Below, in pieces: positions 1-63,366 of a stretch of DNA of 63,366 nucleotides (positions are counted from its first letter, which is position 1; each line of letters begins with the position of its first letter). Source of the DNA: a virus. Below the pieces are notes generated by a model that did no database searches, was not told the DNA's origin, and saw only the letters and a list, made by a program, of their open reading frames with translations. Location of the stretch: the IMG/VR virus record IMGVR_UViG_3300042894_005834, positions 1 through 63,366 of that record. One strand, written 5' to 3'. A program made the translations under genes and the position numbers.

Positions 1-15
1 GTTTACTTTGATCAT
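1..15 (-). CDS. start of a gene cut by the window edge
   Basis: An ATG on the minus strand at position 15 overlaps the stop codon of the preceding small gene as ATGA. The frame stays open for the five codons visible (M-I-K-V-N). Nothing can be said about the product. The ATGA overlap matches the coupling seen throughout this small-gene cluster. Confidence 0.35.
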
Positions 16-167
16 TTGCCACCATATTCCTTTGATAGCTTATAGCCATGTTCGTCTTTTGTTATAATACCAATTTTCGCAAGAATCTCTAACCTTTCTT
101 CAAGAGAGAGTTTAGAAAAAGTTTGTAAGCCTTTTAGATTTTTTTCATAAATCTCATTTTTATTCAT
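12..167 (-). CDS. small hypothetical protein, 51 aa
   Basis: A 51-residue reading frame begins MNKNEIYEKNLKGL and ends SKEYGGK. Its ATG overlaps the stop of the upstream gene as ATGA, with GGAT about 7 nt before it as a weak ribosome binding site. The product is Lys/Glu-rich, probably a small helical cytoplasmic protein, with no motif I recognise. It lies at the end of a transcript of overlapping small genes that probably starts at the promoter near 775-803. Confidence 0.6.
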   Translation of the reverse strand: MNKNEIYEKNLKGLQTFSKLSLEERLEILAKIGIITKDEHGYKLSKEYGGK

Positions 168-382
168 TTGTTCATCCATTCTTCAAGATCAACAATTTCA
201 TACCAATCAACATAATCTACGCCGCTTATTTTCAAATGATAAAGAGTTTTACCATGATATTCCCATGGTTCTTTTATAACTACACTTTCTGCTTCTTCGC
301 GTGTGGCAAAACAACCGATCCAGTCATCTGTTTTTCCACCTGGATAATAATCTTCTCCAGCAAGCAATAAAAACTTTTTCAT
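164..382 (-). CDS. hypothetical protein, 72 aa
   Basis: The frame begins MKKFLLLAGEDYYPGG and contains IGCFATREEAESVV followed by WYEIVDLEEW. This layout (short beta strand, an 'F-T-R-E-E-A' helix, closing W/Y-rich strand) is common in small phage proteins that predict as compact alpha/beta folds; function is unknown. The ATG at 382 follows GGTGA and overlaps the stop of the upstream 57-aa gene as ATGA, so translation is probably coupled. No membrane segment or signal peptide is visible. Confidence 0.65.
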   Translation of the reverse strand: MKKFLLLAGEDYYPGGKTDDWIGCFATREEAESVVIKEPWEYHGKTLYHLKISGVDYVDWYEIVDLEEWMNK

Positions 383-552
383 TTATCACCAACTTTCGTA
401 TAAAGGAAATTTTCATCAATGGCATTCAATGAAAAATGACCACTTGAACATGTTGAATTCAAAATAAGTTGTTTTAGTATGCCTATTTGATTTTCAAGTT
501 CATCAATTCGTTTGATCGCATCTTTTAGTTCACTATGTTCATAATTATCCAT
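379..552 (-). CDS. small hypothetical coiled-coil protein, 57 aa
   Basis: The frame begins MDNYEHSELKDAIKRIDELE and ends YTKVGDK. TGGAG lies 6 nt before the ATG, a good ribosome binding site. It overlaps the stop region of the upstream gene by 8 nt and the downstream start by 4 nt (ATGA). Residues 8-30 (ELKDAIKRIDELENQIGILKQLI) read as a heptad helix, suggesting a short coiled coil. Function is unknown. The overlaps and ribosome binding site make it a convincing gene despite its size. Confidence 0.65.
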   Translation of the reverse strand: MDNYEHSELKDAIKRIDELENQIGILKQLILNSTCSSGHFSLNAIDENFLYTKVGDK

Positions 553-754
553 TTTTGCTCCAACTTTCTAATACTTGTTTGAAATGTTCAACATCCTTTT
601 CTGAATACCATAATTCTTTATCACAGTCAAAGAAATATACAAAATATCCGTGACTATATGATGGTGTGCCACTAATGTAGCCAAGTGAAAGTTCTTGTCT
701 GTTTTCAGTATCTATTCTAAACCTTGTTACAAGGTCACCAACATTATGTTTCAT
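545..754 (-). CDS. small SH3-like accessory protein, diverged member of the MKYQVGDL family
   Basis: Starting at the ATG at 754, the 69-aa product begins MKHNVGDLVTRFR. A TTG eight codons upstream also opens the frame, but AGGAG sits 9 nt before this ATG, which decides the start. The layout 'VGDLV ... GYI ... YFVYFFDCDKELWYSEKDVEHF' matches the four MKYQVGDL paralogues at 1.2-2.9 kb (GDLV strand, GIIT strand, Y-W-F-S-Q strand, terminal E-D-E). This suggests a small SH3/KOW-like barrel. Function is unknown. It is the first gene after a sigma70-like promoter at 775-803. Confidence 0.65.
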   Translation of the reverse strand: MKHNVGDLVTRFRIDTENRQELSLGYISGTPSYSHGYFVYFFDCDKELWYSEKDVEHFKQVLESWSKNG

Positions 755-774
755 AACTGTCAACTCCTGAAACA

Positions 775-803
775 ATATTATATTGGCACAGACGATTTGT
801 CAA
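775..803 (-). promoter_or_regulatory. sigma70-like promoter, early class
   Basis: On the minus strand, TTGACA (798-803) is followed after exactly 17 nt by TAATAT (775-780). Initiation about 7 nt downstream would leave a leader of about 14 nt holding AGGAG before the ATG at 754. It shares the 6-17-6 layout with four other sites in this window but lacks their TGn extension. Confidence 0.65.
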
Positions 804-1213
804 TGATATTCCGGATAACGATATGCCATATCTGACGGCACATCGTAGATGTGATCGCCAAGGTCATCATAGATTATGAATCCACCAATATACTGGTAAC
901 GCTCATTCGTGTCATTTTTACCAGCAATCTTTTTACGAGAAGAACGACGAGATCCTGTATCATATACAAATTCAATCTCTGCGACCTTTTGCCAAGTCTT
1001 ACGATATGGATTAAAGATTCTATCTCCTGAATTCAGTGAACGAACTTCTTCAAGCATATCTTCCCAGTCTTTGATACGAATACCACATCCGTCCCAAAAA
1101 ACAAGAGATGAAGTATTCAAGTCAGCACAGGAAAGTTTAAATTTGCTCTTGGTCAAATATCTCTTTAGCACACGCAAAGAGCAACCGCGAATCCACCAAC
1201 GATTTGATTTCAT
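800..1213 (-). CDS. hypothetical protein, 137 aa
   Basis: The frame begins MKSNRWWIRGCSLRVLKRYL and ends with a Tyr/Asp-rich tail (YIGGFIIYDDLGDHIYDV). AGGAG lies 8 nt before the ATG, and the start overlaps the upstream stop as ATGA. The stretch GDRIFNPYRKTWQKVAEIEF looks like two beta strands, and the basic segment GSRRSSRKKIAGK a flexible loop. No family is recognised and no membrane segment or catalytic motif is visible. It is the last member of a coupled run with the MKYQVGDL paralogues. Confidence 0.65.
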   Translation of the reverse strand: MKSNRWWIRGCSLRVLKRYLTKSKFKLSCADLNTSSLVFWDGCGIRIKDWEDMLEEVRSLNSGDRIFNPYRKTWQKVAEIEFVYDTGSRRSSRKKIAGKNDTNERYQYIGGFIIYDDLGDHIYDVPSDMAYRYPEYH

Positions 1214-1467
1214 TTTACAATTTCTCCTGTTAGTTCGTCTTCATAGAAATGATATTCTTTACTGTCTACCTGAGAATACCAGACATAACTATTGTCTTTT
1301 TCTGATGAACCTTTAAAAATATAATTGTATTTTTCTGCTACCGTGATGATACCAAAAGTATGTATAAGGTGAGAGTGAACGAGAAGGGGCAGGCGAGAGT
1401 GATTCCAATGGAAAGCTTCACTGTTAACATCTTTTACAAAAACCAAATCACCAACTTGATATTTCAT
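1210..1467 (-). CDS. MKYQVGDL-family small protein (paralogue D), 85 aa
   Basis: The product has the family's constant N-terminus (MKYQVGDLVFVKD), a variable middle of about 22 residues that is His/Leu-rich here, and the constant C-terminal half (FGIITVAEKYNYIF, then YVWYSQVDSKEYHFYEDE, ending GEIVK). The constant parts suggest a small all-beta, SH3/KOW-like fold. The variable part is encoded by a C/T-rich tract ending in TCACCTT, as in its relatives. It overlaps both neighbours by 4 nt. Function is unknown. Confidence 0.75.
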   Translation of the reverse strand: MKYQVGDLVFVKDVNSEAFHWNHSRLPLLVHSHLIHTFGIITVAEKYNYIFKGSSEKDNSYVWYSQVDSKEYHFYEDELTGEIVK

Positions 1468-1724
1468 TTGATGACCTCGCCGTCAACTTCGTCTTCAAAG
1501 AAACAGTATTCTGTTCCGTCAATCTGCGAAAACCAAACATAACAATTGTCATTTTTTGTTGAGCCTTTTTCAAAAATATCACTGTGTTTGATTGCTTGCG
1601 TTACTATTCCAACACTATTAAACAGTTCAGGGCTAAGGTGAGGGCGAAGACGGTGGCGAAGGCGAAGGCGACGTTTATAATCACAGTGTTTTAAGAGAAA
1701 CAAATCACCAACTTGATATTTCAT
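1464..1724 (-). CDS. MKYQVGDL-family small protein (paralogue A), 86 aa, Arg-rich insert
   Basis: Constant ends: MKYQVGDLFLLKHCDYK at the N-terminus; VGIVTQAIKHSDIF and YVWFSQIDGTEYCFFEDE toward the C-terminus, ending GEVIK. Between them is an alternating Arg-Leu/His segment (about residues 18-32) coded by CGC/CTT/CAC codons, a pyrimidine-rich repeat that stands out from the AT-rich surroundings. Such an Arg-rich strand could bind nucleic acid, but this is inference. GAG lies 6 nt before the ATG. It follows the phosphoesterase gene, and its stop overlaps the next paralogue's start. Confidence 0.75.
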   Translation of the reverse strand: MKYQVGDLFLLKHCDYKRRLRLRHRLRPHLSPELFNSVGIVTQAIKHSDIFEKGSTKNDNCYVWFSQIDGTEYCFFEDEVDGEVIK

Positions 1725-1734
1725 CTATAACTCG

Positions 1735-2373
1735 TTATTCTTTATTGAAAGTAAACTCGTATGCTCTATGTGTTCCTGGATTACTACAATTGATATAAGT
1801 TCTTCCATCAATAATAGTATTGCCTCTACTCTCGTGAATATGTCCAAAACAGTGAACTTTTGTATTTGTTTGTTCTATACGATTTCTCAAATGTGGACAA
1901 CCAACTCTTGAGCCATCACGATCTACAATATCAAGTATACCATTTGGTGGTCCGTGTGTGATAAGTATATCAGTTTCTACTGGTATTTTATTCCAGATTG
2001 ATTTTGCTGCTTCCCCGCCGTCATATCTTGGAAAATTAAAAGCCCAATCCCAAAACCAAGGTTGCCAAGGAGAACCATAGAAGTTTATGTTGTCAATTGT
2101 TAGTTGTTCATCAATAAGCAGATTTGTGTTTGCTTCTTTGAAAAGTTCTTTTATTGTTGGCAACATTTCTTGTTTTTGAAAACTTCTATCGTGATTGCCT
2201 GGAATAACTATTCTATGTTTTACAGGTGTTTTTGCAATCCATTCACAAAACTTTTTTATTTCCCATATTTCTCCACCATTTGTTAGATCTCCACAGTGAA
2301 TAAGAACATCTGCTTCTGGGATTATTATCTTTTTGTGTTGATTGTGTGTGTCGGATATTGCTAGTATTTTCAT
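1735..2373 (-). CDS. calcineurin-like metallophosphoesterase, 212 aa
   Basis: The five metallophosphoesterase blocks are visible: ISDTHNQH (Asp8, His10), IHCGDLT (Asp29), PGNHDR (Asn60, His61, Asp62), ITHGPP near residue 139 and FGHIHESRG near 176. The compact size and block spacing fit the MPPED/UPF0046-type branch that hydrolyses phosphomono- or diesters with two metal ions. The substrate cannot be told from sequence. The ATG overlaps the stop of an upstream MKYQVGDL paralogue as ATGA, so this enzyme sits inside the paralogue cluster. It is distinct from the Mre11-like domain at 53.6-56.7 kb. Confidence 0.85.
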   Translation of the reverse strand: MKILAISDTHNQHKKIIIPEADVLIHCGDLTNGGEIWEIKKFCEWIAKTPVKHRIVIPGNHDRSFQKQEMLPTIKELFKEANTNLLIDEQLTIDNINFYGSPWQPWFWDWAFNFPRYDGGEAAKSIWNKIPVETDILITHGPPNGILDIVDRDGSRVGCPHLRNRIEQTNTKVHCFGHIHESRGNTIIDGRTYINCSNPGTHRAYEFTFNKE

Positions 2374-2642
2374 TTGATTACCTCTGCTGTTACTTCATTT
2401 TCACAGAAATCATATTCTTTTGCATCAAGCTGTGAAAACCAAACATAAACATTATCATCATTTGTTGTCTCACCTTCCCAAGCATCACTGTGTTTTTCAA
2501 CTTTTGTGATTATGCCAAAGCTATTCAATAGTTCAAGGTGAAGACCAAGGCGAGGCCGTCGAAGGCGGTGACGGCGAAGGCGAGGGCGAGGTTTATATCT
2601 GTAATCTTTTACAAGAACCAAATCACCAACTTGATATTTCAT
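2370..2642 (-). CDS. MKYQVGDL-family small protein (paralogue B), 90 aa, Arg-rich insert
   Basis: Constant N-terminus MKYQVGDLVLVKDYRYKP and C-terminal half (FGIITKVEKHSDAW, then YVWFSQLDAKEYDFCE, ending AEVIK). The insert of about 25 residues (about 18-42) alternates Arg with Pro/Leu/His; its codons form a GC-rich polypyrimidine tract (repeating CGCCTT/CGCCCT) unlike the flanking DNA. It overlaps the next gene by 4 nt at each end. Function is unknown; the insert length and sequence differ from every other copy. Confidence 0.75.
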   Translation of the reverse strand: MKYQVGDLVLVKDYRYKPRPRLRRHRLRRPRLGLHLELLNSFGIITKVEKHSDAWEGETTNDDNVYVWFSQLDAKEYDFCENEVTAEVIK

Positions 2643-2935
2643 TTGATTACCTCGCCGTTAAATTCGTCTTCATACATATAGTATTCTTTTTCATTAACTT
2701 GCGAAAACCAAGTATAAGCGTTGTCCTTTTGTGTTGAATGTTTTTTAAAAATATAATTGTGTTTATAAACTTTTGTGATAATCCCAAAGGTATTATCAAG
2801 ATTTAAGGGCAGTAGTCGGCGAGAGTTTGGGAGAGATTCCAGGAATCTCAGAGATTCCACACTCACGTTGGGTTCCTGTCGAGGTTTATAATCATGACTC
2901 TTCAAAAAAACCAAATCACCAACTTGATATTTCAT
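2639..2935 (-). CDS. MKYQVGDL-family small protein (paralogue C), 98 aa, long insert
   Basis: Constant ends as in its relatives (MKYQVGDLVFLKSHDYKPR; FGIITKVYKHNYIF; YTWFSQVNEKEYYMYEDE; ending GEVIK). The insert (about residues 20-50) is the longest of the family and is Leu/Ser/Glu-rich rather than Arg-rich. Its DNA holds a repeated GGAATCTC/GAGATTCC element. It is the first gene after the promoter at 2985-3013, with a leader of about 43 nt and no strong ribosome binding site visible. Function is unknown. Confidence 0.75.
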   Translation of the reverse strand: MKYQVGDLVFLKSHDYKPRQEPNVSVESLRFLESLPNSRRLLPLNLDNTFGIITKVYKHNYIFKKHSTQKDNAYTWFSQVNEKEYYMYEDEFNGEVIK

Positions 2936-2984
2936 ATATTTTTTCCTCAGAGATCAGAAATGGCAGTTAGCCCGTTACCATGCC

Positions 2985-3013
2985 ATCATAGCACGGGCCG
3001 GGTTGTTTGTCAA
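2985..3013 (-). promoter_or_regulatory. sigma70-like promoter with extended -10
   Basis: Minus strand TTGACA (3008-3013), 17-nt spacer ending in TGC, then TATGAT (2985-2990). It points into the MKYQVGDL/phosphoesterase cluster beginning at 2935. It matches the promoters at 13555, 15601 and 57713 in layout, including the TGn just before the -10. Confidence 0.75.
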
Positions 3014-3025
3014 CCAATGAAACAG

Positions 3026-3583
3026 TTACAAATCTTTGAAATATAGATTTGCTTCGGCTTTCCTTCTATTGGTTAGTCCTTTTAATGCACTCCCAGACGC
3101 TTTATTCCAACGCAGGAACTCGTTTCTAATGTTTGGGTCAGTTGGGTCGGTATTGATAAGTTTTAGCAGTGTAGAGGATTTTAAAGAGCCTATACCAACA
3201 TTATAAGTAAAACAAACAAGAGCATCAAACTGATTTTGTGTAATATCATCTCTTACAAAAGCATCAACTGACTTTTCATAATATTGCAAGCTTTTCACAA
3301 GCATTTGAACTGCTCTATATTCAGTTATAACTGGATCTGTTTTTAAAACTCTTTTTTTGTTTTCATAATATGTTGCTCCGAACCCAATCGTTTGGGTAGG
3401 TTCGCTACATTCTTGTGGATCTAAACAAGCACCTTCGAACTTTTTTATAAGTTCTATTGCTTGTTCAGAAGATTTTGTTATTTTTTTTGCTATTTCTACT
3501 TTTTGAATGGTTTTGGTTTTTATGTCTGACTCAATGCCATAAACCATCAAAGATAGAACTAGCGCTATTTTGAATATATACAT
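3026..3583 (-). CDS. phage lysozyme (GH24 family), 185 aa, N-terminal membrane/export segment
   Basis: A muralytic endolysin. The GH24 core is visible: IELIKKFEG with catalytic Glu50, then TQTIGFGAT with Thr65, then FDALVCFTYNVGIGSL and LRWNKASG...LTNRRKAEANLY, as in T4-lysozyme relatives. Residues 4-16 (FKIALVLSLMVYG) form a short hydrophobic stretch after a single Lys, so export as a signal-anchor-release or Sec-dependent lysozyme is likely. The core itself is a usual length. It follows the M15 peptidase by 10 nt. The ATG at 3583 has no clear ribosome binding site, so coupling to upstream translation is possible. Confidence 0.88.
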   Translation of the reverse strand: MYIFKIALVLSLMVYGIESDIKTKTIQKVEIAKKITKSSEQAIELIKKFEGACLDPQECSEPTQTIGFGATYYENKKRVLKTDPVITEYRAVQMLVKSLQYYEKSVDAFVRDDITQNQFDALVCFTYNVGIGSLKSSTLLKLINTDPTDPNIRNEFLRWNKASGSALKGLTNRRKAEANLYFKDL

Positions 3584-3593
3584 AGGTATATAT

Positions 3594-4052
3594 TCATTTT
3601 ATAGTTGGTAAACCACTTTTTGTTCCTGATTTATTGATTGTGAGTTTTTGATTGCGATTTTTATTTCTGCTCCAACTAACATGAACCCAACCACTTTGTG
3701 GATCTCCTGGATTATAGAACTCACTTATAAGTTGGTCGAACTCTAAGTTATTGGCAATCCAATATGCTAACTGTAGATTATCTACACCAGCTATTTCAAT
3801 ATCTGCTGCTTCTCCATGAAGATGAGAACTGCTTTTTGATCCACCAATTGCTTTGTTTAGTTTTACACATCTGAAACCACTATTGACAGTAATAGGTTTT
3901 CCAAAATGTGCTCGGATTTTTTCAAGCACATTTACACATAATGCTTCTAGATTTTCTACTTCTTCACCAAATGGTGTATTGTCAATACCTTTACGCTCAC
4001 CTGTTTGTGATTTGGTCATTTCGGTTATTGAAAAGTGTTTTGATAAGTTCAT
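3594..4052 (-). CDS. M15-type zinc peptidase (L,D/D,D-endopeptidase-like), 152 aa
   Basis: Predicted peptidoglycan peptidase. It shows the M15A signature: SKSSSHLHGEAADI with His77 and Asp84 as zinc ligands, and GWVHVS with the third ligand His124. Glu111 (LISEF) is placed as the catalytic acid. ITVNSGFRC is the conserved beta strand before the site. AAGGAAA before the ATG is a good ribosome binding site. It pairs with the lysozyme immediately downstream, so this phage probably cuts both the glycan and peptide parts of the wall. It has no signal peptide, so it would depend on the holin or act as a virion-carried enzyme. Confidence 0.85.
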   Translation of the reverse strand: MNLSKHFSITEMTKSQTGERKGIDNTPFGEEVENLEALCVNVLEKIRAHFGKPITVNSGFRCVKLNKAIGGSKSSSHLHGEAADIEIAGVDNLQLAYWIANNLEFDQLISEFYNPGDPQSGWVHVSWSRNKNRNQKLTINKSGTKSGLPTIK

Positions 4053-4064
4053 ATTATTTCCTTT

Positions 4065-4295
4065 TTATAAAACTATATCTATGTTATTACGAGGCTTGTC
4101 TTCTTCGTTAAGATATTGCCACAAGTGCCATTTGTTTTGTTCTAATACAATTAAAGCTCTTCTTTGTTTAGAGATTCTATCTGTTTTTAAATCCATAAAC
4201 AAAGAGTGAAGACTTGCTAGTAACACATTGAGAGTATATTTCTCAACAATATTTGTTAAGTCTTGTTTACAATTGGATATTTTTGAATTTATCAT
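4065..4295 (-). CDS. hypothetical protein, 76 aa
   Basis: The frame begins MINSKISNCKQDLTNIVEKY and continues with an amphipathic helix (LNVLLASLHSLFMDLK) and a Trp-containing helix (NKWHLWQYLNEED). No family is recognised and there is no long hydrophobic segment. Its ATG overlaps the stop of the tiny membrane protein upstream (ATGATAA), so the two are coupled. The position between tiny membrane proteins and the cell-wall enzymes suggests a role in lysis or its timing, by inference only. Confidence 0.6.
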   Translation of the reverse strand: MINSKISNCKQDLTNIVEKYTLNVLLASLHSLFMDLKTDRISKQRRALIVLEQNKWHLWQYLNEEDKPRNNIDIVL

Positions 4296-4393
4296 TTTTT
4301 TGATTTCACTCGTTCAGCAATTGTAACTAGCGCTGCAGCACAAAACCATAACGGAAAGCTAGCCATAATTAAACATATTCCCATAAAATACAT
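4292..4393 (-). CDS. tiny membrane protein, 33 aa, paralogue of its upstream neighbour
   Basis: Begins MYFMGICLIMASFPLWFC and continues AAALVTIAERVKSKK: one membrane helix with a basic C-terminal tail. It aligns with the 38-aa protein at 4407-4523 over its whole length (I/F-P-L-W, then A-L-V/A-x-I-A-E-x-V-K). Its stop overlaps the next ATG. No ribosome binding site is visible before the ATG, where a CTATTTAT motif sits instead. In a lysis cassette, a holin-, antiholin- or pinholin-like role is possible but unproven. Confidence 0.55.
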   Translation of the reverse strand: MYFMGICLIMASFPLWFCAAALVTIAERVKSKK

Positions 4394-4397
4394 ATTA

Positions 4398-4405
4398 ATA
4401 AATAG
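4398..4405 (-). promoter_or_regulatory. CTATTTAT motif (candidate late promoter), ambiguous site
   Basis: An exact CTATTTAT preceded by AA on the minus strand, as at structural operons. Here it lies only about 5 nt before the 33-aa reading frame, so as a promoter it would more naturally serve the 76-aa gene or the lysis enzymes downstream. Confidence 0.35.
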
Positions 4406-4406
4406 T

Positions 4407-4523
4407 TTATTTATGTTTTTTTACATTTTCTGCAATAACAGCCAAAGCAACCATTATTAACCATAGAGGAATACTAACGATAAGGGTGCAGCCAAAAATA
4501 ACTAAATTTATCGGTTCATTCAT
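4407..4523 (-). CDS. tiny membrane protein, 38 aa
   Basis: Begins MNEPINLVIFGCTLIVSIPL, then WLIMVALAVIAENVKKHK: one long hydrophobic helix (about residues 6-29) and a basic tail. AAGGAT lies about 10 nt before the ATG. The start overlaps the end of the zinc-ribbon protein upstream. It is homologous to the 33-aa protein just downstream, a tandem duplication. The topology fits a class III holin or a small regulatory membrane peptide; the function is inferred only from its place beside the lysozyme and peptidase. Confidence 0.6.
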   Translation of the reverse strand: MNEPINLVIFGCTLIVSIPLWLIMVALAVIAENVKKHK

Positions 4524-5061
4524 TTGATTGACAATCCTTACAAAGTGTCTTTATCCAACCTTCATTGGTTTGTTCTCCAGGCTGCGCGCACTCTTCACAT
4601 GTTCTTGCACTCATACTTTCTGCCATAGCAATAACACCATCACAATAATCATCGGTGAAATTTGTATATACACGCAATGTCCCAAATTTCTCTTTTATCT
4701 GGGTAAATACAAGTTGTTTTGGTGCTTGTCTCCAAAGGGCTCGCGGTCTATTGGCAGTAATATCATCACTTACAAGTCTTGTAATTTTATTATCATCATA
4801 AGACATTTTCTTGTAGCGAAAACGCAGGTTATTGCTGTTTCCAGCAACAGCCTGTTTTAGAGCCCGGTTATAACGCAGAGTATCTGCTACACCTCTTCTT
4901 GTGTTAACAATATGATTTTGAATAGAACTGCACATTCGATCTAAAATATAATACCAACCGGGACCACATTCGATGGCAATTGTAAAACTGCGACCGCGTA
5001 TGGTTTTTAATGGAAATAGTTTTGGATATTTATCAGTAAGTTGTTTTACATTATCAAACAT
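4516..5061 (-). CDS. conserved phage protein with C-terminal zinc ribbon, 181 aa
   Basis: The N-terminal part contains IECGPGWYYILDRMCSSIQ, the middle QIKEKFGTLRVYTNF, and the C-terminus ARTCEECAQPG...GWIKTLCKDC, a CxxC...CxxC zinc ribbon. I recognise this order (G-W-Y helix, 'K-E-K-F-G-T-L-R', zinc ribbon) from uncharacterised proteins widespread in phages; no function is established. GAGGA lies about 9 nt before the ATG. It follows two hypothetical proteins and leads into the tiny membrane proteins. Confidence 0.75.
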   Translation of the reverse strand: MFDNVKQLTDKYPKLFPLKTIRGRSFTIAIECGPGWYYILDRMCSSIQNHIVNTRRGVADTLRYNRALKQAVAGNSNNLRFRYKKMSYDDNKITRLVSDDITANRPRALWRQAPKQLVFTQIKEKFGTLRVYTNFTDDYCDGVIAMAESMSARTCEECAQPGEQTNEGWIKTLCKDCQSNE

Positions 5062-5063
5062 AT

Positions 5064-5471
5064 CTATTCATCCTCTTCTTTGTAAAGTTTGTAAGGGATT
5101 TCATTTTTGCCTCGCGGGCACACTCCACAACTGCCCCACATAGCAACTGGGATGTTTCTTTGAATACACAGGCCATATGCGTGACAAATTTTCATTTTTT
5201 GGTTGAAATCTGCGCTTTTATCGTCAATGATCGGTGGAGTCTGTGTAATTTCGGTAGCATAACTGTTTTTAGTGTTGAAAAGAGATGAAGGATATACTAT
5301 TTCAGCATTGAAAAGATATGAGGGATATAAATCACTATAGTTGAAATTTGTTTCACAAACTTCATTTGTTAGTTCTTTGAACTTACTAAAAGATATATCT
5401 CCGGTTAATAATTTGCGTAATGGACCCTCGATAAAATCTAATATTAATTGTTCTTTTTGTTTTGTATCCAT
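5064..5471 (-). CDS. hypothetical protein, 135 aa, Cys-containing C-terminus
   Basis: Starting at the ATG at 5471 (GGGAT 6 nt before), rather than a TTG 12 nt upstream, the product begins MDTKQKEQLILDFIEGPL. A short duplicated segment reads YPSYLFNAE/YPSSLFNTK. The C-terminal part has CHAYGLC followed by WGSCGVCPRG, four or more cysteines that could bind a metal. No family is recognised. It is close to or overlapping both neighbours, consistent with one transcript. Confidence 0.65.
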   Translation of the reverse strand: MDTKQKEQLILDFIEGPLRKLLTGDISFSKFKELTNEVCETNFNYSDLYPSYLFNAEIVYPSSLFNTKNSYATEITQTPPIIDDKSADFNQKMKICHAYGLCIQRNIPVAMWGSCGVCPRGKNEIPYKLYKEEDE

Positions 5472-5473
5472 AG

Positions 5474-5992
5474 TCAATCCCAAAATTTATCAAGACACTC
5501 TAAAGCGGCAAGAAAATCATAATATGCCAATCCTGAACGAAATGCACCAATCTGATCAGGATAATCACCATATCGACAATATTGCCTATCGATATGTTCC
5601 TTCATCTCTTTTAACTGTTTTACGACACCTTTTGTGATATAGCTAGAAGAAATATACTGTTTATAGCTATAACTACCATCATCCTCTTTCGACAGAACAT
5701 CACTACCAGCAATATCAACTATTCGGCAAAGTCCTGTTGTGTAAGGGTTGGTTTTTTCTAAATTTTTGGGTGTATCAGTATCTTCATCAAGAATTGAAGA
5801 TTCTAAACTGTTATAGTATTTTTCATATTCTTCTACGTTGAAGATACATTTAGCCTTTGTATAAGCACCTAAACAGCCAAAGTATGTTTCTTCTTCTGGA
5901 ACTGAAAAATTGATTTCAAGAAGAAAAAAAGAACTATTTTCTGAATGGGATTTTTTATTAGTGCCTTTTTTGATACTATTGATTTTGAACAT
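5474..5992 (-). CDS. hypothetical protein, 172 aa
   Basis: Begins MFKINSIKKGTNKKSHSENS and contains ETYFGCLGAYTKAKCIFNVEEYEKYY and a C-terminal helical part (RSGLAYYDFLAALECLDKF). No catalytic motif, membrane segment or signal peptide is visible, and I do not recognise the family. The ribosome binding site is weak (AAGG about 14 nt upstream). It lies between a diverged MKYQVGDL relative and two other unknowns. Confidence 0.6.
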   Translation of the reverse strand: MFKINSIKKGTNKKSHSENSSFFLLEINFSVPEEETYFGCLGAYTKAKCIFNVEEYEKYYNSLESSILDEDTDTPKNLEKTNPYTTGLCRIVDIAGSDVLSKEDDGSYSYKQYISSSYITKGVVKQLKEMKEHIDRQYCRYGDYPDQIGAFRSGLAYYDFLAALECLDKFWD

Positions 5993-6012
5993 TGTTTTTT
6001 AGTATACCTTTT

Positions 6013-6318
6013 TTATAAGAATAAAAGCTCATTTTCATACGCAAAATAACTCTTAGTATCTTTCTGAGAAATAATAACATAGCCGTTGTCTTTATAAGTT
6101 AAATCACAATGTGTGTTTTTCTTAAAAAGTTTTTTAGCTGGGATTGTCTTTATCACAAGAAAAGTTCCATACTCTTGATCAAATGGACAACCTAACTTAC
6201 CAATATAATTTTCTTTTTTACTTTTATAACCATCGTAATTAAAATTACGACATTTATAGCCTATAAAAGTAACTAAGTCTCCTTCTTCGAAAAGTGGTGG
6301 CGTCAAAACAGTTTCCAT
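6013..6318 (-). CDS. MKYQVGDL-family relative, 101 aa
   Basis: After a short N-terminal extension it reads EEGDLVTFIGY, then a long variable middle, GTFLVIKTIPAKKLF and finally KDNGYVIISQKDTKSYFAYENEL. The last block lines up with the paralogue block KDNAYTWFSQVNEKEYYMYE at 2.7 kb, so this is a distant relative with its own middle segment. The fold is probably a small SH3-like barrel; function is unknown. No strong ribosome binding site is visible. It starts just after the terminator that ends the nucleotide-metabolism operon. Confidence 0.65.
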   Translation of the reverse strand: METVLTPPLFEEGDLVTFIGYKCRNFNYDGYKSKKENYIGKLGCPFDQEYGTFLVIKTIPAKKLFKKNTHCDLTYKDNGYVIISQKDTKSYFAYENELLFL

Positions 6319-6333
6319 TACATATAAGTAATG

Positions 6334-6372
6334 GTAATAAAAGAAAAGCCACCTATTATAATAGGTGGCTTT
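6334..6372 (-). terminator. intrinsic terminator ending the ribonucleotide reductase operon
   Basis: A perfect 28-bp palindrome (6345-6372, arms AAAGCCACCTATTA/TAATAGGTGGCTTT) is followed on the minus strand by a T-rich tail (TTTTCTTTTATT). It closes the transcript carrying the nrd and co-chaperonin genes. Confidence 0.85.
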
Positions 6373-6378
6373 CTTAAA

Positions 6379-6651
6379 TCAAACGCTTACGCCTTTTTTA
6401 ATCATATCGACATAGTGTTGAATTTCACCAAGATCTTCGTCTCGCTTGAGACTACGATATGCTTTAAGAACACAAGACATTTCTTCACGCGAAAGCCATT
6501 GATTCTCGACATAAGAAGACTTCAGATCTTTAAGGTGTTCACGGAAGGGTTCCATTGCCTTGAGAGTCTGATCAATCGCTTTAACATAGTTTTGAACATG
6601 GTCTTCTTTGGTGAGCTTCTTTTCTTCGGTAGCATTGTTCTGGCTAGTCAT
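6379..6651 (-). CDS. hypothetical helical protein, 90 aa
   Basis: Begins MTSQNNATEEKKLTKEDHVQ and is almost wholly helical by composition (YVKAIDQTLKAMEPFREHLK; LSREEMSCVLKAYRSLKR). AAGGA precedes the ATG, which overlaps the end of the co-chaperonin-like gene. It is the last gene before the terminator at 6345-6372. Small charged helical proteins in this position occur in many T4-type phages, but no function is known. Confidence 0.65.
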   Translation of the reverse strand: MTSQNNATEEKKLTKEDHVQNYVKAIDQTLKAMEPFREHLKDLKSSYVENQWLSREEMSCVLKAYRSLKRDEDLGEIQHYVDMIKKGVSV

Positions 6652-6946
6652 TGTTTTCCTTTATAATTGCTGTGATAGCGTTTTCTGGTGATAAAAAATA
6701 TTCTTTTGTTCCAAACTTGCCAATCGGCATCGCATTTTCGGAAACCACCAGATCACCCTTCTCAAGCTTCCCCCACATCTTATCACAAGCGACGTCAATG
6801 TCAAGCACTTTGAAGAACTCGTATTTTTTTGCACCCTGTTCGTCTGGCATAATAAAGTTAAATTTACCTATTTCTGCAACTGATAAATCTAACTCTACTT
6901 TTTCTAATAAAATACGCTTATTAACTGGAATAACTGTCCAACCCAT
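6644..6946 (-). CDS. GroES-like co-chaperonin (gp31-type), 100 aa
   Basis: Likely caps the host GroEL chamber for phage protein folding, as T4 gp31 does. The Cpn10 pattern is recognisable: VIPVNKRILLEKVE (GroES 'PLHDRVIVKR'), then FIMPDEQGAKKYEFFKVLDID (mobile loop and 'GEVLAVG'), KLEKGDLVV (K-x-G-D-x-V) and EYFLSPENAITAIIKE ('I-x-x-x-D-I-L-A-I-V'). The putative mobile loop is shorter than in gp31. It has a good ribosome binding site (AAGGAAA) and follows nrdB closely. Identification rests on pattern matching; moderate to good confidence. Confidence 0.72.
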   Translation of the reverse strand: MGWTVIPVNKRILLEKVELDLSVAEIGKFNFIMPDEQGAKKYEFFKVLDIDVACDKMWGKLEKGDLVVSENAMPIGKFGTKEYFLSPENAITAIIKENND

Positions 6947-6958
6947 ATATGTTTCCTT

Positions 6959-7933
6959 TCATTCTGCCCAAACAGATGACCAATCACCTGAAAGAGCGCC
7001 TTTTGCATAATCTGTTACTTTTTGTTCAAAGAAGTTGCTGTGGGTTACACCCAACATACCATCGACCCAAGGTAATGGATTTTTCTTTACCTTAAAGATA
7101 CCTTTCATACCAAGTGAGATTAAACGACGATCAGCGATATAGCGAATATACTGCTTTACTTCATCTTTTGTTAAGCCTTGCATTTCACCGATACCAAAGG
7201 CAAGATCGACAAATTTATCTTCAAGTTCAACCATTTTAGTTGCTATTGTATAAATCTCGCCTTTTAGTTTGTCATTCCATATGTGACGATTTTCAGTCAC
7301 AAACTCACGGAATAGTTTAATCATACTTTCTGAATGTAGTGTCTCGTCAGAAATAGACCAAGCAATAATCTGGCCCATACCTTTCATCTTACCGTTTCTG
7401 GCAAAGTTTAGCAACATTACAAAAGAACTAAAAAGTTGCATTCCTTCCGTGAAGGCTGAAAATGCTGCTATCTGTTGTGCAACTGAACCAGCATCTTGTT
7501 CGACGAATTGTGTAAAGTATTGATGTTTCTCTTTCATTGCTTCATATTCAAGAAACTCATTATAAGTTGATTCTGGCATACCAAGTGTTTCAATCAAATG
7601 TGAGTATGCTTGAATATGAACGGCTTCGCGAGCAGCAAAAGAACATAGCATCATTCTTACTTCTGGTTGTGGAAAATGTGGTAGATAGTTTTTTACATAA
7701 CCACCAGCAACATCAATGTCTGCTTGTGTAAAAAATCGAAAGATATGTGTTAAAAACTGTTTTTCATTTTCTGAAAGATTATTTTTCCAGTCTTTTACAT
7801 CTTCGACCATAGGGACTTCTGCAGCCAACCAATGCATTTGCTCACTTTGTTTAAAAGCATCAAAGGCAAAGGGATAGTTAAATGGTTTGAAGTATGTTCG
7901 TTCATCTGTAAGTTTTATTTTCTTCTTAGCCAT
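6959..7933 (-). CDS. nrdB: ribonucleotide reductase class I, beta subunit, 324 aa
   Basis: Carries the diiron-tyrosyl radical cofactor for NDP reduction. Visible ligands: Asp in FFTQADIDVAGGY, Glu and His in AAREAVHIQAY with the radical Tyr four residues after the His, Glu in FTEGMQLFSSF, and Glu/His in SISDETLHSES. The length fits short phage and bacterial NrdB. GGAG precedes the ATG. It pairs with nrdA just upstream and a GroES-like gene downstream, an operon supplying dNTPs during replication. Confidence 0.95.
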   Translation of the reverse strand: MAKKKIKLTDERTYFKPFNYPFAFDAFKQSEQMHWLAAEVPMVEDVKDWKNNLSENEKQFLTHIFRFFTQADIDVAGGYVKNYLPHFPQPEVRMMLCSFAAREAVHIQAYSHLIETLGMPESTYNEFLEYEAMKEKHQYFTQFVEQDAGSVAQQIAAFSAFTEGMQLFSSFVMLLNFARNGKMKGMGQIIAWSISDETLHSESMIKLFREFVTENRHIWNDKLKGEIYTIATKMVELEDKFVDLAFGIGEMQGLTKDEVKQYIRYIADRRLISLGMKGIFKVKKNPLPWVDGMLGVTHSNFFEQKVTDYAKGALSGDWSSVWAE

Positions 7934-7957
7934 CTTATTTTACTCCATTTATTTGTT

Positions 7958-9757
7958 TCATTGACACGCCAAACATTCATCGCCTTCGACAAGTTTTTTC
8001 ATATCAATTTCTTCTTCAATCTTATCTCGTAGAACTTTCTGACCGACGCGATCTGCTTTGCGAAGTTTGTCACTACGGCAGTAATAAAGAGACTTCAAGC
8101 CTTTTTTCCAAGCCTGGAAATGGATGGCGTGAAGATACTTGATGTTTACATCCGGACGAAAGAAGACATTTACGCTTTGACCTTGATCGATGAAAACTTG
8201 ACGGTCTGCGGCAAGTTCAATAACCCAGCGTTGATCTATTTCAACTGCAGTTTTATACACATCTTTTGTGTTTTGGTCAAGCCATTCTAAATGTTCAACT
8301 GAGCCGTCGTTGGCAATAATTGAAGCCCAAACATCGTTTATATCTAATTTTAATTCTTCACATTTCTTTTCTAGAACTTTTTCAAGAAAGCGGTTTTTAT
8401 ATACTGATGCTCCTGAAAGTGTGTCTTGACGAAATACATTGGCACGATATGGTTCGATACTTGGTGAAGTATTGCCCATAATGAGTGAAGAAGAGGCATT
8501 TGGGGCAATTGCCGTTGTATGTGAGAAGCGTAGTTTCAATCCTGCTTTTTCAGCATCAGGACAAGCTCCACGCTGTTCAGCTAGTTCAACATTAGCAACA
8601 TCAAGTTCTTGTTTGATATGTTTGAATACTCGCATATTTATTGATTTAGCAAGAGCACTTTCAAAGGGCAAACTAAGCTTTTGTAGATAGGCGTGAAAGC
8701 CAAGTGTTCCTACACCGATTGAACGCTCTTGTTGAGCTGAAAACCTGGCTCGACTGATTGTATCAGGTGCATTATCAATAAAATGTTGTAATACATTGTC
8801 GAGCATTTCAGCAACATCTTTGATGAAAAGTTTATCATTTTTCCATTCATCAAAATATTCTAAGTTCAACGAGGAAAGACAACAGACAGCAGTTCTTTCT
8901 TTACTTGTTGGTAAAAAGATTTCAGTGCAGAGATTTGAACCATTGATTTTTAAATCCTGACTTTTTAAATGCTCTGGTAGCGCTTTGTTCGCTGTATCAA
9001 TAAAGCATAGATATGGTTCACCAGTTTGCATACGCATTTCAACAATGCGTTGCCATAAATCTCTTGCTGATACGGTTTCACGAATTACGCCTGTTTTGGT
9101 ATCACGCAAATGCCAGCTATCATCGGCAGTTGGATCGACCATACATTTTTCAATTATTTTCATAAAATCATCTGTGATATTAATACCGTGATGCAGGTTA
9201 GCACAACGCATATTTTGATCACCTGTGGGTTTACGCATTTCTAGAAACTGTATTATGTCGGGATGATTAATGTTTAAATAAGCAGCATATGAACCACGAC
9301 GAGTTTTACCTTGGCGATATGCCAAAGAAGAAGCATCGTATATCTTTAGATGCGGCATAATGCCAGCTGATTTAGAATCAGAAGCGCGTATGCCTAAATG
9401 CACACCAACTCCACCGCCCAACATTGATAACCAGTTTGTTTCTGATAGAGTGTTTACCAACCCTTCTGAAGAATCATCCATATAATTCAAAAAACAGCTT
9501 ATGGCCATACCTTTTTTTGAGCGACCATATGACAAAATTGGTGTTGAATAACTTAACCAATGTTTAGAAGAATAATCATAAAGCCTTTGCGAGTGTTCTA
9601 AATTTGAACCAAATTGTTTGGATACAAAAGCAAAACGCTCTTGTGGCGACTTTTCTTCTTCTAACATATAAGATTCTTTAAGTCTTCGAAGACCTAGTTC
9701 GTCAAGCAATGAATCTCTTTCAAAATCAACATCGATACCGTTATCCAACTTTGTCAT
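7958..9757 (-). CDS. nrdA: ribonucleotide reductase class I, alpha subunit, 599 aa
   Basis: Catalytic subunit for NDP to dNDP reduction. Active-site residues are visible: Cys88 (AISCFLNY), Asn275/Cys277/Glu279 in NLCTE, the partner Cys in AVCCLSSLNL (292/293), and the radical-relay Tyr pair near the C-terminus (SLYYCR). The extreme C-terminus CLACQ supplies the thiol-exchange pair. At 599 aa it is short and lacks an N-terminal ATP cone, so allosteric activity control is probably absent. AGAGGA lies 9 nt before the ATG. Confidence 0.96.
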   Translation of the reverse strand: MTKLDNGIDVDFERDSLLDELGLRRLKESYMLEEEKSPQERFAFVSKQFGSNLEHSQRLYDYSSKHWLSYSTPILSYGRSKKGMAISCFLNYMDDSSEGLVNTLSETNWLSMLGGGVGVHLGIRASDSKSAGIMPHLKIYDASSLAYRQGKTRRGSYAAYLNINHPDIIQFLEMRKPTGDQNMRCANLHHGINITDDFMKIIEKCMVDPTADDSWHLRDTKTGVIRETVSARDLWQRIVEMRMQTGEPYLCFIDTANKALPEHLKSQDLKINGSNLCTEIFLPTSKERTAVCCLSSLNLEYFDEWKNDKLFIKDVAEMLDNVLQHFIDNAPDTISRARFSAQQERSIGVGTLGFHAYLQKLSLPFESALAKSINMRVFKHIKQELDVANVELAEQRGACPDAEKAGLKLRFSHTTAIAPNASSSLIMGNTSPSIEPYRANVFRQDTLSGASVYKNRFLEKVLEKKCEELKLDINDVWASIIANDGSVEHLEWLDQNTKDVYKTAVEIDQRWVIELAADRQVFIDQGQSVNVFFRPDVNIKYLHAIHFQAWKKGLKSLYYCRSDKLRKADRVGQKVLRDKIEEEIDMKKLVEGDECLACQ

Positions 9758-9785
9758 TTACTAGTCCTCTGTGATATAGCGAATC

Positions 9786-10250
9786 TTAGAAACTTCTATG
9801 CACTAAATGATCGGCTGCATAAATGGCAGCAACATTTTGCGGCTTAAAAAATGTAGGGAAGCCGAAACTTGTAGCATATCCAACAGCAGAATTTAACAAC
9901 TTGTTAGATAAATGTTGTGGATCTGAATTGAGATCCAAATCAACTGCTTCAATGTCAATATTATATTCTTCTCGTAACATATTTGCAAAAGAAACTGCTT
10001 TTTCTACCTCAAACCAAAGTCTTTTATACACATTTTCTATCTTTGGTATTTTATCTCTAAGATACAAGATAAATGCACCACTATTGTTTGGATGAACTCC
10101 CACCAATACGGTTATATAGATAGTCTTATCTTTTGTATTTAAGCTATCACATCCAACACGATATTTTATTCCTGGTGATTTTTGCTTTAAGAATTCTGCC
10201 AGTAAAACCGGTTCGTCTGAGGTGTAGGTTTTTATTTTAAGATCGTTCAT
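9786..10250 (-). CDS. YkuK/DUF458-type RNase H-like protein, 154 aa
   Basis: RNase H-fold family seen in Bacillus YkuK and in phages; the biochemical role is unproven. Visible features are the first acidic strand RVGCDSLN (Asp35), a second strand AVDLDLN, and the C-terminal block LLNSAVGYATSFGFPTFFKP then NVAAIYAADHLVH, matching the family's 'VGxxxxxGF...KPxxxAAxxxAD'. The ATG overlaps the helicase stop (ATGA). Its place between helicase and ribonucleotide reductase suggests a role in primer or RNA-DNA processing, by inference. Confidence 0.78.
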   Translation of the reverse strand: MNDLKIKTYTSDEPVLLAEFLKQKSPGIKYRVGCDSLNTKDKTIYITVLVGVHPNNSGAFILYLRDKIPKIENVYKRLWFEVEKAVSFANMLREEYNIDIEAVDLDLNSDPQHLSNKLLNSAVGYATSFGFPTFFKPQNVAAIYAADHLVHRSF

Positions 10251-11653
10251 GTTGCAACACTTTCTGGTGGCTTACTTACTGTAACATCACTTTTAAACTG
10301 AACATATTTTTCTTTCAGTTTGTTAAGTTGCTTTTTAGAAGCTTTCTTTTCTATATCTTCCTTAGATTCATTGGTGGGTTCAAAGACTCTAATTTCCGCA
10401 CAACTAGTATCCATAAATATTGGACATATAATACCGTCTGGACCAAATCGATTTTTAGCAATTAACATACGACCGCTGTTTGTCTTTTTATCATCAAGAG
10501 TTCGCGACACTGTAAAGATAAAGTCGGCTACGAAACATTTATTGAAAGCTTCACTGATACTATCTAATGTGATTACTTCTGCATTTAGTCCTGATCGATT
10601 TGTTTGACTTGCAGTCCAGATAGGGCAACCAGTTTCTTTAGCTAAACCACGAAGTTCTTCATAGATGCTTTCCAGTTCTTCACGCTTTTCTTTTCTACTG
10701 GTAGATGGTTTCAGTAGATCTCCATAGTCTAAGATAATCATACCAACATCTATGCCGCGTTGCCGTATTTTTTCAAGATGATTGCGTATTGTGCTTGTCG
10801 ATGCACTTTTTGTTGGATACTCTTTGATAATAAGCTTACCAGTTACATCTTTGATCTTCTCGAAAACAACATCTTTCTTGGCTTGCAAAGCATCTAACGG
10901 TATACCAGTTATAGCACTATCATAGCGAAGTCCAATTGACTTATCGTCAAGTTCTAAAGTGTAATGAAGCACAGTCTTACCAGCTTTAACAGCTTGGGCA
11001 CCAAGATGGACTAATACAAAGCTTTTACCTGCACCGGTAGGCGCAACAACAACTCCCAATTCACCTCTACCCAAACCACCACGCATAAATCCATCGAATA
11101 CATCCCAACCGGTTGTAACTACTTTTCTAGCTTTTAGTTCATATCTCTGTTCAAAATGTTCATCATATGAATAGCCAAAATCTGAATTTGTGCCTAGCTT
11201 GATGGCGTTATCGATAAGTTGACGGATTTCTTCAAAAGAAGATTGCTTCAAAAGTTCGACGCTTTTGATCATAGCTTCTTTGAGTTTTTGTTTTTTACAA
11301 AATTCGACAGAATTAGATTTCACATATTCGTCGTCGACGCCGGTAGCACCTGATGCGAATCTTGCATAAAATTCTCGTATTTGCTTTTGTAAAGCTTCGT
11401 TTTCGTCGTCCATTTCTGAACGCAATATGGTTTCTACAGTAGCTTGACTAGCATACTTGCCATATTTTGTTTTATAATCAAAAATCTTTTTTGCGAAGAC
11501 ACGAAGATATTTAAGTTCAAAGAAGTTGTAATCCAGCACTTCGCCAATTTGGTTGGCAAAGATTGGATCTTGCATAATCAAATATGCAAGCTTTTCTTGA
11601 AATTGCTTTCCGAAAGAAGAAAAGTTTGTTTCTCCCTGTTGTATTTCATCCAT
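10247..11653 (-). CDS. replicative DNA helicase (DnaB/gp41-like), 468 aa
   Basis: Predicted hexameric 5'-3' helicase of the fork. The N-terminal ~150 residues are a DnaB-type helical domain; the RecA-like domain begins near 175 with VVTTGWDVFDGFMRGGLGRG. Walker A is APTGAGKS (204-211), Walker B MIILDYGDLL (305-314), followed by WTASQTNRSG and a distal Arg. The length matches T4 gp41 and DnaB. TGGAG lies 9 nt before the ATG. It works with the primase at 57 kb and the family-A polymerase at 16.5 kb. Confidence 0.92.
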   Translation of the reverse strand: MDEIQQGETNFSSFGKQFQEKLAYLIMQDPIFANQIGEVLDYNFFELKYLRVFAKKIFDYKTKYGKYASQATVETILRSEMDDENEALQKQIREFYARFASGATGVDDEYVKSNSVEFCKKQKLKEAMIKSVELLKQSSFEEIRQLIDNAIKLGTNSDFGYSYDEHFEQRYELKARKVVTTGWDVFDGFMRGGLGRGELGVVVAPTGAGKSFVLVHLGAQAVKAGKTVLHYTLELDDKSIGLRYDSAITGIPLDALQAKKDVVFEKIKDVTGKLIIKEYPTKSASTSTIRNHLEKIRQRGIDVGMIILDYGDLLKPSTSRKEKREELESIYEELRGLAKETGCPIWTASQTNRSGLNAEVITLDSISEAFNKCFVADFIFTVSRTLDDKKTNSGRMLIAKNRFGPDGIICPIFMDTSCAEIRVFEPTNESKEDIEKKASKKQLNKLKEKYVQFKSDVTVSKPPESVAT

Positions 11654-11749
11654 TTAATTACTCCAGATCAGAATATTAAATCTGATCCATAAAATCTACT
11701 TCATTATCAGTGCTTTAAGTCACTAGTGCAGTATCACTGCGTCATAGTA
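11654..11749. other. intergenic spacer with short inverted repeat
   Basis: About 96 nt without a gene. It holds GATCAG...CTGATC (11668-11689) just upstream of the helicase ribosome binding site, which could form a weak hairpin or operator. No convincing -35/-10 pair and no T-run terminator is visible. Confidence 0.35.
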
Positions 11750-12727
11750 TCACAGTCCCTTGTGATCTGCAATGATCTTTTTCAGAGCCGCATAAAGTTC
11801 GTCAAATTTTACTTCACCAAAACCATCTTCAATCATCATTTTACGAATTTCTGTTAGATTAAATTCTGGATTATAGTTTTGCAAAGTATAATCAATCTTC
11901 TTTAAGACTTGATACGACATATTAGGAGACTTAAGCTGCATCACAGAAAAGTTTGTGTGTATTGTATCGGCTTCATCAACTATACTTTGGAAAATCTTTA
12001 GCTTTGAACCATCTTCAACTTGTTTCTTACAGAAATCGATTATCTCTCCTGTTAGATACTCTTTCTCTTCTGCCAAAAAAGTCATCTTGTTGGAAATGGT
12101 TTTAAGGCCAACACCTTTAACACCGTCGATGTTGTCAGAAGGATCACCAGCTATAGCGCGTGCAACAGCAAAGTTGTTTGGATGAATTCCAAACTCTTCT
12201 AGAATCTTTTTTGTTGTTAGCACTTCATTTTGAATTGGTCGGAAAAGAACCGTTTTGTTATTACATAGCTGAATGAAATCTTTATCGGAGGATACAATTA
12301 CTTTATCCCAGTCTTTAAAATATTCGTGGTTACAAACAACAGCAATAAGATCGTCAGCTTCTATTTCCTTTTCTAGAAATTGGATTGTTGGCATACAATT
12401 AAGGTATTCCATTACCTTTAACTGTTGCCATACTTTGTTTTGAATTTCTTGGTCTTCGGTGAGGTTCTTTATGTCTCGATTAAGTCGAATAGGTTTACGA
12501 CCATCCTTATAAGTCTTTATAATTGTTTTTTTCTTACGACTTCCGCCTGGACCATCGTGACAAACAACAATGCAAGAAGGTTTAACTTCTCTAACCAATT
12601 TTTGCAAAGATTTCATGTATCCCTTGAGTCCACCAATTGGCTTTCCGTGTGTTGAGATACTTGGATCTACGATGTAGTTCCTTATGAAATTATTAAGAGA
12701 ATCTATAATCATTAACCGTTTTGTCAT
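11750..12727 (-). CDS. 5'-3' exonuclease / FEN-type RNase H, 325 aa
   Basis: Flap endonuclease superfamily (PolA 5'-nuclease, T4 RNase H), likely removing RNA primers. Visible: N-terminal MIIDSLN with Asp9, VVCHDGPGGSRKK, the acidic helix EIEADDLIAV, VSSDKDFIQL, and the helix-three-turn DNA-binding segment GDPSDNIDGVKGVGLKT. The polymerase gene here lacks any 5'-nuclease domain, so this protein supplies it in trans. AAGGAA precedes the ATG. A strong hairpin lies directly upstream (12745-12773). Confidence 0.92.
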   Translation of the reverse strand: MTKRLMIIDSLNNFIRNYIVDPSISTHGKPIGGLKGYMKSLQKLVREVKPSCIVVCHDGPGGSRKKKTIIKTYKDGRKPIRLNRDIKNLTEDQEIQNKVWQQLKVMEYLNCMPTIQFLEKEIEADDLIAVVCNHEYFKDWDKVIVSSDKDFIQLCNNKTVLFRPIQNEVLTTKKILEEFGIHPNNFAVARAIAGDPSDNIDGVKGVGLKTISNKMTFLAEEKEYLTGEIIDFCKKQVEDGSKLKIFQSIVDEADTIHTNFSVMQLKSPNMSYQVLKKIDYTLQNYNPEFNLTEIRKMMIEDGFGEVKFDELYAALKKIIADHKGL

Positions 12728-12744
12728 TTTGTTCCTTATAAGGA

Positions 12745-12773
12745 TGAATACCCCCGCTAGACGGGGGTATTCA
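12745..12773. terminator. strong hairpin between deaminase region and FEN nuclease gene
   Basis: A 12-bp perfect stem, TGAATACCCCCG/CGGGGGTATTCA, with a 5-nt loop. The minus-strand continuation (TCCTTATAAGG) has no T-run, so on that strand it may act as a processing or stability element rather than a full terminator; read-through to the FEN gene seems required. Confidence 0.6.
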
Positions 12774-12793
12774 TTGGTTTGCTTTACATTTAT

Positions 12794-12985
12794 TTAGCGT
12801 TTGTGATTGAAACCAAAAAATACTGACCAGCCACTTCCAATATGCGAACAGTCATAAGACTTCATACTATTTTTATCAAGCACAATACCTTTTTGAAAAC
12901 ACCACATTTTTAATGCTTCAAACACTTCATCTTGGTTAAAGGTATATAAGCCTTCGCTTGTTTTTTGATCAAAATCACTAGTCAT
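12794..12985 (-). CDS. small hypothetical protein, 63 aa
   Basis: Starting at the ATG at 12985 (AGAAG about 8 nt before), it begins MTSDFDQKTSEGLYTFNQDE and ends WSVFFGFNHKR. A TTG ten codons upstream also opens the frame but has no ribosome binding site. The segment FNQDEVFEALKMWCFQKGI looks like a helix with a conserved Trp-Cys; function is unknown. It follows the deaminase-like gene closely. Confidence 0.6.
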   Translation of the reverse strand: MTSDFDQKTSEGLYTFNQDEVFEALKMWCFQKGIVLDKNSMKSYDCSHIGSGWSVFFGFNHKR

Positions 12986-13004
12986 AAATAAACTTCTTTT
13001 TTTA

Positions 13005-13409
13005 TTAAGCTGCAATAAACTCTGTCACAATAAACTTACCGTGATGATCTGTGCCGTTTCGCTCAAGAAAATAATCAGTAAGCTTGGATGGTTCTCCAAC
13101 CAGACCAATCATATCTCGATTACGAAGAATACAATTTTCTCCATTGTCATTAACATAAACAACTTTTCCTACTTCTGCTTTTTTCAATGCGTGTTGACAC
13201 AACAAGCAAGGCTTACCATTTTTATTTTCGCGAGCAGTTGGAGAAGAAGTATTATTAAATCTGTAAATAAAAATCTTACTACCTTTGGCTTTTTCTCCAA
13301 GCTTATCGAGTAGATCAATTTCTGCGTGCATGGAACACTTAAAAACAGATTTATTCCTAGAATATCTGCGCTTATTAACGCCATGTGCCAGTGGCTTTCC
13401 ACCTTTCAC
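13005..13409 (-). CDS. cytidine/deoxycytidylate deaminase-like zinc protein, 134 aa as read from GTG
   Basis: The zinc-deaminase core is visible: SMHAEIDLL (His zinc ligand, Glu proton shuttle) and KPCLLCQHAL (two Cys ligands), with an upstream strand GGKPLAHGVNKR and a downstream VVYVND. The likely reaction is deamination of a cytosine nucleotide or a modified base. The GTG at 13409 has no ribosome binding site, and protein-like sequence (IAEDLASQYRDETLQHQVVA) continues upstream in the same frame without a start codon. A good ATG with AGGAG lies at 13500, one frame away, so the gene is probably frameshifted at its 5' end. Confidence 0.72.
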   Translation of the reverse strand: MKGGKPLAHGVNKRRYSRNKSVFKCSMHAEIDLLDKLGEKAKGSKIFIYRFNNTSSPTARENKNGKPCLLCQHALKKAEVGKVVYVNDNGENCILRNRDMIGLVGEPSKLTDYFLERNGTDHHGKFIVTEFIAA

Positions 13410-13500
13410 TGCAAAAGCAACAACTTGATGTTGCAGTGTCTCGTCACGATATTGAGATGCAAGATCTTCAGCTATGTACTACAAAATCAAGATACTTCAT
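13410..13500 (-). pseudogene. frameshifted 5' end of the deaminase-like gene
   Basis: An ATG at 13500 with AGGAG 9 nt upstream (13510-13514) starts M-K-Y-L-D-F-V-V-H-S and hits TGA at 13468-13470. From about 13475 the +1 frame is open and runs into the deaminase. Dropping one base after MKYLDFVV gives a continuous protein (MKYLDFVV-IAEDLASQ...). This is either a sequencing or assembly indel, a recent inactivating mutation, or a programmed +1 event; sequence alone cannot decide. Confidence 0.55.
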
Positions 13501-13554
13501 GGTATCAGGCTCCTATTTTCTTGGGTCAGACCAGTTGATCTGACTTGCAGACCC

Positions 13555-13583
13555 ATCTTAACACACAGCCAGTGTTCTGTCAA
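13555..13583 (-). promoter_or_regulatory. sigma70-like promoter with extended -10
   Basis: Minus strand TTGACA (13578-13583), 17-nt spacer ending TGT, then TAAGAT (13555-13560). The -35 overlaps the last codons of the UvsX gene. It drives the deaminase-like gene with a leader of about 48 nt that contains an inverted repeat (GTCAGA...TCTGAC, 13525-13544). Confidence 0.75.
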
Positions 13584-14713
13584 GCAAGGTCTTCATCATC
13601 AGCATCAGTCGACTCTTCTTTTTCATAAAACTGTGAAGCCATACCTTCACGCTTATCAAATTTAAGAATTACTTCTTCATTAAGAAGATCAAAAACTCGT
13701 TGTCTAAACTTTGTTTCTTTCATCTTTTCTGCCCAATCAGCTGTGCGAAACTTCTCAGAAGAACCATCAGAATGTACCAGAGTATTCCAAGAACCTACTG
13801 TAAGACTAGATGAAGATTTAATAGCTTCAAATAGTGATTCGTCATCAAGAACACCAACACGATCAGCCCACATAATCTGGAACTCACAAGCACGACCTTG
13901 TGTGCCAAAGCGGGATTTTTCTAATCGTGCTTTTACTAATGAACCAATACGAAAGCCTTTGGAATCATTAACAAAACTATCTTTTGCTTTTGAGCCAGTC
14001 AGCCAGATACGCAAACTATAAGCATATGCTGGTGACTTTCCACCTGGAGTAAAGAACTTTTGAGATTGTGTCCAATACTTAGGATTACCGTCGCCACCAA
14101 TATTAAGCTTAAGCTGATTCAGGATCAATAGCGTCGAACGACTCTCTGCAATAGGGATTGTTAATTTTGAAAACCCCTTTGAAAGAATACGAGCTTTTAC
14201 TGCCATTGAAGATTGAGGATTAAAATCTCCTTCAACATCGGTAATGGTGGGGGTCATTGCTAATGAATCCCAGATAAACAAGAATCTAGAGCCACCATTT
14301 TTGATCAATTCTTCAATTTGTTCTAAAACTGCTTCTACTGAAACAGCTTGAATGTAAATAAGATTTTCTAGATCGCAACCAGCACTTTGTAGGAACTTAG
14401 GATCGATAGCTGATTCGCTATCAAAATATACTGGGACAATACCTTGTTTTTGTGCATTTGCAGCTACTTGAGCAGCAAGATAACTTTTTCCGGTTGCTTC
14501 TTCACCGGCAATTTCAGAAATTTTACCTACTGGTATGCCTGCTTTTTTACCACGACATACAATAGAATCTAACCATGTAGAACCAGTAGAAATCCATTCT
14601 TTTACTTCTGTAGGATTTTCTTCTGTTAGATCGTGAGCAACACTCATACCTGCTTTTTTATTTAGAAGAGTGCGCATTTCACCAATTGAAAGTTTTCCAG
14701 CCTTTAAAGTCAT
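13580..14713 (-). CDS. uvsX: UvsX/RecA-type recombinase, 377 aa
   Basis: Strand-exchange ATPase for recombination-dependent replication and repair. Walker A is GEEATGKS (70-77), preceded by STGSTWLDSIVCRG and PVGKISEIAG; Walker B is FLFIWD (144-149); FDSESAID and LLILNQLK match RecA-core blocks. The length (377) is near T4 UvsX (about 390). The C-terminus is acidic (TDADDEDLA), typical of RecA proteins. AGGAG precedes the ATG, just after the SSB terminator. Confidence 0.92.
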   Translation of the reverse strand: MTLKAGKLSIGEMRTLLNKKAGMSVAHDLTEENPTEVKEWISTGSTWLDSIVCRGKKAGIPVGKISEIAGEEATGKSYLAAQVAANAQKQGIVPVYFDSESAIDPKFLQSAGCDLENLIYIQAVSVEAVLEQIEELIKNGGSRFLFIWDSLAMTPTITDVEGDFNPQSSMAVKARILSKGFSKLTIPIAESRSTLLILNQLKLNIGGDGNPKYWTQSQKFFTPGGKSPAYAYSLRIWLTGSKAKDSFVNDSKGFRIGSLVKARLEKSRFGTQGRACEFQIMWADRVGVLDDESLFEAIKSSSSLTVGSWNTLVHSDGSSEKFRTADWAEKMKETKFRQRVFDLLNEEVILKFDKREGMASQFYEKEESTDADDEDLA

Positions 14714-14724
14714 TTATAGCTCCT

Positions 14725-14762
14725 ATAAAAAAGAACCGGCACATTTTACTATGCCGGTTCTT
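14725..14762 (-). terminator. intrinsic terminator after the SSB gene
   Basis: An 11-bp stem, AAGAACCGGCA/TGCCGGTTCTT (14731-14741 and 14752-14762), followed on the minus strand by TTCTTTTTTAT. It would let SSB be made from its own short transcript, with UvsX reached by read-through. Confidence 0.85.
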
Positions 14763-14781
14763 TTCAAATGTCATCTTACCA

Positions 14782-15531
14782 TCAATCTCGAAGAGATTTA
14801 AGTGCCGCATCGACACTAGATAGCTCTTCAAATTTAGTAACACCTTCACTGTCATCTGGTGCTTCACCAGCTTCACCGCTGTTAAGAAATTGTTCTAGCA
14901 TAAGTTTAATTTCTTCAACTGGTCGGCGCTTATGTAGCTTATCAAAGTCAGGAATACGAGCAAGAATATCTTTACAAGATTCTGGATCCATATCCTTACA
15001 CATAGGACTAGAACGACGCTTTAGGACAAGCTTAGTTTCTGGGTATTTCTTTCCACCAGCTTTCTTACCATACTCTAGATCGATATCTACGCCTTCATCT
15101 AGGTCAGTGACGTCACCATATTCTGGATTAAGAACTGTCTCAATCAGGAATTGATAAGTTGTCTTGCTATAGCCCCAAATCTTGGGTCCATCTTTCTCAT
15201 CATTACGAATAAGAACTGGGGAGAAAAAGCGCTGCTTCTTGACCATCTTTGAAGCCAACTCACGCGATTCTTCATCTTTATCGTTGTAAAGCTTGCTAAC
15301 AAATTCACAGATTGGGCAGGCTTCTCCAAAATTTCCTTTTGGACAAAGGATGCTTTCTTTTCCAAATCCATAGTGGAAGAAGAAAGACTTAAAAGGATCT
15401 CCATCTGGTGTAGGAAGGATTCGGATTGTTTGAACTCCTTCTTGTGGCGACCAGAACTTAGCATTCTGTTGTTTGCCACCTCCCTTAAGAGTATCAAGTT
15501 TATTACGCATTTTTGAAATATCAATAGCCAT
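14782..15531 (-). CDS. gp32-like single-stranded DNA-binding protein, 249 aa
   Basis: Coats single-stranded DNA at the fork. The T4 gp32 layout is visible: basic N-terminal arm (MAIDISKMRNKLDTLKGG), OB-fold start (FWSPQEGVQTIRILP), zinc region with HYGF...CPKGNFGEACPICEF, and an acidic C-terminal tail ending in a short helix (SSVDAALKSLRD). The frame opens four codons earlier, but GGAG lies 7 nt before the ATG at 15531, so that start is chosen. It has its own promoter and terminator. Confidence 0.92.
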   Translation of the reverse strand: MAIDISKMRNKLDTLKGGGKQQNAKFWSPQEGVQTIRILPTPDGDPFKSFFFHYGFGKESILCPKGNFGEACPICEFVSKLYNDKDEESRELASKMVKKQRFFSPVLIRNDEKDGPKIWGYSKTTYQFLIETVLNPEYGDVTDLDEGVDIDLEYGKKAGGKKYPETKLVLKRRSSPMCKDMDPESCKDILARIPDFDKLHKRRPVEEIKLMLEQFLNSGEAGEAPDDSEGVTKFEELSSVDAALKSLRD

Positions 15532-15600
15532 TTTTTTCTCCATTACAGCCGCAATTGGCCGGGTTAATACACGGTCGGCGTTTATTCCGACCGCAAAGTG

Positions 15601-15629
15601 ATCTTAGCACACACCAGAATGCTTGTCAA
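15601..15629 (-). promoter_or_regulatory. sigma70-like promoter with extended -10 for SSB
   Basis: Minus strand TTGACA (15624-15629), 17-nt spacer ending TGC, then TAAGAT (15601-15606). The expected start leaves a leader of about 63 nt before the SSB ATG at 15531. The -35 overlaps the 3' end of the FtsZ/tubulin-like gene. Confidence 0.78.
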
Positions 15630-16468
15630 GCACTGAGATCGACATTTTGTAATATGTGTGTGCTAACTTCCATATAAGTATAATTATCTGTATACTCATT
15701 TTGATAGATTCCGAAACCTCCAGTAACATTTTCGGCTAATCTATCTTTAACTTGAATTTTAATTTTCTGCAAAAGCTTTCCATCTTTTTCAAGTTGAATC
15801 TTACTCATCGAGTAATAAAAGAATTTATTTGTTATATTATTTAAATTATAAAACAAAGATTCTTTGCCTGTTTTTGGATCTAGTGTTCCAAAAGTTGTTA
15901 TTTTATTTATGTCTAAAGTTTGTGGATTTGTTATCGTAACAGGTTCGATATGCTTAAAAACATTTATCATATGTATTGTCGACACTATTGCTTGATTGAT
16001 TTTTTGATGATAAACAGCAATCGGGGCTTCACCAATTATTTCTTCCATAGAAAGGTTGTCTACTAAATATAACTTATCAAACAAACCAGATCTTGCATAT
16101 TCTTGCAAGATATTAAATGTTATCTTTTCTTGTAGAAGTTTTTTATGCGATATCAGATTTAAATCTGGTCTAACATATAGTATTGATATTCTTGTATGTT
16201 TTATTTGCTCTAATATGGCTAAGGTAGCACCGGTTATATCAGAAGAACCAACTAGAACAAACAATACCTCATCTTCTAAGTCTTTAAAAAAGAGTTTTAA
16301 ATCCGGACACTTCTCTTCATATAATTCTGGCGATTTAAGATCTGGCAGACTTATCGAACGCTCTGATGCAGGTAAATTTACACCGATTTTATAAACGGTA
16401 TATTGTTCATACGATGAGAACAAATCAGCGATTCGATTTCCGCCATTTCCTAATCCGATTACATCCAT
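15626..16468 (-). CDS. FtsZ/tubulin-superfamily-like protein, 280 aa (remote)
   Basis: Not recognised as a named gene, but its layout parallels FtsZ/tubulin. Strand 1 with a Gly-rich turn: MDVIGLGNGGNRIADLF (5-12, like GxGGxGxN). Strand 4 and the T4-loop position: LFVLVGSSDITGATLAIL (69-86), where FtsZ has GGGTGTG. Then ISILYVRPD, a long helix LQEKITFNILQEYARSG, the strand LFDKLYLVDN, and a helix-7-like IAVYHQKINQAIVSTIHMIN with an Asn at 158. Residues 175-280 would be a second alpha/beta domain. The canonical T4 signature is degenerate, so GTP binding is uncertain. AAGGA before the ATG lies within the polymerase gene, which it overlaps by 10 nt. Confidence 0.6.
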   Translation of the reverse strand: MDVIGLGNGGNRIADLFSSYEQYTVYKIGVNLPASERSISLPDLKSPELYEEKCPDLKLFFKDLEDEVLFVLVGSSDITGATLAILEQIKHTRISILYVRPDLNLISHKKLLQEKITFNILQEYARSGLFDKLYLVDNLSMEEIIGEAPIAVYHQKINQAIVSTIHMINVFKHIEPVTITNPQTLDINKITTFGTLDPKTGKESLFYNLNNITNKFFYYSMSKIQLEKDGKLLQKIKIQVKDRLAENVTGGFGIYQNEYTDNYTYMEVSTHILQNVDLSA

Positions 16469-17661
16469 GACGCATTCCTTGTTTTATCTTCTTGCATATT
16501 TCCGAAATCGGTTCCAAAAGAAACATTAACAGGAAAGACCCCAAGCTTATTATTAGACATAACGTTAATAGCATCATTAACGATCTCTCTGTCATTATTG
16601 GTAATATCAAGAAATATGGCATCGTGTATAATAAATGGTATAAAGCTTTTGCTGTTGTGGATACTTAGCAGTTGATCAATTTCTAGCGCCTGTAACAGCA
16701 CCAAATCGGCTGTGGTCGATTGCACAAGATAGTTAAGAGCGTGGAAGGGGTCTGCTTCAATTCTTCGTCCAAATGGATTCTGGATGGTTTTTCCGTCATA
16801 AAACTTATCTAACAATAATTTTGTTTCAAACAACTCTGAGAACTTTTCATATTCAGCACTTCGTGAACCATAAAGCCAAGCAAACAATCCCTTCTTTGCT
16901 TGTTCTCTAGTAATTCCTAGCTTATTAGCATTCCATTCGTGTAAATCGCCTTTAGGTTGTTCTTTTCCAGCTAATGAAAGTAAAGTTCTTGCTTCTGCTG
17001 CATTGTAATCGATTTCAACAAAAAGATCGTTTGTTGGCTTAACTAAGGAACGATAATCAGAGTTCATCGTTAATATAGGAAAGCTTTTTGCTATTGAACT
17101 TAATCTGCCTGTTTTGGTTCCAAACTGATTATAATTAACTGATCTACTGTAATTCTTAAGATTATCTATAAATTCATTAGTTTTAACGATCTTATTAAGA
17201 GAATTTTTATTAAGATCTAGTTTTAGATCTCTTGATCTGATCTTACAGATCAATTTTTCAAGTTTTAAGTAGAAAGAATAATTTGATGGTTTTGGATAGT
17301 TGACAAAAACACTATCGACGATTTGACTTTTAAGTTCGCAATATTCAAGCAAGAATTGCGTAGGAACAAGATCAAAAAAGCAATTGTCTTCTAAATTTAA
17401 TTTAGCTTCTGTAAAAGAACGAAAAAAAGCATCTAGCTTTTTATTTTGATCAACCAACTGATTTTTAAGGTTTTCTGGGCATATCTGTTCTATGGACTTG
17501 CCTTCAACCCACAGATGGCCAAACATAATCTCTTCGTCATCAAAGGTCGATGAATACTTCCAAGTATGCGTCAAGCCTACCGGTAGTTTGTTGAAGTAAA
17601 GTTTGCCATTGGTATAGATTCCTTTGCACTGTTCTTTGTCGTCAAGTGTTATAAAAGACAA
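16459..17661 (-). CDS. family-A DNA polymerase, polymerase domain only, 400 aa
   Basis: Replicative or repair DNA polymerase. Family-A motifs: TGRLSS (185-189), motif A EIDYNAAEARTL (catalytic Asp218), motif B with Arg252, Lys256, Phe260 and Tyr264 at exact PolA spacing, QSTTADL (314-320), and motif C IIHDAIFLD (His346, Asp347, with Ala348 where PolA has Glu). Neither a 3'-5' exonuclease nor a 5' nuclease domain is present; the protein is far shorter than PolA or T7 polymerase. The frame starts with TTG at 17661, supported by GAGG 5 nt upstream and no nearby ATG. Such stand-alone polymerase domains occur in phage RM378. Confidence 0.9.
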   Translation of the reverse strand: MSFITLDDKEQCKGIYTNGKLYFNKLPVGLTHTWKYSSTFDDEEIMFGHLWVEGKSIEQICPENLKNQLVDQNKKLDAFFRSFTEAKLNLEDNCFFDLVPTQFLLEYCELKSQIVDSVFVNYPKPSNYSFYLKLEKLICKIRSRDLKLDLNKNSLNKIVKTNEFIDNLKNYSRSVNYNQFGTKTGRLSSIAKSFPILTMNSDYRSLVKPTNDLFVEIDYNAAEARTLLSLAGKEQPKGDLHEWNANKLGITREQAKKGLFAWLYGSRSAEYEKFSELFETKLLLDKFYDGKTIQNPFGRRIEADPFHALNYLVQSTTADLVLLQALEIDQLLSIHNSKSFIPFIIHDAIFLDITNNDREIVNDAINVMSNNKLGVFPVNVSFGTDFGNMQEDKTRNASWM

Positions 17662-17668
17662 GTTAACC

Positions 17669-18901
17669 TCAATAAAAACGAAAATTGCGCTGCAAGCGAT
17701 CTGATCCGCCTGGTACTTTCGTCAATGGAGCAATATACTTCATCGCTCCCGCAAAGTCAAGGGCTTCTTTGATGTTAACAAAATTGTCGACTATATTTAA
17801 AAATCTTGGGTTATCCCAAGAATAGTTTTGTTCACGTCCTTTTACAAAAACATAGAGTTTCATAAACATGTGATCGAATTTCTTTTGATTAGAAACATCT
17901 TGAACGTTTATAAAGTTTAAATTATAAAATTTGTAATCAACGATAGTATTACCACTTTTTTCACATATATTAATAATTGGCTCTACTAGTGTTTTTTGGT
18001 TTACAATCCAAGTGTTATAAAATTGCAATAAGTAAAATCTTAGCAAAGTTAAATCATAGCTATATGCCTTAATATAATTAACATCATAGAGATTATCTTG
18101 CGTTAAACCATAGTTGTCCATATATGGCTTCATTGCTGGAGAATCAATGTCTGCCCACAATCTCCATGGAATATGTTTATCAGGGAAAAATCCAAATTTG
18201 GTTGCAGTTTTTTTAAAAAGCGCGTAATTTGGGTCTGCTAAAAAAACAGAATATTTTAGCGCGTCACTTGTTTTATCAAGTCGCTTAACATCAAAACACA
18301 AACCTGATATTTGTGGATCAACCATTCGCGAACTAATGTAACTTGAATAAAGTATAGGAATCGTAGGAGTTGCCGAATCTACATAATCTGTGAATTCATT
18401 AACAAATTGATCAAAGTTTTTAATCTTAATATTTTTCTCGATAATATGTAATTTTAAATTGTCGTAAATCCCCGACATATAATAAAAATACATCTTACCT
18501 GGATCTAGCCAACTAGTACTCGCAACTACGTTCTGTATGATACCCGTATTGGCTGTTTTGCCGATCTTTTTTAAATATTCCCAATAGCTGGTGAATTCTC
18601 TATAAGCATCAGAAACGAAATCCAGTAATTTAACTTGCTGATCTTGAGAAATGTTAATTGTCTTTAGTTTCGCTTGATCTACTACAATTGAAGTATGCTG
18701 TAAATCAACTCGCCCATAGAATTGTTTTTCATACAATATATTGATGGGTTTATTGTCAGAATATAAAGGATTTGTAAAAGATTTTATTTCATATAATTTT
18801 TTTTGATAATATGAAGACAAAGATTTATTCTCATTGTTTCCTGTTGGATTCAAATTAGTATTTAATAGTGGCTCATATGCTTCTTTGTTCATTTTTTTCA
18901 T
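17669..18901 (-). CDS. hypothetical structural or baseplate-region protein, 410 aa
   Basis: Begins MKKMNKEAYEPLLNTNLNPT. It is Asn/Tyr/Phe-rich with many aromatic stretches (SYYQKKLYEI; LLRFYLLQFYNTW) and no membrane segment, Walker motif or metal site. The ATG overlaps the hub-protein stop as ATGA, with TGGAG 11 nt upstream, so it is probably co-expressed with the baseplate hub. I do not recognise the family; a baseplate or tail-assembly role is inferred from position only. Confidence 0.7.
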   Translation of the reverse strand: MKKMNKEAYEPLLNTNLNPTGNNENKSLSSYYQKKLYEIKSFTNPLYSDNKPINILYEKQFYGRVDLQHTSIVVDQAKLKTINISQDQQVKLLDFVSDAYREFTSYWEYLKKIGKTANTGIIQNVVASTSWLDPGKMYFYYMSGIYDNLKLHIIEKNIKIKNFDQFVNEFTDYVDSATPTIPILYSSYISSRMVDPQISGLCFDVKRLDKTSDALKYSVFLADPNYALFKKTATKFGFFPDKHIPWRLWADIDSPAMKPYMDNYGLTQDNLYDVNYIKAYSYDLTLLRFYLLQFYNTWIVNQKTLVEPIINICEKSGNTIVDYKFYNLNFINVQDVSNQKKFDHMFMKLYVFVKGREQNYSWDNPRFLNIVDNFVNIKEALDFAGAMKYIAPLTKVPGGSDRLQRNFRFY

Positions 18902-21696
18902 TTAACAATTGCTCCATCTATAATTGTATCTGGTGACACTTTAACCATTTCTTTTTCACCATCATTAATTAAGCCATCGCCAAATGCAGACCAAACAGCT
19001 TTTAGTTCAGTTTTAAAATCACCAATTTCAACTGTGTTCTGAACTTCTGTAACCAGATAATAGCCGCCAAGACCCAACTCGCGTAATAAGTTTTGAGTGT
19101 CTTCAATGCCACCCAGACCAGGATACACAGGTGATAAAAAGATATATGTTCCTGCTTGAAAAGAAGTATTTCCAAACAGTTCAACGTTAACATTATATCT
19201 TTCTCTTATAACTTTTGAAATAACGCGACCTTCGCCAGTGGAAGCCAAGATATTATCTGCTCTACGATGTGGATTATCAATTCTAGAAAATTTAAGATTT
19301 CTTATTGTTCCTTTACTATCTCCAGCATAAAGATGCATTATACCATCTTCTCTGTCTTTTTCGTAATTTACAACTCTTTCATACGGTGCTTCACTCATAC
19401 AATATATAATCATATAATCTTTGTTTGGAATATAATCTTTACTTGTAGGATCGTGATCTCTTTCTGAGAATATTGCCTGTGTTTTCAAAGTCTCTAGAAC
19501 ATCTTGCGATATTCTAAAACCGCCGCCTCTTGGTTGCACTGTGCTATTTACACTATTTAAACTAGACGGTGAATTGAAATAAGTATAATTTCCAATATTA
19601 GCTTTAAAAGCTAGTTCGTTTTTTGGACTAGTGATTGCCGTATAATGCTCAATTGAAACTCTAGCTTTTTGCTTTGGCGTATTAGGATATACATCACTTG
19701 TTAATGCATTAACAAAAAGGTCATTTACTAATGTTGATATAAAGTCGCTTAAAGTCATTTGATCTCTGTTCTTGGTTACGATTGTTTCGTTAAACCAATT
19801 AGCAAAATCTTTATATGATATTGGTATATCGCCAATATTGATAGTAGTTGGTTTTCCATCATAAACTTTTACTATTTTTGAGCCTCCTTGTGTTGCGCCT
19901 TCAATCTTATCGTGTATTTTATATGTTTTTCCATTATCAACTAAACTACCATAGTCCATATAAGTCATCGGCCCTAAGATAGTTCTTACTTTTTTATTAA
20001 TAAAATTTGGGTTCTTTTTATTGGTATCCAAAATAGGATCCATAATTGCTTCAATTAAAGAGCTTAAATAAAAAAATGAAAAATGTTTTGTACCCGAGCG
20101 GGCTAGTGATGCGTTTTCTAATTCTCCACCAACAGATAGTTGAAAAAAATCATTGCTAGCTGCTGTTACTTCTTGATCATTGGCTATACTAGACTCAAGA
20201 GCTGTCTTTCTTGATACTCTGCCACCGCTAGTATCAGATGCTTGTTGCAATACAGCACTGGCTTCATCCAAATTTGGAGTTGACGTACTGGCCACTTCAA
20301 CAGTAGCGGTTTTAAAATCAGTCTTAGTTGAATCTGATGTTTGAAAGCCAGCAATTTTTTCATCGCGTGCGTTAACTTTGGCATTATAATCTTCTATGTC
20401 TTTGATCTTTACAACGTTAGTTAAATCAGTAGTACCTCTAGCTTCTGTTATATACTTAATTAAATCTTCATGATAGCTAAAAAGATGGACTTGCTTTTTC
20501 TGTAACATTCTAGTAGCCATATAATTAAACTTTGCTTTTTTTGAAGATTGTATGGTAGCTTCTAACTTTTCTTTCAAAGATTTAGATCTTTTATCATTAT
20601 CGCCAGTGGTACCTTGTATATCAAATATATTTACGCCAGTGACACGTTCAATCAAGCCACGTTTGTCGACAGCTTCTGGTTTCGCCATTTCTTTTTCTAA
20701 TTCTTCTGCTACCTTAATATCGTTTTTAATTTGTTCAATTAAAGCTTCAAATGCAGGGCCAACCGTTAATACGTTGGCACGTTCTAAATTACGAGCATTC
20801 ATATCTGCTCTGCCAAAATAATCAATACTTAAATCAACTGAGCCGTTTTCATTAAAATCTATAGTGTGACTTACAAACTGTAAGAACATTGTTTCTTTTT
20901 GTTCTTTAAGAGCAGATATGAATAGATCCATATCTGCCCTGGAATTGTTTTGTCTTATACTTTCAAGTCCAGCTTCACTGATTTCCCAGCCAACAACCAT
21001 TTTAATAACATATTGGTCTGGATCATAAACAGCTGTCCCTTGTCCTGTTTCTTTTCTCCAGTCTTTTCTTTGATAAAGAAGATCTTGTATCGCAACATCT
21101 AATATGGTACCGTCTTCTGTTAATACGGCATTTCTTGACTTCATAAATTCTTGTATATTTTGCAAGTGAATATTCATATTCACGCGAAAGCTACTCATAT
21201 TAGCTTCATTTTTTGGATTATGTTTCCAATTAACAGAAGTCAAACCAGCACCGGTACCCAAACCAAGTCCTGAACGATAAATATCATCTATGCCAGTTGC
21301 TCTGGTTTCAAAAGGAATTTCTAGTATTATTTCTTTATCAGTGATCGGATTAAGAAAGACTTTATATAATCTTATCGTTGGTACTAAACTGGAAAGCTCA
21401 AAAGTCGACATTCTAAGAAGAATGTCATTCTTTTTTGGATCACCTTTTAGTAAATTCATAAATTTACTTGGCGTTTTTGTATCGATTAAACAGATACTAG
21501 ATAATCCAGCATCTTTGTCTTTATCTTCTATTATCTGGTTCGCCCGATCTATAGCAGTCTGAGAGGGATTAACAGTATCTCTTATACCGATATCAGAACG
21601 ATTTTTAGTAAGCTCTTTTAAATGAAATAGCAATAAGCCCTGTTCATCTAATACCAGAGCTTTTTTTTCATCAGCTTTTTCGTTTCCATCTGCCAT
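18898..21696 (-). CDS. baseplate hub-like protein, 932 aa
   Basis: Large tail protein. The C-terminal ~100 residues (FGNTSFQAGTYIFLSP; LRELGLGGYYLVTEVQ; IGDFKTELKAVWSAFGDG) match the closing strands of hub and gpD-type proteins at the tail tip. The middle (about 330-540) is helical and charged with many small residues, possibly an inserted domain. The frame opens with a GTG three codons earlier, but GGTGAT before the ATG at 21696 supports that start. It lies next to the LysM/gp53-like gene, as expected for baseplate. It is unusually long, and no lysozyme domain is visible. Confidence 0.68.
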   Translation of the reverse strand: MADGNEKADEKKALVLDEQGLLLFHLKELTKNRSDIGIRDTVNPSQTAIDRANQIIEDKDKDAGLSSICLIDTKTPSKFMNLLKGDPKKNDILLRMSTFELSSLVPTIRLYKVFLNPITDKEIILEIPFETRATGIDDIYRSGLGLGTGAGLTSVNWKHNPKNEANMSSFRVNMNIHLQNIQEFMKSRNAVLTEDGTILDVAIQDLLYQRKDWRKETGQGTAVYDPDQYVIKMVVGWEISEAGLESIRQNNSRADMDLFISALKEQKETMFLQFVSHTIDFNENGSVDLSIDYFGRADMNARNLERANVLTVGPAFEALIEQIKNDIKVAEELEKEMAKPEAVDKRGLIERVTGVNIFDIQGTTGDNDKRSKSLKEKLEATIQSSKKAKFNYMATRMLQKKQVHLFSYHEDLIKYITEARGTTDLTNVVKIKDIEDYNAKVNARDEKIAGFQTSDSTKTDFKTATVEVASTSTPNLDEASAVLQQASDTSGGRVSRKTALESSIANDQEVTAASNDFFQLSVGGELENASLARSGTKHFSFFYLSSLIEAIMDPILDTNKKNPNFINKKVRTILGPMTYMDYGSLVDNGKTYKIHDKIEGATQGGSKIVKVYDGKPTTINIGDIPISYKDFANWFNETIVTKNRDQMTLSDFISTLVNDLFVNALTSDVYPNTPKQKARVSIEHYTAITSPKNELAFKANIGNYTYFNSPSSLNSVNSTVQPRGGGFRISQDVLETLKTQAIFSERDHDPTSKDYIPNKDYMIIYCMSEAPYERVVNYEKDREDGIMHLYAGDSKGTIRNLKFSRIDNPHRRADNILASTGEGRVISKVIRERYNVNVELFGNTSFQAGTYIFLSPVYPGLGGIEDTQNLLRELGLGGYYLVTEVQNTVEIGDFKTELKAVWSAFGDGLINDGEKEMVKVSPDTIIDGAIVK

Positions 21697-21697
21697 A

Positions 21698-22039
21698 TCA
21701 ATCACCCATAATTTCTAATATTTTATTCAAAGGTTTTGGAATATATACTGTATTTCCAACTTCATAGTGTGCTTCTGTTGGTTTTTTATTATACCAAGCT
21801 ATAATCCACCATAATGTGGCATCATCATAGTGTTCATAGGCTAATTTATATAGACGATCACCAGCTTTCCAGATGTGTGTATAGATTTGTAGTTGCGATA
21901 ATAAGTTTGCGTCAATATGATCAAATTTTGGAGTAACATATTGAACAATATAATTTACATCTCTTTTTTCAAAATGTTCTTTGTATTCGTCACTATTGTT
22001 TTTGAATTTTTGTTTTGAATTATATCTAGAAAATGTCAT
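21698..22039 (-). CDS. gp53-like baseplate wedge protein with LysM-type domain, 113 aa
   Basis: The C-terminal half is LysM-like: HIWKAGDRLYKLAYEHYDDA, LWWIIAWYNKKP, then VGNTVYIPKPL. T4 gp53 (baseplate wedge) carries the same domain in the same relative position, so a wedge component that helps close the baseplate is likely. The protein is shorter than T4 gp53 (about 196 aa). AGGACTT precedes the ATG. It sits between the hub protein and a probable tube-initiator protein. Confidence 0.75.
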   Translation of the reverse strand: MTFSRYNSKQKFKNNSDEYKEHFEKRDVNYIVQYVTPKFDHIDANLLSQLQIYTHIWKAGDRLYKLAYEHYDDATLWWIIAWYNKKPTEAHYEVGNTVYIPKPLNKILEIMGD

Positions 22040-22049
22040 ATATTAAGTC

Positions 22050-22958
22050 CTATTTGTTTTTCTTATAATTAATATTTGCCATACCATACGGAAAATATTC
22101 ATCTTCTTCAAAACCAGCAGCTCCTTCTGAACCCTTTGGTTGACCAAATACGTGATTTTGTAATTTTTCACCAGAAACTGCTACAGTATTACTCCACCCA
22201 AGTTCACTGGTATGAATAACTGTTATATTAAGATTAACGGTAAAAAGCTTAGGCACCAGTTTAGAACGTATGAAATGAAAGCCTTGGTCCAGATCTGGGG
22301 CAAAGTTTACCTCGCTGACGATACCAACCAAAGAATCACCAACATCATTAAATTTGTCTGCGTTATATTCTGAATTTATCTCGCCAATCCAGTTCATAAA
22401 TTTAATATACAAAAGAGGTGGAGAACTCATAAACCTGGCGGTTTCTCCTTTTGCCGCAGCAGTTTGAAAGCTGACCGAATTTTCTCTAGCGGCGACGGCG
22501 TTAGCTATATCTCTTTCCATACTGAATGTACCCTCGTTAGTCTGGTCTATACTTTGTGGTGGTTTTGCAAGAGTAGCTATATTAACAGTTTCATACACGG
22601 GATATTGCATAGTTATCAATTTTTGAAGTTCAAAGAAGTTCAAATCCGCTTCTTCAGTTGAATTAGATGGAACATCAAAGGCTACAGAAATAGTTCTTTG
22701 AGTATTTTTATAAGTTTGGATTGCATCCATTCTTCCGAAGGTTTCTTTTGCATTCCAGTTAACTTTAAAATTATCTTTAAACTCTGTAAGAAAAGCTTTG
22801 AAGGTTGCTTGGCTATCGTTTGTACCAACCTTAAGAGATGTCCTGATTGTTGGAACGTGATAGAATTGTATAACAGCGCCGTTTTTGGCAGAACCAATAC
22901 CGTTTCTGAAATCTTTACCTGAAAGATTATCTGTTATGTCATTATCATAAAACGCCAT
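22050..22958 (-). CDS. baseplate/tail-tube initiator-like structural protein, 302 aa
   Basis: Begins MAFYDNDITDNLSGKDFRNG and contains TQRTISVAFDVPSNSTEEAD then FFELQKLITMQYPVYE, a pattern I associate with tube-initiator or baseplate proteins ('I-S-x-x-F-x-V-P ... L-x-x-L-x-x-M-x-Y-P-x-Y'). A middle part of about 50 residues is Ala/Ser-rich. AGGAGA precedes the ATG. It lies between tape measure and gp53-like genes, matching where gp48/gp54-type proteins act. The exact T4 counterpart is uncertain. Confidence 0.6.
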   Translation of the reverse strand: MAFYDNDITDNLSGKDFRNGIGSAKNGAVIQFYHVPTIRTSLKVGTNDSQATFKAFLTEFKDNFKVNWNAKETFGRMDAIQTYKNTQRTISVAFDVPSNSTEEADLNFFELQKLITMQYPVYETVNIATLAKPPQSIDQTNEGTFSMERDIANAVAARENSVSFQTAAAKGETARFMSSPPLLYIKFMNWIGEINSEYNADKFNDVGDSLVGIVSEVNFAPDLDQGFHFIRSKLVPKLFTVNLNITVIHTSELGWSNTVAVSGEKLQNHVFGQPKGSEGAAGFEEDEYFPYGMANINYKKNK

Positions 22959-22975
22959 TTATAGTGTCTCCTATG

Positions 22976-25435
22976 TTACTGAGTACCGGCACCGATTATA
23001 GTACTAGTAGAACCTTCAGTATTTGATAGCTCATTGTTGTTGTTATATTTTAGCTGTACTATCTTTTTCACTATCTTCTTTTCTATTTGCTTACCATCGA
23101 TTTGTATTGGCATTTCGATTGTTATGTTGGCAGTTATTGGACCACCAGCAGAACCGCCAGTATTTGTTCCAGCAGAAGTTTTATTAATTGCCGATACGGC
23201 ACCGGTTTGCCCTTGTGTTGCCAGTGCAGTAGCCATAATTGGCATTAGAACTGGATTTGCCATTGCTAATGAAAAAGCAATTGCAGCATTAGCCAACCTT
23301 TCCATCTGATCCGCCATAAGCGATAAATTATCTTTTATGTTTTCTAATTTAGAAGTATCAAAACCGATTAAGCTGTCAATACCCAATTTTGCATTAGCGA
23401 AACCTTCACCAATATTTTTAAAAGAGTCGCCCAAAGAACTAACCAATGGTACAAGCACTAACAAAGCTGCTATTCCAAGCAAACCAACGGTGCCTAAAGC
23501 CAATAAGCCGACAGCCATAAGACTAAAAGAACCTGCCAATATCGCAAAAGCTAGTGCTGCTGTCAAAGAAGCACTACCACCATCTATAAGGGTTTGTACA
23601 AATGGAACCAAAGCGTCTAAAACCATTTTAAAAGCCATTGCTAATACATAAACTCCAGCCGATAATATTAGTACGGCTAGACTAAATAAACCAAATAAAA
23701 CAATACCGATAAATATTTGTGGTGCTGCTGCTGTTAAGGTTGCGCCTAGAGAAGCAATTCCTTGACCTATAGAGGTAAAAAAAGTTCTTACACCTGCACC
23801 AATTTTGGAAGCTATTTTTGGTAGTATGTTGCCGGTAGAACTTAGTGCCGTCGAAGCACCGAATAATGCTGTTTTCAACATACCAAGTGTACCAATGAAC
23901 GTAAGAAAAATGCCTTTGAGTGCTACAAAACTAGCACCGGCGGCGGCGACAGCAGCGACTGCGGATATAAAAAAACTAACAATAGGATTTGAAGCTATGC
24001 CAGCTAATACATCAACAACGCCGCCCAGAATAGTGGAAAAAACTTTGAAAGCCGGTGCTAATGCACTGACAAGATTTTTTAATTTTTCACCAATTGGTAT
24101 AAAGGATGCAACAGCATCATTAAATGTATTTTCGGCATCTGCTGCAGATTTAGCTTGTTCTGATGTTTGCTTGAAATAACCTGCAGTGGTTTCTAGATCT
24201 TGGCCTATTATGCTAGCAAACATTCTTCTTTGCGCACCAGTTAATTCGTCAAAGCTTTTACCAGTTGATTGTAATGCATTTCTTAGCATATTTGTAGCTT
24301 CTACTGGATCTTCATTAGCTGCTTTTAATAGACCTAAAGTATCAATCAAATTCCCACCAAGTACAGAATTTAATTCACCAGCAGCTTCGGCGGCACCTTC
24401 AAATGTTGTGAATTTTTCAGTTACATCAAGCACTTTACCCATTTCAACACCCATCGACTTAGCTTGAAATGCTAAATTTTTAAATATTTCTGGACCTTGT
24501 TTACCAAATGCTGCTAGTCTTGGCATAACAGATGCCAAGCCATCACTGATCGCTTTAGTAGAAATACTATTTGCTCTAGCAAAAGCAAACAATTCCTTTT
24601 GATATTTCATTGTTTCTTTTGCGCCCATGCCCATACTCAAACTAGCAATATTAAGAAACTTGCTGGTTGTTTGTGAAGAAATACCGGCTTTATCCATTTT
24701 GGCAGTAAATTCTGTTAAATCGGTTTGAGTTTGCTCATTCATACCAGAAAACGATGAAAATTCTGAATTAAGATCCTGGATTGCTCTTGCAGCTTCTTCC
24801 ATGCCTATTCCAAATCTAATATTACTTGATATAACACTAGTGATAACATCATCATATTTTCCAGAAGTATTTGTAGCCTTATTTAGTTCTGCAGTTACTT
24901 GATTAAACTTCTCTGCTAATACCAGAGTTCCAAGGCCGACTTCTTGCAATCTAGCTAACAGTGTGCTTCGCGCTTCTTGAGTACTCATTTTCTGAGTTAC
25001 GTCCCAAACCTTTCTTAGACTCGTTAATTTCATTTCTTCTGCGCTAACTGCGCCAAGAATATTATTTTTAATCTTTACTGTTTCTCGATCTTCTTGTTCT
25101 AATAAATTAATTATTTTTTCTTGTTGTTTAATTTTATCTTTTGAAGATTTACGTTGTACCTCTAATTCAGAAGATATTTGTTTTAAACGTTCCAGCTCTT
25201 CGGCTGTTAATGTTGATAACTGTTGTTTATTTTTTAATTCGATCTGCTCTAATTCTTTAGTCTTGATAGCAATTGCAAGTTCTTCCTTGATCAGTTCAAG
25301 TTGTTTTCTTGCTTCTTCGGTCGACCCTTTGTCTATCTCTAACAGTTCTTCTCTAAGATCTTTGATACGACCTTCGGAAGCTACAACATCTTGTGCATAT
25401 TTAGCTCTTAACTTATCATCATTAATATCAACCAT
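22976..25435 (-). CDS. tail tape measure protein, 819 aa
   Basis: Sets tail length and is extruded at DNA ejection. The N-terminal ~170 residues are coiled coil (repeated E/K/L/Q heptads), followed by an Ala/Gly-rich helical region. Several hydrophobic stretches lie in the middle (VSFFISAVAAVAAAGASFVA; APQIFIGIVLFGLFSLAVLI; ASLTAALAFAILAG), typical of tape measures. The C-terminus is Gly/Thr-rich with a beta segment. It lies downstream of the gp26/gp51-type chaperones, the conserved order. AGAGGT precedes the ATG. Confidence 0.88.
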   Translation of the reverse strand: MVDINDDKLRAKYAQDVVASEGRIKDLREELLEIDKGSTEEARKQLELIKEELAIAIKTKELEQIELKNKQQLSTLTAEELERLKQISSELEVQRKSSKDKIKQQEKIINLLEQEDRETVKIKNNILGAVSAEEMKLTSLRKVWDVTQKMSTQEARSTLLARLQEVGLGTLVLAEKFNQVTAELNKATNTSGKYDDVITSVISSNIRFGIGMEEAARAIQDLNSEFSSFSGMNEQTQTDLTEFTAKMDKAGISSQTTSKFLNIASLSMGMGAKETMKYQKELFAFARANSISTKAISDGLASVMPRLAAFGKQGPEIFKNLAFQAKSMGVEMGKVLDVTEKFTTFEGAAEAAGELNSVLGGNLIDTLGLLKAANEDPVEATNMLRNALQSTGKSFDELTGAQRRMFASIIGQDLETTAGYFKQTSEQAKSAADAENTFNDAVASFIPIGEKLKNLVSALAPAFKVFSTILGGVVDVLAGIASNPIVSFFISAVAAVAAAGASFVALKGIFLTFIGTLGMLKTALFGASTALSSTGNILPKIASKIGAGVRTFFTSIGQGIASLGATLTAAAPQIFIGIVLFGLFSLAVLILSAGVYVLAMAFKMVLDALVPFVQTLIDGGSASLTAALAFAILAGSFSLMAVGLLALGTVGLLGIAALLVLVPLVSSLGDSFKNIGEGFANAKLGIDSLIGFDTSKLENIKDNLSLMADQMERLANAAIAFSLAMANPVLMPIMATALATQGQTGAVSAINKTSAGTNTGGSAGGPITANITIEMPIQIDGKQIEKKIVKKIVQLKYNNNNELSNTEGSTSTIIGAGTQ

Positions 25436-25447
25436 TTAAAGTGACCT

Positions 25448-25774
25448 CTATTTAAATGGCCATTTAAGACCAGTAGTTCTTTCAAAAGCAGCTGTTGCTT
25501 TATCTAATTCAGCTTTTGAACGATAAGTTTGTGGATTATCTAACCCATATGAATGAAAAGCTACCATATATTTCTTTTCATAAGATAAGGCATTTTTAAG
25601 TGCATCAATCTGTTGTTCTGTACCACGAATCGTAATCGGTGGCGTCGGCATACCAAACATGCGTTGCATCATAGTTTTTATTAAACCACCAAATATACGA
25701 AGAAAGCTTTCATTTAGCTGCTTATTATGTGCAGTATTTAAATCAAGAACAAGAGAAATGGGTTTATTAGACAT
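25448..25774 (-). CDS. hypothetical tail-assembly protein, 108 aa
   Basis: Begins MSNKPISLVLDLNTAHNKQL and ends TTGLKWPFK. The segment ITIRGTEQQIDALKNALSYE resembles a small alpha/beta unit, and MVAFHSYGLDNPQTYRSKAELD follows. No family is recognised. It lies between the gp51-like frame and the tape measure gene, with AAGGAGA before the ATG, so it probably acts in tail assembly, by inference. A CTATATAT variant of the late motif lies 38 nt upstream of its start. Confidence 0.65.
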   Translation of the reverse strand: MSNKPISLVLDLNTAHNKQLNESFLRIFGGLIKTMMQRMFGMPTPPITIRGTEQQIDALKNALSYEKKYMVAFHSYGLDNPQTYRSKAELDKATAAFERTTGLKWPFK

Positions 25775-25811
25775 TTAAAGAAGTCTCCTTTGTTAAGTAG
25801 TTTTATCAAAA

Positions 25812-25819
25812 ATATATAG
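25812..25819 (-). promoter_or_regulatory. late-motif variant upstream of the tape measure operon
   Basis: Minus strand CTATATAT, one mismatch from CTATTTAT, 38 nt before the ATG at 25774. The distance matches the other structural operons but the sequence match is weaker. Confidence 0.35.
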
Positions 25820-25843
25820 GGCCATTATAGCCCCATATACGAA

Positions 25844-26056
25844 TCATTTTTTGTTAGCTTTTTCTATAGCTTCTTTTTCGTCTTGTTTTTGTTTTACCAA
25901 TCGATTAAGAAACCAAAGTCTTATTTTTACTGGAAGGTTATAGGCTTCTGTGAAACTCCACCCACCATGGTATTTAAGAAGAAAAAACTGTTCATAAACA
26001 TTTTCAATGTAATGATCACTTAGGCCAAAAAAAGTCCACTGTAAAGGGCACCTCAA
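25844..26056 (-). CDS. gp51-like tail assembly chaperone segment, 70 aa, no ATG
   Basis: The conserved part begins GLSDHYIENVYEQFFLLKY and continues GGWSFTEAYNLPVKIRLWFL to a charged helical tail, as in T4 gp51-type hub-assembly catalysts of related phages. The frame contains no Met or Val start; its only start-like codon is a TTG at 26056 without a ribosome binding site. It overlaps the 3' end of the gp26-like gene and lies in its +1 frame. A run of seven T on the coding strand (26027-26033) sits just before the gp26 stop, so it is probably made as a gp26-gp51 frameshift fusion. Confidence 0.7.
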   Translation of the reverse strand: MRCPLQWTFFGLSDHYIENVYEQFFLLKYHGGWSFTEAYNLPVKIRLWFLNRLVKQKQDEKEAIEKANKK

Positions 26057-26870
26057 TGTCTTGTTCGAAAGAACATGAAGAACATACGAAGTTTTGCTTC
26101 ATATCTATATTTGGCATAATTTCACGATAGACTAAACGTAATTGTCTGGCATCAAGTGCAGGTAGATTATCAACAAACTGCTTTATAACAGCTTTGCTTT
26201 TTTCACCATTAACAGACACAAGATAAGCTTTCATCTGCGTTGTAGATGATTCTTCTGGTAAGTTAAGCTTCTTTTTCTTTTCTATCAGATCTGAAAGTTC
26301 TGTTTCGTCTTTGCCGAACAAAGGACATACTTCGACCAAAGCTTTTGTTCTTGGAAGAGTAAAGGTAAATGTATTGTTGTTTGTTTTTGTAACTCCAAGA
26401 TCTTCCATTGAATCACAAACATGATGATCTAACTTTTCTAAATCAAATTCGTGTTTAGCGTTAACGCCACAATTTGGACAACTTATTGCTGTTTTATAAG
26501 ATGAACCATATCCTGAAATTCTAGCAGCTACTATCAAGGCATTTTTGTCGCCTAATAACATGTTGTCGACTTTAATTGATTTATCAACAATCAAGCTTTC
26601 TAACATTCTATCAACTGCAACTCCTTTTTTAATAAGCGAGCGAGAAGTAAGAATATCTTCTTCTTTTGCAGTCATAAACTTTAATTCAAGTTTGTCTTTA
26701 CCAACAAGAGGATGACCTTCTGGATAAAACTGTCCTTTTGATGGTAAGTCGACAAATTCAGTTGGACTTACAAAACTTAATAAACTATTCTGTGTTGTTT
26801 GAACTTGCATTTGCGAAACAGGGGCATCTGCCACGTTTAATGCGCCTAATCTATCTTCATTATCTCTCAT
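26016..26870 (-). CDS. gp26-like baseplate hub assembly protein (T4_baseplate family), 284 aa
   Basis: Matches the T4 baseplate/gp26 family. Visible: FVDLPSKGQFYPEGHPL, KFMTAKEEDILTSRSLIKKG, ISGYGSSYKTAISCPNCG with a CxxC knuckle, and a second CSSC knuckle near the C-terminus (NFVCSSCSFEQDIEV). Together these make a four-Cys zinc site. The role is probably assembly catalyst or tail chaperone for the hub and tape measure. A start at the ATG at 26870 is clear. The last codons (VDFFWPK) coincide with the slippery T7 run leading into the gp51-like frame. Confidence 0.85.
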   Translation of the reverse strand: MRDNEDRLGALNVADAPVSQMQVQTTQNSLLSFVSPTEFVDLPSKGQFYPEGHPLVGKDKLELKFMTAKEEDILTSRSLIKKGVAVDRMLESLIVDKSIKVDNMLLGDKNALIVAARISGYGSSYKTAISCPNCGVNAKHEFDLEKLDHHVCDSMEDLGVTKTNNNTFTFTLPRTKALVEVCPLFGKDETELSDLIEKKKKLNLPEESSTTQMKAYLVSVNGEKSKAVIKQFVDNLPALDARQLRLVYREIMPNIDMKQNFVCSSCSFEQDIEVPFTVDFFWPK

Positions 26871-26881
26871 CTAGCACCTCT

Positions 26882-26921
26882 AAAAGAAAAATGGGTATAC
26901 CATTAAATATAGTATACCCAT
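26882..26921 (-). terminator. intrinsic terminator after tail tube gene
   Basis: A 10-bp stem, ATGGGTATAC/GTATACCCAT (26891-26900 and 26912-26921), with TTTTTCTTTT following on the minus strand. The loop contains ACTATATTTA, a late-motif variant about 35 nt before the gp26-like ATG, so terminator and promoter may be combined. Confidence 0.8.
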
Positions 26922-26948
26922 AAATTTCTTTTGTTAAGTGGCTAACTA

Positions 26949-27563
26949 TCAGGTGCCTGGTCTAAACAATGTTACGTTGGTGTCATCCGTACCATATTCA
27001 CAATAATCATAGGTTATTGTAATATCTACTGTAGCAAGATCTTCACCTTCATAACTAAGCTCTGATGGTTTAAAAGCTGTGATAAATGCATTTTTAAGAT
27101 TCCATTGCTCTATTACCAAGCCATTTGCGTCAACCATCTTTATTTGGACACCATTAGCGGCTGCACCGGCTGCAGGATCACCACCAGCTAAAGCAGTAGA
27201 TGCTTTGTTTTTAGCAATAGTTCCCAACTGATTGTCACCGCCAGCACCAGCATTTGACGGAACAATATAGCCAGAATCACTTAGAATGGCTAAGAGATTG
27301 AACATAACATTATCATTACCTGCTTCACCGTTGGCACCTGAACCAGCAACATCGACCATTGTTAAACTAACTGGTTTCCAAGTTGGACGTCCAGGATAAT
27401 TAAATGTGTGATTAAGATATTTATGCTCTTTACTGGAGACTTCAATTTCTGGTCTTCCAACTTTTGTGGCAAAATACATATTGCCTTGATGAATACCATC
27501 GAATTGAACAATCCAACGATTTTGTCTTTTTGGTTCTATTTTTCCGTCTGTCCAAAAACTCAT
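26949..27563 (-). CDS. tail tube protein (gp19-like), 204 aa
   Basis: Forms the inner tube of the contractile tail. Begins MSFWTDGKIEPKRQNRWIVQ; the T4-type tube signatures 'R-W-I-V-Q-F', KEHKYLNHTFNYPGRPTWKP and the C-terminal YDYCEY are visible. Residues about 95-140 are an Ala/Gly-rich insertion (AGAGGDNQLGTIAKNKAST) not typical of the core fold, giving 204 rather than about 163 aa. AGGAGA precedes the ATG. It follows the sheath gene and is closed by a terminator. Confidence 0.87.
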   Translation of the reverse strand: MSFWTDGKIEPKRQNRWIVQFDGIHQGNMYFATKVGRPEIEVSSKEHKYLNHTFNYPGRPTWKPVSLTMVDVAGSGANGEAGNDNVMFNLLAILSDSGYIVPSNAGAGGDNQLGTIAKNKASTALAGGDPAAGAAANGVQIKMVDANGLVIEQWNLKNAFITAFKPSELSYEGEDLATVDITITYDYCEYGTDDTNVTLFRPGT

Positions 27564-27613
27564 TTTAAAATTCTCCTATTATCACATTTAATTAGTATAA
27601 ACTTGTTTATTTA

Positions 27614-30373
27614 TCAAAGATCGTCGAAAGAAGCACCACTATTTGTTATAACAAAATCGATACCGATAAATTCGATTGCATAAGCTGGTTTGATAAAGAT
27701 TTTAGCATACATGGTGTTTCTATCAATCAAATCAGGCGTCGTAGTTGTTTCATCAAGAACAACCTTATAATCAACGATACCACTGCCAGCTTTTACACTA
27801 TCCATAAGTGGATTAACTTGATTGATAAAACGTTGCCAAGTTGTTTTGACATTTTGGTCGAATAGCAAGCCTGATGCGATTCTTGAAATTTGTTTTTTGA
27901 GGAACAAAACAAGTCTGCGAACATTGATTCTATCAAGTGCAGAAGGTGTTGCTTGTAGAGTCTTTTGACCAAAAATAACAATTCCTTCTGATGGGAATCT
28001 GGCGATTGGATTGATATTGATTTCATAAAGGTCATCACGCTGAGTTGCTTTTAGAACTTCACGAACTTCAATAACATTCAAACCAGAAGAACCACGGTCA
28101 AGCCCACCACGATTAAATCCTGCTGGTGCAAACCAAACAGCTGATACTTCTTGTGAACTAGCCATTGTACCAAGTGCAACAACAGAAGGTGGCATCCAAA
28201 GATCGCCATTTTCACGTTGGTCTTTAACTCTTACCCAAGGATAATAAGTGCAGCCATAGCTAGTGTTAAAGTCTCTTGCTTGAATCAATGCAGTTGTTTC
28301 TTGTACAGAACCAATTCTTTCAAGTTCAACTTTACTATTTTCTGCTTCTGGTACATAGCCACCTGGTATATCAATGATAGCCATTGCGTCGCCGCGAGTT
28401 TCGCAAACTTCAATAGCACGATTGGTTATTACACCATTTGTAATACCTGGTACTACCAACAAGTTCATATCTAGAACTTCTGGGTCTACAACGGAATCTA
28501 ATGCTCTTTTTAATGAGTAGACAGCATAGTTTGATTTACCTTCTGAATCATCTTCTGTTAAGAAGGTATTACGAAGAGGATCTTTTTCTGTTATGCGTAA
28601 GCCGTCTGTACCACCAAATAATGAAACAGTAAATTTATTAATTTTTTCTAGTGCAGCAACATAAGGTTTAGCAGAACCTGAAGCTTGTGCAGTTAGTGAT
28701 AGACCACTTAAGCGTGAACCAGGAACCCAAACAGCGCTTGTGGCAACTGAAGAACCACTAACATCGTCAAGAGTAAACAATTGGTCTACACTGACTAACG
28801 CACCGGAAACTTCATATGAATCTAAACCAGCTGGCTTGGCGCGAACCAAGTCAAGGATATCTTCATTAAATAATCTGCCAGTATCGTTCTTGGTATCAAC
28901 ACCAAAGTATGATTTTTCACCTCTGAGTGAAGCGGTAACAACCATCGGCATTGTTGGGAACAGGAAGGATGCAGTTACGTTTGCACCGTTTGTATTTACT
29001 GAGCCACTGAATAGTGCGGTTGAAGTTCCATTTGATAATGCAGATACAAGTCTTGGTGAACTAAAGAAGCCGAATGGAAGCAATTCAGGATCAAGAGCGC
29101 CTTGTTCTAATAGCAAGTCCATTTCTACACGAATATAACTTGAGATGTTATCAAATGAGCCAACAGACTTATGCTTTTGTTGATCAGCGTCCCAAATGGT
29201 TTTTTTGTCGCCTATCATTCTTGCAATATAATTTTGTGAAGTTGGATCAAGATTTACATTTGTGAATGTTTCTAATACTTCTTGTTTTTTATCTCCGTCC
29301 ACAATGTTACGGACTTTAACAGTAAAGGAACCATATTTGTTAAAGGAGTTATTAGAAGCTTTTATATCTTCGATTGAAACCTTAACATTTTTTTGTTCCC
29401 ATTCACCACTACTATCACCTTGTTCACCACCCAAAGTGGAAAAGCGGAATAGTTTTGGCATTTGTGAGGCTGAGAAGCTTGAAGTAACAGCGTTTAAATC
29501 CTGTGAGATAATCCAACCAGTTTTTGCTGGTTGAGCTTGAACACCAAGATTACTACCCATATCTATTGAGCCATTTTTCAATGGTGCAACACAAGCAAAA
29601 ACATTACCAGCACTACCGCTTACAACTACACCTTTCAAGAAAGTTTCGAAAGTTTCGCCGAGCCAATAAGTTTTCAAAGCACTCGTTGGGATAATAGTGC
29701 TGTTAGTCATAACAGGGTTTGTGTTAAGAACTTTGCGAATGTATTTGGAACTGTTTTTGTTTAAATTGAAAGCCGTATCTAGTTTTGTGACTCCAGCGCC
29801 ATCTTTAACGGCGATTCTGAATTCATAATCGTTACCAATGCTGGTAACAAATTGATTTGAACCAGAAACAAACACACTGCTAGAAACTGCAGGACCAATT
29901 AACTGCACTGAGCCAGTAGCGAGATACAAAACAGCTGCTAACGAGCCGGTACCTGTCGAACCACTTGGAGACATAAAGATACCCCAAGCACCATTTTTGG
30001 CTTGCCAACCGGCTTGAGCGTCTTCGTCTATTGTCGCATTAGGATGTTGCACACCCAAAACGCGAACAGCAGTTAATGGTGCTGAATTTTTTAACCAAGC
30101 TTCGGCAGCATATGCAGCATAAGTTGGTGATTGTTGTTGACCAGTTCTCCAAACATCGCTTCTAGTAGAATTTACTACGCCTCTGGTTGGTGGACCAAAA
30201 GCACCATCAAAATCAACATAGTTTGCTACTGTTACGGGAACCATTCCTGGGCCACGTTGGAATCTACCAACAACAACTGGACCGATATCGCCTTCGGTGG
30301 TCGTAATTACGGAGCGATCAATTTCATTAATTTGAACGCCTGGGGATATAAACTTGAATCTTTTAGCAGTCAT
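27614..30373 (-). CDS. tail sheath protein (gp18-like), 919 aa
   Basis: Contractile sheath subunit. The N-terminus (FISPGVQINEIDRSVITT) and C-terminal half (ERIGSVQETTALIQARDFN; YYPWVRVKD; NIEVREVLKATQRDD-like region; PSALDRINVRRLVLFLKKQI; RFINQVNPLMDSVK) are classic sheath motifs. At 919 aa it is much longer than T4 gp18 (about 660), with extra beta-rich Ser/Thr material around residues 110-480, probably surface-exposed domains. GAGGAGA precedes the ATG and a CTATTTAT motif lies 35 nt upstream. Confidence 0.94.
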   Translation of the reverse strand: MTAKRFKFISPGVQINEIDRSVITTTEGDIGPVVVGRFQRGPGMVPVTVANYVDFDGAFGPPTRGVVNSTRSDVWRTGQQQSPTYAAYAAEAWLKNSAPLTAVRVLGVQHPNATIDEDAQAGWQAKNGAWGIFMSPSGSTGTGSLAAVLYLATGSVQLIGPAVSSSVFVSGSNQFVTSIGNDYEFRIAVKDGAGVTKLDTAFNLNKNSSKYIRKVLNTNPVMTNSTIIPTSALKTYWLGETFETFLKGVVVSGSAGNVFACVAPLKNGSIDMGSNLGVQAQPAKTGWIISQDLNAVTSSFSASQMPKLFRFSTLGGEQGDSSGEWEQKNVKVSIEDIKASNNSFNKYGSFTVKVRNIVDGDKKQEVLETFTNVNLDPTSQNYIARMIGDKKTIWDADQQKHKSVGSFDNISSYIRVEMDLLLEQGALDPELLPFGFFSSPRLVSALSNGTSTALFSGSVNTNGANVTASFLFPTMPMVVTASLRGEKSYFGVDTKNDTGRLFNEDILDLVRAKPAGLDSYEVSGALVSVDQLFTLDDVSGSSVATSAVWVPGSRLSGLSLTAQASGSAKPYVAALEKINKFTVSLFGGTDGLRITEKDPLRNTFLTEDDSEGKSNYAVYSLKRALDSVVDPEVLDMNLLVVPGITNGVITNRAIEVCETRGDAMAIIDIPGGYVPEAENSKVELERIGSVQETTALIQARDFNTSYGCTYYPWVRVKDQRENGDLWMPPSVVALGTMASSQEVSAVWFAPAGFNRGGLDRGSSGLNVIEVREVLKATQRDDLYEININPIARFPSEGIVIFGQKTLQATPSALDRINVRRLVLFLKKQISRIASGLLFDQNVKTTWQRFINQVNPLMDSVKAGSGIVDYKVVLDETTTTPDLIDRNTMYAKIFIKPAYAIEFIGIDFVITNSGASFDDL

Positions 30374-30407
30374 TACTGGGATCTCCTCAAAATTTAACTT
30401 TTCTAAA

Positions 30408-30415
30408 ATAAATAG
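30408..30415 (-). promoter_or_regulatory. CTATTTAT motif (candidate late promoter) for sheath operon
   Basis: Exact CTATTTAT preceded by CA on the minus strand, 35 nt before the sheath ATG. It is one of the cleanest copies of the motif shared by the structural operons. Confidence 0.6.
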
Positions 30416-30443
30416 TGCTGTTTATGATCAAAAGCAGCCACAT

Positions 30444-31265
30444 TCACTGTTTCTTTTTGCTAGCTAAATCAAAATTGGTCATTGTATATTCTCTTGGAAT
30501 TTTAACTTCAACAGCGTTTTCTCTATAAACTATATTTGTGTTTAATTCATTTGCGCCTGCATTTACCATATGTCCTGTAACATTTAATTTTATTATTGTT
30601 TTAAACATTCTTTCTTCTTGTTCTAGTTTGTCACCATTATTTTCTAGAGAATATGAAGCATCCAAAAAAGCTTCGTATCTATGTCCTTCATTCTCAATAA
30701 TAAAATAGTTACCAGCACCGGTATTAGTGATAAAAGGTTGCACCAACTCGTTCATTTGTTGCTGGTATTCTGTTCGTAAGTGAATCTCGTATTCAAAGTT
30801 TGCTTGAACTGGCATCTTAATTGACTTAAAGCCATAAACAACTTTTTTATTTTCTCTTTTAAAATTAGGTTGTTTAACTTTTTTTTGCGAATCTGCATTT
30901 GCGAAGTTGGTAGATTTATCTTGATTAATTTCTTTTACAATCAAATAATCTTCTGCGAATAGATTAGGAACAACGTTTCCTGGAAATATTCCTTTTGTCT
31001 TTAAGTCTTTGCTTATAGCGGTTCTTTTTAAAGTGATCACGGGTAATATAAAACTACCGTCGTTTTGACGAAGTTCTTTTTTGTTTTTAATCTGAAAAGA
31101 TCTTTCTCCAGAAACCCAAATAACTGGCGTCTTAGCCCATCCACGATTTGTGGTTGCATACAGATTCATGACTTCATCTAGCCATTTATAAACAGCCAAA
31201 TCAATATTTTCTATTTTTGATGGATCTAATGGAAACTTACCATCACCTTCTTTTTGAGTTGTCAT
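30444..31265 (-). CDS. tail terminator/completion protein (gp15-like), 273 aa
   Basis: Likely caps the tail and contacts the neck. The pattern ANFEYEIHLRTEYQQQMNEL then VQPFITNT, followed by MFKTIIKLNVTGHMV, parallels T4 gp15 ('YELSIFTRYEDDMFQIVEQ ... WSLTFEVNGWMY'), and the length is nearly identical (T4 gp15 is 272 aa). The gene order neck-neck-terminator-sheath-tube agrees with T4. CGGAG precedes the ATG. Confidence 0.7.
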   Translation of the reverse strand: MTTQKEGDGKFPLDPSKIENIDLAVYKWLDEVMNLYATTNRGWAKTPVIWVSGERSFQIKNKKELRQNDGSFILPVITLKRTAISKDLKTKGIFPGNVVPNLFAEDYLIVKEINQDKSTNFANADSQKKVKQPNFKRENKKVVYGFKSIKMPVQANFEYEIHLRTEYQQQMNELVQPFITNTGAGNYFIIENEGHRYEAFLDASYSLENNGDKLEQEERMFKTIIKLNVTGHMVNAGANELNTNIVYRENAVEVKIPREYTMTNFDLASKKKQ

Positions 31266-31268
31266 TTA

Positions 31269-32117
31269 TTACTCCGTTATTTGTGTGATGCCGTTACCAA
31301 ATGGTCCATCTTCAAATATTTCAAATGCGAATGGAGATGTATACCATAAACCTTCTTCATTATAATAAAATTTATTTGCCATTTGAAATGGTGGAGGTTG
31401 AAAATCTCCAAGAGCGGTAAGATAAATGATACAACCTTTGTAACTTTGTGGATTCTCATTATAATCAATGAATTGCGCAAGCTGCAAAGAATTATTAGAA
31501 GCATTAATTTTATTTATTACACCTCTGCACCCTTCTACAACATCACCCATATTCACTACCTGACCATTTTCGGTAAGTTCGCGGAAAACTTCTAATACTT
31601 GATCTATTTCGGCTGGATATTCAAATAAGCCAGCTCTTGCGGAGGTGCAAGTTGATTGAATTTCAAATCGATGTTCTGCTTGACCAAATAATTGTCTTGG
31701 AATATTTGCAGTCATTATTTCATAAAAACGACCACCATAAAATATAAAGTCACCTTCACGAACAAATAAATTTTGATCTTGGTTTAATCTTCGTTTATGG
31801 AAATTAACAGTTACCTTAGTCTTTTTATCTAGACCAAAAGTATCTGTTGCTGTTTCAATACCATCAAATTTAACAAGAGCGTGGACTCTTACAGGAGGTA
31901 AAAAGTTTTTCTCTATTGCTTCACCATAAACAGGGTGAAAATTGGTATGCACATAACTAATAGGAAAATAAAGAAGAGTTTGACCAATGACGCGTTCTAT
32001 TATTTCGTCATTGACTTGCTTAACTAGATCTCTTTCCTTCTCTCCAAGAAACATTGGAGGAGGAGGATTACTAGGTTGTTGCCACTTATTAAATTTACTG
32101 TCTTTTTTTCTTGCCAT
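31269..32117 (-). CDS. neck/head completion protein (gp14-like), 282 aa
   Basis: Begins MARKKDSKFNKWQQPSNPPP and contains VIGQTLLYFPISYVHTNFHP, VYGEAIEKNFLPPVRVHAL and VREGDFIFYGGRFYEI, a pattern found in gp14-type neck proteins of T4-like phages. It lies between the gp13-like and gp15-like genes, the conserved order. AGGAGA lies 8 nt before the ATG. Identification combines pattern and position. Confidence 0.68.
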   Translation of the reverse strand: MARKKDSKFNKWQQPSNPPPPMFLGEKERDLVKQVNDEIIERVIGQTLLYFPISYVHTNFHPVYGEAIEKNFLPPVRVHALVKFDGIETATDTFGLDKKTKVTVNFHKRRLNQDQNLFVREGDFIFYGGRFYEIMTANIPRQLFGQAEHRFEIQSTCTSARAGLFEYPAEIDQVLEVFRELTENGQVVNMGDVVEGCRGVINKINASNNSLQLAQFIDYNENPQSYKGCIIYLTALGDFQPPPFQMANKFYYNEEGLWYTSPFAFEIFEDGPFGNGITQITE

Positions 32118-32128
32118 ACTCTAATCTC

Positions 32129-33430
32129 CTAACCAGTAAATATTGCCATTGGGAACTTCTCTATTATTTTCTGAGTGCTGTCTGTTATGCCTGCAGTTTG
32201 TTCTGCAAGTTTGTCATAAGTCATCTCTGTTAGAATGGTTTTCATTTCTTCTCTTAGAGTGTTCATTTCTTCTTTTGCTTGTGATAATAAATCAGAAGCA
32301 TTTAAGGTTACGCTTTCGCCAGGAATAGGAACAGTAGAAAACTTACCACGGATTTGACCAAGCATTTCTTTACAGATAGAAAGTGCAAATCTTCTTATCC
32401 ATTGTTTACCAATAGAGTTTATATTTTCATATGGAATATTTGCAAACGGCAAAGTGTTCATATTATTAACACCAGTAGAACGGTTGCCACCTGTTGAAGC
32501 AGAACCACTAACACCAGTTGAACTGCTGCCACCATAATCATATGCGCCTTGTGGAATAACAAACTCAACCCAGATAAATTTAAGGTCATTGGCCATAGGT
32601 GTAGGGAATAATCTTAGTTTGTTATTTCTTATTTCATAAGAATAATGAGAAATGCGTGTGTAGATGTTATCTTCATAGGCCATTGCTTGCATCTTATTTT
32701 GCCAAGCTGGAATAACTTCGAAAGTGCTATCGTCCGCATATTGTCCATAGGTGCTTAAATTACCTACAGTATTAATGCCACCATAATAGCCATAAAATCT
32801 CCACATTGCTCTTGGTGACTTATAATAAACTTTTTTAACTTCTACTTTGTTTGTTATTAAGCCAGCAAAAGGACTTCCTGGAACCAAGCTTTGACTTAGT
32901 ATGCCATCTTGCAAGTCATAGTCTTGTTGTTCTGAATTAACCGGGACTGAAGCTGAGAATACAGTTAGATTTCCACCGACAGAAACAACTTCAGAAGTTT
33001 TTGTCATTACTTCTCTTGCATATCCAATATCAAAAGAAGGAAGCATTAATTCCGGTCTAGAACCGTTCAGGCTCGACGAGAATAAACTGCCACTAACTAG
33101 TTCACCGTCGCTGTTAAAAGTGCCTGTAGGCGATCCTAGTGCGCTAGCCATCACATTTCTTGATTGATGCACATTGAGGATGTAGCTATACTCAAGAACT
33201 GCTACTTCATAAGCTGCATAAACATTTTGTTCAGTTAGTTCAATGTCTAAAACATCGCCACCAAGCATTTTATAAGTAAAAGCAACTTGATCAGAAGCCC
33301 CTGTAATAAAATCAGTGTTACTAGCATATACACCAAATGGCAAACTGGCAGTAACTCTTGAGAAAGTTCCCAGTGCTGGCAGCGTAATTGCGCTTATTTG
33401 ACTTTTTGGGGCGAGGACTGGAAGTGCCAT
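32129..33430 (-). CDS. neck protein (gp13-like), 433 aa
   Basis: Head-tail connector protein. The C-terminal block IPYENINSIGKQWIRRFALS, ICKEMLGQIRGKFSTVPIPG and the helix LLSQAKEEMNTLREEM match gp13-type neck proteins, with YTRISHYSYEIRNNKLRLFP and W-V-E-F before it. A Gly/Ser/Thr-rich linker (about 300-325) interrupts the chain. It is longer than T4 gp13 (about 309 aa), with extra sequence at the N-terminus. AGGAG precedes the ATG and a late motif lies 25 nt upstream. Confidence 0.78.
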   Translation of the reverse strand: MALPVLAPKSQISAITLPALGTFSRVTASLPFGVYASNTDFITGASDQVAFTYKMLGGDVLDIELTEQNVYAAYEVAVLEYSYILNVHQSRNVMASALGSPTGTFNSDGELVSGSLFSSSLNGSRPELMLPSFDIGYAREVMTKTSEVVSVGGNLTVFSASVPVNSEQQDYDLQDGILSQSLVPGSPFAGLITNKVEVKKVYYKSPRAMWRFYGYYGGINTVGNLSTYGQYADDSTFEVIPAWQNKMQAMAYEDNIYTRISHYSYEIRNNKLRLFPTPMANDLKFIWVEFVIPQGAYDYGGSSSTGVSGSASTGGNRSTGVNNMNTLPFANIPYENINSIGKQWIRRFALSICKEMLGQIRGKFSTVPIPGESVTLNASDLLSQAKEEMNTLREEMKTILTEMTYDKLAEQTAGITDSTQKIIEKFPMAIFTG

Positions 33431-33454
33431 AAGATTAAAACTCCTATTTTATTA

Positions 33455-33462
33455 ATAAATAG
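33455..33462 (-). promoter_or_regulatory. CTATTTAT motif (candidate late promoter) for neck operon
   Basis: Exact CTATTTAT preceded by AA on the minus strand, 25 nt before the gp13-like ATG and just after the terminator of the upstream adhesin gene. Confidence 0.6.
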
Positions 33463-33483
33463 TTACTATATATGTATTAATCA

Positions 33484-33516
33484 AAATAAGAAACCCGCCA
33501 TATTTCAGGCGGGTTT
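33484..33516 (-). terminator. intrinsic terminator after the ASH/LamG protein gene
   Basis: A 9-bp stem, AAACCCGCC/GGCGGGTTT (33491-33499 and 33508-33516), followed on the minus strand by TTTCTTATTTTG. Confidence 0.85.
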
Positions 33517-33526
33517 ATAATATAAA

Positions 33527-34858
33527 TCACATATCAACTGGCGGTGTAAAATTCGTGGTGTATCTAGCAACACCCTTTGTAAGCCGCAAGTCTTCAATGT
33601 ATCCATTATACCAATCACCATTATAAGCGCCAACAGTGAGAACGTTTGGACAGTTATTGAATGCACCTGAAGCTACCTTAGTTGCAACGACTTGTCCATT
33701 AATAAATAGTTTCAGACTTGTTCCGGCCCGCGCCACAGCAACATGTGTCCACTGATTAGGAACAACCGCTCCAGCTGTACTTGCAATTGCAACGTTAGAA
33801 GTTCCTATTCCATATGAGAAGTTAACAGCACCTACAGAATTTAATTGTAAGCCAAAAGAACACAGAGTTGATACTCCATTATACCAATGTGAGACAACTG
33901 TCTGTGCTTTATTAACAACTGGACGTATCCAAGATTCAATAGTAAAATCACCAGTAAAGGTAAAAGCATTATTGTCTGGCGTAGTGCATATGTCACTAGC
34001 TCCGTCAAAATAAATACTACTACCACCATTTCTGCTACTACTAGTGCTTATTTTTGTATCACCTACCGCAGTTATAGCATAATTGTTTACGCTACTATCA
34101 ATAATACTTCTACTATTGTTGATACCATCACCTTTTAATAAAAGGCTGACACTTGCAGAATATATGTCTGTTTGTGCTGGCGCCAAGCCAGAACCACCAA
34201 GACTAATTAATTTAGTATTACCGCCACTGGAACTCAAGGTCAATGTTCCGGTTACTGAGCCGGTTATAGTTGGTGAATAAGTCACTGCAACTGTTTTACT
34301 TGTTCCACTACCCGTTAGCTCAAAACTAGCTGGGGAGAAACTAAATTGATTTGAATCATCACTTAAAGTTACAGTTTCTTTAACGCTAGTGAAACCACCA
34401 GCAGAAATAACAACATTCATAGAACTGGTTGTATTTACGGTTGTTGTTCCAAATGAAAGCGAATTAACGCTTGATGTTAATATCAATGGCACAGCAGCTG
34501 CCATACCTTGCATTGAAACATTTATAACACTACCATTACTGGCACTTAGTATAAGATTTGCTGTTTTAAGACCCCAACTTGTTGGTGTAAAAGTAATATC
34601 AATTAGTTGACTTGTTACGCCGCCCGTTAAAGCAAAGCTTAAAGGTGTTTGATCAAATTGATCAGAATCATCTCCAACCGATACTATTTCAACTGTTGCA
34701 CCGGCTAATTCTGCTGCCGATACATAAACACTTAACAAACTACTGGTTCCAATACAAGTAGATGGAAAATTTAAGCTATTAAAGCTAGAAGTTAAATGTA
34801 ATGGAACTACGATTGTCGACGTGGCGGAATATTGTTCTGGTTCACTATAAAAAAACAT
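33527..34858 (-). CDS. virion surface protein with two ASH-type Ig-like domains and a LamG-like lectin domain, 443 aa
   Basis: Probable carbohydrate-binding decoration or adhesin. Two ~95-residue Ig-like repeats (starting PLHLTSSFNSLNF and PLILTSSVNSLSF, each with a D-D-S-x-Q-F turn) resemble ASH domains. The C-terminal ~200 residues are a LamG/concanavalin-like domain (SSIYFDGASD; GDFTIESWIRP; QWTHVAVARAGTSLKLFING; YIEDLRLTKGVARY). GGGAGGT before the ATG at 34858 fixes the start; an upstream in-frame extension is not needed. It has its own late motif and terminator and lies between capsid and neck genes, so a capsid-surface role is plausible. Confidence 0.82.
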   Translation of the reverse strand: MFFYSEPEQYSATSTIVVPLHLTSSFNSLNFPSTCIGTSSLLSVYVSAAELAGATVEIVSVGDDSDQFDQTPLSFALTGGVTSQLIDITFTPTSWGLKTANLILSASNGSVINVSMQGMAAAVPLILTSSVNSLSFGTTTVNTTSSMNVVISAGGFTSVKETVTLSDDSNQFSFSPASFELTGSGTSKTVAVTYSPTITGSVTGTLTLSSSGGNTKLISLGGSGLAPAQTDIYSASVSLLLKGDGINNSRSIIDSSVNNYAITAVGDTKISTSSSRNGGSSIYFDGASDICTTPDNNAFTFTGDFTIESWIRPVVNKAQTVVSHWYNGVSTLCSFGLQLNSVGAVNFSYGIGTSNVAIASTAGAVVPNQWTHVAVARAGTSLKLFINGQVVATKVASGAFNNCPNVLTVGAYNGDWYNGYIEDLRLTKGVARYTTNFTPPVDM

Positions 34859-34890
34859 TGGTATTACCTCCCAGGTAAATTTGGTTTTGT

Positions 34891-34898
34891 ATAAATAG
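34891..34898 (-). promoter_or_regulatory. CTATTTAT motif (candidate late promoter) for the ASH/LamG gene
   Basis: Exact CTATTTAT preceded by AG on the minus strand, 33 nt before the ATG at 34858 and downstream of the capsid-gene terminator. Confidence 0.6.
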
Positions 34899-34956
34899 CT
34901 TGAAACTATAGCTTTGTCGACGATAACAAATTTAAAACTTATATAAGTGTTGTGAC

Positions 34957-34988
34957 AAAGAAAAGAAAAAACCCACCTTTCGGTGGGT
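34957..34988 (-). terminator. intrinsic terminator after major capsid gene
   Basis: A 7-bp GC-rich stem, ACCCACC/GGTGGGT (34971-34977 and 34982-34988), with a 4-nt loop and TTTTTTCTTTTCTTT following on the minus strand. Confidence 0.87.
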
Positions 34989-35029
34989 CTTCTCATTTAA
35001 CACCGCTTCGAAAAGCAGTATTATTTAAC

Positions 35030-36754
35030 TCAGCCCAAAAGATCTTGGCAAACAACTAGACCAAACATGTCAGGACGTACCATCTTCTTGGCGTAACGAG
35101 TCATAACACCCTTACGTGGTACGAAATCTTCAGTACCAAAGATGGTTGGCGTGACTTGGAGTGGAACATATGGAGCGTAGACATAGCCACTTTCCAAGAA
35201 TTGTGTACCACGACGACCAACTAGCAGCAAGTTGCGTGGGAAGTATGGGTCAACCATAACATCCCATTTCTTACTAAGTGAACCAACTTTAACAGCACCG
35301 GCTGTACCTTTGGCTTCATCAGGAACAACGCCAGAAGCACGGAAGCCAGCAGTCATTTCTAGAATGCTAGCAACTTCTGGTGAAGTTACGATGAAGTTAG
35401 CACCACCACGCAATGTTTTGCGGTGGATTTGTGCTGATAGGTCATTAACGGTTTCAAGAAGGGTTTCATACCACATTGAAACGTTACCGGTAAAGTCGGC
35501 ACCAAGTAGACCTTCGTTAGGAAGGGCACTGATGGGCGCGCCAGTTACTTTGTTTAGGAAGCGACCTGGACGACGTGACCAGTGATAAACACCAGCAGTT
35601 GCACCCTTGATTAGATCTTCAAGGATTTCTTGGTCGATTTCTAGAGCAATGTGCTCGCTCATGATGCTTGTAAGTTCAACTTCGGCATCGAGGTTGTGGT
35701 AAGCATTTAGATCTTGACCGAGTTCTGGCGTCCACTTGACTTTTAGTTTCTTCGTTTTTGCACTGACTGAAACTGAATCGATTTTGACGTCGATTTCTGG
35801 AATATCAGCAGTACCTTCTAGAGCCCATTGTGCCGTGGCACGGATTGAACCTAGACCGTTGCCGCCGCCCAAATTATCATCAATTGGGAAGGTGACTGCT
35901 TTGGTGCCAGTCGTCAATTCGGTCAACAAAGCACCCAAAACAGCAGGACTGTTGGCTTTAAAGACCAAGCGTAAATGAGTGTAGGTATCGCCAACAGCGT
36001 CAGCACCGGTAGAGATAGCTTTAGCGGTTAAACGACGAATTTGCGTACCATTGCTAACAGCTGTTGTAACTTTAACTGCAACTAGATTGCTTCTGTTAAG
36101 AACGTTACCACCTAGTTCTAATGAAGCAACTGGGACAACAACAACAACGACGGCGTCAGAACCTGAAACTAGATCTGGATCAAAACGTAGAGCGCGATCA
36201 AGGACTGGATCAGCGCCAACTGCATTGCCGCCAGCGACGAATGTAGCGGAAGCTAATGAAGCAGTATTTGAACCAGTTGGTGAGCTATAACCATTGTTTA
36301 AGCTGTAGAATGATTTTTCTAGATTTGCACCAGTTAAATCAACACCTGATGTGATTTGGCTAGCCAAACGGCCACCACCAAATACTGAATCACCAGCGGT
36401 TGAACCTAAACGGCTTCCACTGACTTTAAAGTCGAGGAAGAAGATTAGACCGCTTGGTAGGCTCATTGGTTGAACTGAAACTAGTTCGTTAGCAATGAGT
36501 GAACCGAATACACGACGAACGATTGGAAAGGCAACAGCTGCGAAGCCTTCGACGTCACCAGCACTCATTGAACTACTTTCTTTTAGTAGTTGTTTGGCTT
36601 GGTTTTCTAATAGAACAGCCATACCATTTTTTTGGGCTTCGTCACGAAGACCTTCTAGTAGACCGGTTTTTTCCCATTTTGCACGAAGAGCGGAACCTTC
36701 TTTTGAAAGGTCGCGGTCAACGATATTTTCTGTTAAACGCTTTAAAATTGACAT
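35030..36754 (-). CDS. major capsid protein (gp23-like), 574 aa
   Basis: The N-terminal part is highly T4-like: KTGLLEGLRDEAQKNGMAVL, LENQAKQLLKESS, then VAFPIVRRVFGSLIANELVS and VQPMSLPSGLIFFLDFKVSG. The C-terminal part has GRRGTQFLESGYVYAPYVPL and TRYAKKMVRPDMFG, also gp23 hallmarks. T4 gp23 is 521 aa; extra length lies in the middle (about 115-330), consistent with an insertion domain. The N-terminal ~60 residues are presumably removed by the gp21-like protease. AAGGAGA precedes the ATG, a late-motif variant lies 29 nt upstream, and a terminator follows. Confidence 0.97.
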   Translation of the reverse strand: MSILKRLTENIVDRDLSKEGSALRAKWEKTGLLEGLRDEAQKNGMAVLLENQAKQLLKESSSMSAGDVEGFAAVAFPIVRRVFGSLIANELVSVQPMSLPSGLIFFLDFKVSGSRLGSTAGDSVFGGGRLASQITSGVDLTGANLEKSFYSLNNGYSSPTGSNTASLASATFVAGGNAVGADPVLDRALRFDPDLVSGSDAVVVVVVPVASLELGGNVLNRSNLVAVKVTTAVSNGTQIRRLTAKAISTGADAVGDTYTHLRLVFKANSPAVLGALLTELTTGTKAVTFPIDDNLGGGNGLGSIRATAQWALEGTADIPEIDVKIDSVSVSAKTKKLKVKWTPELGQDLNAYHNLDAEVELTSIMSEHIALEIDQEILEDLIKGATAGVYHWSRRPGRFLNKVTGAPISALPNEGLLGADFTGNVSMWYETLLETVNDLSAQIHRKTLRGGANFIVTSPEVASILEMTAGFRASGVVPDEAKGTAGAVKVGSLSKKWDVMVDPYFPRNLLLVGRRGTQFLESGYVYAPYVPLQVTPTIFGTEDFVPRKGVMTRYAKKMVRPDMFGLVVCQDLLG

Positions 36755-36782
36755 TGTAATTCTCCTTAAATGAATTAATTAA

Positions 36783-36790
36783 ATAAATAC
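36783..36790 (-). promoter_or_regulatory. late-motif variant (GTATTTAT) for major capsid gene
   Basis: Minus strand GTATTTAT, one mismatch from CTATTTAT, 29 nt before the capsid ATG and directly at the end of the scaffold gene. Confidence 0.5.
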
Positions 36791-38085
36791 TATTTCTTGA
36801 TGCCTGCGATTTTTTGCCATCTTTCAACGGCTGAATTTTCAACAGGTTGTTCTTTCTCTCTGAGACGAATGTTAAAACCCTCATTACGAGTTACAGCTTC
36901 GCTTAGTGATTTTGGTTCTCTAACAAATTTATTGCCAGAACCCACTGCGCTTTGAAGTGTTTCGAATATAATTTTAACTTTGTCAACAGAACCAGCTTTC
37001 GAAATAGCTTCGACAATATTATTTTTTTGTCGCTCATTCAAGGAGACGCTACCTAGTGCTTGATTCTTGTAATATAACTTAGCGTTTTGAAGATTCATTT
37101 CTTCTAGACGCTTAGATAAGGTTAATGCAGTTGCTTTCATTTCTGAATGTTCTTTAAACAATCTTGCATTTTCTTCTGTAAGAAGTTTGTTTTTAACTTG
37201 AGCTTTTTTGTGCTCTTGAAGTAGTTGTGAAGACTTTTCTATTAAAAGAAGAGTTTGGTTAGAAGAAGCTGTTTTGCTTTCTTGAAGCTTTTTATCTCTT
37301 ATAGCAGCCGCTAGATTTGCTGCAATACGAGCTTTTTCTTTTGGATTCATTCTGTCTTTAATAGCTTCTGTGCTATCTTGTGATGGTTGGTAACGAGCAT
37401 CTTCTTCTAGGTCTTTATCTTTATTTTTACCTTTGGCACGTAGAGCAGCAAAATCAGCAGATGTTAATTTACCTTTTGGTTCGGCAACATCTAATTTCTT
37501 TTGACCCGGTGACAGTTCTTCTTCCCATATTGCTTCTTGGAATAAATCTTCGTCTTCTAAGAGACTGTTAATAAACTCTTCACTTAATTCTATTTCTTCT
37601 TCCATCACAGGAGTTTCTTCCTCTTCTTCTTCTGGAGGCATTGGAGGAACTTCTGGAGCCATATTAGCATTAACGTCTGGTGCAACTGGACCTTGTTCTG
37701 GTGCAGGAGTTAATGGGGCAGCTAAAGGATTTGACATATCATTTGTCATACCCGTTTGAGTATCAACAGATGACATAGCTTTTTGCAAATCAGCAAAATC
37801 GATTTCTATTTCTTTATCTGGGCAAGGACAAAGATTCATACCGTTTGTAGCGCCCATTGGTATTTGTCCATTTAGTGTTCCGGCAGCTGGATCAGCTGGT
37901 GCATCACCAGTTAGTGAATCTAGATCTGGGTCTGCAAGTGGATCATCTTGTTCTAAAAGCATACTTTCAATTGCTTTTTTAACTTCTGGTGTATATTTTT
38001 CAAGAATAGCTTCTTGGGCACTTTTTAATGCAGCTTCTTTAAGAGCTTTAGCATCGATAATAGCTTCTTCCAACAATTTTGACAT
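36790..38085 (-). CDS. prohead core/scaffold protein (gp22-like), 431 aa
   Basis: Internal scaffold of the prohead, presumably degraded by the gp21-like protease. Position immediately before the capsid gene, helical charged composition, a very acidic Pro/Glu tract (about 120-175) and coiled coils (about 270-340) fit gp22-type scaffolds, though it is longer than T4 gp22 (about 269 aa). CPCPD near residue 90 is unusual for a scaffold. GGGAG lies 6 nt before the ATG at 38085, so I prefer it to an ATG two codons earlier. Confidence 0.78.
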   Translation of the reverse strand: MSKLLEEAIIDAKALKEAALKSAQEAILEKYTPEVKKAIESMLLEQDDPLADPDLDSLTGDAPADPAAGTLNGQIPMGATNGMNLCPCPDKEIEIDFADLQKAMSSVDTQTGMTNDMSNPLAAPLTPAPEQGPVAPDVNANMAPEVPPMPPEEEEEETPVMEEEIELSEEFINSLLEDEDLFQEAIWEEELSPGQKKLDVAEPKGKLTSADFAALRAKGKNKDKDLEEDARYQPSQDSTEAIKDRMNPKEKARIAANLAAAIRDKKLQESKTASSNQTLLLIEKSSQLLQEHKKAQVKNKLLTEENARLFKEHSEMKATALTLSKRLEEMNLQNAKLYYKNQALGSVSLNERQKNNIVEAISKAGSVDKVKIIFETLQSAVGSGNKFVREPKSLSEAVTRNEGFNIRLREKEQPVENSAVERWQKIAGIKK

Positions 38086-38103
38086 TATCATCTCCCAAAA
38101 TCA

Positions 38104-38111
38104 ATAAATAA
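38104..38111 (-). promoter_or_regulatory. weak late-motif variant upstream of scaffold gene
   Basis: Minus strand TTATTTAT within an AT-rich tract about 19 nt before the scaffold ATG, near a second TTCTATTTTT. A weaker match than neighbouring copies. Confidence 0.3.
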
Positions 38112-38158
38112 AAATAGAATTTCAATATAACTAGTATCACGAACTGATAAAATGCCAT

Positions 38159-38710
38159 TTAGGACTTATTTATCATACATTTTATTAAATTTGAACTTCC
38201 ATCGGCATCTTCAAGGGCTTGTCCGATTATTACACCAGACAAATCTTTATTAAAAATACCCCATTTCTTTTTCTTAACAACCATACCGTGGCCAAATATA
38301 CTGCTTGTGCAAATAAAATCGCCGCGCTTTACAGTTCCAGTTACCAAAACACCTTCAGCACCAAAAACAACTGGTTCGCTTTTGCTATCTTTGGTGACTC
38401 CCATAACTAAATTATCTTCTTCTTTAATACATGGCTCTAAACCATTTTCACCCCAGACAACAACAGTGCCATCTGGATATTTAGCTATAGATGGTGTTGA
38501 AAGACCATACTCAAAAATAGCGCCAACTGTTGTTTGCAGGGCATAAATATTTTTCCATCGTGCATCTGTGCGACCAGAATCAGTAATGCCGTCACCATTA
38601 GGCAATATAGTGCCTGTAATAGCAACAGAACCGCTAAAACTAACGGTTCCATTATCTAGCATTTTGTGAACTACCGTGGTGCCTTTATGGACGGCAAGAC
38701 CTTTGGCCAT
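38159..38710 (-). CDS. fibre/decoration-like protein sharing an N-terminal module with its neighbour, 183 aa
   Basis: The N-terminus (MAKGLAVHKGTTVVHKMLDN then GTVSFSGSVAITGT) matches that of the 626-aa fibre at 38827 (KKGLAVFSGSAVVHKLMQDG), so the two share a module of about 30 residues, perhaps for virion attachment. The rest is beta-rich (KYPDGTVVVWGENGLEP; GAEGVLVTGTVKRGDFICT). The segment LPNGDGITDSGRTDARWKNI resembles fibre-associated 'D-x-R-W-K-N-I-Y' linkers. AGAGGTT precedes the ATG and a late-motif variant lies 20 nt upstream. Confidence 0.7.
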   Translation of the reverse strand: MAKGLAVHKGTTVVHKMLDNGTVSFSGSVAITGTILPNGDGITDSGRTDARWKNIYALQTTVGAIFEYGLSTPSIAKYPDGTVVVWGENGLEPCIKEEDNLVMGVTKDSKSEPVVFGAEGVLVTGTVKRGDFICTSSIFGHGMVVKKKKWGIFNKDLSGVIIGQALEDADGSSNLIKCMINKS

Positions 38711-38729
38711 TTTTAACCTCTATCATACT

Positions 38730-38737
38730 ATAAATAT
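38730..38737 (-). promoter_or_regulatory. late-motif variant (ATATTTAT) upstream of the 183-aa protein gene
   Basis: Minus strand GCTATATTTATAG around 38727-38739, 20 nt before the ATG at 38710. It differs from the consensus by two inserted bases but matches in position. Confidence 0.4.
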
Positions 38738-38768
38738 AGCTATATCACAAAAAAAGCCATATTTAAGT

Positions 38769-38795
38769 AAAAAAAGAAAGGACCGTTTCCGGTCC
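38769..38795 (-). terminator. intrinsic terminator after the 626-aa fibre gene
   Basis: A stem GGACCG/CGGTCC (38780-38785 and 38790-38795) followed on the minus strand by TTTCTTTTTTTACTT. Confidence 0.82.
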
Positions 38796-38826
38796 CTTCC
38801 TAAACTAACTTAAATCAGTTTAAAAC

Positions 38827-40707
38827 TCACTCTTCACCGTAAAATGGTGCATCGAACCAATCACCATTTTGTTTGAAGTACCAAGCTTTACCGCGTGGGA
38901 AAGCACTAGCTGGATCGTCTGTTGCACTAGTGCAATAGAACATATCGCCATCTTCACCAGGACCGCGAGCAACTGCTTGTTCACGGGTCATCTTGACAGA
39001 CATTGCACCTTGTGATACTTTCATATCACCTGCAACTGAAGCACCACCAACAACACTTAGGCCAGCACTAGCTGTGAGTGTGTTGGCACTTAGAGCACCA
39101 GCCAAGGTTACTGAATTGTTTAGATCAACTTTAACTTGTGAACCGCTATTAACGATTGACAGGTTATTGCTAGAACCAGTAACGATTGTGAATGAACCGG
39201 TCTTGGCGGAAACACTCAAACCATTAACAGTAAATGCTGATGCATCAATTTGGGATTGAAGACCAGCTTCAACACCAGTTGCGCGGCTAACTTCTGCGGC
39301 CAATGCAGCATCGTTTGATGAAGTATACTCGCTGAAATCAGCGCGCATTTGACTTGCTGTAGTATTAACGGCAGTAATTGAGCTGATTAGCGCATTTTGA
39401 TTTGTTGTATCAATGCTATTAACAAAATCAACAACTTCTTTGAATTGATCAAGATCAACTGTTGAACCAGATAGAATTGCGTCAATTCTGTCTTTTTCAG
39501 TGTTGATGGCTGATTGTAAGCCAGCTTCTGCAAGCTCTGCTCTTACAACTTCAGCAGCAACAGCTTGTGTCAATACAAGTTCAGCTGCTTCTGCACGGTC
39601 TTGCTCGGCGTCAACGTCAGCAATACGGTTTGTTATTTCAGCTGCCAAGTCTGAAGCGACTTCGGCAATATCACTTGCAAGTTCTACTTCTGCAGCTTCT
39701 GCACGTTCTTGTTCTGTTACTAGGTCTGCTTCAACACCATCGATGCGAACACCGAGAGCGTCTTCTGCAGCAGTTGCACGAATAACTTCTGCAGCTAGAT
39801 CTGCTGTTAATACAGATTCAGCACCTGTTGCACGGATAACTTCTGCAGCAAGATCACTTGTTAGTGTTGCTTCTGCGCCTGTTGCACGGGTAATTTCGTC
39901 TGCTAGATCACTTTCAAGTGTATCTAAACGACCATTAGCTGAACCGGTGTAAGTATTAAAATCAGCTCTGAGATTATCAACAGCTTGTGTTGAACCTGTG
40001 GTTAGGCTGTTGATTTGATCTTGTAGATCTTCTTCAACACCTTCTGCTCTTTGCTGTTCTGCATCAACATCAGCTGCGCGGTCAATAATTTCTTGTGTTA
40101 ATGCACCACTGATTGCATTGACGGCAATTGAAAGGTCACTGAAACCATCAAGAATACCTGCAACACCACCAGCTTCGCCATCAAGGAAGCTCTTAATGTC
40201 TGCTATTGAGCTTAGTGTGCCACTTAGGTCTGCACCGGCCAATAGATCAATTTTTTCTTGTAAATCAACACGGACGCCTTCCAAAGAAGAGCTTGCGGCG
40301 GTAGCGGATGCTGTCAAAGCAGCTGATAGGTCGTTTCTTACTGATGTGTCACCAGCAATACGTGCTGCTGTTTCTGTTGCTAGAGCAGCGTCATTTGATA
40401 CCGTGTAGGCACCCAATGCTGCTGCAGCTGCATTACCAACTACAATGTCTTGTGCATCGATGTAGCTCTTAAGTGAACCACTACTTGCTGAACCACTGTT
40501 CTTTAATTCAACTAAGATGCCACCTAGTGTGTGGTTTGTGAATGCACCACCGACATTACCAACTTCAACACTGTTGGCTGAAGCTGTTAATGAACCACTG
40601 ATTACTACTGAAGCTAAATTTGAGCCGGAACCGAATTGAACGGTGCCGTCTTGCATAAGTTTGTGGACTACTGCGGAGCCACTAAATACTGCTAAACCTT
40701 TTTTCAT
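38827..40707 (-). CDS. long coiled-coil fibre protein, 626 aa
   Basis: Begins MKKGLAVFSGSAVVHKLMQD; the ATG at 40707 has AGGAG at the right distance, so an upstream in-frame extension is rejected. Residues about 80-470 are a near-continuous coiled coil built of repeats of the type 'D-L-A-A-E-V-I-R-A-T-G-A-E', typical of trimeric phage fibres. The C-terminal ~110 residues form a beta domain ending in GKAWYFKQNGDWFDAPFYGE. It lies among head genes and shares its N-terminus with the 183-aa protein, so a capsid-attached fibre is possible. It has its own late motif and terminator. Confidence 0.82.
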   Translation of the reverse strand: MKKGLAVFSGSAVVHKLMQDGTVQFGSGSNLASVVISGSLTASANSVEVGNVGGAFTNHTLGGILVELKNSGSASSGSLKSYIDAQDIVVGNAAAAALGAYTVSNDAALATETAARIAGDTSVRNDLSAALTASATAASSSLEGVRVDLQEKIDLLAGADLSGTLSSIADIKSFLDGEAGGVAGILDGFSDLSIAVNAISGALTQEIIDRAADVDAEQQRAEGVEEDLQDQINSLTTGSTQAVDNLRADFNTYTGSANGRLDTLESDLADEITRATGAEATLTSDLAAEVIRATGAESVLTADLAAEVIRATAAEDALGVRIDGVEADLVTEQERAEAAEVELASDIAEVASDLAAEITNRIADVDAEQDRAEAAELVLTQAVAAEVVRAELAEAGLQSAINTEKDRIDAILSGSTVDLDQFKEVVDFVNSIDTTNQNALISSITAVNTTASQMRADFSEYTSSNDAALAAEVSRATGVEAGLQSQIDASAFTVNGLSVSAKTGSFTIVTGSSNNLSIVNSGSQVKVDLNNSVTLAGALSANTLTASAGLSVVGGASVAGDMKVSQGAMSVKMTREQAVARGPGEDGDMFYCTSATDDPASAFPRGKAWYFKQNGDWFDAPFYGEE

Positions 40708-40741
40708 ATTATAATCTCCTAAATAAAGTTTGAGCACACAG

Positions 40742-40758
40742 ATTATACGAGGTATAAT
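40742..40758. promoter_or_regulatory. inverted repeat in fibre-gene leader
   Basis: A perfect 7-bp inverted repeat ATTATAC-GAG-GTATAAT between the late motif (40777) and the fibre ATG (40707). It could be a small operator or RNA hairpin; no regulator is known. Confidence 0.35.
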
Positions 40759-40776
40759 CAAATATGCTGATTGTAT

Positions 40777-40784
40777 ATAAATAG
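40777..40784 (-). promoter_or_regulatory. CTATTTAT motif (candidate late promoter) for the fibre gene
   Basis: Exact CTATTTAT preceded by AA on the minus strand, 70 nt before the fibre ATG, a longer leader than at other operons. A TTGACA (40817-40822) lies a little upstream with only a weak -10 partner. Confidence 0.55.
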
Positions 40785-40847
40785 TTTAAAAAAGTTTTAA
40801 AAAGATTAATTAGTTGTGTCAAAATACAACATTTAAAAAAGTTGACG

Positions 40848-40882
40848 TCGACAAAACAAAATGTGGCATTTCTGCCACATTT
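40848..40882 (-). terminator. intrinsic terminator after bS21 gene
   Basis: A 10-bp stem, AAATGTGGCA/TGCCACATTT (40859-40868 and 40873-40882), with TTTTGTTTTGT following on the minus strand. It ends the protease-to-bS21 transcript. Confidence 0.85.
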
Positions 40883-40925
40883 CATTTAACTTTATTTAGG
40901 ACTCTAACAAGGGTGTCAAAGACGG

Positions 40926-41132
40926 TCAATCTTTGTCCGAAGCTTTTTCATCACGAAGCTTCTTCAACACCCTCTTTCTTCTGCGTTTTTCTTCATTCCT
41001 TTTGACCGAAGGTTTTTTAAAATATTCTCTTTCTCGTAACTCTTCAAACTTGCCACTTTTCTTTATCTTATTGATAAATTTTCTAATGGCAGCTTCGACG
41101 CTTTCATCGCGTCCTACCTTAACTACTGTCAT
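40926..41132 (-). CDS. rpsU: ribosomal protein bS21 homologue, 68 aa
   Basis: Small basic protein of the 30S platform near the anti-Shine-Dalgarno helix. The bS21 pattern is clear: TVVKVGRDESVEAAIRKF ('V-x-V-x-x-x-E-x-x-x-x-A-x-R-x-F'), KSGKFEELREREYFKKPS ('G-x-x-x-E-x-R-x-R-E-x-x-x-K-P-S/T') and a Lys/Arg-rich helix. The length is that of cellular bS21. It is the last gene of the head-protease transcript before a terminator. Phage-encoded bS21 is known from aquatic phages; it may replace host bS21 and favour phage mRNA. No phage-specific insertion is visible. Confidence 0.9.
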   Translation of the reverse strand: MTVVKVGRDESVEAAIRKFINKIKKSGKFEELREREYFKKPSVKRNEEKRRRKRVLKKLRDEKASDKD

Positions 41133-41133
41133 C

Positions 41134-41610
41134 TCACTTGCCTTTCATTAAAGCTTTTGCAATTCTTGAGTCAAACAAATTCGATATATCAACACCGGAA
41201 TCATCTGGCGCAATTCCTGCTAAAGCATTTCCTAAACCAGCTGGTGCTGGTTCATCTGGTATAGTATCACCAATTCCTTCAAAAATGTTAACCCCTTTAT
41301 AAGCACTTCTTCCTATATTGTCTAACAATTGTTTGTTAGAGTGGTTAACATTTCTAACTTGAGATTTTTTTAATATCTGTCTCATACGATCTTTTTCATC
41401 GTCTTCTTGCTCTTCTTGAACTTCTTGAACTTCTTGAAGTCGTTGTTGTGTTGGTATTTTATTTTCTGTAAGTGTAGGCTTTAAACCTTTTACTACTTCA
41501 CTAATAACTTGGGATAGCAAGCCACTTTCTAATAAAATAGCTTGTATGTTCTCGTTAACACATTCTCTTACAATCGGATTGATTATTTCTTTTAAATCAC
41601 TTTTTTTCAT
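41134..41610 (-). CDS. hypothetical prohead-region protein, 158 aa
   Basis: From the ATG at 41610 (AAGG 5-6 nt before) it begins MKKSDLKEIINPIVRECVNE; a TTG further upstream is rejected. It has a Gln/Glu/Val-rich coiled stretch (RLQEVQEVQEEQEDDEKDRM) and a Pro/Gly-rich C-terminal part (PDEPAPAGLGNALAGIAPDD). No family is recognised. The gene lies just after the prohead protease, where T4-type phages carry prohead-core or internal proteins, so a capsid-interior role is plausible. Confidence 0.65.
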   Translation of the reverse strand: MKKSDLKEIINPIVRECVNENIQAILLESGLLSQVISEVVKGLKPTLTENKIPTQQRLQEVQEVQEEQEDDEKDRMRQILKKSQVRNVNHSNKQLLDNIGRSAYKGVNIFEGIGDTIPDEPAPAGLGNALAGIAPDDSGVDISNLFDSRIAKALMKGK

Positions 41611-41623
41611 AAGACCTTCTTTC

Positions 41624-42226
41624 TTATTGATCCAGTATATCACCAATCATACGAACTAGTTTATCACTTTTTGTTAGTTGTGGTGATTTTTTTGATTCAC
41701 TTAACCCAAGGAATGCACCTTTTGTTGATGGTTCACTAACAATATCAAAACAGATTAATTGTAAGTCCTCTTCAACAATTGTTTTTCCTTGTGATTCATG
41801 CACTGAGCCTAATGCTCTTGAGGAAATACCCAATGTAACGCCGTTACTTATAAGGGCTTTTAATATATTACCAGATGGAGTGTCAAGCACTTTTATTTTT
41901 CCCATAACATCGTCACCATTCCACCAAACATCTGACACCATATGAGAAACATTTTTAAGATTTATAACACTATCATCAGGATGATCTAGTTCTCCTATGG
42001 CTCTATTTTGCGCTATAGTGTTTTTATAATTTTCTATTTCTCTTGCAAGTGTTTTTCTTGGGTAAACTCGACCATTACCGTTTAAAGCATCTGCTCTTTG
42101 CAAAACGCCAGTTAAAAAAACAGCTTTATTTTCACGGACCATTAGCTTTTCAGCTTCAGTTAGCAAGTCTTCGCACTTGCCACCTTCACAAAGCTGATAA
42201 AACTCTCTTAAAATATATTTGCTCAT
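41624..42226 (-). CDS. prohead protease (gp21-like, S77 family), 200 aa
   Basis: Serine protease that matures the prohead by cleaving scaffold and capsid proteins. Visible: VFLTGVLQRADALNGNGRVY, the catalytic His in IGELDHPDDS (His82), and the catalytic Ser region TLGISSRALGS (Ser135/136), with FDIVSEPSTKGAF after it. The length matches T4 gp21 (about 212 aa). The ATG overlaps the stop of the upstream 939-aa gene, and AGGT lies 9 nt before it. Confidence 0.92.
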   Translation of the reverse strand: MSKYILREFYQLCEGGKCEDLLTEAEKLMVRENKAVFLTGVLQRADALNGNGRVYPRKTLAREIENYKNTIAQNRAIGELDHPDDSVINLKNVSHMVSDVWWNGDDVMGKIKVLDTPSGNILKALISNGVTLGISSRALGSVHESQGKTIVEEDLQLICFDIVSEPSTKGAFLGLSESKKSPQLTKSDKLVRMIGDILDQ

Positions 42227-45042
42227 TTTGTTTTACCTGTTAGAAGATTAAAGATTTCTTCCATAAGAATTCTTTTAAGTGATTCGTTTCTTTTTACTGA
42301 TTCTTTCACGGTGGTGCCTAATGCTTTTGCAATTTCTGGCTTAACTTGACCTAACATCACATTGGCAAGTTTATATTCTTTATTAAATTGCTTAAAAACA
42401 TTTCTAGAGCCAACGATACCATTGTTAGGCGCATCGAGCCCGCCGACAACGCCAAAGACCTTATGATGATCGCCCTGTTTTTGACCATATATTGGTATTT
42501 TTATCTTAAATTTACCAGCAAATATGCCTTCCCCATTCAAATCGTTCTGCATAGAGTTAATAACTTCTTCTAATGCTTTTAAAGTTTGATAAAATTCAAT
42601 AATTTTTGAATCAGGTGTATCGGGTTTTTCAACGGCTGTTAAAGCGGCGGTGACAGCGACGTTGACGCCAATGGTGAGAAAAGCTTCAATTAAATCCATA
42701 AAACCATTAATATTGAGTGGTTCGTTGGTCGGAGTAATATATTCAGCTGGCTGCCCTGTTTCAACCATCTCATTCGCTGTTTTGATAAAGCCGTTTAAAT
42801 CATTTGGATTTATCTTGTTTAATAGATCTATTGCTTTTTTAAATTTAGCAATAATAGGGTGACTAGATTGTTTTACTTCCTTTTCATCTTTCTTTTCTTC
42901 ACCACCAGTTTCGCTACTAGCGATACCTTTTTGTCCTTCTGGTGAAGTTTGTGGTGATTCAGCTGGGGTTTGTTCAGCTGAAGAAAAAGCACTTAATAAA
43001 CCTCTTTTTTGTCGTGGTGTTAGTGTTTTATTTTTTTCTCTTAAGAATTGATTAAAAAGCAAGGTTAATTCATCTTCTGTGGCTTCTTTCAAAAAACTTT
43101 TTAGTTCTTGCATAGTTTTTACAGATGCTTTTTCTTTTAGCCAATCAGAAAATTCTGTTGCAACAGCTTGTGCTTCTTCTGGGGTTTTAAAAGCTTTTGC
43201 TGCTTTTGTTGCAACACTCTTCATTTGTTGATCTGAAAGACCGACTTTATACTTATCTGATATCGGTGCTTGTGGTGGTGCAGCTGGTGCAGCTTTGGCT
43301 GGTGCAGCTGGTGCAGCTTTGGCTGGTGCAGCTGGTGCAGCTTTAGCTGGTGCTTTACTGATAGGATTACCGGTTGAATCTTCAACAGGTGGTGTAAATT
43401 TAATTGGTTCGGCTGGTTGTGGAATAGTGGAACTTTGTGTTCTTGACACATTAGCTGATGGATTTGGATTTTTTTCACCAGCCATACTTGCTGCCACTTC
43501 TGCATCTTTTTGTGCTGGTTCCTTCTGTGCAGCACCGGCACCCATTGTTTTGGCAGCTTGGCTAATATCTGGCATTTTACCTGCAGTAGCAGATGTGTTT
43601 GCTCTAACTGGTCCTGCTTGTTGAGTGGGGCTACCAAATATTTTTATTGCCGCATTTACCAAAGAGGTTCTTAATTTTTCATCCATCCCAAGATTAGTTT
43701 CTTTTGCAAATTGTGCGACTAATTCTCTTACTTGTGCAGAACCTGCACCTTCTTTTATTTGTTGTGTCTGCTGGTTTGATCTATTTTTTAACCAATCAGA
43801 AAACGTGTTAACAACTTTTGTAACTTGTTCTGCTTTAAAGCCTTGTGATGCAAGTGTTCTTACTAATTGTTTTTTCTGATTATCATCAAATCCTTTTGCA
43901 GCAAAACCGGCGCCGGGTTGTTCGCCACTCTTAATGTTACCCATTTCTTTTTTCTGCGGTTGTTGTGTCGCGGGGTTAGTGGCAGCTGACTTTTCAGGCT
44001 GTTGTGTTTTTGGAACTCGTAAAGCTTTTTCTGGTATATTAACACCATATTTTTGAAGATGCTTACTTGTTAAATCTCTTATTTGTTTCGCTAATGTAAC
44101 AGCCATTTTTTGATCTAAGCCGCCTTGTTTTAACAACAATACGGCAGGGCCAAATAAATCTACTGATCCTTTTTGAACATTAGCGGCTGTTCCGGCAGTA
44201 CCAGGAGCAATTGGGCCTGCTACACCCTTCTTTAGTCCGGTGGCGTTCTGTGATGTAAATCCAGATAACTGAGAAGCGAGATTGTCACCTTTGGCTTCCA
44301 TAAGTTTTATGCCATTGGCTTTTAATTGATTACTAATCATCTTTAGATACTGCTTTAACAATAAATCGGCATCTTTAATATTAGATTTGGTCAATAGTGG
44401 CTTCAATTTCATTGAAAGCACATCACCCTTACTATCTGGCGTTGCTTTAAAAATTGGTACCTGTTGTGGCGGTTTTACATCAACAGGTTTCTCTTGTTGA
44501 CTGGGAGTTTGACCCGGCTGTGCTTGGTTTGGTTGTGCTTGAGTTTGTGCTGTGTCAGCAGCACCTTGTCCTTTACCTGCTTCGATATCTTGATCACTGA
44601 CTTCAATATCCAAACCCAAACCATCTAACATTTGTTTTGCTTTTTTATTTTTATTCATTGCAGCAACAAATGCTTCTACTTCTTGTGGAGTGACCTTTTT
44701 GTCTTTCATCATTTTGACGAAATCTTGACCAAGCGCCTCTTCTAAAGATTTTTCTTGGCTAGAAAACACTTTTTTACCAAGATCGGTTTGCATTATGAGC
44801 TGAGTGATATCTTTATCCCTTTGGGCCATTTGCAAAAAGTCGCCAACTTTTTCTAATTTTTTAGCAATTTGTGGATCACCAGGTTTGAGTTTTTCACCAG
44901 CGCCTGTAAGTGCTTTACCTACGCCTGAAAGGGCTTTACTGCTTTGTGCTCTTAGCCAATCAGTTACCCCTTCGTTGTTGATAGACTCGTTCAACAATTC
45001 TTGCATAACTAGATTCTTGATATCTTGATGTTTTATTGCCAC
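42223..45042 (-). CDS. large Ala/Pro/Gln-rich prohead-region protein with internal repeats, 939 aa
   Basis: Starts at GTG 45042 with GGGAG 7 nt upstream; a TTG nine codons earlier is less likely. The chain alternates charged helical segments with low-complexity Pro/Ala/Gln linkers, including a threefold repeat of eight residues (A-P-A-K-A-A-P-A) encoded at 43277-43348. Similar segments ending 'F-S-D-W-L-K' occur at least twice. The last ~220 residues form a more ordered domain ([20 protein letters not shown]). Position between portal-side genes and protease suggests an internal core protein and protease substrate; no family is recognised. Confidence 0.7.
43277..43348 (-). repeat. three tandem 24-nt repeats
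   Basis: Three copies of a 24-bp unit (43277-43300, 43301-43324, 43325-43348), the last with one difference, each coding for eight residues of Ala/Pro/Lys linker. Copy number probably varies between relatives by slippage. Confidence 0.8.
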
Positions 45043-45071
45043 AGTAATACTCCCGTTTAAGCTGGTCAAAA

Positions 45072-45079
45072 ATAAATAG
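45072..45079 (-). promoter_or_regulatory. CTATTTAT motif (candidate late promoter) for the 939-aa protein/protease operon
   Basis: Exact CTATTTAT preceded by GA on the minus strand, 30 nt before the GTG at 45042, just after the terminator at 45136-45152. Confidence 0.58.
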
Positions 45080-45125
45080 TCGAATTTATGCCAAATTCGT
45101 TAATTTATGTATTTTATCTTTATAA

Positions 45126-45152
45126 ATTAAAAAAACGCAGCGGCAAGCTGCG
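45126..45152 (-). terminator. intrinsic terminator of the portal operon
   Basis: Stem CGCAGC/GCTGCG (45136-45141 and 45147-45152) with a 5-nt loop and TTTTTTTAATTT following on the minus strand. It overlaps the 3' end of a 31-aa reading frame. Confidence 0.83.
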
Positions 45153-45222
45153 CCTTCTGGCTCCCTTTGCAGCACCTGCGGCATACAGGTAGGAACCATT
45201 TGATTGTAACTAACGAATTCAT
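45127..45222 (-). CDS. tiny protein, 31 aa, overlapping a terminator
   Basis: AAGGAG lies 6 nt before an ATG at 45222, an ideal ribosome binding site. The frame reads MNSLVTIKWFLPVCRRCCKG, then S-Q-K-A-Q-L-A-A-A-F-F and stop; the last codons form the terminator hairpin and T-run. It begins 3 nt after the stop of the membrane protein upstream. Three cysteines (C-R-R-C-C) could bind metal. Function is unknown and it may be translated only at low level. Confidence 0.45.
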   Translation of the reverse strand: MNSLVTIKWFLPVCRRCCKGSQKAQLAAAFF

Positions 45223-45224
45223 AT

Positions 45225-45524
45225 TTACTCCTTCGAAAACCTAATCCCCTCATCAGAGACTATCTTATCTAGTAAATAGGATGTGCCAGAGCTTAAACAT
45301 CCTAGTAATAAACCAGTGACAATAGAATTATCAAAAGAATATAAATTTGTTAATGGCTTAATACACCAAAGAGCAAGTCCGGTCCAAAATCCGGTACACA
45401 TACTACATTTAAATAACTCACCAAAAAAGCCAGTTTTAGGTCTTATTTTATCAAATATTTTGCCATAACATAATATCTGAGTTATTCCGTAAGCTATTAA
45501 TATAAATATGCCAATATTTATCAC
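45225..45524 (-). CDS. membrane protein of a conserved phage family, 99 aa
   Basis: Reading from the GTG at 45524, which overlaps the upstream stop as GTGA, it begins M-I-N-I-G-I-F-I-L-I. It has an N-terminal membrane helix, the block KCSMCTGFWTGLAL with a CxxC pair in a membrane segment, and a Gly-rich helix (IVTGLLLGCLSSGTSYLLD). I associate the pattern 'C-x-M-C-T-G-F-W-x-G' with small membrane proteins of marine phages (DUF1360-like); no function is established. It lies between portal-associated genes and a terminator. Confidence 0.68.
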   Translation of the reverse strand: MINIGIFILIAYGITQILCYGKIFDKIRPKTGFFGELFKCSMCTGFWTGLALWCIKPLTNLYSFDNSIVTGLLLGCLSSGTSYLLDKIVSDEGIRFSKE

Positions 45525-46117
45525 CACCAACCGCCCAGGTATCTTCTGCTTTGATTCTTAGGTATTGAACCTTTTTCCTTTTCTTGTGGAACTTCACCAA
45601 GTTCAGTAGACTCTTCATCTTCTGGATCTGTAAGTCTACTGTCGAATTCTTCTTCGTATTTCTTATCGAATTCTAGTGCTGGTCTTTGTTCATCAATCCA
45701 GCTAGCAATATTAAGAAGCACTAGTTGATCAACAGGAAAGCCAACATCTTTTGGTTTTAATATGGTCGCCTCTAAAGAACCAAATATATTACCACCTTTA
45801 ATTGACTCTGGCGCTATGATTCCTCTTCTTGCCAAGAAATCAAAAAACTTGTCTTGTGTTGAATAAACAAGATCACTAAAAGATAGCTTGCTACTTTCAG
45901 AGTATGGCAGTGTTAAGATTTTCATCTTTTGTGGCATTAAAATAATGTCAATATAGTGATGATCATAGATGTAATAATTTCCATCTAATGTTCTACGAAT
46001 ATTCAAGTTGGCGCCAAGTTTACCCTCCACTTTTGGAGGAGTAACTACTGGCTGTGCAGCTTGTGGTTCGGCTGGTAACTCTTGTTCTGTGTCACCAACT
46101 TTAACAGTAATAGCCAT
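45521..46117 (-). CDS. hypothetical prohead/portal-region protein, 198 aa
   Basis: Begins MAITVKVGDTEQELPAEPQA. The middle has IRRTLDGNYYIYDHHYIDII then MPQKMKILTLPYSESSKLSF; the C-terminus is acidic (DPEDEESTELGEVPQEKEKG) and ends in W-W. No family is recognised. GAGGC precedes the ATG, which overlaps the stop of the upstream gene as TAATG. Its place between portal and protease suggests a core or portal-assembly role. Confidence 0.65.
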   Translation of the reverse strand: MAITVKVGDTEQELPAEPQAAQPVVTPPKVEGKLGANLNIRRTLDGNYYIYDHHYIDIILMPQKMKILTLPYSESSKLSFSDLVYSTQDKFFDFLARRGIIAPESIKGGNIFGSLEATILKPKDVGFPVDQLVLLNIASWIDEQRPALEFDKKYEEEFDSRLTDPEDEESTELGEVPQEKEKGSIPKNQSRRYLGGWW

Positions 46118-46956
46118 TATTTGGTTGCCTCATTAATAAAATCTTGAATTTTTAAGACTTCTGTTAGCATCGCGTGATCAACTGGTCTTTTTTTGAATTC
46201 ATCTAGTTTATCAAACAACTTGTTTGTTTTTTCAGATAGAAAAGCATTTTGTTTGAATTCGTCTGTTTTAAGAACTTCACTGATTTTGTTTCTTAATCTA
46301 CCAATCTCGTCATTAAGATAAACTTTAAGACCAAGACCTTCATCGGCACCAGACATAACATAGTGAGATAAAAGCTCTTTTTGTTCTTTTAGTAAATTGT
46401 TGCCATACTTCTCGTTGAATTTCTTTGCAAAAGTATTATAAACAATATTATCAACAGACTGCATATTCTTGCTTGTTACTTTTTCTTCACTTCTTGCTAC
46501 CAGTGTTTCTACTACAGTTTGCTCAAGTAAAATACGCTCTTTTATGGGAGTATTCTGACTAAACAACTGATAGATTGTTGCCATATTTTTATAATCTGGC
46601 AGAAAATTACTAAACACGTTTTGTGTTAGCTGTTTATTGATAGTATTGATTAGCTTTGTTTGCTCGGCAAATATTTCTTTCTGATCAAGTTCAGAATGCA
46701 GTCTTGCGACTTCCTGAACTAGTCTTGTTGCAAATCGCGGATCCAAGTTATCGCTCTCGTTTAATACAGAGTATAGTTGCAATTCTTTTTGAAGAGGCAG
46801 ATTACTTGCAAAATAAGTTTTACAAATATTGATTATTTTATTTCTTGTTACATCATCTTTGTTGACGATACAGCGTGTTAATTCTTTAATCAAACTTTCA
46901 TAAAGAAACGAAGTGTTGCGCCTCTTATTATGCTTTGTTTTGCTTTTTGCTTGCAT
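46117..46956 (-). CDS. conserved prohead/portal-associated protein, 279 aa
   Basis: Begins MQAKSKTKHNKRRNTSFLYE and continues SLIKELTRCIVNKDDVTRNK: a basic N-terminus then 'N-T-S-F-L-Y-E-S-L-I-K-E-L', which I recognise from proteins encoded just after the portal in marine T4-type phages. The rest is helical. It probably belongs to the prohead core, in the place T4 uses for gp67/gp68, but homology to those is not evident. GGAGAAG precedes the ATG, inside the portal gene's end. Confidence 0.7.
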   Translation of the reverse strand: MQAKSKTKHNKRRNTSFLYESLIKELTRCIVNKDDVTRNKIINICKTYFASNLPLQKELQLYSVLNESDNLDPRFATRLVQEVARLHSELDQKEIFAEQTKLINTINKQLTQNVFSNFLPDYKNMATIYQLFSQNTPIKERILLEQTVVETLVARSEEKVTSKNMQSVDNIVYNTFAKKFNEKYGNNLLKEQKELLSHYVMSGADEGLGLKVYLNDEIGRLRNKISEVLKTDEFKQNAFLSEKTNKLFDKLDEFKKRPVDHAMLTEVLKIQDFINEATK

Positions 46957-48967
46957 CTTTCTTCTCCAATTCAGTAATTAAGTCTTTAAATCTTTTATCG
47001 TTTTCTAAAATAAGCTTTTCTTCTTGTTTATTATATATAGACGATTGTTGCGCAATACTTTCTTCAAAAGGAACCTTTACCAGACTCTTTAAATCAGAAT
47101 AGCCTTTAAAGATATTTCTAGTTGTGTTCGAAGCTAAGTTGGTATTACCCATAGAATTCATATGTTGCTTACGACCGGTTCTTTTATCGTATTGCTCTGG
47201 TTTATACTCTTTGCCTTTTGAAGCTGTTGTGGTGGTTGTGCCGTCATTTGCTTCAAACTTAACAGTTTTAATCTGTGAATCATCGCGTCTTGCTGGCGGT
47301 GTAACCAATAGTGGTCCACCTGCCCCTTCAGAACCTCCTGTATCGCCTTCTGGTGGTGTTTCGCCAGTTTCTGCACCAGTTTCAAGACCAGCTTCTTCTT
47401 CGCCTTCTGGTGGCGTTTCATCTGTCGTTTCTCCACCTTCATCTGGTGCAAAATCAGCTAAACTTTCTCCACCACCAGCAGCACCACTGGAACCACCGGT
47501 ATCTTCAACATTTTCAGCTTCTCTGTCTAACATTGTTGCAACTTTGCGATCATAAAACAGCTCACGCTGATTTCGTAGGAAGTCTTCTTCACTCATTCCG
47601 AATAGATTCTTGGACAACCATCGTTTACTGAAGAAATTCTCAGTGGCTGCACCAGCAACATCAAATTTGGTTTTCCAATGTTCCAACTCTTGCAATTCGG
47701 CAATCTTGGATGGATTGTTAAGTGTGATTTTATGACCCAAAAGATCATCGCCACGATAACCAAGAACATAAAGATGGATAATACCGATCTTTTCTAACTC
47801 TGTTACAACAGAGCGTTGTAGTCTTTGGATTGTTCTTGCGAATCTTACATCTTTTTGAGAAAGTGTCGTCTTATCTTCTTCACCACCTTCACCTCTTGCC
47901 AAGTATGATTGTGGGACTTTTAATGCTGAGAACAATTTATCTCTGAGATATTTAACATCTTCAATGTCGCCAGTATATGTGCCACCAGGTAAACTCTCAA
48001 TCTTTGTATTAGAAGTAGAGCCGCGAACCGGCAAGAAGTAATCTTCTTCTATACTCATTGGATTATAACGTAGATCTACACGTCCTGTTTTGTCGTCAAT
48101 CACCTGATTTCGTTTCATAGTGGTAACGATCTTTTGCATGTATTGTTCTACATCACTTGGGTCTATATTACCGACGTCAATATAAAACACCCGCCGTTCT
48201 GGTGAACGCACAATACGATATGCCATCATTGCATCTTCGATTAGAGTTAGTTGTCGCCAGATTCGACGAGCAGGTTCTAAAACAGAAGTTCCATATGGCG
48301 CATATCTGTCATTACCTAGAATACGAAAATGTGCTACTTGCCAATTCTCAAATGTCATACCACCGGTATTCCATTGATATTGGACATAATTTGGATTGGT
48401 TGGATCTTCACCTTCCATTCTTTCAACTTCGTGTGAAGGAAGTCCTACCACATTTTTAATGCCAAGTTCTTCATCGATATCCATATAAAGAAAGAAGTCG
48501 CCATATTTACACATGTTACGACACCAACCAAACAAGTTGAATTCAACATTTAAAATATTGTGATAAAGATTGTTTAAAATATTTTTAATTTCTTCATTAT
48601 CGCAGTCAATTCGTAACATCTTTTGGAGCTGGCTCCAAGTTGTCATTTCATCAGCATAAATGTCCATTGCAGAGGCTATTTCTGGTGTGAATTCCATCTG
48701 ATCAAATTCTGCATAGCGTTCACCACGATTATGATTCTTCATCATACTTGAGTGAATGTGCTCAAATGGATTGTAATCGGATTTCTGGAATTCTTTACCA
48801 GAAGCAGATTGGAAACTGTATTTGTCTAAGTCTTTTCTTTTTTCTTGTCTATAGAATTGAGAACGCTTGTTAACAATTGGTCCAGAAAGCAATTTAGTGA
48901 GTCTCTTGAATAAAGTCGACTCAGAGTTTTTACTATTGTTTCTAGATTTTGTATTATTATATGCCAT
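46928..48967 (-). CDS. portal protein (gp20-like), 679 aa
   Basis: Dodecameric head vertex for DNA entry and exit. T4 gp20 signatures are plain: FDQMEFTPEIASAMDIYADE, GWCRNMCKYGDFFLYMDIDE, YAPYGTSVLEPARRIWRQLT, IEDAMMAYRIVRSPERRVFY and DDKTGRVDLRYNPMSIEEDY. Residues about 490-575 hold a long Gly/Glu/Thr-rich acidic insertion before the C-terminal tail, making it longer than T4 gp20 (524 aa). AAGGAT precedes the ATG, 5 nt after the terminase stop. Confidence 0.96.
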   Translation of the reverse strand: MAYNNTKSRNNSKNSESTLFKRLTKLLSGPIVNKRSQFYRQEKRKDLDKYSFQSASGKEFQKSDYNPFEHIHSSMMKNHNRGERYAEFDQMEFTPEIASAMDIYADEMTTWSQLQKMLRIDCDNEEIKNILNNLYHNILNVEFNLFGWCRNMCKYGDFFLYMDIDEELGIKNVVGLPSHEVERMEGEDPTNPNYVQYQWNTGGMTFENWQVAHFRILGNDRYAPYGTSVLEPARRIWRQLTLIEDAMMAYRIVRSPERRVFYIDVGNIDPSDVEQYMQKIVTTMKRNQVIDDKTGRVDLRYNPMSIEEDYFLPVRGSTSNTKIESLPGGTYTGDIEDVKYLRDKLFSALKVPQSYLARGEGGEEDKTTLSQKDVRFARTIQRLQRSVVTELEKIGIIHLYVLGYRGDDLLGHKITLNNPSKIAELQELEHWKTKFDVAGAATENFFSKRWLSKNLFGMSEEDFLRNQRELFYDRKVATMLDREAENVEDTGGSSGAAGGGESLADFAPDEGGETTDETPPEGEEEAGLETGAETGETPPEGDTGGSEGAGGPLLVTPPARRDDSQIKTVKFEANDGTTTTTASKGKEYKPEQYDKRTGRKQHMNSMGNTNLASNTTRNIFKGYSDLKSLVKVPFEESIAQQSSIYNKQEEKLILENDKRFKDLITELEKKDASKKQNKA

Positions 48968-48972
48968 TTATT

Positions 48973-50565
48973 TTATCCTTTTATTAGCCACAAAAAGTCT
49001 CTATATTTTTGTTTTTCGTCTTCTGCAAATGGATCCAGTGTTTGATTCTTTTTATAATTATCTTGACCCGATATCAATGTGCTCATTCTGGAATTGGCCT
49101 TCATAATAGACCCTAATATGGCTTTTGTATAGGCTGATTCTCTTTTATTAGCAGACAAAGCAGTGTCACGAACCCAGCAACAGATCGCAAGAGACATAAC
49201 CAAATCATCGTGATATCCACGCATTGCTTCTGGTCGACCATTGTTCCACACAAATGTTTCAAACTCTTGAAATAGTCTTCCAGATTTAATATTAATTAAT
49301 TTATTTCTAACAAACTCTTCCATTTTTGCAATAATCAGTGGGCGTGTTTTTGAAGTTGTAGAAAAACCAGGAACAGTATTTGTTTGAAACTCAGCATTTT
49401 GTTGTTCAACGTATTCGTGTGTAGACTTAACTGAAAAATATAAAGATGGATATTCCATTTCTATTAGTTTTTCTAATACGTTATAGCCAACGTTGTTATT
49501 TTCAACAACCAGAAGACAATTAAGATATTCTCTGCCTACTGAATTTAACATTGACGAAAACATATCTAGAGTTGGTTTTCCCTGATACTCGGCTACTTGT
49601 TCCATTGTTTCTATTTTTATAACATGGAATACTGAGTTATCTCCACCATCACCTCTTGCTACGTCAGCAACAAGCATATAGGAAGAACCATTTTGTGGTT
49701 CCTCCCATATCCAATAATTTCTATCAAATCCTGTTCGATATTTTGGTTCAATTATGTTTTTCTTGATACCTTCCATGTTGTCTGGGTTTATTACTGTCTC
49801 ACCAGACATGTTAAAGCTGCACTCATACTCTTGTGCAATGTCACGTCGTGACATACTCTTTGTTTGTTCTTGGAACCATTCAGGAGTATTGTCCGGATGA
49901 ACGTGCCAAGGCAATGTAATTGGATGGAAATTATTTGATTGGTTTTCGGCGTCACTATAGGTCTTATAAAACCAATTACCAACACCATTTGGTGTGCTCA
50001 ATGCAATACAACGACCACCGGTTGATATTGTTGGGAAGATACCGGTCCATAAATCTTCCATATTTTCAACGTGGGCAGCTTCGTCGATGATTAAAAGAGA
50101 AAGTGCTTCAGAACGACCAGCGTCGCCTTTTGAAGTTGTGGATGCTTTTATAGTTGAACCATTTGATAATTCAAATGAAGTTTGATTATCAACAGTGATT
50201 TCAGCAATCCGAAGCCAGTCCGGGACGCTTTTCATCATCTTTTTTACTTTGACAGCTAAGTTGGCAGCTGTCTTAAACTTGGTTGCCAATACAAGAACTG
50301 CTTTTTCACGACGGAATAACATCAACCAAGTTGCATAACCTGCAACAATAGTTGAGATACCAAGCTGACGAGCTTTTAAAATGACATTAAAACGATGATC
50401 ATTGAAATCGCTTAGAAGAGCGTCTTGATAATCAAAAGTAGTAAAAGGTATTTGCCCCTTAAGAGGGTGAGTAATCTTTACATAATTCTTAAGGAAATAA
50501 ATTGGATCATTTCCGCATTTGCGAATTTCTTCTTTGACTGCTTCTTTTGTTAGTTTGTATGCCAT
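48973..50565 (-). CDS. terminase large subunit (gp17-like), 530 aa
   Basis: DNA-packaging motor. ATPase: adenine-binding FTTFDYQDAL, Walker A LKARQLGIST (63-72), Walker B LLIIDEAAH, coupling motif ALSTPNG. Nuclease: LVADVARGDGGD (first Asp), LLVVENNNVG, and YHDDLVMSLA (late Asp pair). It is shorter than T4 gp17 (610 aa). No small-terminase gene is recognised next to it. The ATG has no strong ribosome binding site and lies directly after a terminator hairpin whose loop contains a late-motif variant. Confidence 0.95.
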   Translation of the reverse strand: MAYKLTKEAVKEEIRKCGNDPIYFLKNYVKITHPLKGQIPFTTFDYQDALLSDFNDHRFNVILKARQLGISTIVAGYATWLMLFRREKAVLVLATKFKTAANLAVKVKKMMKSVPDWLRIAEITVDNQTSFELSNGSTIKASTTSKGDAGRSEALSLLIIDEAAHVENMEDLWTGIFPTISTGGRCIALSTPNGVGNWFYKTYSDAENQSNNFHPITLPWHVHPDNTPEWFQEQTKSMSRRDIAQEYECSFNMSGETVINPDNMEGIKKNIIEPKYRTGFDRNYWIWEEPQNGSSYMLVADVARGDGGDNSVFHVIKIETMEQVAEYQGKPTLDMFSSMLNSVGREYLNCLLVVENNNVGYNVLEKLIEMEYPSLYFSVKSTHEYVEQQNAEFQTNTVPGFSTTSKTRPLIIAKMEEFVRNKLINIKSGRLFQEFETFVWNNGRPEAMRGYHDDLVMSLAICCWVRDTALSANKRESAYTKAILGSIMKANSRMSTLISGQDNYKKNQTLDPFAEDEKQKYRDFLWLIKG

Positions 50566-50602
50566 AAAATAAAAAACCCAACCATTTTAAATAGTTGGGT
50601 TT
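50566..50602 (-). terminator. intrinsic terminator upstream of terminase, with embedded late-motif variant
   Basis: A 9-bp stem, AAACCCAAC/GTTGGGTTT (50574-50582 and 50594-50602), followed on the minus strand by TTTATTTTATGG at the terminase start. The loop holds CTATTTAA. Confidence 0.82.
50587..50594 (-). promoter_or_regulatory. late-motif variant (CTATTTAA) for terminase-portal operon
   Basis: Minus strand CTATTTAA, one mismatch from CTATTTAT, 22 nt before the terminase ATG and inside the loop of the terminator at 50574-50602. The same variant occurs at 59651. Confidence 0.45.
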
Positions 50603-50621
50603 CTAGCTTAATTTTGGGAGT

Positions 50622-50726
50622 TTATTTCTTTATACCGTGTTTTTCTTTAACACTCATTACACAACTCTCATATTTATCTTTGTTTTCTCTGCCAACTTGT
50701 GTTGTGCAAATTGCCCAGGGATTCAC
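50622..50726 (-). CDS. tiny conserved phage protein, 34 aa (PWAICT family)
   Basis: GTG start at 50726 overlaps the upstream stop as GTGA. The product reads MNPWAICTTQVGRENKDKYE, then S-C-V-M-S-V-K-E-K-H-G-I-K-K. I recognise the pattern 'N-P-W-A-I-C-T ... V-G ... D-K-Y-E-x-C-V-x-x-V-K' from many short or C-terminal pieces of marine phage proteins; its function is unknown. Two cysteines are conserved in that pattern. It fills an otherwise empty stretch between a helical protein and the terminase terminator. Confidence 0.7.
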   Translation of the reverse strand: MNPWAICTTQVGRENKDKYESCVMSVKEKHGIKK

Positions 50727-51133
50727 TTTAATTTTTTTTTACTCTTAAGAACTTCTTCAAGAGCTGATTGAATCATCTCTTCTAGATCTTCATCATCACT
50801 CAAATCGTCTTCTTGTTCTGGCGCCATTTCATCACTTTGTTCAGCCATTTGGCCTTCTAAGAAGTGTTTAACATCGCCCATCATAGCAGCACATTTTGTA
50901 ATCTTTGATTGAACCCAAGCTGGAAGTTGGTCATCGTCTCTTAACATCTCGCGAGTTTCTTGACCATATTTAGCTATTTTATATAGCTCACCTCTTGCCA
51001 TGCCACCTTCTTCGTCTGGCTCCCCAAACATATCTGGTGCAGCTGCTTCCATTTGTGGAGCTTGTGAAGCCATAGCTAAAGCTTCCATCTCTTCTTTGAT
51101 AATTTGCTTTAAGCGAGATTCAGTAATTTTCAT
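50723..51133 (-). CDS. acidic helical phage protein, 136 aa
   Basis: Begins MKITESRLKQIIKEEMEALA, then a Met/Ala/Glu-rich stretch, the block GELYKIAKYGQETREMLRDD, LPAWVQSKITKCAAMMGDVK, and an acidic tail (EDDLSDDEDLEEMIQSALEE) ending in lysines. The middle block recurs in marine T4-type phages near head genes. Function is unknown; a capsid-interior or core role is possible. AGAGGAAG precedes the ATG. Confidence 0.68.
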   Translation of the reverse strand: MKITESRLKQIIKEEMEALAMASQAPQMEAAAPDMFGEPDEEGGMARGELYKIAKYGQETREMLRDDDQLPAWVQSKITKCAAMMGDVKHFLEGQMAEQSDEMAPEQEDDLSDDEDLEEMIQSALEEVLKSKKKLK

Positions 51134-51714
51134 TTTTTATCTTCCTCTTTTTCTTTTTTTCGTGAATCATTTTGAGGTTTTTTGACACCAGTATATTTGT
51201 CTTTACCAACAGCCAAGAACTTGTTGGTTTCTTTTTCTGTATCATCTCTTAAGCTATCTTTTTCTTCTCTTGGATCTTCTACTGAACTAATTTCGTAGTT
51301 ACATACACCCTTTAAGTTGGTGCGCACCATCGAAACTGCTTCGACTTCGTAAGTGACTTCGCCTTTCATTTTTAGATTCAATGTTGAGCCAGTTATATTC
51401 TTAAATTCTTTTTTAAGATAGACAACTATTTCCTTGATACGCTCTTCGATCTCTTCTTGCAACTTATTTTCCAAAGCTGCTAGTTTGTGTCTTGCCATCA
51501 TTTGTAAATGATATGTTACACAAAGCGTGTTAGAAGAACAAACCTTAACAGTAAAACCATCAATAGTTCGTAAAGTTCTTGGATCGATTAAATCCATTTC
51601 TCTTTCAAGACCAGCTTTGACTGGCTTACCATCTTTATCAGATGCACCGTCATAAGCGTTAGCTGCAGCTTGTTTGATGCCTCTGACCAATTCTTCAACA
51701 GATATAGATGCCAT
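51130..51714 (-). CDS. hypothetical structural-region protein, 194 aa
   Basis: Begins MASISVEELVRGIKQAAANA; the central part (FTVKVCSSNTLCVTYHLQMM; LENKLQEEIEERIKEIVVYL) is mixed beta strand then coiled helix; the C-terminus is highly charged (KKPQNDSRKKEKEEDKK). I recall similar proteins upstream of terminases in marine phages but know of no function. GAGGAG lies about 10 nt before the ATG. It is followed with 4-nt overlap by the acidic helical protein. Confidence 0.68.
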   Translation of the reverse strand: MASISVEELVRGIKQAAANAYDGASDKDGKPVKAGLEREMDLIDPRTLRTIDGFTVKVCSSNTLCVTYHLQMMARHKLAALENKLQEEIEERIKEIVVYLKKEFKNITGSTLNLKMKGEVTYEVEAVSMVRTNLKGVCNYEISSVEDPREEKDSLRDDTEKETNKFLAVGKDKYTGVKKPQNDSRKKEKEEDKK

Positions 51715-51720
51715 ATAAAG

Positions 51721-51933
51721 TCACTCCTCGTCAGATTTTCTAGAATCTTTTGTATCTGATACTAGTTTTCGGATATCTTTTAATTGTTTAATGGCTTCTT
51801 GTGCTTTTTTGCGCACGCGAACACCAGCTGACACATTGCCTTTATCGAATTTTTCCGAATCACGCAATGAAAGTTGTAAATCAGCTATTAATTTAGTTAT
51901 TGCTTCACTTACTTTTTGTAGGTCGCCATCCAT
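51721..51933 (-). CDS. histone H1-like (Hc1-type) small protein, 70 aa
   Basis: Begins MDGDLQKVSEAITKLIADLQ; the core DSEKFDKGNVSAGVRVRKKA then QEAIKQLKDIRKL matches the Hc1-like pattern 'D-x-E-K-F-x-K-G-N-x-x-A-G-x-R-x-R-K-A-L-Q-E-I-K-K-L'. Chlamydial Hc1 condenses DNA; short homologues are common in aquatic phages. It lacks the long Lys/Ala tail of cellular Hc1, so condensation is not certain. AGGAGA precedes the ATG, which lies inside the end of the zinc-finger protein gene. Confidence 0.75.
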   Translation of the reverse strand: MDGDLQKVSEAITKLIADLQLSLRDSEKFDKGNVSAGVRVRKKAQEAIKQLKDIRKLVSDTKDSRKSDEE

Positions 51934-52297
51934 TATTCCATCTCTCCTGTCTGTCTTCTACATATTGCACGTAACAAGTAGAACAACATTCAAATTTTAA
52001 CAGATACATCTCATCTTCGGTAGTAAGTAAATACTTATCACAAATATGACATTTTTTACTGTTCTTCTTGTTAACTAGTTTTTTTGAAATTAAAAAACCA
52101 TCTTTTTCTATTTTATCTTCGTTTTCTTCATTATTAAAGACCTTTTGTGCATTTTCTTTAATTTGTTCTTGGTAAGTTACTTCTTTTTCTGGTGTCCAAT
52201 ATTGTCTTGGATTTGCTATAGCTTCTTCACCATATTGCTTTTTTATTGCTTGTTCTAGCTTACCAATATACTCAATGTTCTTTTTTGGTTGACTCAC
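51905..52297 (-). CDS. conserved phage protein with Cys-rich zinc motif, 130 aa
   Basis: GTG start at 52297 with CGGAGAAA about 6 nt upstream, overlapping the previous stop as GTGA. The N-terminal half (EYIGKLEQAIKKQYGEEAIA, NPRQYWTPEKEVTYQEQIKE) is helical. The C-terminal half has CHICDKYL...FECCSTCYVQYVEDRQERWN ending GWRP, with two CxxC pairs forming a likely zinc site. I recognise the pattern from marine phages near the terminase; no function is known. Confidence 0.75.
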   Translation of the reverse strand: MSQPKKNIEYIGKLEQAIKKQYGEEAIANPRQYWTPEKEVTYQEQIKENAQKVFNNEENEDKIEKDGFLISKKLVNKKNSKKCHICDKYLLTTEDEMYLLKFECCSTCYVQYVEDRQERWNNGWRPTKSK

Positions 52298-53325
52298 TTT
52301 TTCTCCGCAAAAGGATTTAAATCCTCTGTTAAATATAAAATCGCATCTATTGTTAAAACCGGACTGTCTAATTTATCAAATGGAAAGTTTATGGCTGTGC
52401 CAAGTGCGAAATTTGTTTTTAGAATCGGTGGTATAAAATGATAATCCAAACCAACACCAATGCGTGATTTCTGCAAGCTACCATTAAATGGATCGCTAAG
52501 ATCTGCAGATAGCTTTGTATAAACACCGACATTAACATACTGTAACAGTTTTCCCAAGTTCAATACTTCAACACCAACACCGGGCATTAATGCTACATCA
52601 AAAGTTGCAACTGGTCTAAATGTAAAGATATCTACAAACGATTTAGCTGTTTCTTCTTTTTCGTTAACATAAACAAAATCACTTGACACCAATTTGATAT
52701 TAGAATCTGTAACTTGTTTATTATTGTTGCCCCACACTTCTTTTAGTTCAACTTTTCTGGCTCTAATATTGCCGGTCTTATCTGCAAATATCTCGCCTGT
52801 TACTTTTATATTTTGCTCATAAGTAAAAGTTTCGTTATTATTCTGGAATATGTCTGGGTCTTTTAGCTTAAATCTTTTAAGATTATCTTGCCATTCATAT
52901 GATATTACAGTAGCTTCTGTGCTGCCTTCATTACACTTGCCAGATACAACTGTGGTGCCGCCAGTCGAGATTCCTTTTAATTTGGCGATGGTATCATCGC
53001 GACTTTTTATATCAAGACCATATTTTTTTCTCATCTTTTCAAATTCTTGATCTTTTTTGTCTAAAGAACGCTTATATTGTTCATTTAGAAGCTGTTGAGT
53101 GATTAGTTGAGAGTCTGCTAGTCCAATATCCTCATTTAGATTGAGTATATCTATTTGATGATTGTTCATCATACTTTCAAACTTTTGACTTAATGTTCGG
53201 TTATATTGTCTTTGTTTAAGAGTATCGTTTATTGCATATGCTAAAAACACAACCAGCAGCAACATTATTACAGCCCAAAGTATTTTAAATAATAAAACTT
53301 TTTTTTGTTTATCTTGATATCTCAT
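52294..53325 (-). CDS. membrane-anchored coiled-coil protein with beta-rich C-terminus (spanin-like candidate), 343 aa
   Basis: Residues 11-31 (VLLFKILWAVIMLLLVVFLA) form one membrane helix with a short basic cytoplasmic N-terminus. A coiled coil follows (about 40-115), then a beta domain. From about 240 on there are alternating amphipathic strands (FDVALMPGVGVEVL; YVNVGVYTKLSADL; RIGVGLDYHFIPP; LTIDAILYLTEDL) resembling a small outer-membrane barrel. Such a layout could bridge inner and outer membranes. It overlaps the holin-like gene by 4 nt. The spanin role is inference; a virion or envelope protein is the alternative. Confidence 0.6.
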   Translation of the reverse strand: MRYQDKQKKVLLFKILWAVIMLLLVVFLAYAINDTLKQRQYNRTLSQKFESMMNNHQIDILNLNEDIGLADSQLITQQLLNEQYKRSLDKKDQEFEKMRKKYGLDIKSRDDTIAKLKGISTGGTTVVSGKCNEGSTEATVISYEWQDNLKRFKLKDPDIFQNNNETFTYEQNIKVTGEIFADKTGNIRARKVELKEVWGNNNKQVTDSNIKLVSSDFVYVNEKEETAKSFVDIFTFRPVATFDVALMPGVGVEVLNLGKLLQYVNVGVYTKLSADLSDPFNGSLQKSRIGVGLDYHFIPPILKTNFALGTAINFPFDKLDSPVLTIDAILYLTEDLNPFAEKK

Positions 53326-53549
53326 TGTTGTGTTCCATTCTTGGCTCTAACATAATTCAAAATGAAATCCATTGCAGCTTGAGAACCTATATAAACCATA
53401 CTAATCTGTATCCATTCTTCACCAGTGATATAATCCATTGGAACTCCAGCAGTTGCAACAAGCCATACCAACAGTTTTCTGCTAATTAATTTATTTAAAC
53501 CTCTGTCTAAAAAAGCATTTTTTATCTTTTGTTTTGTTTCGTGAGTCAT
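53322..53549 (-). CDS. holin-like membrane protein, 75 aa
   Basis: From the ATG at 53549 (AGAGGTT 6 nt before) it begins MTHETKQKIKNAFLDRGLNK. Two membrane segments follow: KLLVWLVATAGVPM and WIQISMVYIGSQAAMDFIL, with charged ends. The phrase 'S-R-K-L-L-V-W-L-V-A-T' and 'Y-I-G-x-Q-x-x-x-D' fits a family of small holins in marine phages. It would form the membrane lesion that triggers lysis. A longer start at 53576 lacks a ribosome binding site. Confidence 0.65.
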   Translation of the reverse strand: MTHETKQKIKNAFLDRGLNKLISRKLLVWLVATAGVPMDYITGEEWIQISMVYIGSQAAMDFILNYVRAKNGTQQ

Positions 53550-53572
53550 ACTAAAACCTCTAAAGAATGTAA

Positions 53573-56500
53573 TCATATTTTTACGTATGCAAACCCTTCT
53601 TTATTGTCAATGACGATTTGATTGTCAGCGATATCTTTGAGTTCTGGCAAATGGGAAATTAGTATTACTAGATCAAATTCTGCCTTTAACATTTCCAAGA
53701 TTCGAATGAATCCTTCCATACTTTCTTCATCCAAAGCTGTCGCTGGCTCGTCTAATATACATAGATTACATTTCGGCATATTGCTTACTTTAATAAGAGC
53801 CAAACGAATAGCTATAGCCGCCATACTTTTCTCTGCTCCAGAACCAAGTTCAATTGGTCTTGGATCGTATTTTGGATGACGAATATAAATGTCTAGTTTT
53901 TTTCCATCATCTTCGAAAAAGATTTCAAAATTAACAATATTAGTAAGAATTTTTGCTATCTCTTGGTTAATGATAGGAAGTTTTTTCTTAATAATATCGT
54001 AAACAATACCATTACTATGCATTGACTTGAGGAACAAATCATAAGCAAGAAATTCATCACGCAAATTTGCCAGTTCCACCTTCTCGCATTCTAGGGTTTG
54101 TTTTTTATTCACCAAAGAACCGTGTTCGCGATATAGATTTTTGCTATCATTATCGCAAGCTTCTAGAGTTATTTGTGCTAGGATTACTTTCTCATTTGCA
54201 ACTTTTTGTTCTGCTTTAATTTCAAGCAACTGATTCATCCAAGCTTCGTTATCGTGATAAGTTTTTTCTAGTATTTGTAGATCTGCTAGTTGTTGATTAC
54301 AAGAATTGATCTCGTTCTTATTTTTTTCAATTTTAAGATTGAAGTCAGAGATCTCCTTATCGACAATATGCAGATTTGTCTTTAGCTGCTCAAGTTTGTT
54401 TATATGCTTTTGAGTTTCGTCAAGCTTAATCTTTTCTTCAACTTCCTTCAACAAGGCTTCGCTATCTAAAAGTTTTTGCTGTGTTTCTGGAATTAAATCT
54501 CGTTCTTTAGCAGCATCAACTAGAAATTTGCAGGATAGGAAAGTATCTCCACAAGGAACATTATCCAAGATGGCAATTTTCTTTTGTTGCTCTTTCTTTT
54601 GTTTCTGCAGCATTTGCACAGCAGATTCAAGCAGCATAGCTTTTTTATTAAGCTCTTCTAAGGCTTTCTTGTTGTTGCTTAGGTTTTCAAAATCATATTT
54701 TTCAATTGATTCTTTAAGTTGCCCAAGCACTTCTTGATGCTTCTCAACATCCTTTAAGAAGGTATTATTCTTGTTTATTAACTGCTCGATATTTGCATTT
54801 TTTACTTTAATACTATCAACAACTTTTTCGAGGTCGATAAATTCTTGCTTTGGACCACAAGCAACCTTTGATTTTAACTCTGAAAGTTGTAATTGTAGAT
54901 TACCTAGAATTTCTTTGAGAGAAGCACATTTAACTTTATTTCTTTCGGTTTGAATCTCGTTATCAATAATATCTGTTAAGGCTTTAGAGATCTCGGCATC
55001 AAAATCCTTACCTTCAAGGCGTTTGATCGCACCTTTCAAGAGAGAGGTTTCATCTTTAGCTAGTTTGAATTTCTTATCGAAATGTTCTAGGTCAAGAAAC
55101 TTACCAAGGATTTCTTTTCTTTTGGTAGAACCTTCATTAATAAAAGCCAACGAACCAACCTGACTAGTCATAGAAGTTAAAAGAAAATCATCTATGGAGC
55201 CGAAAATACGACGGATATTTGCGTCCGTCTCGTTGCGGTCTAAGCCATTTAAGCTTTCTTTAATATTTGTGACATTATCTACCACAGAAAAATCCAAAAC
55301 AGTCTTGGCTTCAACTGTTTCTTCACCATAAAGCTTTTTATTATACTTTGTAGCTTGGCGTTCTATTGTATATATCTTGTTGTCTATTTCAATCTCTGCT
55401 TTACCAATAGCTTCTAAACGATTTTGGTTAATAATATCGACATTTTTTCTTACATTCTTTGAGATTGAATTAAAGACTGTCCAAAGAGCAGAATCAATAA
55501 TAGATGATTTGCCAGAGTAATTCTTACCAAATATTCCAAGAATACCTTTGACTTTTGTAAAATCAATAGAATTGTCTAAGCCATAGTTAAAAAGGTTGTT
55601 CCATTCGACTTTTCGAAATTTCCAATTAACATTTCTAGCAATATCGTCTGTTTGTTCTGCTACTGCATTATATTTTTTATTGAATTCAAATATTTTAGTC
55701 AGCACAGCATCGCTAGGCTTATAATCTTTTAGATATTCTATAATGAACTTTTCTTGCACAGCTAAGTCACGAAGATTTTCGTGTTCATTTTCTTTTGCAA
55801 AGTCTTCAACACTAACTCGTTTTCCAGGTTTATTTTGAATTGTTACAGAATCCGGTTTAAAACGGGTTTTGGCAATGTCAACAGCTTTCTTAAGCACTTG
55901 CACGGAAACATAGCTATTGGACACCAGACGAAGCTTGGCGCGTTCTGGGATGGTTAGTTCTGCTGGTATATCACCTTCTTCCGTAAGCTCTATGGTTATA
56001 AAAGGAGAAGGATGAGAAATTGAGATATGTTTGACTGAAAAATCTTCCTTATCTTTAATATCCCAGATAAGAAAACCTTTATCGTTTGTCTCACCAAAAT
56101 TTTGCTGGATTGTTGAGCCGCAATACCTGGCACGACCTTCTTTATCTAAAGATTGGTTTGTTTTATGAATATCGCCAGCCAAGACATAATCAAAGCCTTC
56201 AAAAATTGAAATGTCGTGATCACCGTGTTCCATCACATAACCAGCATCTGTTTCGACACCAGATACAGAACCGTGATATAAAGCTATATTAACTTTTGAA
56301 GTATCACTAATCTTCTGCCAATTCTGGCAATCATTGATAACAAGTGCATTAAGAACGATATTGTTTCCAATATCGACTTCTTGGGCCTTTTTGATATAAT
56401 GTAGATTAGGATTTTTTAGGAAATCAACAACTGGCGTTATAGAATCAAGTCTGCTACCATTTTTAAGGTTTAGATCGTGGTTTCCTGCTATTAGATATGT

Positions 56501-56716
56501 TGGTGCCAGATTAGCAAGATTATTAAGAAAATCTCCCGCTACCTGAATGGCTTCGGGAGTTAGATTTGTTTTGTTATGAAACAGATCGCCACAATGAATA
56601 ATAGCATCTGGCTTTTCTTCTTTTATTGTTTGATAGATTTTATCAAAGATTTTAAGATAATGATTGTGGTCGCGCAGTAATTTTATGTGTGTATCAGAAA
56701 TGTGAATTAATTTCAT
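53573..56716 (-). CDS. fused gp47-gp46 (SbcD-SbcC/Mre11-Rad50-like) recombination nuclease, 1047 aa
   Basis: One chain holds both halves of the T4 gp46/gp47 complex. Residues 1-340 are Mre11-like: HISDTHIKL (Asp8, His10), HCGDLFHN (Asp44), AGNHDLN (79-81), LYHGS (His148), GDIHKTNQ (His184). From about 365 a Rad50-like ATPase begins: Walker A GKNYSGKSS, long coiled coils around a hook with Cys722 and Cys729, then the signature LGSGAEKSMAA and Walker B CNLCILDEPATALDEES. In T4 and E. coli these are separate genes. AAGGA precedes the ATG. The role is DNA-end resection and recombination-dependent replication. Confidence 0.93.
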   Translation of the reverse strand: MKLIHISDTHIKLLRDHNHYLKIFDKIYQTIKEEKPDAIIHCGDLFHNKTNLTPEAIQVAGDFLNNLANLAPTYLIAGNHDLNLKNGSRLDSITPVVDFLKNPNLHYIKKAQEVDIGNNIVLNALVINDCQNWQKISDTSKVNIALYHGSVSGVETDAGYVMEHGDHDISIFEGFDYVLAGDIHKTNQSLDKEGRARYCGSTIQQNFGETNDKGFLIWDIKDKEDFSVKHISISHPSPFITIELTEEGDIPAELTIPERAKLRLVSNSYVSVQVLKKAVDIAKTRFKPDSVTIQNKPGKRVSVEDFAKENEHENLRDLAVQEKFIIEYLKDYKPSDAVLTKIFEFNKKYNAVAEQTDDIARNVNWKFRKVEWNNLFNYGLDNSIDFTKVKGILGIFGKNYSGKSSIIDSALWTVFNSISKNVRKNVDIINQNRLEAIGKAEIEIDNKIYTIERQATKYNKKLYGEETVEAKTVLDFSVVDNVTNIKESLNGLDRNETDANIRRIFGSIDDFLLTSMTSQVGSLAFINEGSTKRKEILGKFLDLEHFDKKFKLAKDETSLLKGAIKRLEGKDFDAEISKALTDIIDNEIQTERNKVKCASLKEILGNLQLQLSELKSKVACGPKQEFIDLEKVVDSIKVKNANIEQLINKNNTFLKDVEKHQEVLGQLKESIEKYDFENLSNNKKALEELNKKAMLLESAVQMLQKQKKEQQKKIAILDNVPCGDTFLSCKFLVDAAKERDLIPETQQKLLDSEALLKEVEEKIKLDETQKHINKLEQLKTNLHIVDKEISDFNLKIEKNKNEINSCNQQLADLQILEKTYHDNEAWMNQLLEIKAEQKVANEKVILAQITLEACDNDSKNLYREHGSLVNKKQTLECEKVELANLRDEFLAYDLFLKSMHSNGIVYDIIKKKLPIINQEIAKILTNIVNFEIFFEDDGKKLDIYIRHPKYDPRPIELGSGAEKSMAAIAIRLALIKVSNMPKCNLCILDEPATALDEESMEGFIRILEMLKAEFDLVILISHLPELKDIADNQIVIDNKEGFAYVKI

Positions 56717-56741
56717 ATTTATTCCTTCTTTTAAACTTTCT

Positions 56742-56769
56742 TTTATAAGACGGGCAGTTCAACTATCAG
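56742..56769 (-). promoter_or_regulatory. weak promoter candidate before gp47-gp46 fusion
   Basis: Minus strand CTGATA (56764-56769), 16-nt spacer, TATAAA (56742-56747), giving a leader of about 19 nt with AAGGA before the ATG at 56716. Weaker than the TTGACA class. Confidence 0.3.
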
Positions 56770-57704
56770 CCAACTAGATTAAAAGCTTTTGTGATGAACG
56801 AATCTTGTGTCATTAATGTAGCTCTTTTTTTGCGACGTGAGAATTCAAGAGTCGACATTTCACCTACATCTTTATAGCCTGTAACGTCAATCTTGTATAG
56901 CTCTACATCATACGACATTAAACTACGAATAAGATACATTGCTTTTCTTTCAACATCTGGATCAAGAGCAACATATATTGGCGTATCGTGTTTTACAATT
57001 TCTTGAAAAAGCTTGGAGTCTTCTCGCAAAGAAGAACCCAATATTGGGATTGCATTACCAGCTTTAATGGCATCAAAAGCACCTTCAACAAGTATTAAAT
57101 CGCTTGTCCAATCGACAAATAGCTCATTAAAAACAATATCTTTACTTACAGCTGGATTTTTATAGTTTGGCTTTTCACCAGTGTAAGAACGTGCTACAAA
57201 GTAATTACAAAAGCCATCACGATTAAAAGAAGGCACAACAACTCTGTTCTTGTATTCTCCTTCTTTACAATAGCCAATTTTCCACCTAACAATATCTTCT
57301 TTTTCTAGACCACGCTCATGAAGATATTTCATTGGATCTCTAGAAGAGAATGGTAGAACTTTATTCGCCAAAGAAATAAATTCTTTTGGTAAAGTGATCC
57401 TATATTGTTCTTCTTTTTTCTGTGGGAAAAGAATATCCGTCAATGACTGGTTAATCTCTACTTCACCAGTTAATGTTTCCCACTGATGTTTTTGTGAAAA
57501 GTCACCAAACCTTCTAACAAGGCGTTTAAGGTTGGTGCCTTTGTAGTCACAAATCCAGCACTTAAAACAATTCTTTTTAATGTTACAGCTTAGTTTTTTC
57601 TTTTCGTTTTTACATTTTGGACAATAAAAAAGAAACTCCCCTCCTTGACGGAGGGGGTTTCCTAAAATACTAACCAATATTTGCGTTTTTTGTGATTCTG
57701 ACAT
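56766..57704 (-). CDS. DNA primase (zinc ribbon plus TOPRIM), 312 aa
   Basis: Makes RNA primers for the gp41-like helicase fork. The N-terminal zinc site FLFYCPKCKNEKKKLSCN ... CFKCWICDYKG holds two CxxC pairs; the TOPRIM core has LILVEGAFDAIKAG and PIYVALDPDVERKA (acidic metal residues). It is shorter than DnaG and close to T4 gp61 (342 aa). The ATG at 57704 is chosen over a GTG six codons upstream. With the promoter at 57713 the mRNA would be nearly leaderless. An internal terminator-like hairpin lies at 57638-57656. Confidence 0.87.
   Translation of the reverse strand: MSESQKTQILVSILGNPLRQGGEFLFYCPKCKNEKKKLSCNIKKNCFKCWICDYKGTNLKRLVRRFGDFSQKHQWETLTGEVEINQSLTDILFPQKKEEQYRITLPKEFISLANKVLPFSSRDPMKYLHERGLEKEDIVRWKIGYCKEGEYKNRVVVPSFNRDGFCNYFVARSYTGEKPNYKNPAVSKDIVFNELFVDWTSDLILVEGAFDAIKAGNAIPILGSSLREDSKLFQEIVKHDTPIYVALDPDVERKAMYLIRSLMSYDVELYKIDVTGYKDVGEMSTLEFSRRKKRATLMTQDSFITKAFNLVG
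57625..57660 (-). terminator. terminator-like hairpin inside primase coding sequence (attenuator candidate)
   Basis: Stem CCCCTCC/GGAGGGG (57638-57644 and 57650-57656) with a 5-nt loop, extended by AAAC/GTTT with one bulge, followed on the minus strand by TTTCTTTTTTATT. It lies about 50-75 nt into the gene, before the zinc-ribbon codons. Confidence 0.55.
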
Positions 57705-57712
57705 ACTCCCAC

Positions 57713-57741
57713 AGAGTAGCACAGGATCAAACGAGTGTCAA
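57713..57741 (-). promoter_or_regulatory. sigma70-like promoter with extended -10 for primase
   Basis: Minus strand TTGACA (57736-57741), 17-nt spacer ending TGC, then TACTCT (57713-57718). Initiation would fall only about 2-3 nt before the ATG at 57704. Confidence 0.62.
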
Positions 57742-57743
57742 GA

Positions 57744-59222
57744 TCAAGGAATAGAACCAGAAATAGTAAATAATCGTGCAGCTAATCTATCAATAGCATC
57801 TTTTATAGTTGTTGGTGCTGTTCCAGACCAATTTCCTGATACTGCTGCAATATATTCTATATTTGAACCAGTTATCGTTGTAAATCTTGCTATTGAACCC
57901 GTAACAGTTGAGCCGGTAATTGTAGTAAACAAAGCCGTTGAACCAGTAACAGTTGAACCAGTTATTGTCGTAAACAAGGCTGTCGAACCGGTTACAGTTG
58001 AACCAGTTACTACCGTAAATCTGGCAGTTGAACCTGTAACAGTTGAACCTGTAACTGTAGTAAATAAAGCTGTTGAACCGGTTATAGTATTTACTCTAAC
58101 TATATCAAAATCAGCGATTGAAGGTAAATTGGCGCCTAATGTTGAAGCAGTTTTGTTAAATACTGAATTTGAATAGGAAAAGAGGCCACCTATTGCAACT
58201 TTGGTCGATGAACCACTAATATCTACTGTTGTTGAGTCAACCATTATGACTATACTGCCGGTGCCGGGTGCTAATGAGGTTATTGCGGGACCGCCACTGC
58301 TAGTAGCGGTAACAGCACAATCATTTATTCCCAGTGTTCCAGAAACAACAATAGGAGAACAAGTAGTAATACTATCTCTAACAAGCACTATGGCACCAGG
58401 ATTATTTATTATAAAGCTAGAACCGCTTGCTGATTGATTTCCGCCTTGGAAAGAAGTAGTACCACCACTTACGATTAAGATATCTTTATTAAAATCGCAA
58501 CTGGTTGCTTGAAAATAAGCAGTTGTTGCTTTTGTAAATGTGTTATTTACTTTACAATTTTCTAGATATAAACTTCCCGTTCCATCATGAATCAAATTAC
58601 TAACAGCAATACCGAACAATCTTATAGAAGAGTTGGGCGCAATAGACTGAGAAACAGTCATTGTTCCTGAGATATTAACTTCTCCACCATTTGAACCTTG
58701 TGCGGCACAAATCGTAGTATTAATTTTACCCATTGTTACATCTTCAATAAAAGTGCCTGGATGTAAAACAATTTGGTCGCCACCTTGCGCTGAAGCTGCA
58801 GTTATAGCAGCACCAAGTGTTCTGTATGGACTTAATAATGTTCCATTACCGGTAATATCATTTCCACTACCAGTTGAAACGTGCCATTCTCTCCTGTATA
58901 CAGTTGAAGAAGCAGATGCAGCATTTGTAGCAAAACTTGCTGTGCCATTTAAGTTTCCACTAAACGAACCGGTTATAGAGGTTGCCTGTAAATTAGTTAA
59001 GCCCGTAACACTTGTATTAAGTGAAACAGTTACATCTCCACTTGTTCCGCCACCTGTTAAATTGGTTCCGGCTGTTACAGAAGTAATATCTCCTGTTCCA
59101 CCACCACCAGAAACAGTGCCAGCAACCCAATTAGTGCCATCATATACAAGTGCATTACCACTAACTGGCGCAACTGGTGGTGTTGCTATACCTTTTGTAG
59201 AAAAGCCATCATTAAAGCTCAT
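57744..59222 (-). CDS. tail fibre/adhesin with beta-helix and tandem repeats, 492 aa
   Basis: Begins MSFNDGFSTKGIATPPVAPV. A Gly/Ser/Thr-rich N-terminal part is followed by a right-handed parallel beta-helix pattern (about 110-340: YRTLGAAITAASAQGGDQIV; HPGTFIEDV), as in pectin-lyase-like fibres. Near the C-terminus five 15-residue repeats of the type 'T-V-T-G-S-T-A-L-F-T-T-I-T-G-S' precede a short helix (TIKDAIDRLAARL). It belongs to the fibre cluster and would contact the host surface. No enzymatic motif is certain. Confidence 0.82.
   Translation of the reverse strand: MSFNDGFSTKGIATPPVAPVSGNALVYDGTNWVAGTVSGGGGTGDITSVTAGTNLTGGGTSGDVTVSLNTSVTGLTNLQATSITGSFSGNLNGTASFATNAASASSTVYRREWHVSTGSGNDITGNGTLLSPYRTLGAAITAASAQGGDQIVLHPGTFIEDVTMGKINTTICAAQGSNGGEVNISGTMTVSQSIAPNSSIRLFGIAVSNLIHDGTGSLYLENCKVNNTFTKATTAYFQATSCDFNKDILIVSGGTTSFQGGNQSASGSSFIINNPGAIVLVRDSITTCSPIVVSGTLGINDCAVTATSSGGPAITSLAPGTGSIVIMVDSTTVDISGSSTKVAIGGLFSYSNSVFNKTASTLGANLPSIADFDIVRVNTITGSTALFTTVTGSTVTGSTARFTVVTGSTVTGSTALFTTITGSTVTGSTALFTTITGSTVTGSIARFTTITGSNIEYIAAVSGNWSGTAPTTIKDAIDRLAARLFTISGSIP
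57864..58088 (-). repeat. five tandem 45-nt repeats in fibre gene
   Basis: Five consecutive 45-bp units, each coding for 15 residues (consensus T-V-T-G-S-T-A-L-F-T-T-I-T-G-S), with a few substitutions between copies. Expansion or loss would change shaft length in frame. Confidence 0.85.
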
Positions 59223-59223
59223 T

Positions 59224-59622
59224 TCAGCCTACTCCTGCTGAACCTGACCAATTGTTTGGTAAATCGGCAGCTGTGATATTTGTTAAGCCAGCAATGATTG
59301 AAGCGTTAACTGGTGTTCCATTATTGCTAAGTAAATACAATCTTGATACTCTTATATCTGCTGCAAAACTTTCACCACGGTCAAGTAAGAAAAAGTTGCT
59401 TCCACTTGCAACACCATTAGCGCTAAATCCTACTCTTAAAGTGCCACTTACTGCAGATACATTTTTTACAATGATATTTTTAGTAACTTGTGGAAAACTA
59501 ACTTCCAAAGGAGCACTGCTACTAACTGGGACTACTATTGAGGAACTTGCCCAACGTATACCAGAAGCCTGATAAGAGCCCACGTTTGATAAGCCAGCTT
59601 GAACGTGATTATAAATTGACAT
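59224..59622 (-). CDS. small fibre-associated structural protein, 132 aa
   Basis: Begins MSIYNHVQAGLSNVGSYQAS. The body is beta-rich with small residues (LEVSFPQVTKNIIVKNVSAV; GTLRVGFSANGVASGSNFFL), like domains that cap or connect phage fibres. TGGAG lies 9 nt before the ATG. It is flanked by fibre genes and starts an operon behind a late-motif variant at 59651. No family name is certain. Confidence 0.68.
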   Translation of the reverse strand: MSIYNHVQAGLSNVGSYQASGIRWASSSIVVPVSSSAPLEVSFPQVTKNIIVKNVSAVSGTLRVGFSANGVASGSNFFLLDRGESFAADIRVSRLYLLSNNGTPVNASIIAGLTNITAADLPNNWSGSAGVG

Positions 59623-59650
59623 TAATGTAACTCCATTTTAAAGATTTAAC

Positions 59651-59658
59651 TTAAATAG
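59651..59658 (-). promoter_or_regulatory. late-motif variant (CTATTTAA) for fibre operon
   Basis: Minus strand CTATTTAA preceded by TA, 29 nt before the ATG at 59622. The same one-base variant precedes the terminase gene. Confidence 0.45.
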
Positions 59659-59681
59659 TATGTTTTAAGGCAAATTGTTTA

Positions 59682-60212
59682 TTAAACTTTAAGCTTTTGA
59701 TTGATTAGTTTTAATCCAGCAAGTGCTATAACATAACTATCTGCCATATCATAAAAATGGTCTTTTATATTTAAACTATTTTTCTTGTGTTCTGGCACAA
59801 ACCATTTGTGATTGGCAGCTATAAGCCAATCCATCACGATCTTTTTCGCTGGTGTTCCTTTGGTGATAGTTATACCGCATAGCTTTCTAGCTGTTGTAGA
59901 GCCAACATATTGTGGCTTAATTGACATTTGTTCATAAATCATCCAAGATAAAATACCATTGAACTTGGCTAGCGTTAGAATAGTTTTAGCAGATGAAAAA
60001 CCTGGACGAAATGCTTGTAAGCTTTCTTCAATAAAAACTTCTGTTATTGGATAGGTTTTCTTTAAGTCTTTTATTTCTTTTTTTGCTCTTTCGAGCTTAT
60101 CGATCATATCATCTTCTTTAAATTTCCAACAGGTATTTAAAACAACAGCACCAGAATAATCAAGAATAGTTATTCCGGTGCAAGAAGTTGATATATCCAA
60201 ACCTAAGATCAT
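59682..60212 (-). CDS. RuvC-like Holliday junction resolvase (RNase H fold), 176 aa
   Basis: Starts MILGLDISTSCTGITILD with the first catalytic Asp. Then VFIEESLQAFRPGFSSAKTI gives the second acidic residue, and a C-terminal DMADSYVIALAGLKLI the last Asp, with KGTPAKKIVMDWL before it. This matches RuvC/poxvirus A22-type resolvases rather than T4 gp49, which is an unrelated fold. It likely resolves recombination branches before packaging. The longer upstream reading has no ribosome binding site, so the ATG at 60212 is chosen. It sits oddly among fibre genes. Confidence 0.78.
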   Translation of the reverse strand: MILGLDISTSCTGITILDYSGAVVLNTCWKFKEDDMIDKLERAKKEIKDLKKTYPITEVFIEESLQAFRPGFSSAKTILTLAKFNGILSWMIYEQMSIKPQYVGSTTARKLCGITITKGTPAKKIVMDWLIAANHKWFVPEHKKNSLNIKDHFYDMADSYVIALAGLKLINQKLKV

Positions 60213-60261
60213 TGTTGTTATATATACTAATATTTTGTATTTGTTAGCTAAATTTTTATAT

Positions 60262-60465
60262 CTATGATGCCCAAGCTGCTGCTGCGATATTTTGAATTTT
60301 TTGTTCTTTATCACTAACATCTTCGCCAGGAGCAATTACATATCTATGAAATGTTCTTGCGATAACAACTCCGTCGCGCTCAACAAGATTTGCTTCACGA
60401 ATTTGTAAATGTCCAGTTTCTAAAACTTCAATTAGATCTATTATTTTTCTTTCTGTTAATGCCAT
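60262..60465 (-). CDS. small conserved fibre-associated protein, 67 aa
   Basis: Begins MALTERKIIDLIEVLETGHL and continues QIREANLVERDGVVIARTFH, RYVIAPGED. I recognise this pattern ('I-E-V-L-E-x-G-x-I-Q-V-R-x-x-x-x-V-x-x-D-G-x-V-I-A') from small proteins within phage fibre clusters; the role is unknown, perhaps a connector or chaperone. AAGGAG precedes the ATG. It is flanked by fibre genes on both sides apart from the resolvase. Confidence 0.7.
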   Translation of the reverse strand: MALTERKIIDLIEVLETGHLQIREANLVERDGVVIARTFHRYVIAPGEDVSDKEQKIQNIAAAAWAS

Positions 60466-60475
60466 TTTTTACTCC

Positions 60476-61516
60476 TTATACTGTTCTATAAAAACCTGTG
60501 AATCTTATACCGCCAGTGCCGACGTCGTCTGGTGATAAAATATTCGCAAACGAGTTTGTTGACGTGCTAAGTGTTTGAATATGCAAATCAATCCAGTTTC
60601 CAGCGTCTGCTGCTGCAGCAAAAATATTTGTTGCTGAATTTGTAAAGCCTTGCCAGACAGCTGACATAAAAAATTCATTTCCAGCTGGAGTGTCGGCAAC
60701 ATTGAAGGGTAAACCGGCGATTCTCATACTTCCTGTAGCACTAGTGTTTATACTGGATATATCAACAATACACGAAATATAAGCCATATTTCCTAATTTT
60801 GTATATCTTCCTGTTTGTGTAGTATAAACATAACTACCAGCTGTCGTTGAACCACTAAAAACAGGTGTCCAAGTTCCTTCTTCGTAATCGCTTAATACTT
60901 CACCTGTAACATCGAACTTAATTCCTTGCAGCGCTTCAAGAACACCTCCGTTTACAACGGTTATTCCAAGTTCGTCAGCATCGGTAATTTTAAATCCGAG
61001 GCTATTTGAAAAATTAATAAAACTGTATTTGGCTGGTCCGCTTTGGATTTGTAGACCGCTTCCAACAACTCCGGAGCCACTAATAGTAATAACAGAAGAA
61101 CCGCCACCAGATCTAAAAAAAGTGCTATCTCCGCTAGCGGCGACCAAATCGTTATAAATTGTAGTAGTCCCAGTTTTACCGATCTGATCACCAATTCTAA
61201 CATCTGTTGCATTTAAACCTAAATATAAATCAGTAGCCGAATTTGCAAAATCTACGGTAGTAGGAAGAGAAAGTAGAGTGAAATTGGTGGCGAAGGATTC
61301 TAAGACCCCGCCATTAACAATTAAATCGTCCGCAGTTGTTATCTTACCGCTTGATGACAATGTGCCAGTTACAACTAAATTATCTTGCACTCTAACAGTG
61401 CCACTAGCATTTATATTTAATATGGCTGCAGTTGAAGTAATGTCTCCACCATTTACTGCCAAGTCTCCTGTAGTAGTTAAAGAGCCAGTTATACTTGTTG
61501 TTTGTAATTGAGCCAT
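60476..61516 (-). CDS. tail fibre protein, 346 aa
   Basis: Begins MAQLQTTSITGSLTTTGDLA. The N-terminal two-thirds consist of beta repeats rich in T-G-S and V-N-G-G. The C-terminal domain starts DYEEGTWTPVFSGSTTAGSY and continues TQTGRYTKLGNMAYISCIVD, a receptor-binding module common in phage fibres. AGAGGT precedes the ATG, which touches the stop of the large fibre upstream. It is predicted to be trimeric and host-contacting. Confidence 0.85.
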   Translation of the reverse strand: MAQLQTTSITGSLTTTGDLAVNGGDITSTAAILNINASGTVRVQDNLVVTGTLSSSGKITTADDLIVNGGVLESFATNFTLLSLPTTVDFANSATDLYLGLNATDVRIGDQIGKTGTTTIYNDLVAASGDSTFFRSGGGSSVITISGSGVVGSGLQIQSGPAKYSFINFSNSLGFKITDADELGITVVNGGVLEALQGIKFDVTGEVLSDYEEGTWTPVFSGSTTAGSYVYTTQTGRYTKLGNMAYISCIVDISSINTSATGSMRIAGLPFNVADTPAGNEFFMSAVWQGFTNSATNIFAAAADAGNWIDLHIQTLSTSTNSFANILSPDDVGTGGIRFTGFYRTV

Positions 61517-63354
61517 TATTTTTTACCTCTAGTGGTTTTCTTCTTGTTTTTAATTAGTTCAATTTCATCTTGTTGTTTTTCTATTTTTTGTGTTAGTTCT
61601 TGAACTGCACTAACAAGTATACTAACCATTTTAGGATAGTTGACACCATCTCCAATAACAAACTCTGGATATACTTCTTTTAATTCTTCTGCTATAAATC
61701 CATATTCTTGCTTATTATCTAAGATTCTTACATAATTAACAGGATTTAATTTTTTGATATTTTCTATCTGACTTTGCATAGAGTAAATATCTTTTTTGAT
61801 TCTTCTTGTTGAAGTTTCTACAAGACTTAAGCAAGTTATTGTTCCGGAAGAAGTAATTGCACTAGCTGTTATAGCTGCCAATATTGATGGACCAGATGTT
61901 GTTAACGCACCAAAGCTGCCTGTTCCAGCAACAGTTAATGCGTTTGTTATTCTATCAAAAGTAAAATTAGAGTCGGCGCCGAAAGCACCATTATCATTAA
62001 ACTGAACATAAGAACTTGAACCAGCTGGTAATGTTGTGGCACCGGTAGAACCACCACCTCCACCACCTGCACCACCTCTAAAAATACCAGCCTGATATAT
62101 TCTTGCAGTAGATGAAGTATCAAAATTGGTAACGTTACCTCTCATAACAAGGAAACCAATTAATATTCCAGAGCCTCTTGTATTATCAGCTTCTATAAAA
62201 TTTTCAGTATTTATACCGGCAATTGCATCATCTAAGTTTGCATATTTTGCTTGACCATAGTATACAAAGAAAGCACGATTCACTGCTTTAGGAAACCAAA
62301 AAACTCGCTGAACACTAAACTCGCCATTGCCAACTGCTGCTAACTGTCCATTTCCATTTTGATATTGTGCTGGATCAACAACAGTATAGCCAGCATTTGC
62401 TATGCCGGTATTAATAACAGGCACGCCACCACTTATATGTTGGCGATATATTTTAGAAACTGTTACAGCCGGATCATCTGCAGCTAATACAAGATTTGGT
62501 ATATTTGGATTTGTAGTATAATTTCTACCCTCAACATAAGAATCACCAGCACTCATTGTTAGCGATAGACTTGAACCACTTGCAGCAAGAAAGTGACCAT
62601 TGATCTTCAAGGGGCCAATAGCACGAATAAAATCTGCATTATTTGATGTTACACCATATGCAGTAACAGGTGTATTAGTGGCACCATTTGTCACTGAACC
62701 ACTTTGGTGTAATACTCTACCAAGATAAACTCTGTCTTTAAACTGTGCTGGTGTTGGTGGAATGTTACTTTGTAATACTTCGCCGTCGCCAGCGATTGAA
62801 ACATAGGTTATTTGTGAAGAAGTAACTTTAAAAAGCGACTGACTAACAGAAGCGGTCCAGTTAACAATACTAATTGTAGGATATGGTTCTGATCCGGTTG
62901 AAGCGTTGAAATTAACAATAATACCTGTGCCATCAGTTAAATTAAAAGTTGTTGTTCCGTTAACAGTCGATAGGATACCACCGTGTAGTAGACCTGTGCT
63001 TAATGCACCTTCTAACCAACGAAAGCGAGTTACATTTTTAAGATTAGTTATTGGCTGATATTGTGTAACATACAGATCGTTTGTTGAGCCAGAAGTATAA
63101 AGATAACTAGCTGTTTGATTAGTTGGTAACACTTCTGCTCCAACTGGGAGCATTTCAATATATTTAGCAACAGTTAAACCACCACTAACATATAAATCGT
63201 TTTCTAATTTGAAGTTAGAAGCAGTAAAAGAAGTGAATTGTGCCGTAGTTCCAGAAACTTGTGAGCCATATAGTGAACCAGTAAGTGTAATTAAAGAACC
63301 ACTTATATTGACTACATTATTTGGACCTATATTAATATTTTTATTGTATGCCAC
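61516..63354 (-). CDS. large tail fibre with C-terminal S74 intramolecular chaperone, 612 aa
   Basis: Starts at GTG 63354 with AGAGGT 6 nt upstream. The N-terminal part is beta-rich (NISGSLITLTGSLYGSQVSG), a Gly-rich hinge lies near residue 430, and the C-terminal ~100 residues are an S74 chaperone: STRRIKKDIYSMQSQIENIK, LNPVNYVRI, EYGFIAEELKEVYPE, then MVSILVSAVQELTQKI and coiled coil. In this family the domain trimerises the fibre and cuts itself off at a conserved Ser, here in ETSTRRIKKD. It is the first complete gene of the window in the direction of transcription. Confidence 0.9.
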   Translation of the reverse strand: MAYNKNINIGPNNVVNISGSLITLTGSLYGSQVSGTTAQFTSFTASNFKLENDLYVSGGLTVAKYIEMLPVGAEVLPTNQTASYLYTSGSTNDLYVTQYQPITNLKNVTRFRWLEGALSTGLLHGGILSTVNGTTTFNLTDGTGIIVNFNASTGSEPYPTISIVNWTASVSQSLFKVTSSQITYVSIAGDGEVLQSNIPPTPAQFKDRVYLGRVLHQSGSVTNGATNTPVTAYGVTSNNADFIRAIGPLKINGHFLAASGSSLSLTMSAGDSYVEGRNYTTNPNIPNLVLAADDPAVTVSKIYRQHISGGVPVINTGIANAGYTVVDPAQYQNGNGQLAAVGNGEFSVQRVFWFPKAVNRAFFVYYGQAKYANLDDAIAGINTENFIEADNTRGSGILIGFLVMRGNVTNFDTSSTARIYQAGIFRGGAGGGGGGSTGATTLPAGSSSYVQFNDNGAFGADSNFTFDRITNALTVAGTGSFGALTTSGPSILAAITASAITSSGTITCLSLVETSTRRIKKDIYSMQSQIENIKKLNPVNYVRILDNKQEYGFIAEELKEVYPEFVIGDGVNYPKMVSILVSAVQELTQKIEKQQDEIELIKNKKKTTRGKK

Positions 63355-63366
63355 GTTGTACCTCTC

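Follow-up and report, generated by a model that had tools for sequence, protein, structure and literature searches.

The gene at 15626–16468 of the window (the whole stretch of viral DNA analysed here, 63,366 nucleotides long) encodes a protein, designated Z1, which on the evidence of two structure models almost certainly has the FtsZ/tubulin fold, apparently without the elements needed to hydrolyse GTP. We propose, with a probability of about one half, that Z1, a diverged and reduced protein of the FtsZ/tubulin superfamily, acts in phage DNA replication as a scaffold or regulator deficient in hydrolysis. It extends the tubulin superfamily by a variant invisible at the sequence level and does not constitute a new type of system; its clade is a large and widespread group of uncultured, marine T4-type phages. 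No description of Z1, or of the second FtsZ-like phage protein Z2 discussed below, was found in the literature covered, largely open-access journal papers. The features on which the analysis draws are collected in Table 1.

Table 1. Location of Z1, its structural and sequence features, its neighbours and Z2 (window positions unless a locus is named)
Feature	Position	Strand	Basis
Z1, 280 aa, predicted FtsZ/tubulin-fold protein	15626..16468	-	ORF; AlphaFold2; Foldseek PDB FtsZ E=1.3e-14
T1-like glycine loop, residues 5-12, GLGNGGNR (family GLGxAGCN)	16433..16456	-	column tallies, 68 sequences
T4-position loop, residues 71-83, VLVGSSDITGATL (family GxGxISGAxL)	16220..16258	-	in register with FtsZ T4 loop (hhalign)
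QEYARS motif, residues 122-127, end of H5	16088..16105	-	column tallies
Predicted core helix H7, residues 150-172, with N158 and HMINVF (166-171)	15953..16021	-	DSSP on model; column tallies
C-terminal domain, residues 190-270 (S7, S8, H9/H10, S9, S10; no H8)	15659..15901	-	two models
POL, family-A DNA polymerase ORF, 400 aa	16459..17661	-	PF00476 E=2.1e-12; 10 nt shared with Z1
SSB, gp32-type single-stranded DNA-binding protein	14782..15543	-	PF08804 E=5.9e-12; phrog_1192 6e-24
UvsX/RecA-like recombinase	13580..14713	-	PF00154 6.9e-32; phrog_97 6.1e-53
5'-3' exonuclease, replication cassette shared with Z1	11750..12727	-	PF02739 2e-23
Z2, FtsZ-like with intact GGGTGS and DxxD (contig IMGVR_UViG_3300025131_009739; further loci L112-L191)	L109:1027-2121		

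Predicted fold and sequence motifs of Z1

Sequence searches with the window Z1 against Pfam, PDB and NCBIfam gave no identification, and PHROG returned a non-significant match only. The tubulin/FtsZ profile PF00091 does not match the window protein; it matches three of 20 family members (best E=0.086), with no Z1 above the cut-off, and no tubulin passed the threshold in Pfam and PDB sequence searches. A profile comparison of the Z1 family with seven FtsZ sequences (hhalign) is weak (E=0.008), but between the T4 loop and the beginning of H7 the two stay in register. Since the sequence signal alone is insufficient, the homology of Z1 to tubulin rests on the predicted fold.

The AlphaFold2 model of the window Z1, built with a 20-sequence alignment, has a pLDDT of 89.7 and a pTM of 0.89; it shows both domains of the FtsZ/tubulin fold and a core helix H7 of 23 residues. 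FtsZ and TubZ make up the entire top 50 of its Foldseek matches in the PDB, with TMq values of 0.64–0.74 and identities of 12–18% (E=1.3e-14, a TM of about 0.72 and 15% identity for the best match). A second member, L017, which is 39% identical to the window Z1, was modelled from 48 sequences at a pLDDT of 92.5, with all five models above 91, and its top 50 PDB matches comprise FtsZ, TubZ and one microtubule chain. Both models contain an N-terminal GTPase-type domain, H7 and a C-terminal activation-type domain, and they match FtsZ over about 310 columns, the C-terminal domain included. The best structural match of the window Z1 in the viral library BFVD is A0A6J5RW92 (E=5.5e-13, TMq 0.77), and the PhuZ of phage Noxifer is matched at E=5e-6. 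The FtsZ/tubulin-like fold which an earlier note had suspected from the sequence is thus supported across both domains, including H7. The same note had named a plain Rossmann or other fold as what would refute it. Reading Z1 as a Rossmann-type protein unrelated to tubulin draws on TrkA_N (Rossmann) as the best Pfam signal among Z1 members (E=2.9e-5, with weak matches in 12 of the 20) and on the lack of above-threshold tubulins in the sequence searches; however, two high-confidence models resemble FtsZ throughout and no Rossmann enzyme occurs among the top 50 structural matches of either protein, so that this reading was rejected as very improbable.

By DSSP on the window model, with FtsZ element names assigned by us, the elements follow the order S1 (2–6), H1 (7–19), S2 (24–30), S3 (38–41), a short H3 (47–52), S4 (67–73), H4 (77–88), S5 (93–100), H5 (108–127), S6 (132–137), H6 (138–145), H7 (150–172), S7 (190–196), S8 (203–222), H9/H10 (223–243), S9 (249–257) and S10 (263–270). 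Helix H8, which in FtsZ occupies the interval between H7 and S7, is absent from both Z1 models, which otherwise have every element of the series from S1 to S10, and the window model stops about 10 residues past S10.

Conservation was read from 100 extracted Z1 proteins, some of them from overlapping or near-identical contigs, which form 75 clusters at 85% identity; 68 sequences were aligned. In this alignment of homologues, which the earlier note had proposed, the T1 glycines G5, G7 and G10 are invariant (68/68), followed by C11 in 64 sequences (Asn in the window) and N12 in 38 (Arg in the window). The GLGNGGNR segment, the T4-position loop VLVGSSDITGATL and Asn158 in the helix-7-like segment all lie at the residues the note had given. 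At the T4 position G74 is found in 59/68, G76 in 61/68 (Ser in the window), S79 in 54/68 and G80 in 52/68; the signature GGGTG[ST]G is absent, the window reading GSSDITGATL and the family GxGxISGA. Nearly invariant are the motifs QEYARS (Q122, Y124, R126 and S127 in all 68; complete in 96 of 100 Z1 proteins) and HMINVF (H166 and M167 in 67/68), and N158 of H7 is present in 65/68, D29 in 61/68, P101 of T5 in 64/68 and N138 at the T6 position in 65/68. No segment resembling T3 GAGxxP exists in the 68-sequence alignment, and the T7 catalytic acids (FtsZ NxDxxD) are not conserved, a DxxD past H7 being present in 14 of 100 proteins. The degenerate T4 loop noted earlier, and with it the idea of a catalytically dead protein, thus gain strength across the family, which has no conserved T7 DxxD, no T3 and no H8. 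The window Z1 is an outlier within its family, with C11 replaced by Asn, N12 by Arg, D29 by Gly, G76 by Ser and R84 by Ala; judged from these substitutions, the Z1 of this phage may no longer bind nucleotide, even if other members still do.

Compared with FtsZ, Z1 shares the two-domain fold, the core H7, the T1 glycines, the T4 position, Pro101 of T5, Asn138 of T6 and Asn158 of H7, but differs in its 12–18% identity and its length of about 280 residues, and it lacks the T4 GGGTGTG, T3 GAGxxP and T7 NxDxxD motifs, H8 and the C-terminal tail.

Genomic setting and distribution

The ORF recognised in the earlier note is confirmed on the minus strand (16468→15626); the plus strand of the same interval contains many stops. 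Z1 is a real gene, given the full-length family alignment, the number of its relatives and the excess of synonymous changes (12 synonymous against four non-synonymous codon differences) relative to its close relative L001. A single-protein query of IMG/VR retrieves 26 relatives and an alignment query at least 590; 20 members align over their full length at 35–42% identity, except for one near-identical locus, and Z1 is single-copy in all 14 genomes or contigs having a match. It was not found in 50,697 phage records queried with the window protein and with a second member, nor in 84,980 GTDB genomes scanned with one short pattern, a scan that is therefore not exhaustive.

In the window, POL, Z1, SSB, UvsX and the 5'-3' exonuclease lie on one strand, and the overlap with the polymerase gene and the SSB as next gene, both described in the earlier note, are borne out. 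The POL of the window is short; a search for an exonuclease domain found none, and motif C has HDA in place of the usual HDE. Between UvsX and the exonuclease, a candidate cytidine/dCMP deaminase-like ORF (13005–13409; HAE...PCLLC; PF00383 E=0.002, below the cut-off) recurs in several relatives.

Across the family, whose loci are not fully independent, a co-oriented POL precedes Z1 in 74 of the 77 loci whose upstream DNA is long enough to tell, and SSB follows it in 80 of the 81 with sufficient downstream DNA; this conserved synteny supports the tie to replication that the earlier note had suggested. Among the 74 loci, POL and Z1 overlap or lie within 30 nt in 37, are 42–579 nt apart in 27 and more than 1 kb apart in 10. 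The gaps of 42–579 nt usually hold one ORF of about 103 residues, PRA-PH/MazG-like by a weak match (E=0.005, below the cut-off). In the loci read, the immediate neighbours of Z1 are POL, this PRA-PH/MazG-like ORF, which is the commonest extra gene, and SSB; a TubZRC-type partition cassette was considered and rejected, as the intervening ORF is not an HTH TubR. Larger extra ORFs of 380–800 residues are inserted between POL and Z1 in five loci (L002, L051, L062, L082 and L083).

In sister phages that keep the replication cassette, the place of Z1 is taken by small ORFs or by a DnaQ-like exonuclease (E=3e-17). Z1 therefore fills a slot for replication accessories in its own lineage and is not a universal part of the replisome. 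In some of these phages the DnaQ-like exonuclease gene adjoins POL (L253:5295-6134). Two cultured relatives, Flavobacterium phage immuto and Microcystis phage Mel-JY01, were considered as carriers of Z1 and rejected: they share the terminase and SSB, other ORFs occupy the slot (two small ones in immuto), and a profile search found no Z1 anywhere in either. In Mel-JY01, a 428-residue protein precedes SSB (L106:6406-7692), the N-terminal half of which is common to Prevotella Lak and Alishewanella phages.

The T4-type affiliation is based on the portal, head, sheath, large terminase, gp32, UvsX, gp41 and gp46/47. A search of 11 related contigs and of the possibly incomplete 63-kb window record for a family-B DNA polymerase (gp43, PF00136) found none; Mel-JY01 has one. 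The terminase of phage immuto is among the closest cultured ones (44%), and Z2 occurs in three GTDB MAG contigs binned as Flavobacteriales, where a binning error is possible. By these sequence comparisons, the hosts of the Z1 phages are likely Bacteroidota.

Z2, a second FtsZ-like phage protein

Z2 is a further tubulin-superfamily protein that shares some genomes with Z1 but differs from it in being recognisable as FtsZ by sequence (hhalign E=1.9e-11; PDB FtsZ E=1.9e-9), with GGGTGS and [FY]D[ST]KDL intact in all 17 aligned members. The 165-kb contig of locus L035 carries a Z2 ORF of 364 residues that scores 27.6 bits with PF00091, below the cut-off of 33, which one Z2 member passes at 34.2 bits. 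Z2 is widespread, with at least 107 relatives in IMG/VR, on viral contigs of up to 281 kb, and none was found in the phage records. In L109 the gene preceding Z2 may encode a gp55-like late sigma factor (a weak match), and such a neighbour is seen in only five of 80 loci. The BFVD entry A0A6J5RW92 from an uncultured Caudovirales phage, named 'FtsZ Cell division GTPase', has 452 residues and 15% identity to Z1, and may belong to the Z2 type.

Z1 and Z2 occur together in G002, G010, G011, G012, G014 and G026 (the contig that carries Z1 locus L100), six genomes or contigs in all. Three contigs of 155–190 kb (G001, G003 and G004) have Z1 without Z2, and nine others have Z2 but no Z1; any of these contigs may be incomplete. 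Unless the three long Z1 contigs are incomplete, Z2 is not an obligatory partner of Z1.

Proposed role and comparison with known systems

The role proposed for Z1 draws on gene context, that is, on guilt by association. Z1 is encoded and probably co-expressed with the replisome genes in the order POL, Z1, SSB, UvsX; it would bind nucleotide weakly or not at all and would not hydrolyse GTP by the FtsZ mechanism. With the parts for GTP splitting apparently lost, it probably scaffolds or regulates rather than forming a normal dynamic filament, and may be a subunit for assembly or scaffolding by which replication proteins or replicating DNA are tethered or organised, for which the QEYARS and HMINVF surfaces would be docking sites. 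In phages with Z2, Z1 may co-assemble with Z2 filaments or cap them. An extended version, in which hydrolysis-dead Z1 and, in some members, an active Z2 would form heteromeric filaments or scaffolds that organise the replisome outside nucleus-forming jumbo phages, is offered tentatively and is on balance unlikely.

Other roles may be envisaged for the same fold. Z1 could be a decoy or cap for host FtsZ that adds to filament ends and blocks division during infection; the inhibition of FtsZ is known from other phages, the fold of Z1 is closest to bacterial FtsZ, and a subunit that has lost the T7 acids and H8 from one of its longitudinal faces would be one-sided. The strict confinement of Z1 to the replication cassette, an unusual site for host-takeover genes, speaks against such a decoy, which we regard as improbable. 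The overlap or near-adjacency with an exonuclease-less POL gene in half of the loci with a POL, together with the DnaQ-like exonuclease or small ORFs of sister phages in the same slot, would also suit a non-polymerising, nucleotide-binding accessory of POL or SSB (for processivity, dNTP sensing or regulation) that reuses the tubulin fold, but Z1 retains both domains of the fold in full, H7 included, an architecture whose normal use is longitudinal assembly, and this makes the accessory a rather poor prospect.

A dynamic filament of the PhuZ or TubZ kind that positions phage DNA would accord with the shared fold, the existence of these phage tubulins and the preservation of H7 and the T1 residues. 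Like PhuZ of the nucleus-forming jumbo phages (phiKZ PHIKZ039), Z1 is a phage-encoded protein of predicted tubulin fold with a structural match to the Noxifer homologue, but it occurs in T4-type genomes, at a fixed place by POL and SSB, and has neither the conserved T7 acids nor the T3 motif and H8. PhuZ polymerisation uses the C-terminal helix H11 and an acidic tail (PMC3678025), an extension absent from the Z1 model, and the profile comparison of Z1 with a single phiKZ PhuZ sequence is not significant (hhalign E=0.07 over 27 columns). The fold of Z1 also matches TubZ of plasmids and phages (4ei7, E=3.2e-13; 2xka, E=3.8e-12), from which it differs in being much shorter and in having no TubR-like HTH neighbour seen. 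A filament of this kind is accordingly a doubtful explanation, and the hydrolysis-deficient scaffold or regulator of replication is preferred.

Phage tubulins are considered a hallmark of nucleus-forming jumbo phages, with a handful elsewhere (PMC11835377), and PhuZ is missing from one third of known Chimalliviridae (PMC10299810). As the earlier search for phage tubulins used sequence HMMs, Z1 is not expected among its finds. Z1 represents a profile-invisible family of predicted tubulin fold, present at least 590 times among the viral contigs of IMG/VR, that is fixed in the replication operon of T4-type phages, and the sequence-recognisable FtsZ-like Z2 adds a second tubulin to some of its lineages. 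If the replication role is true, cytoskeleton-type folds would be far more widespread in phage DNA replication than thought, and tubulin folds could be retained without the GTPase apparatus.
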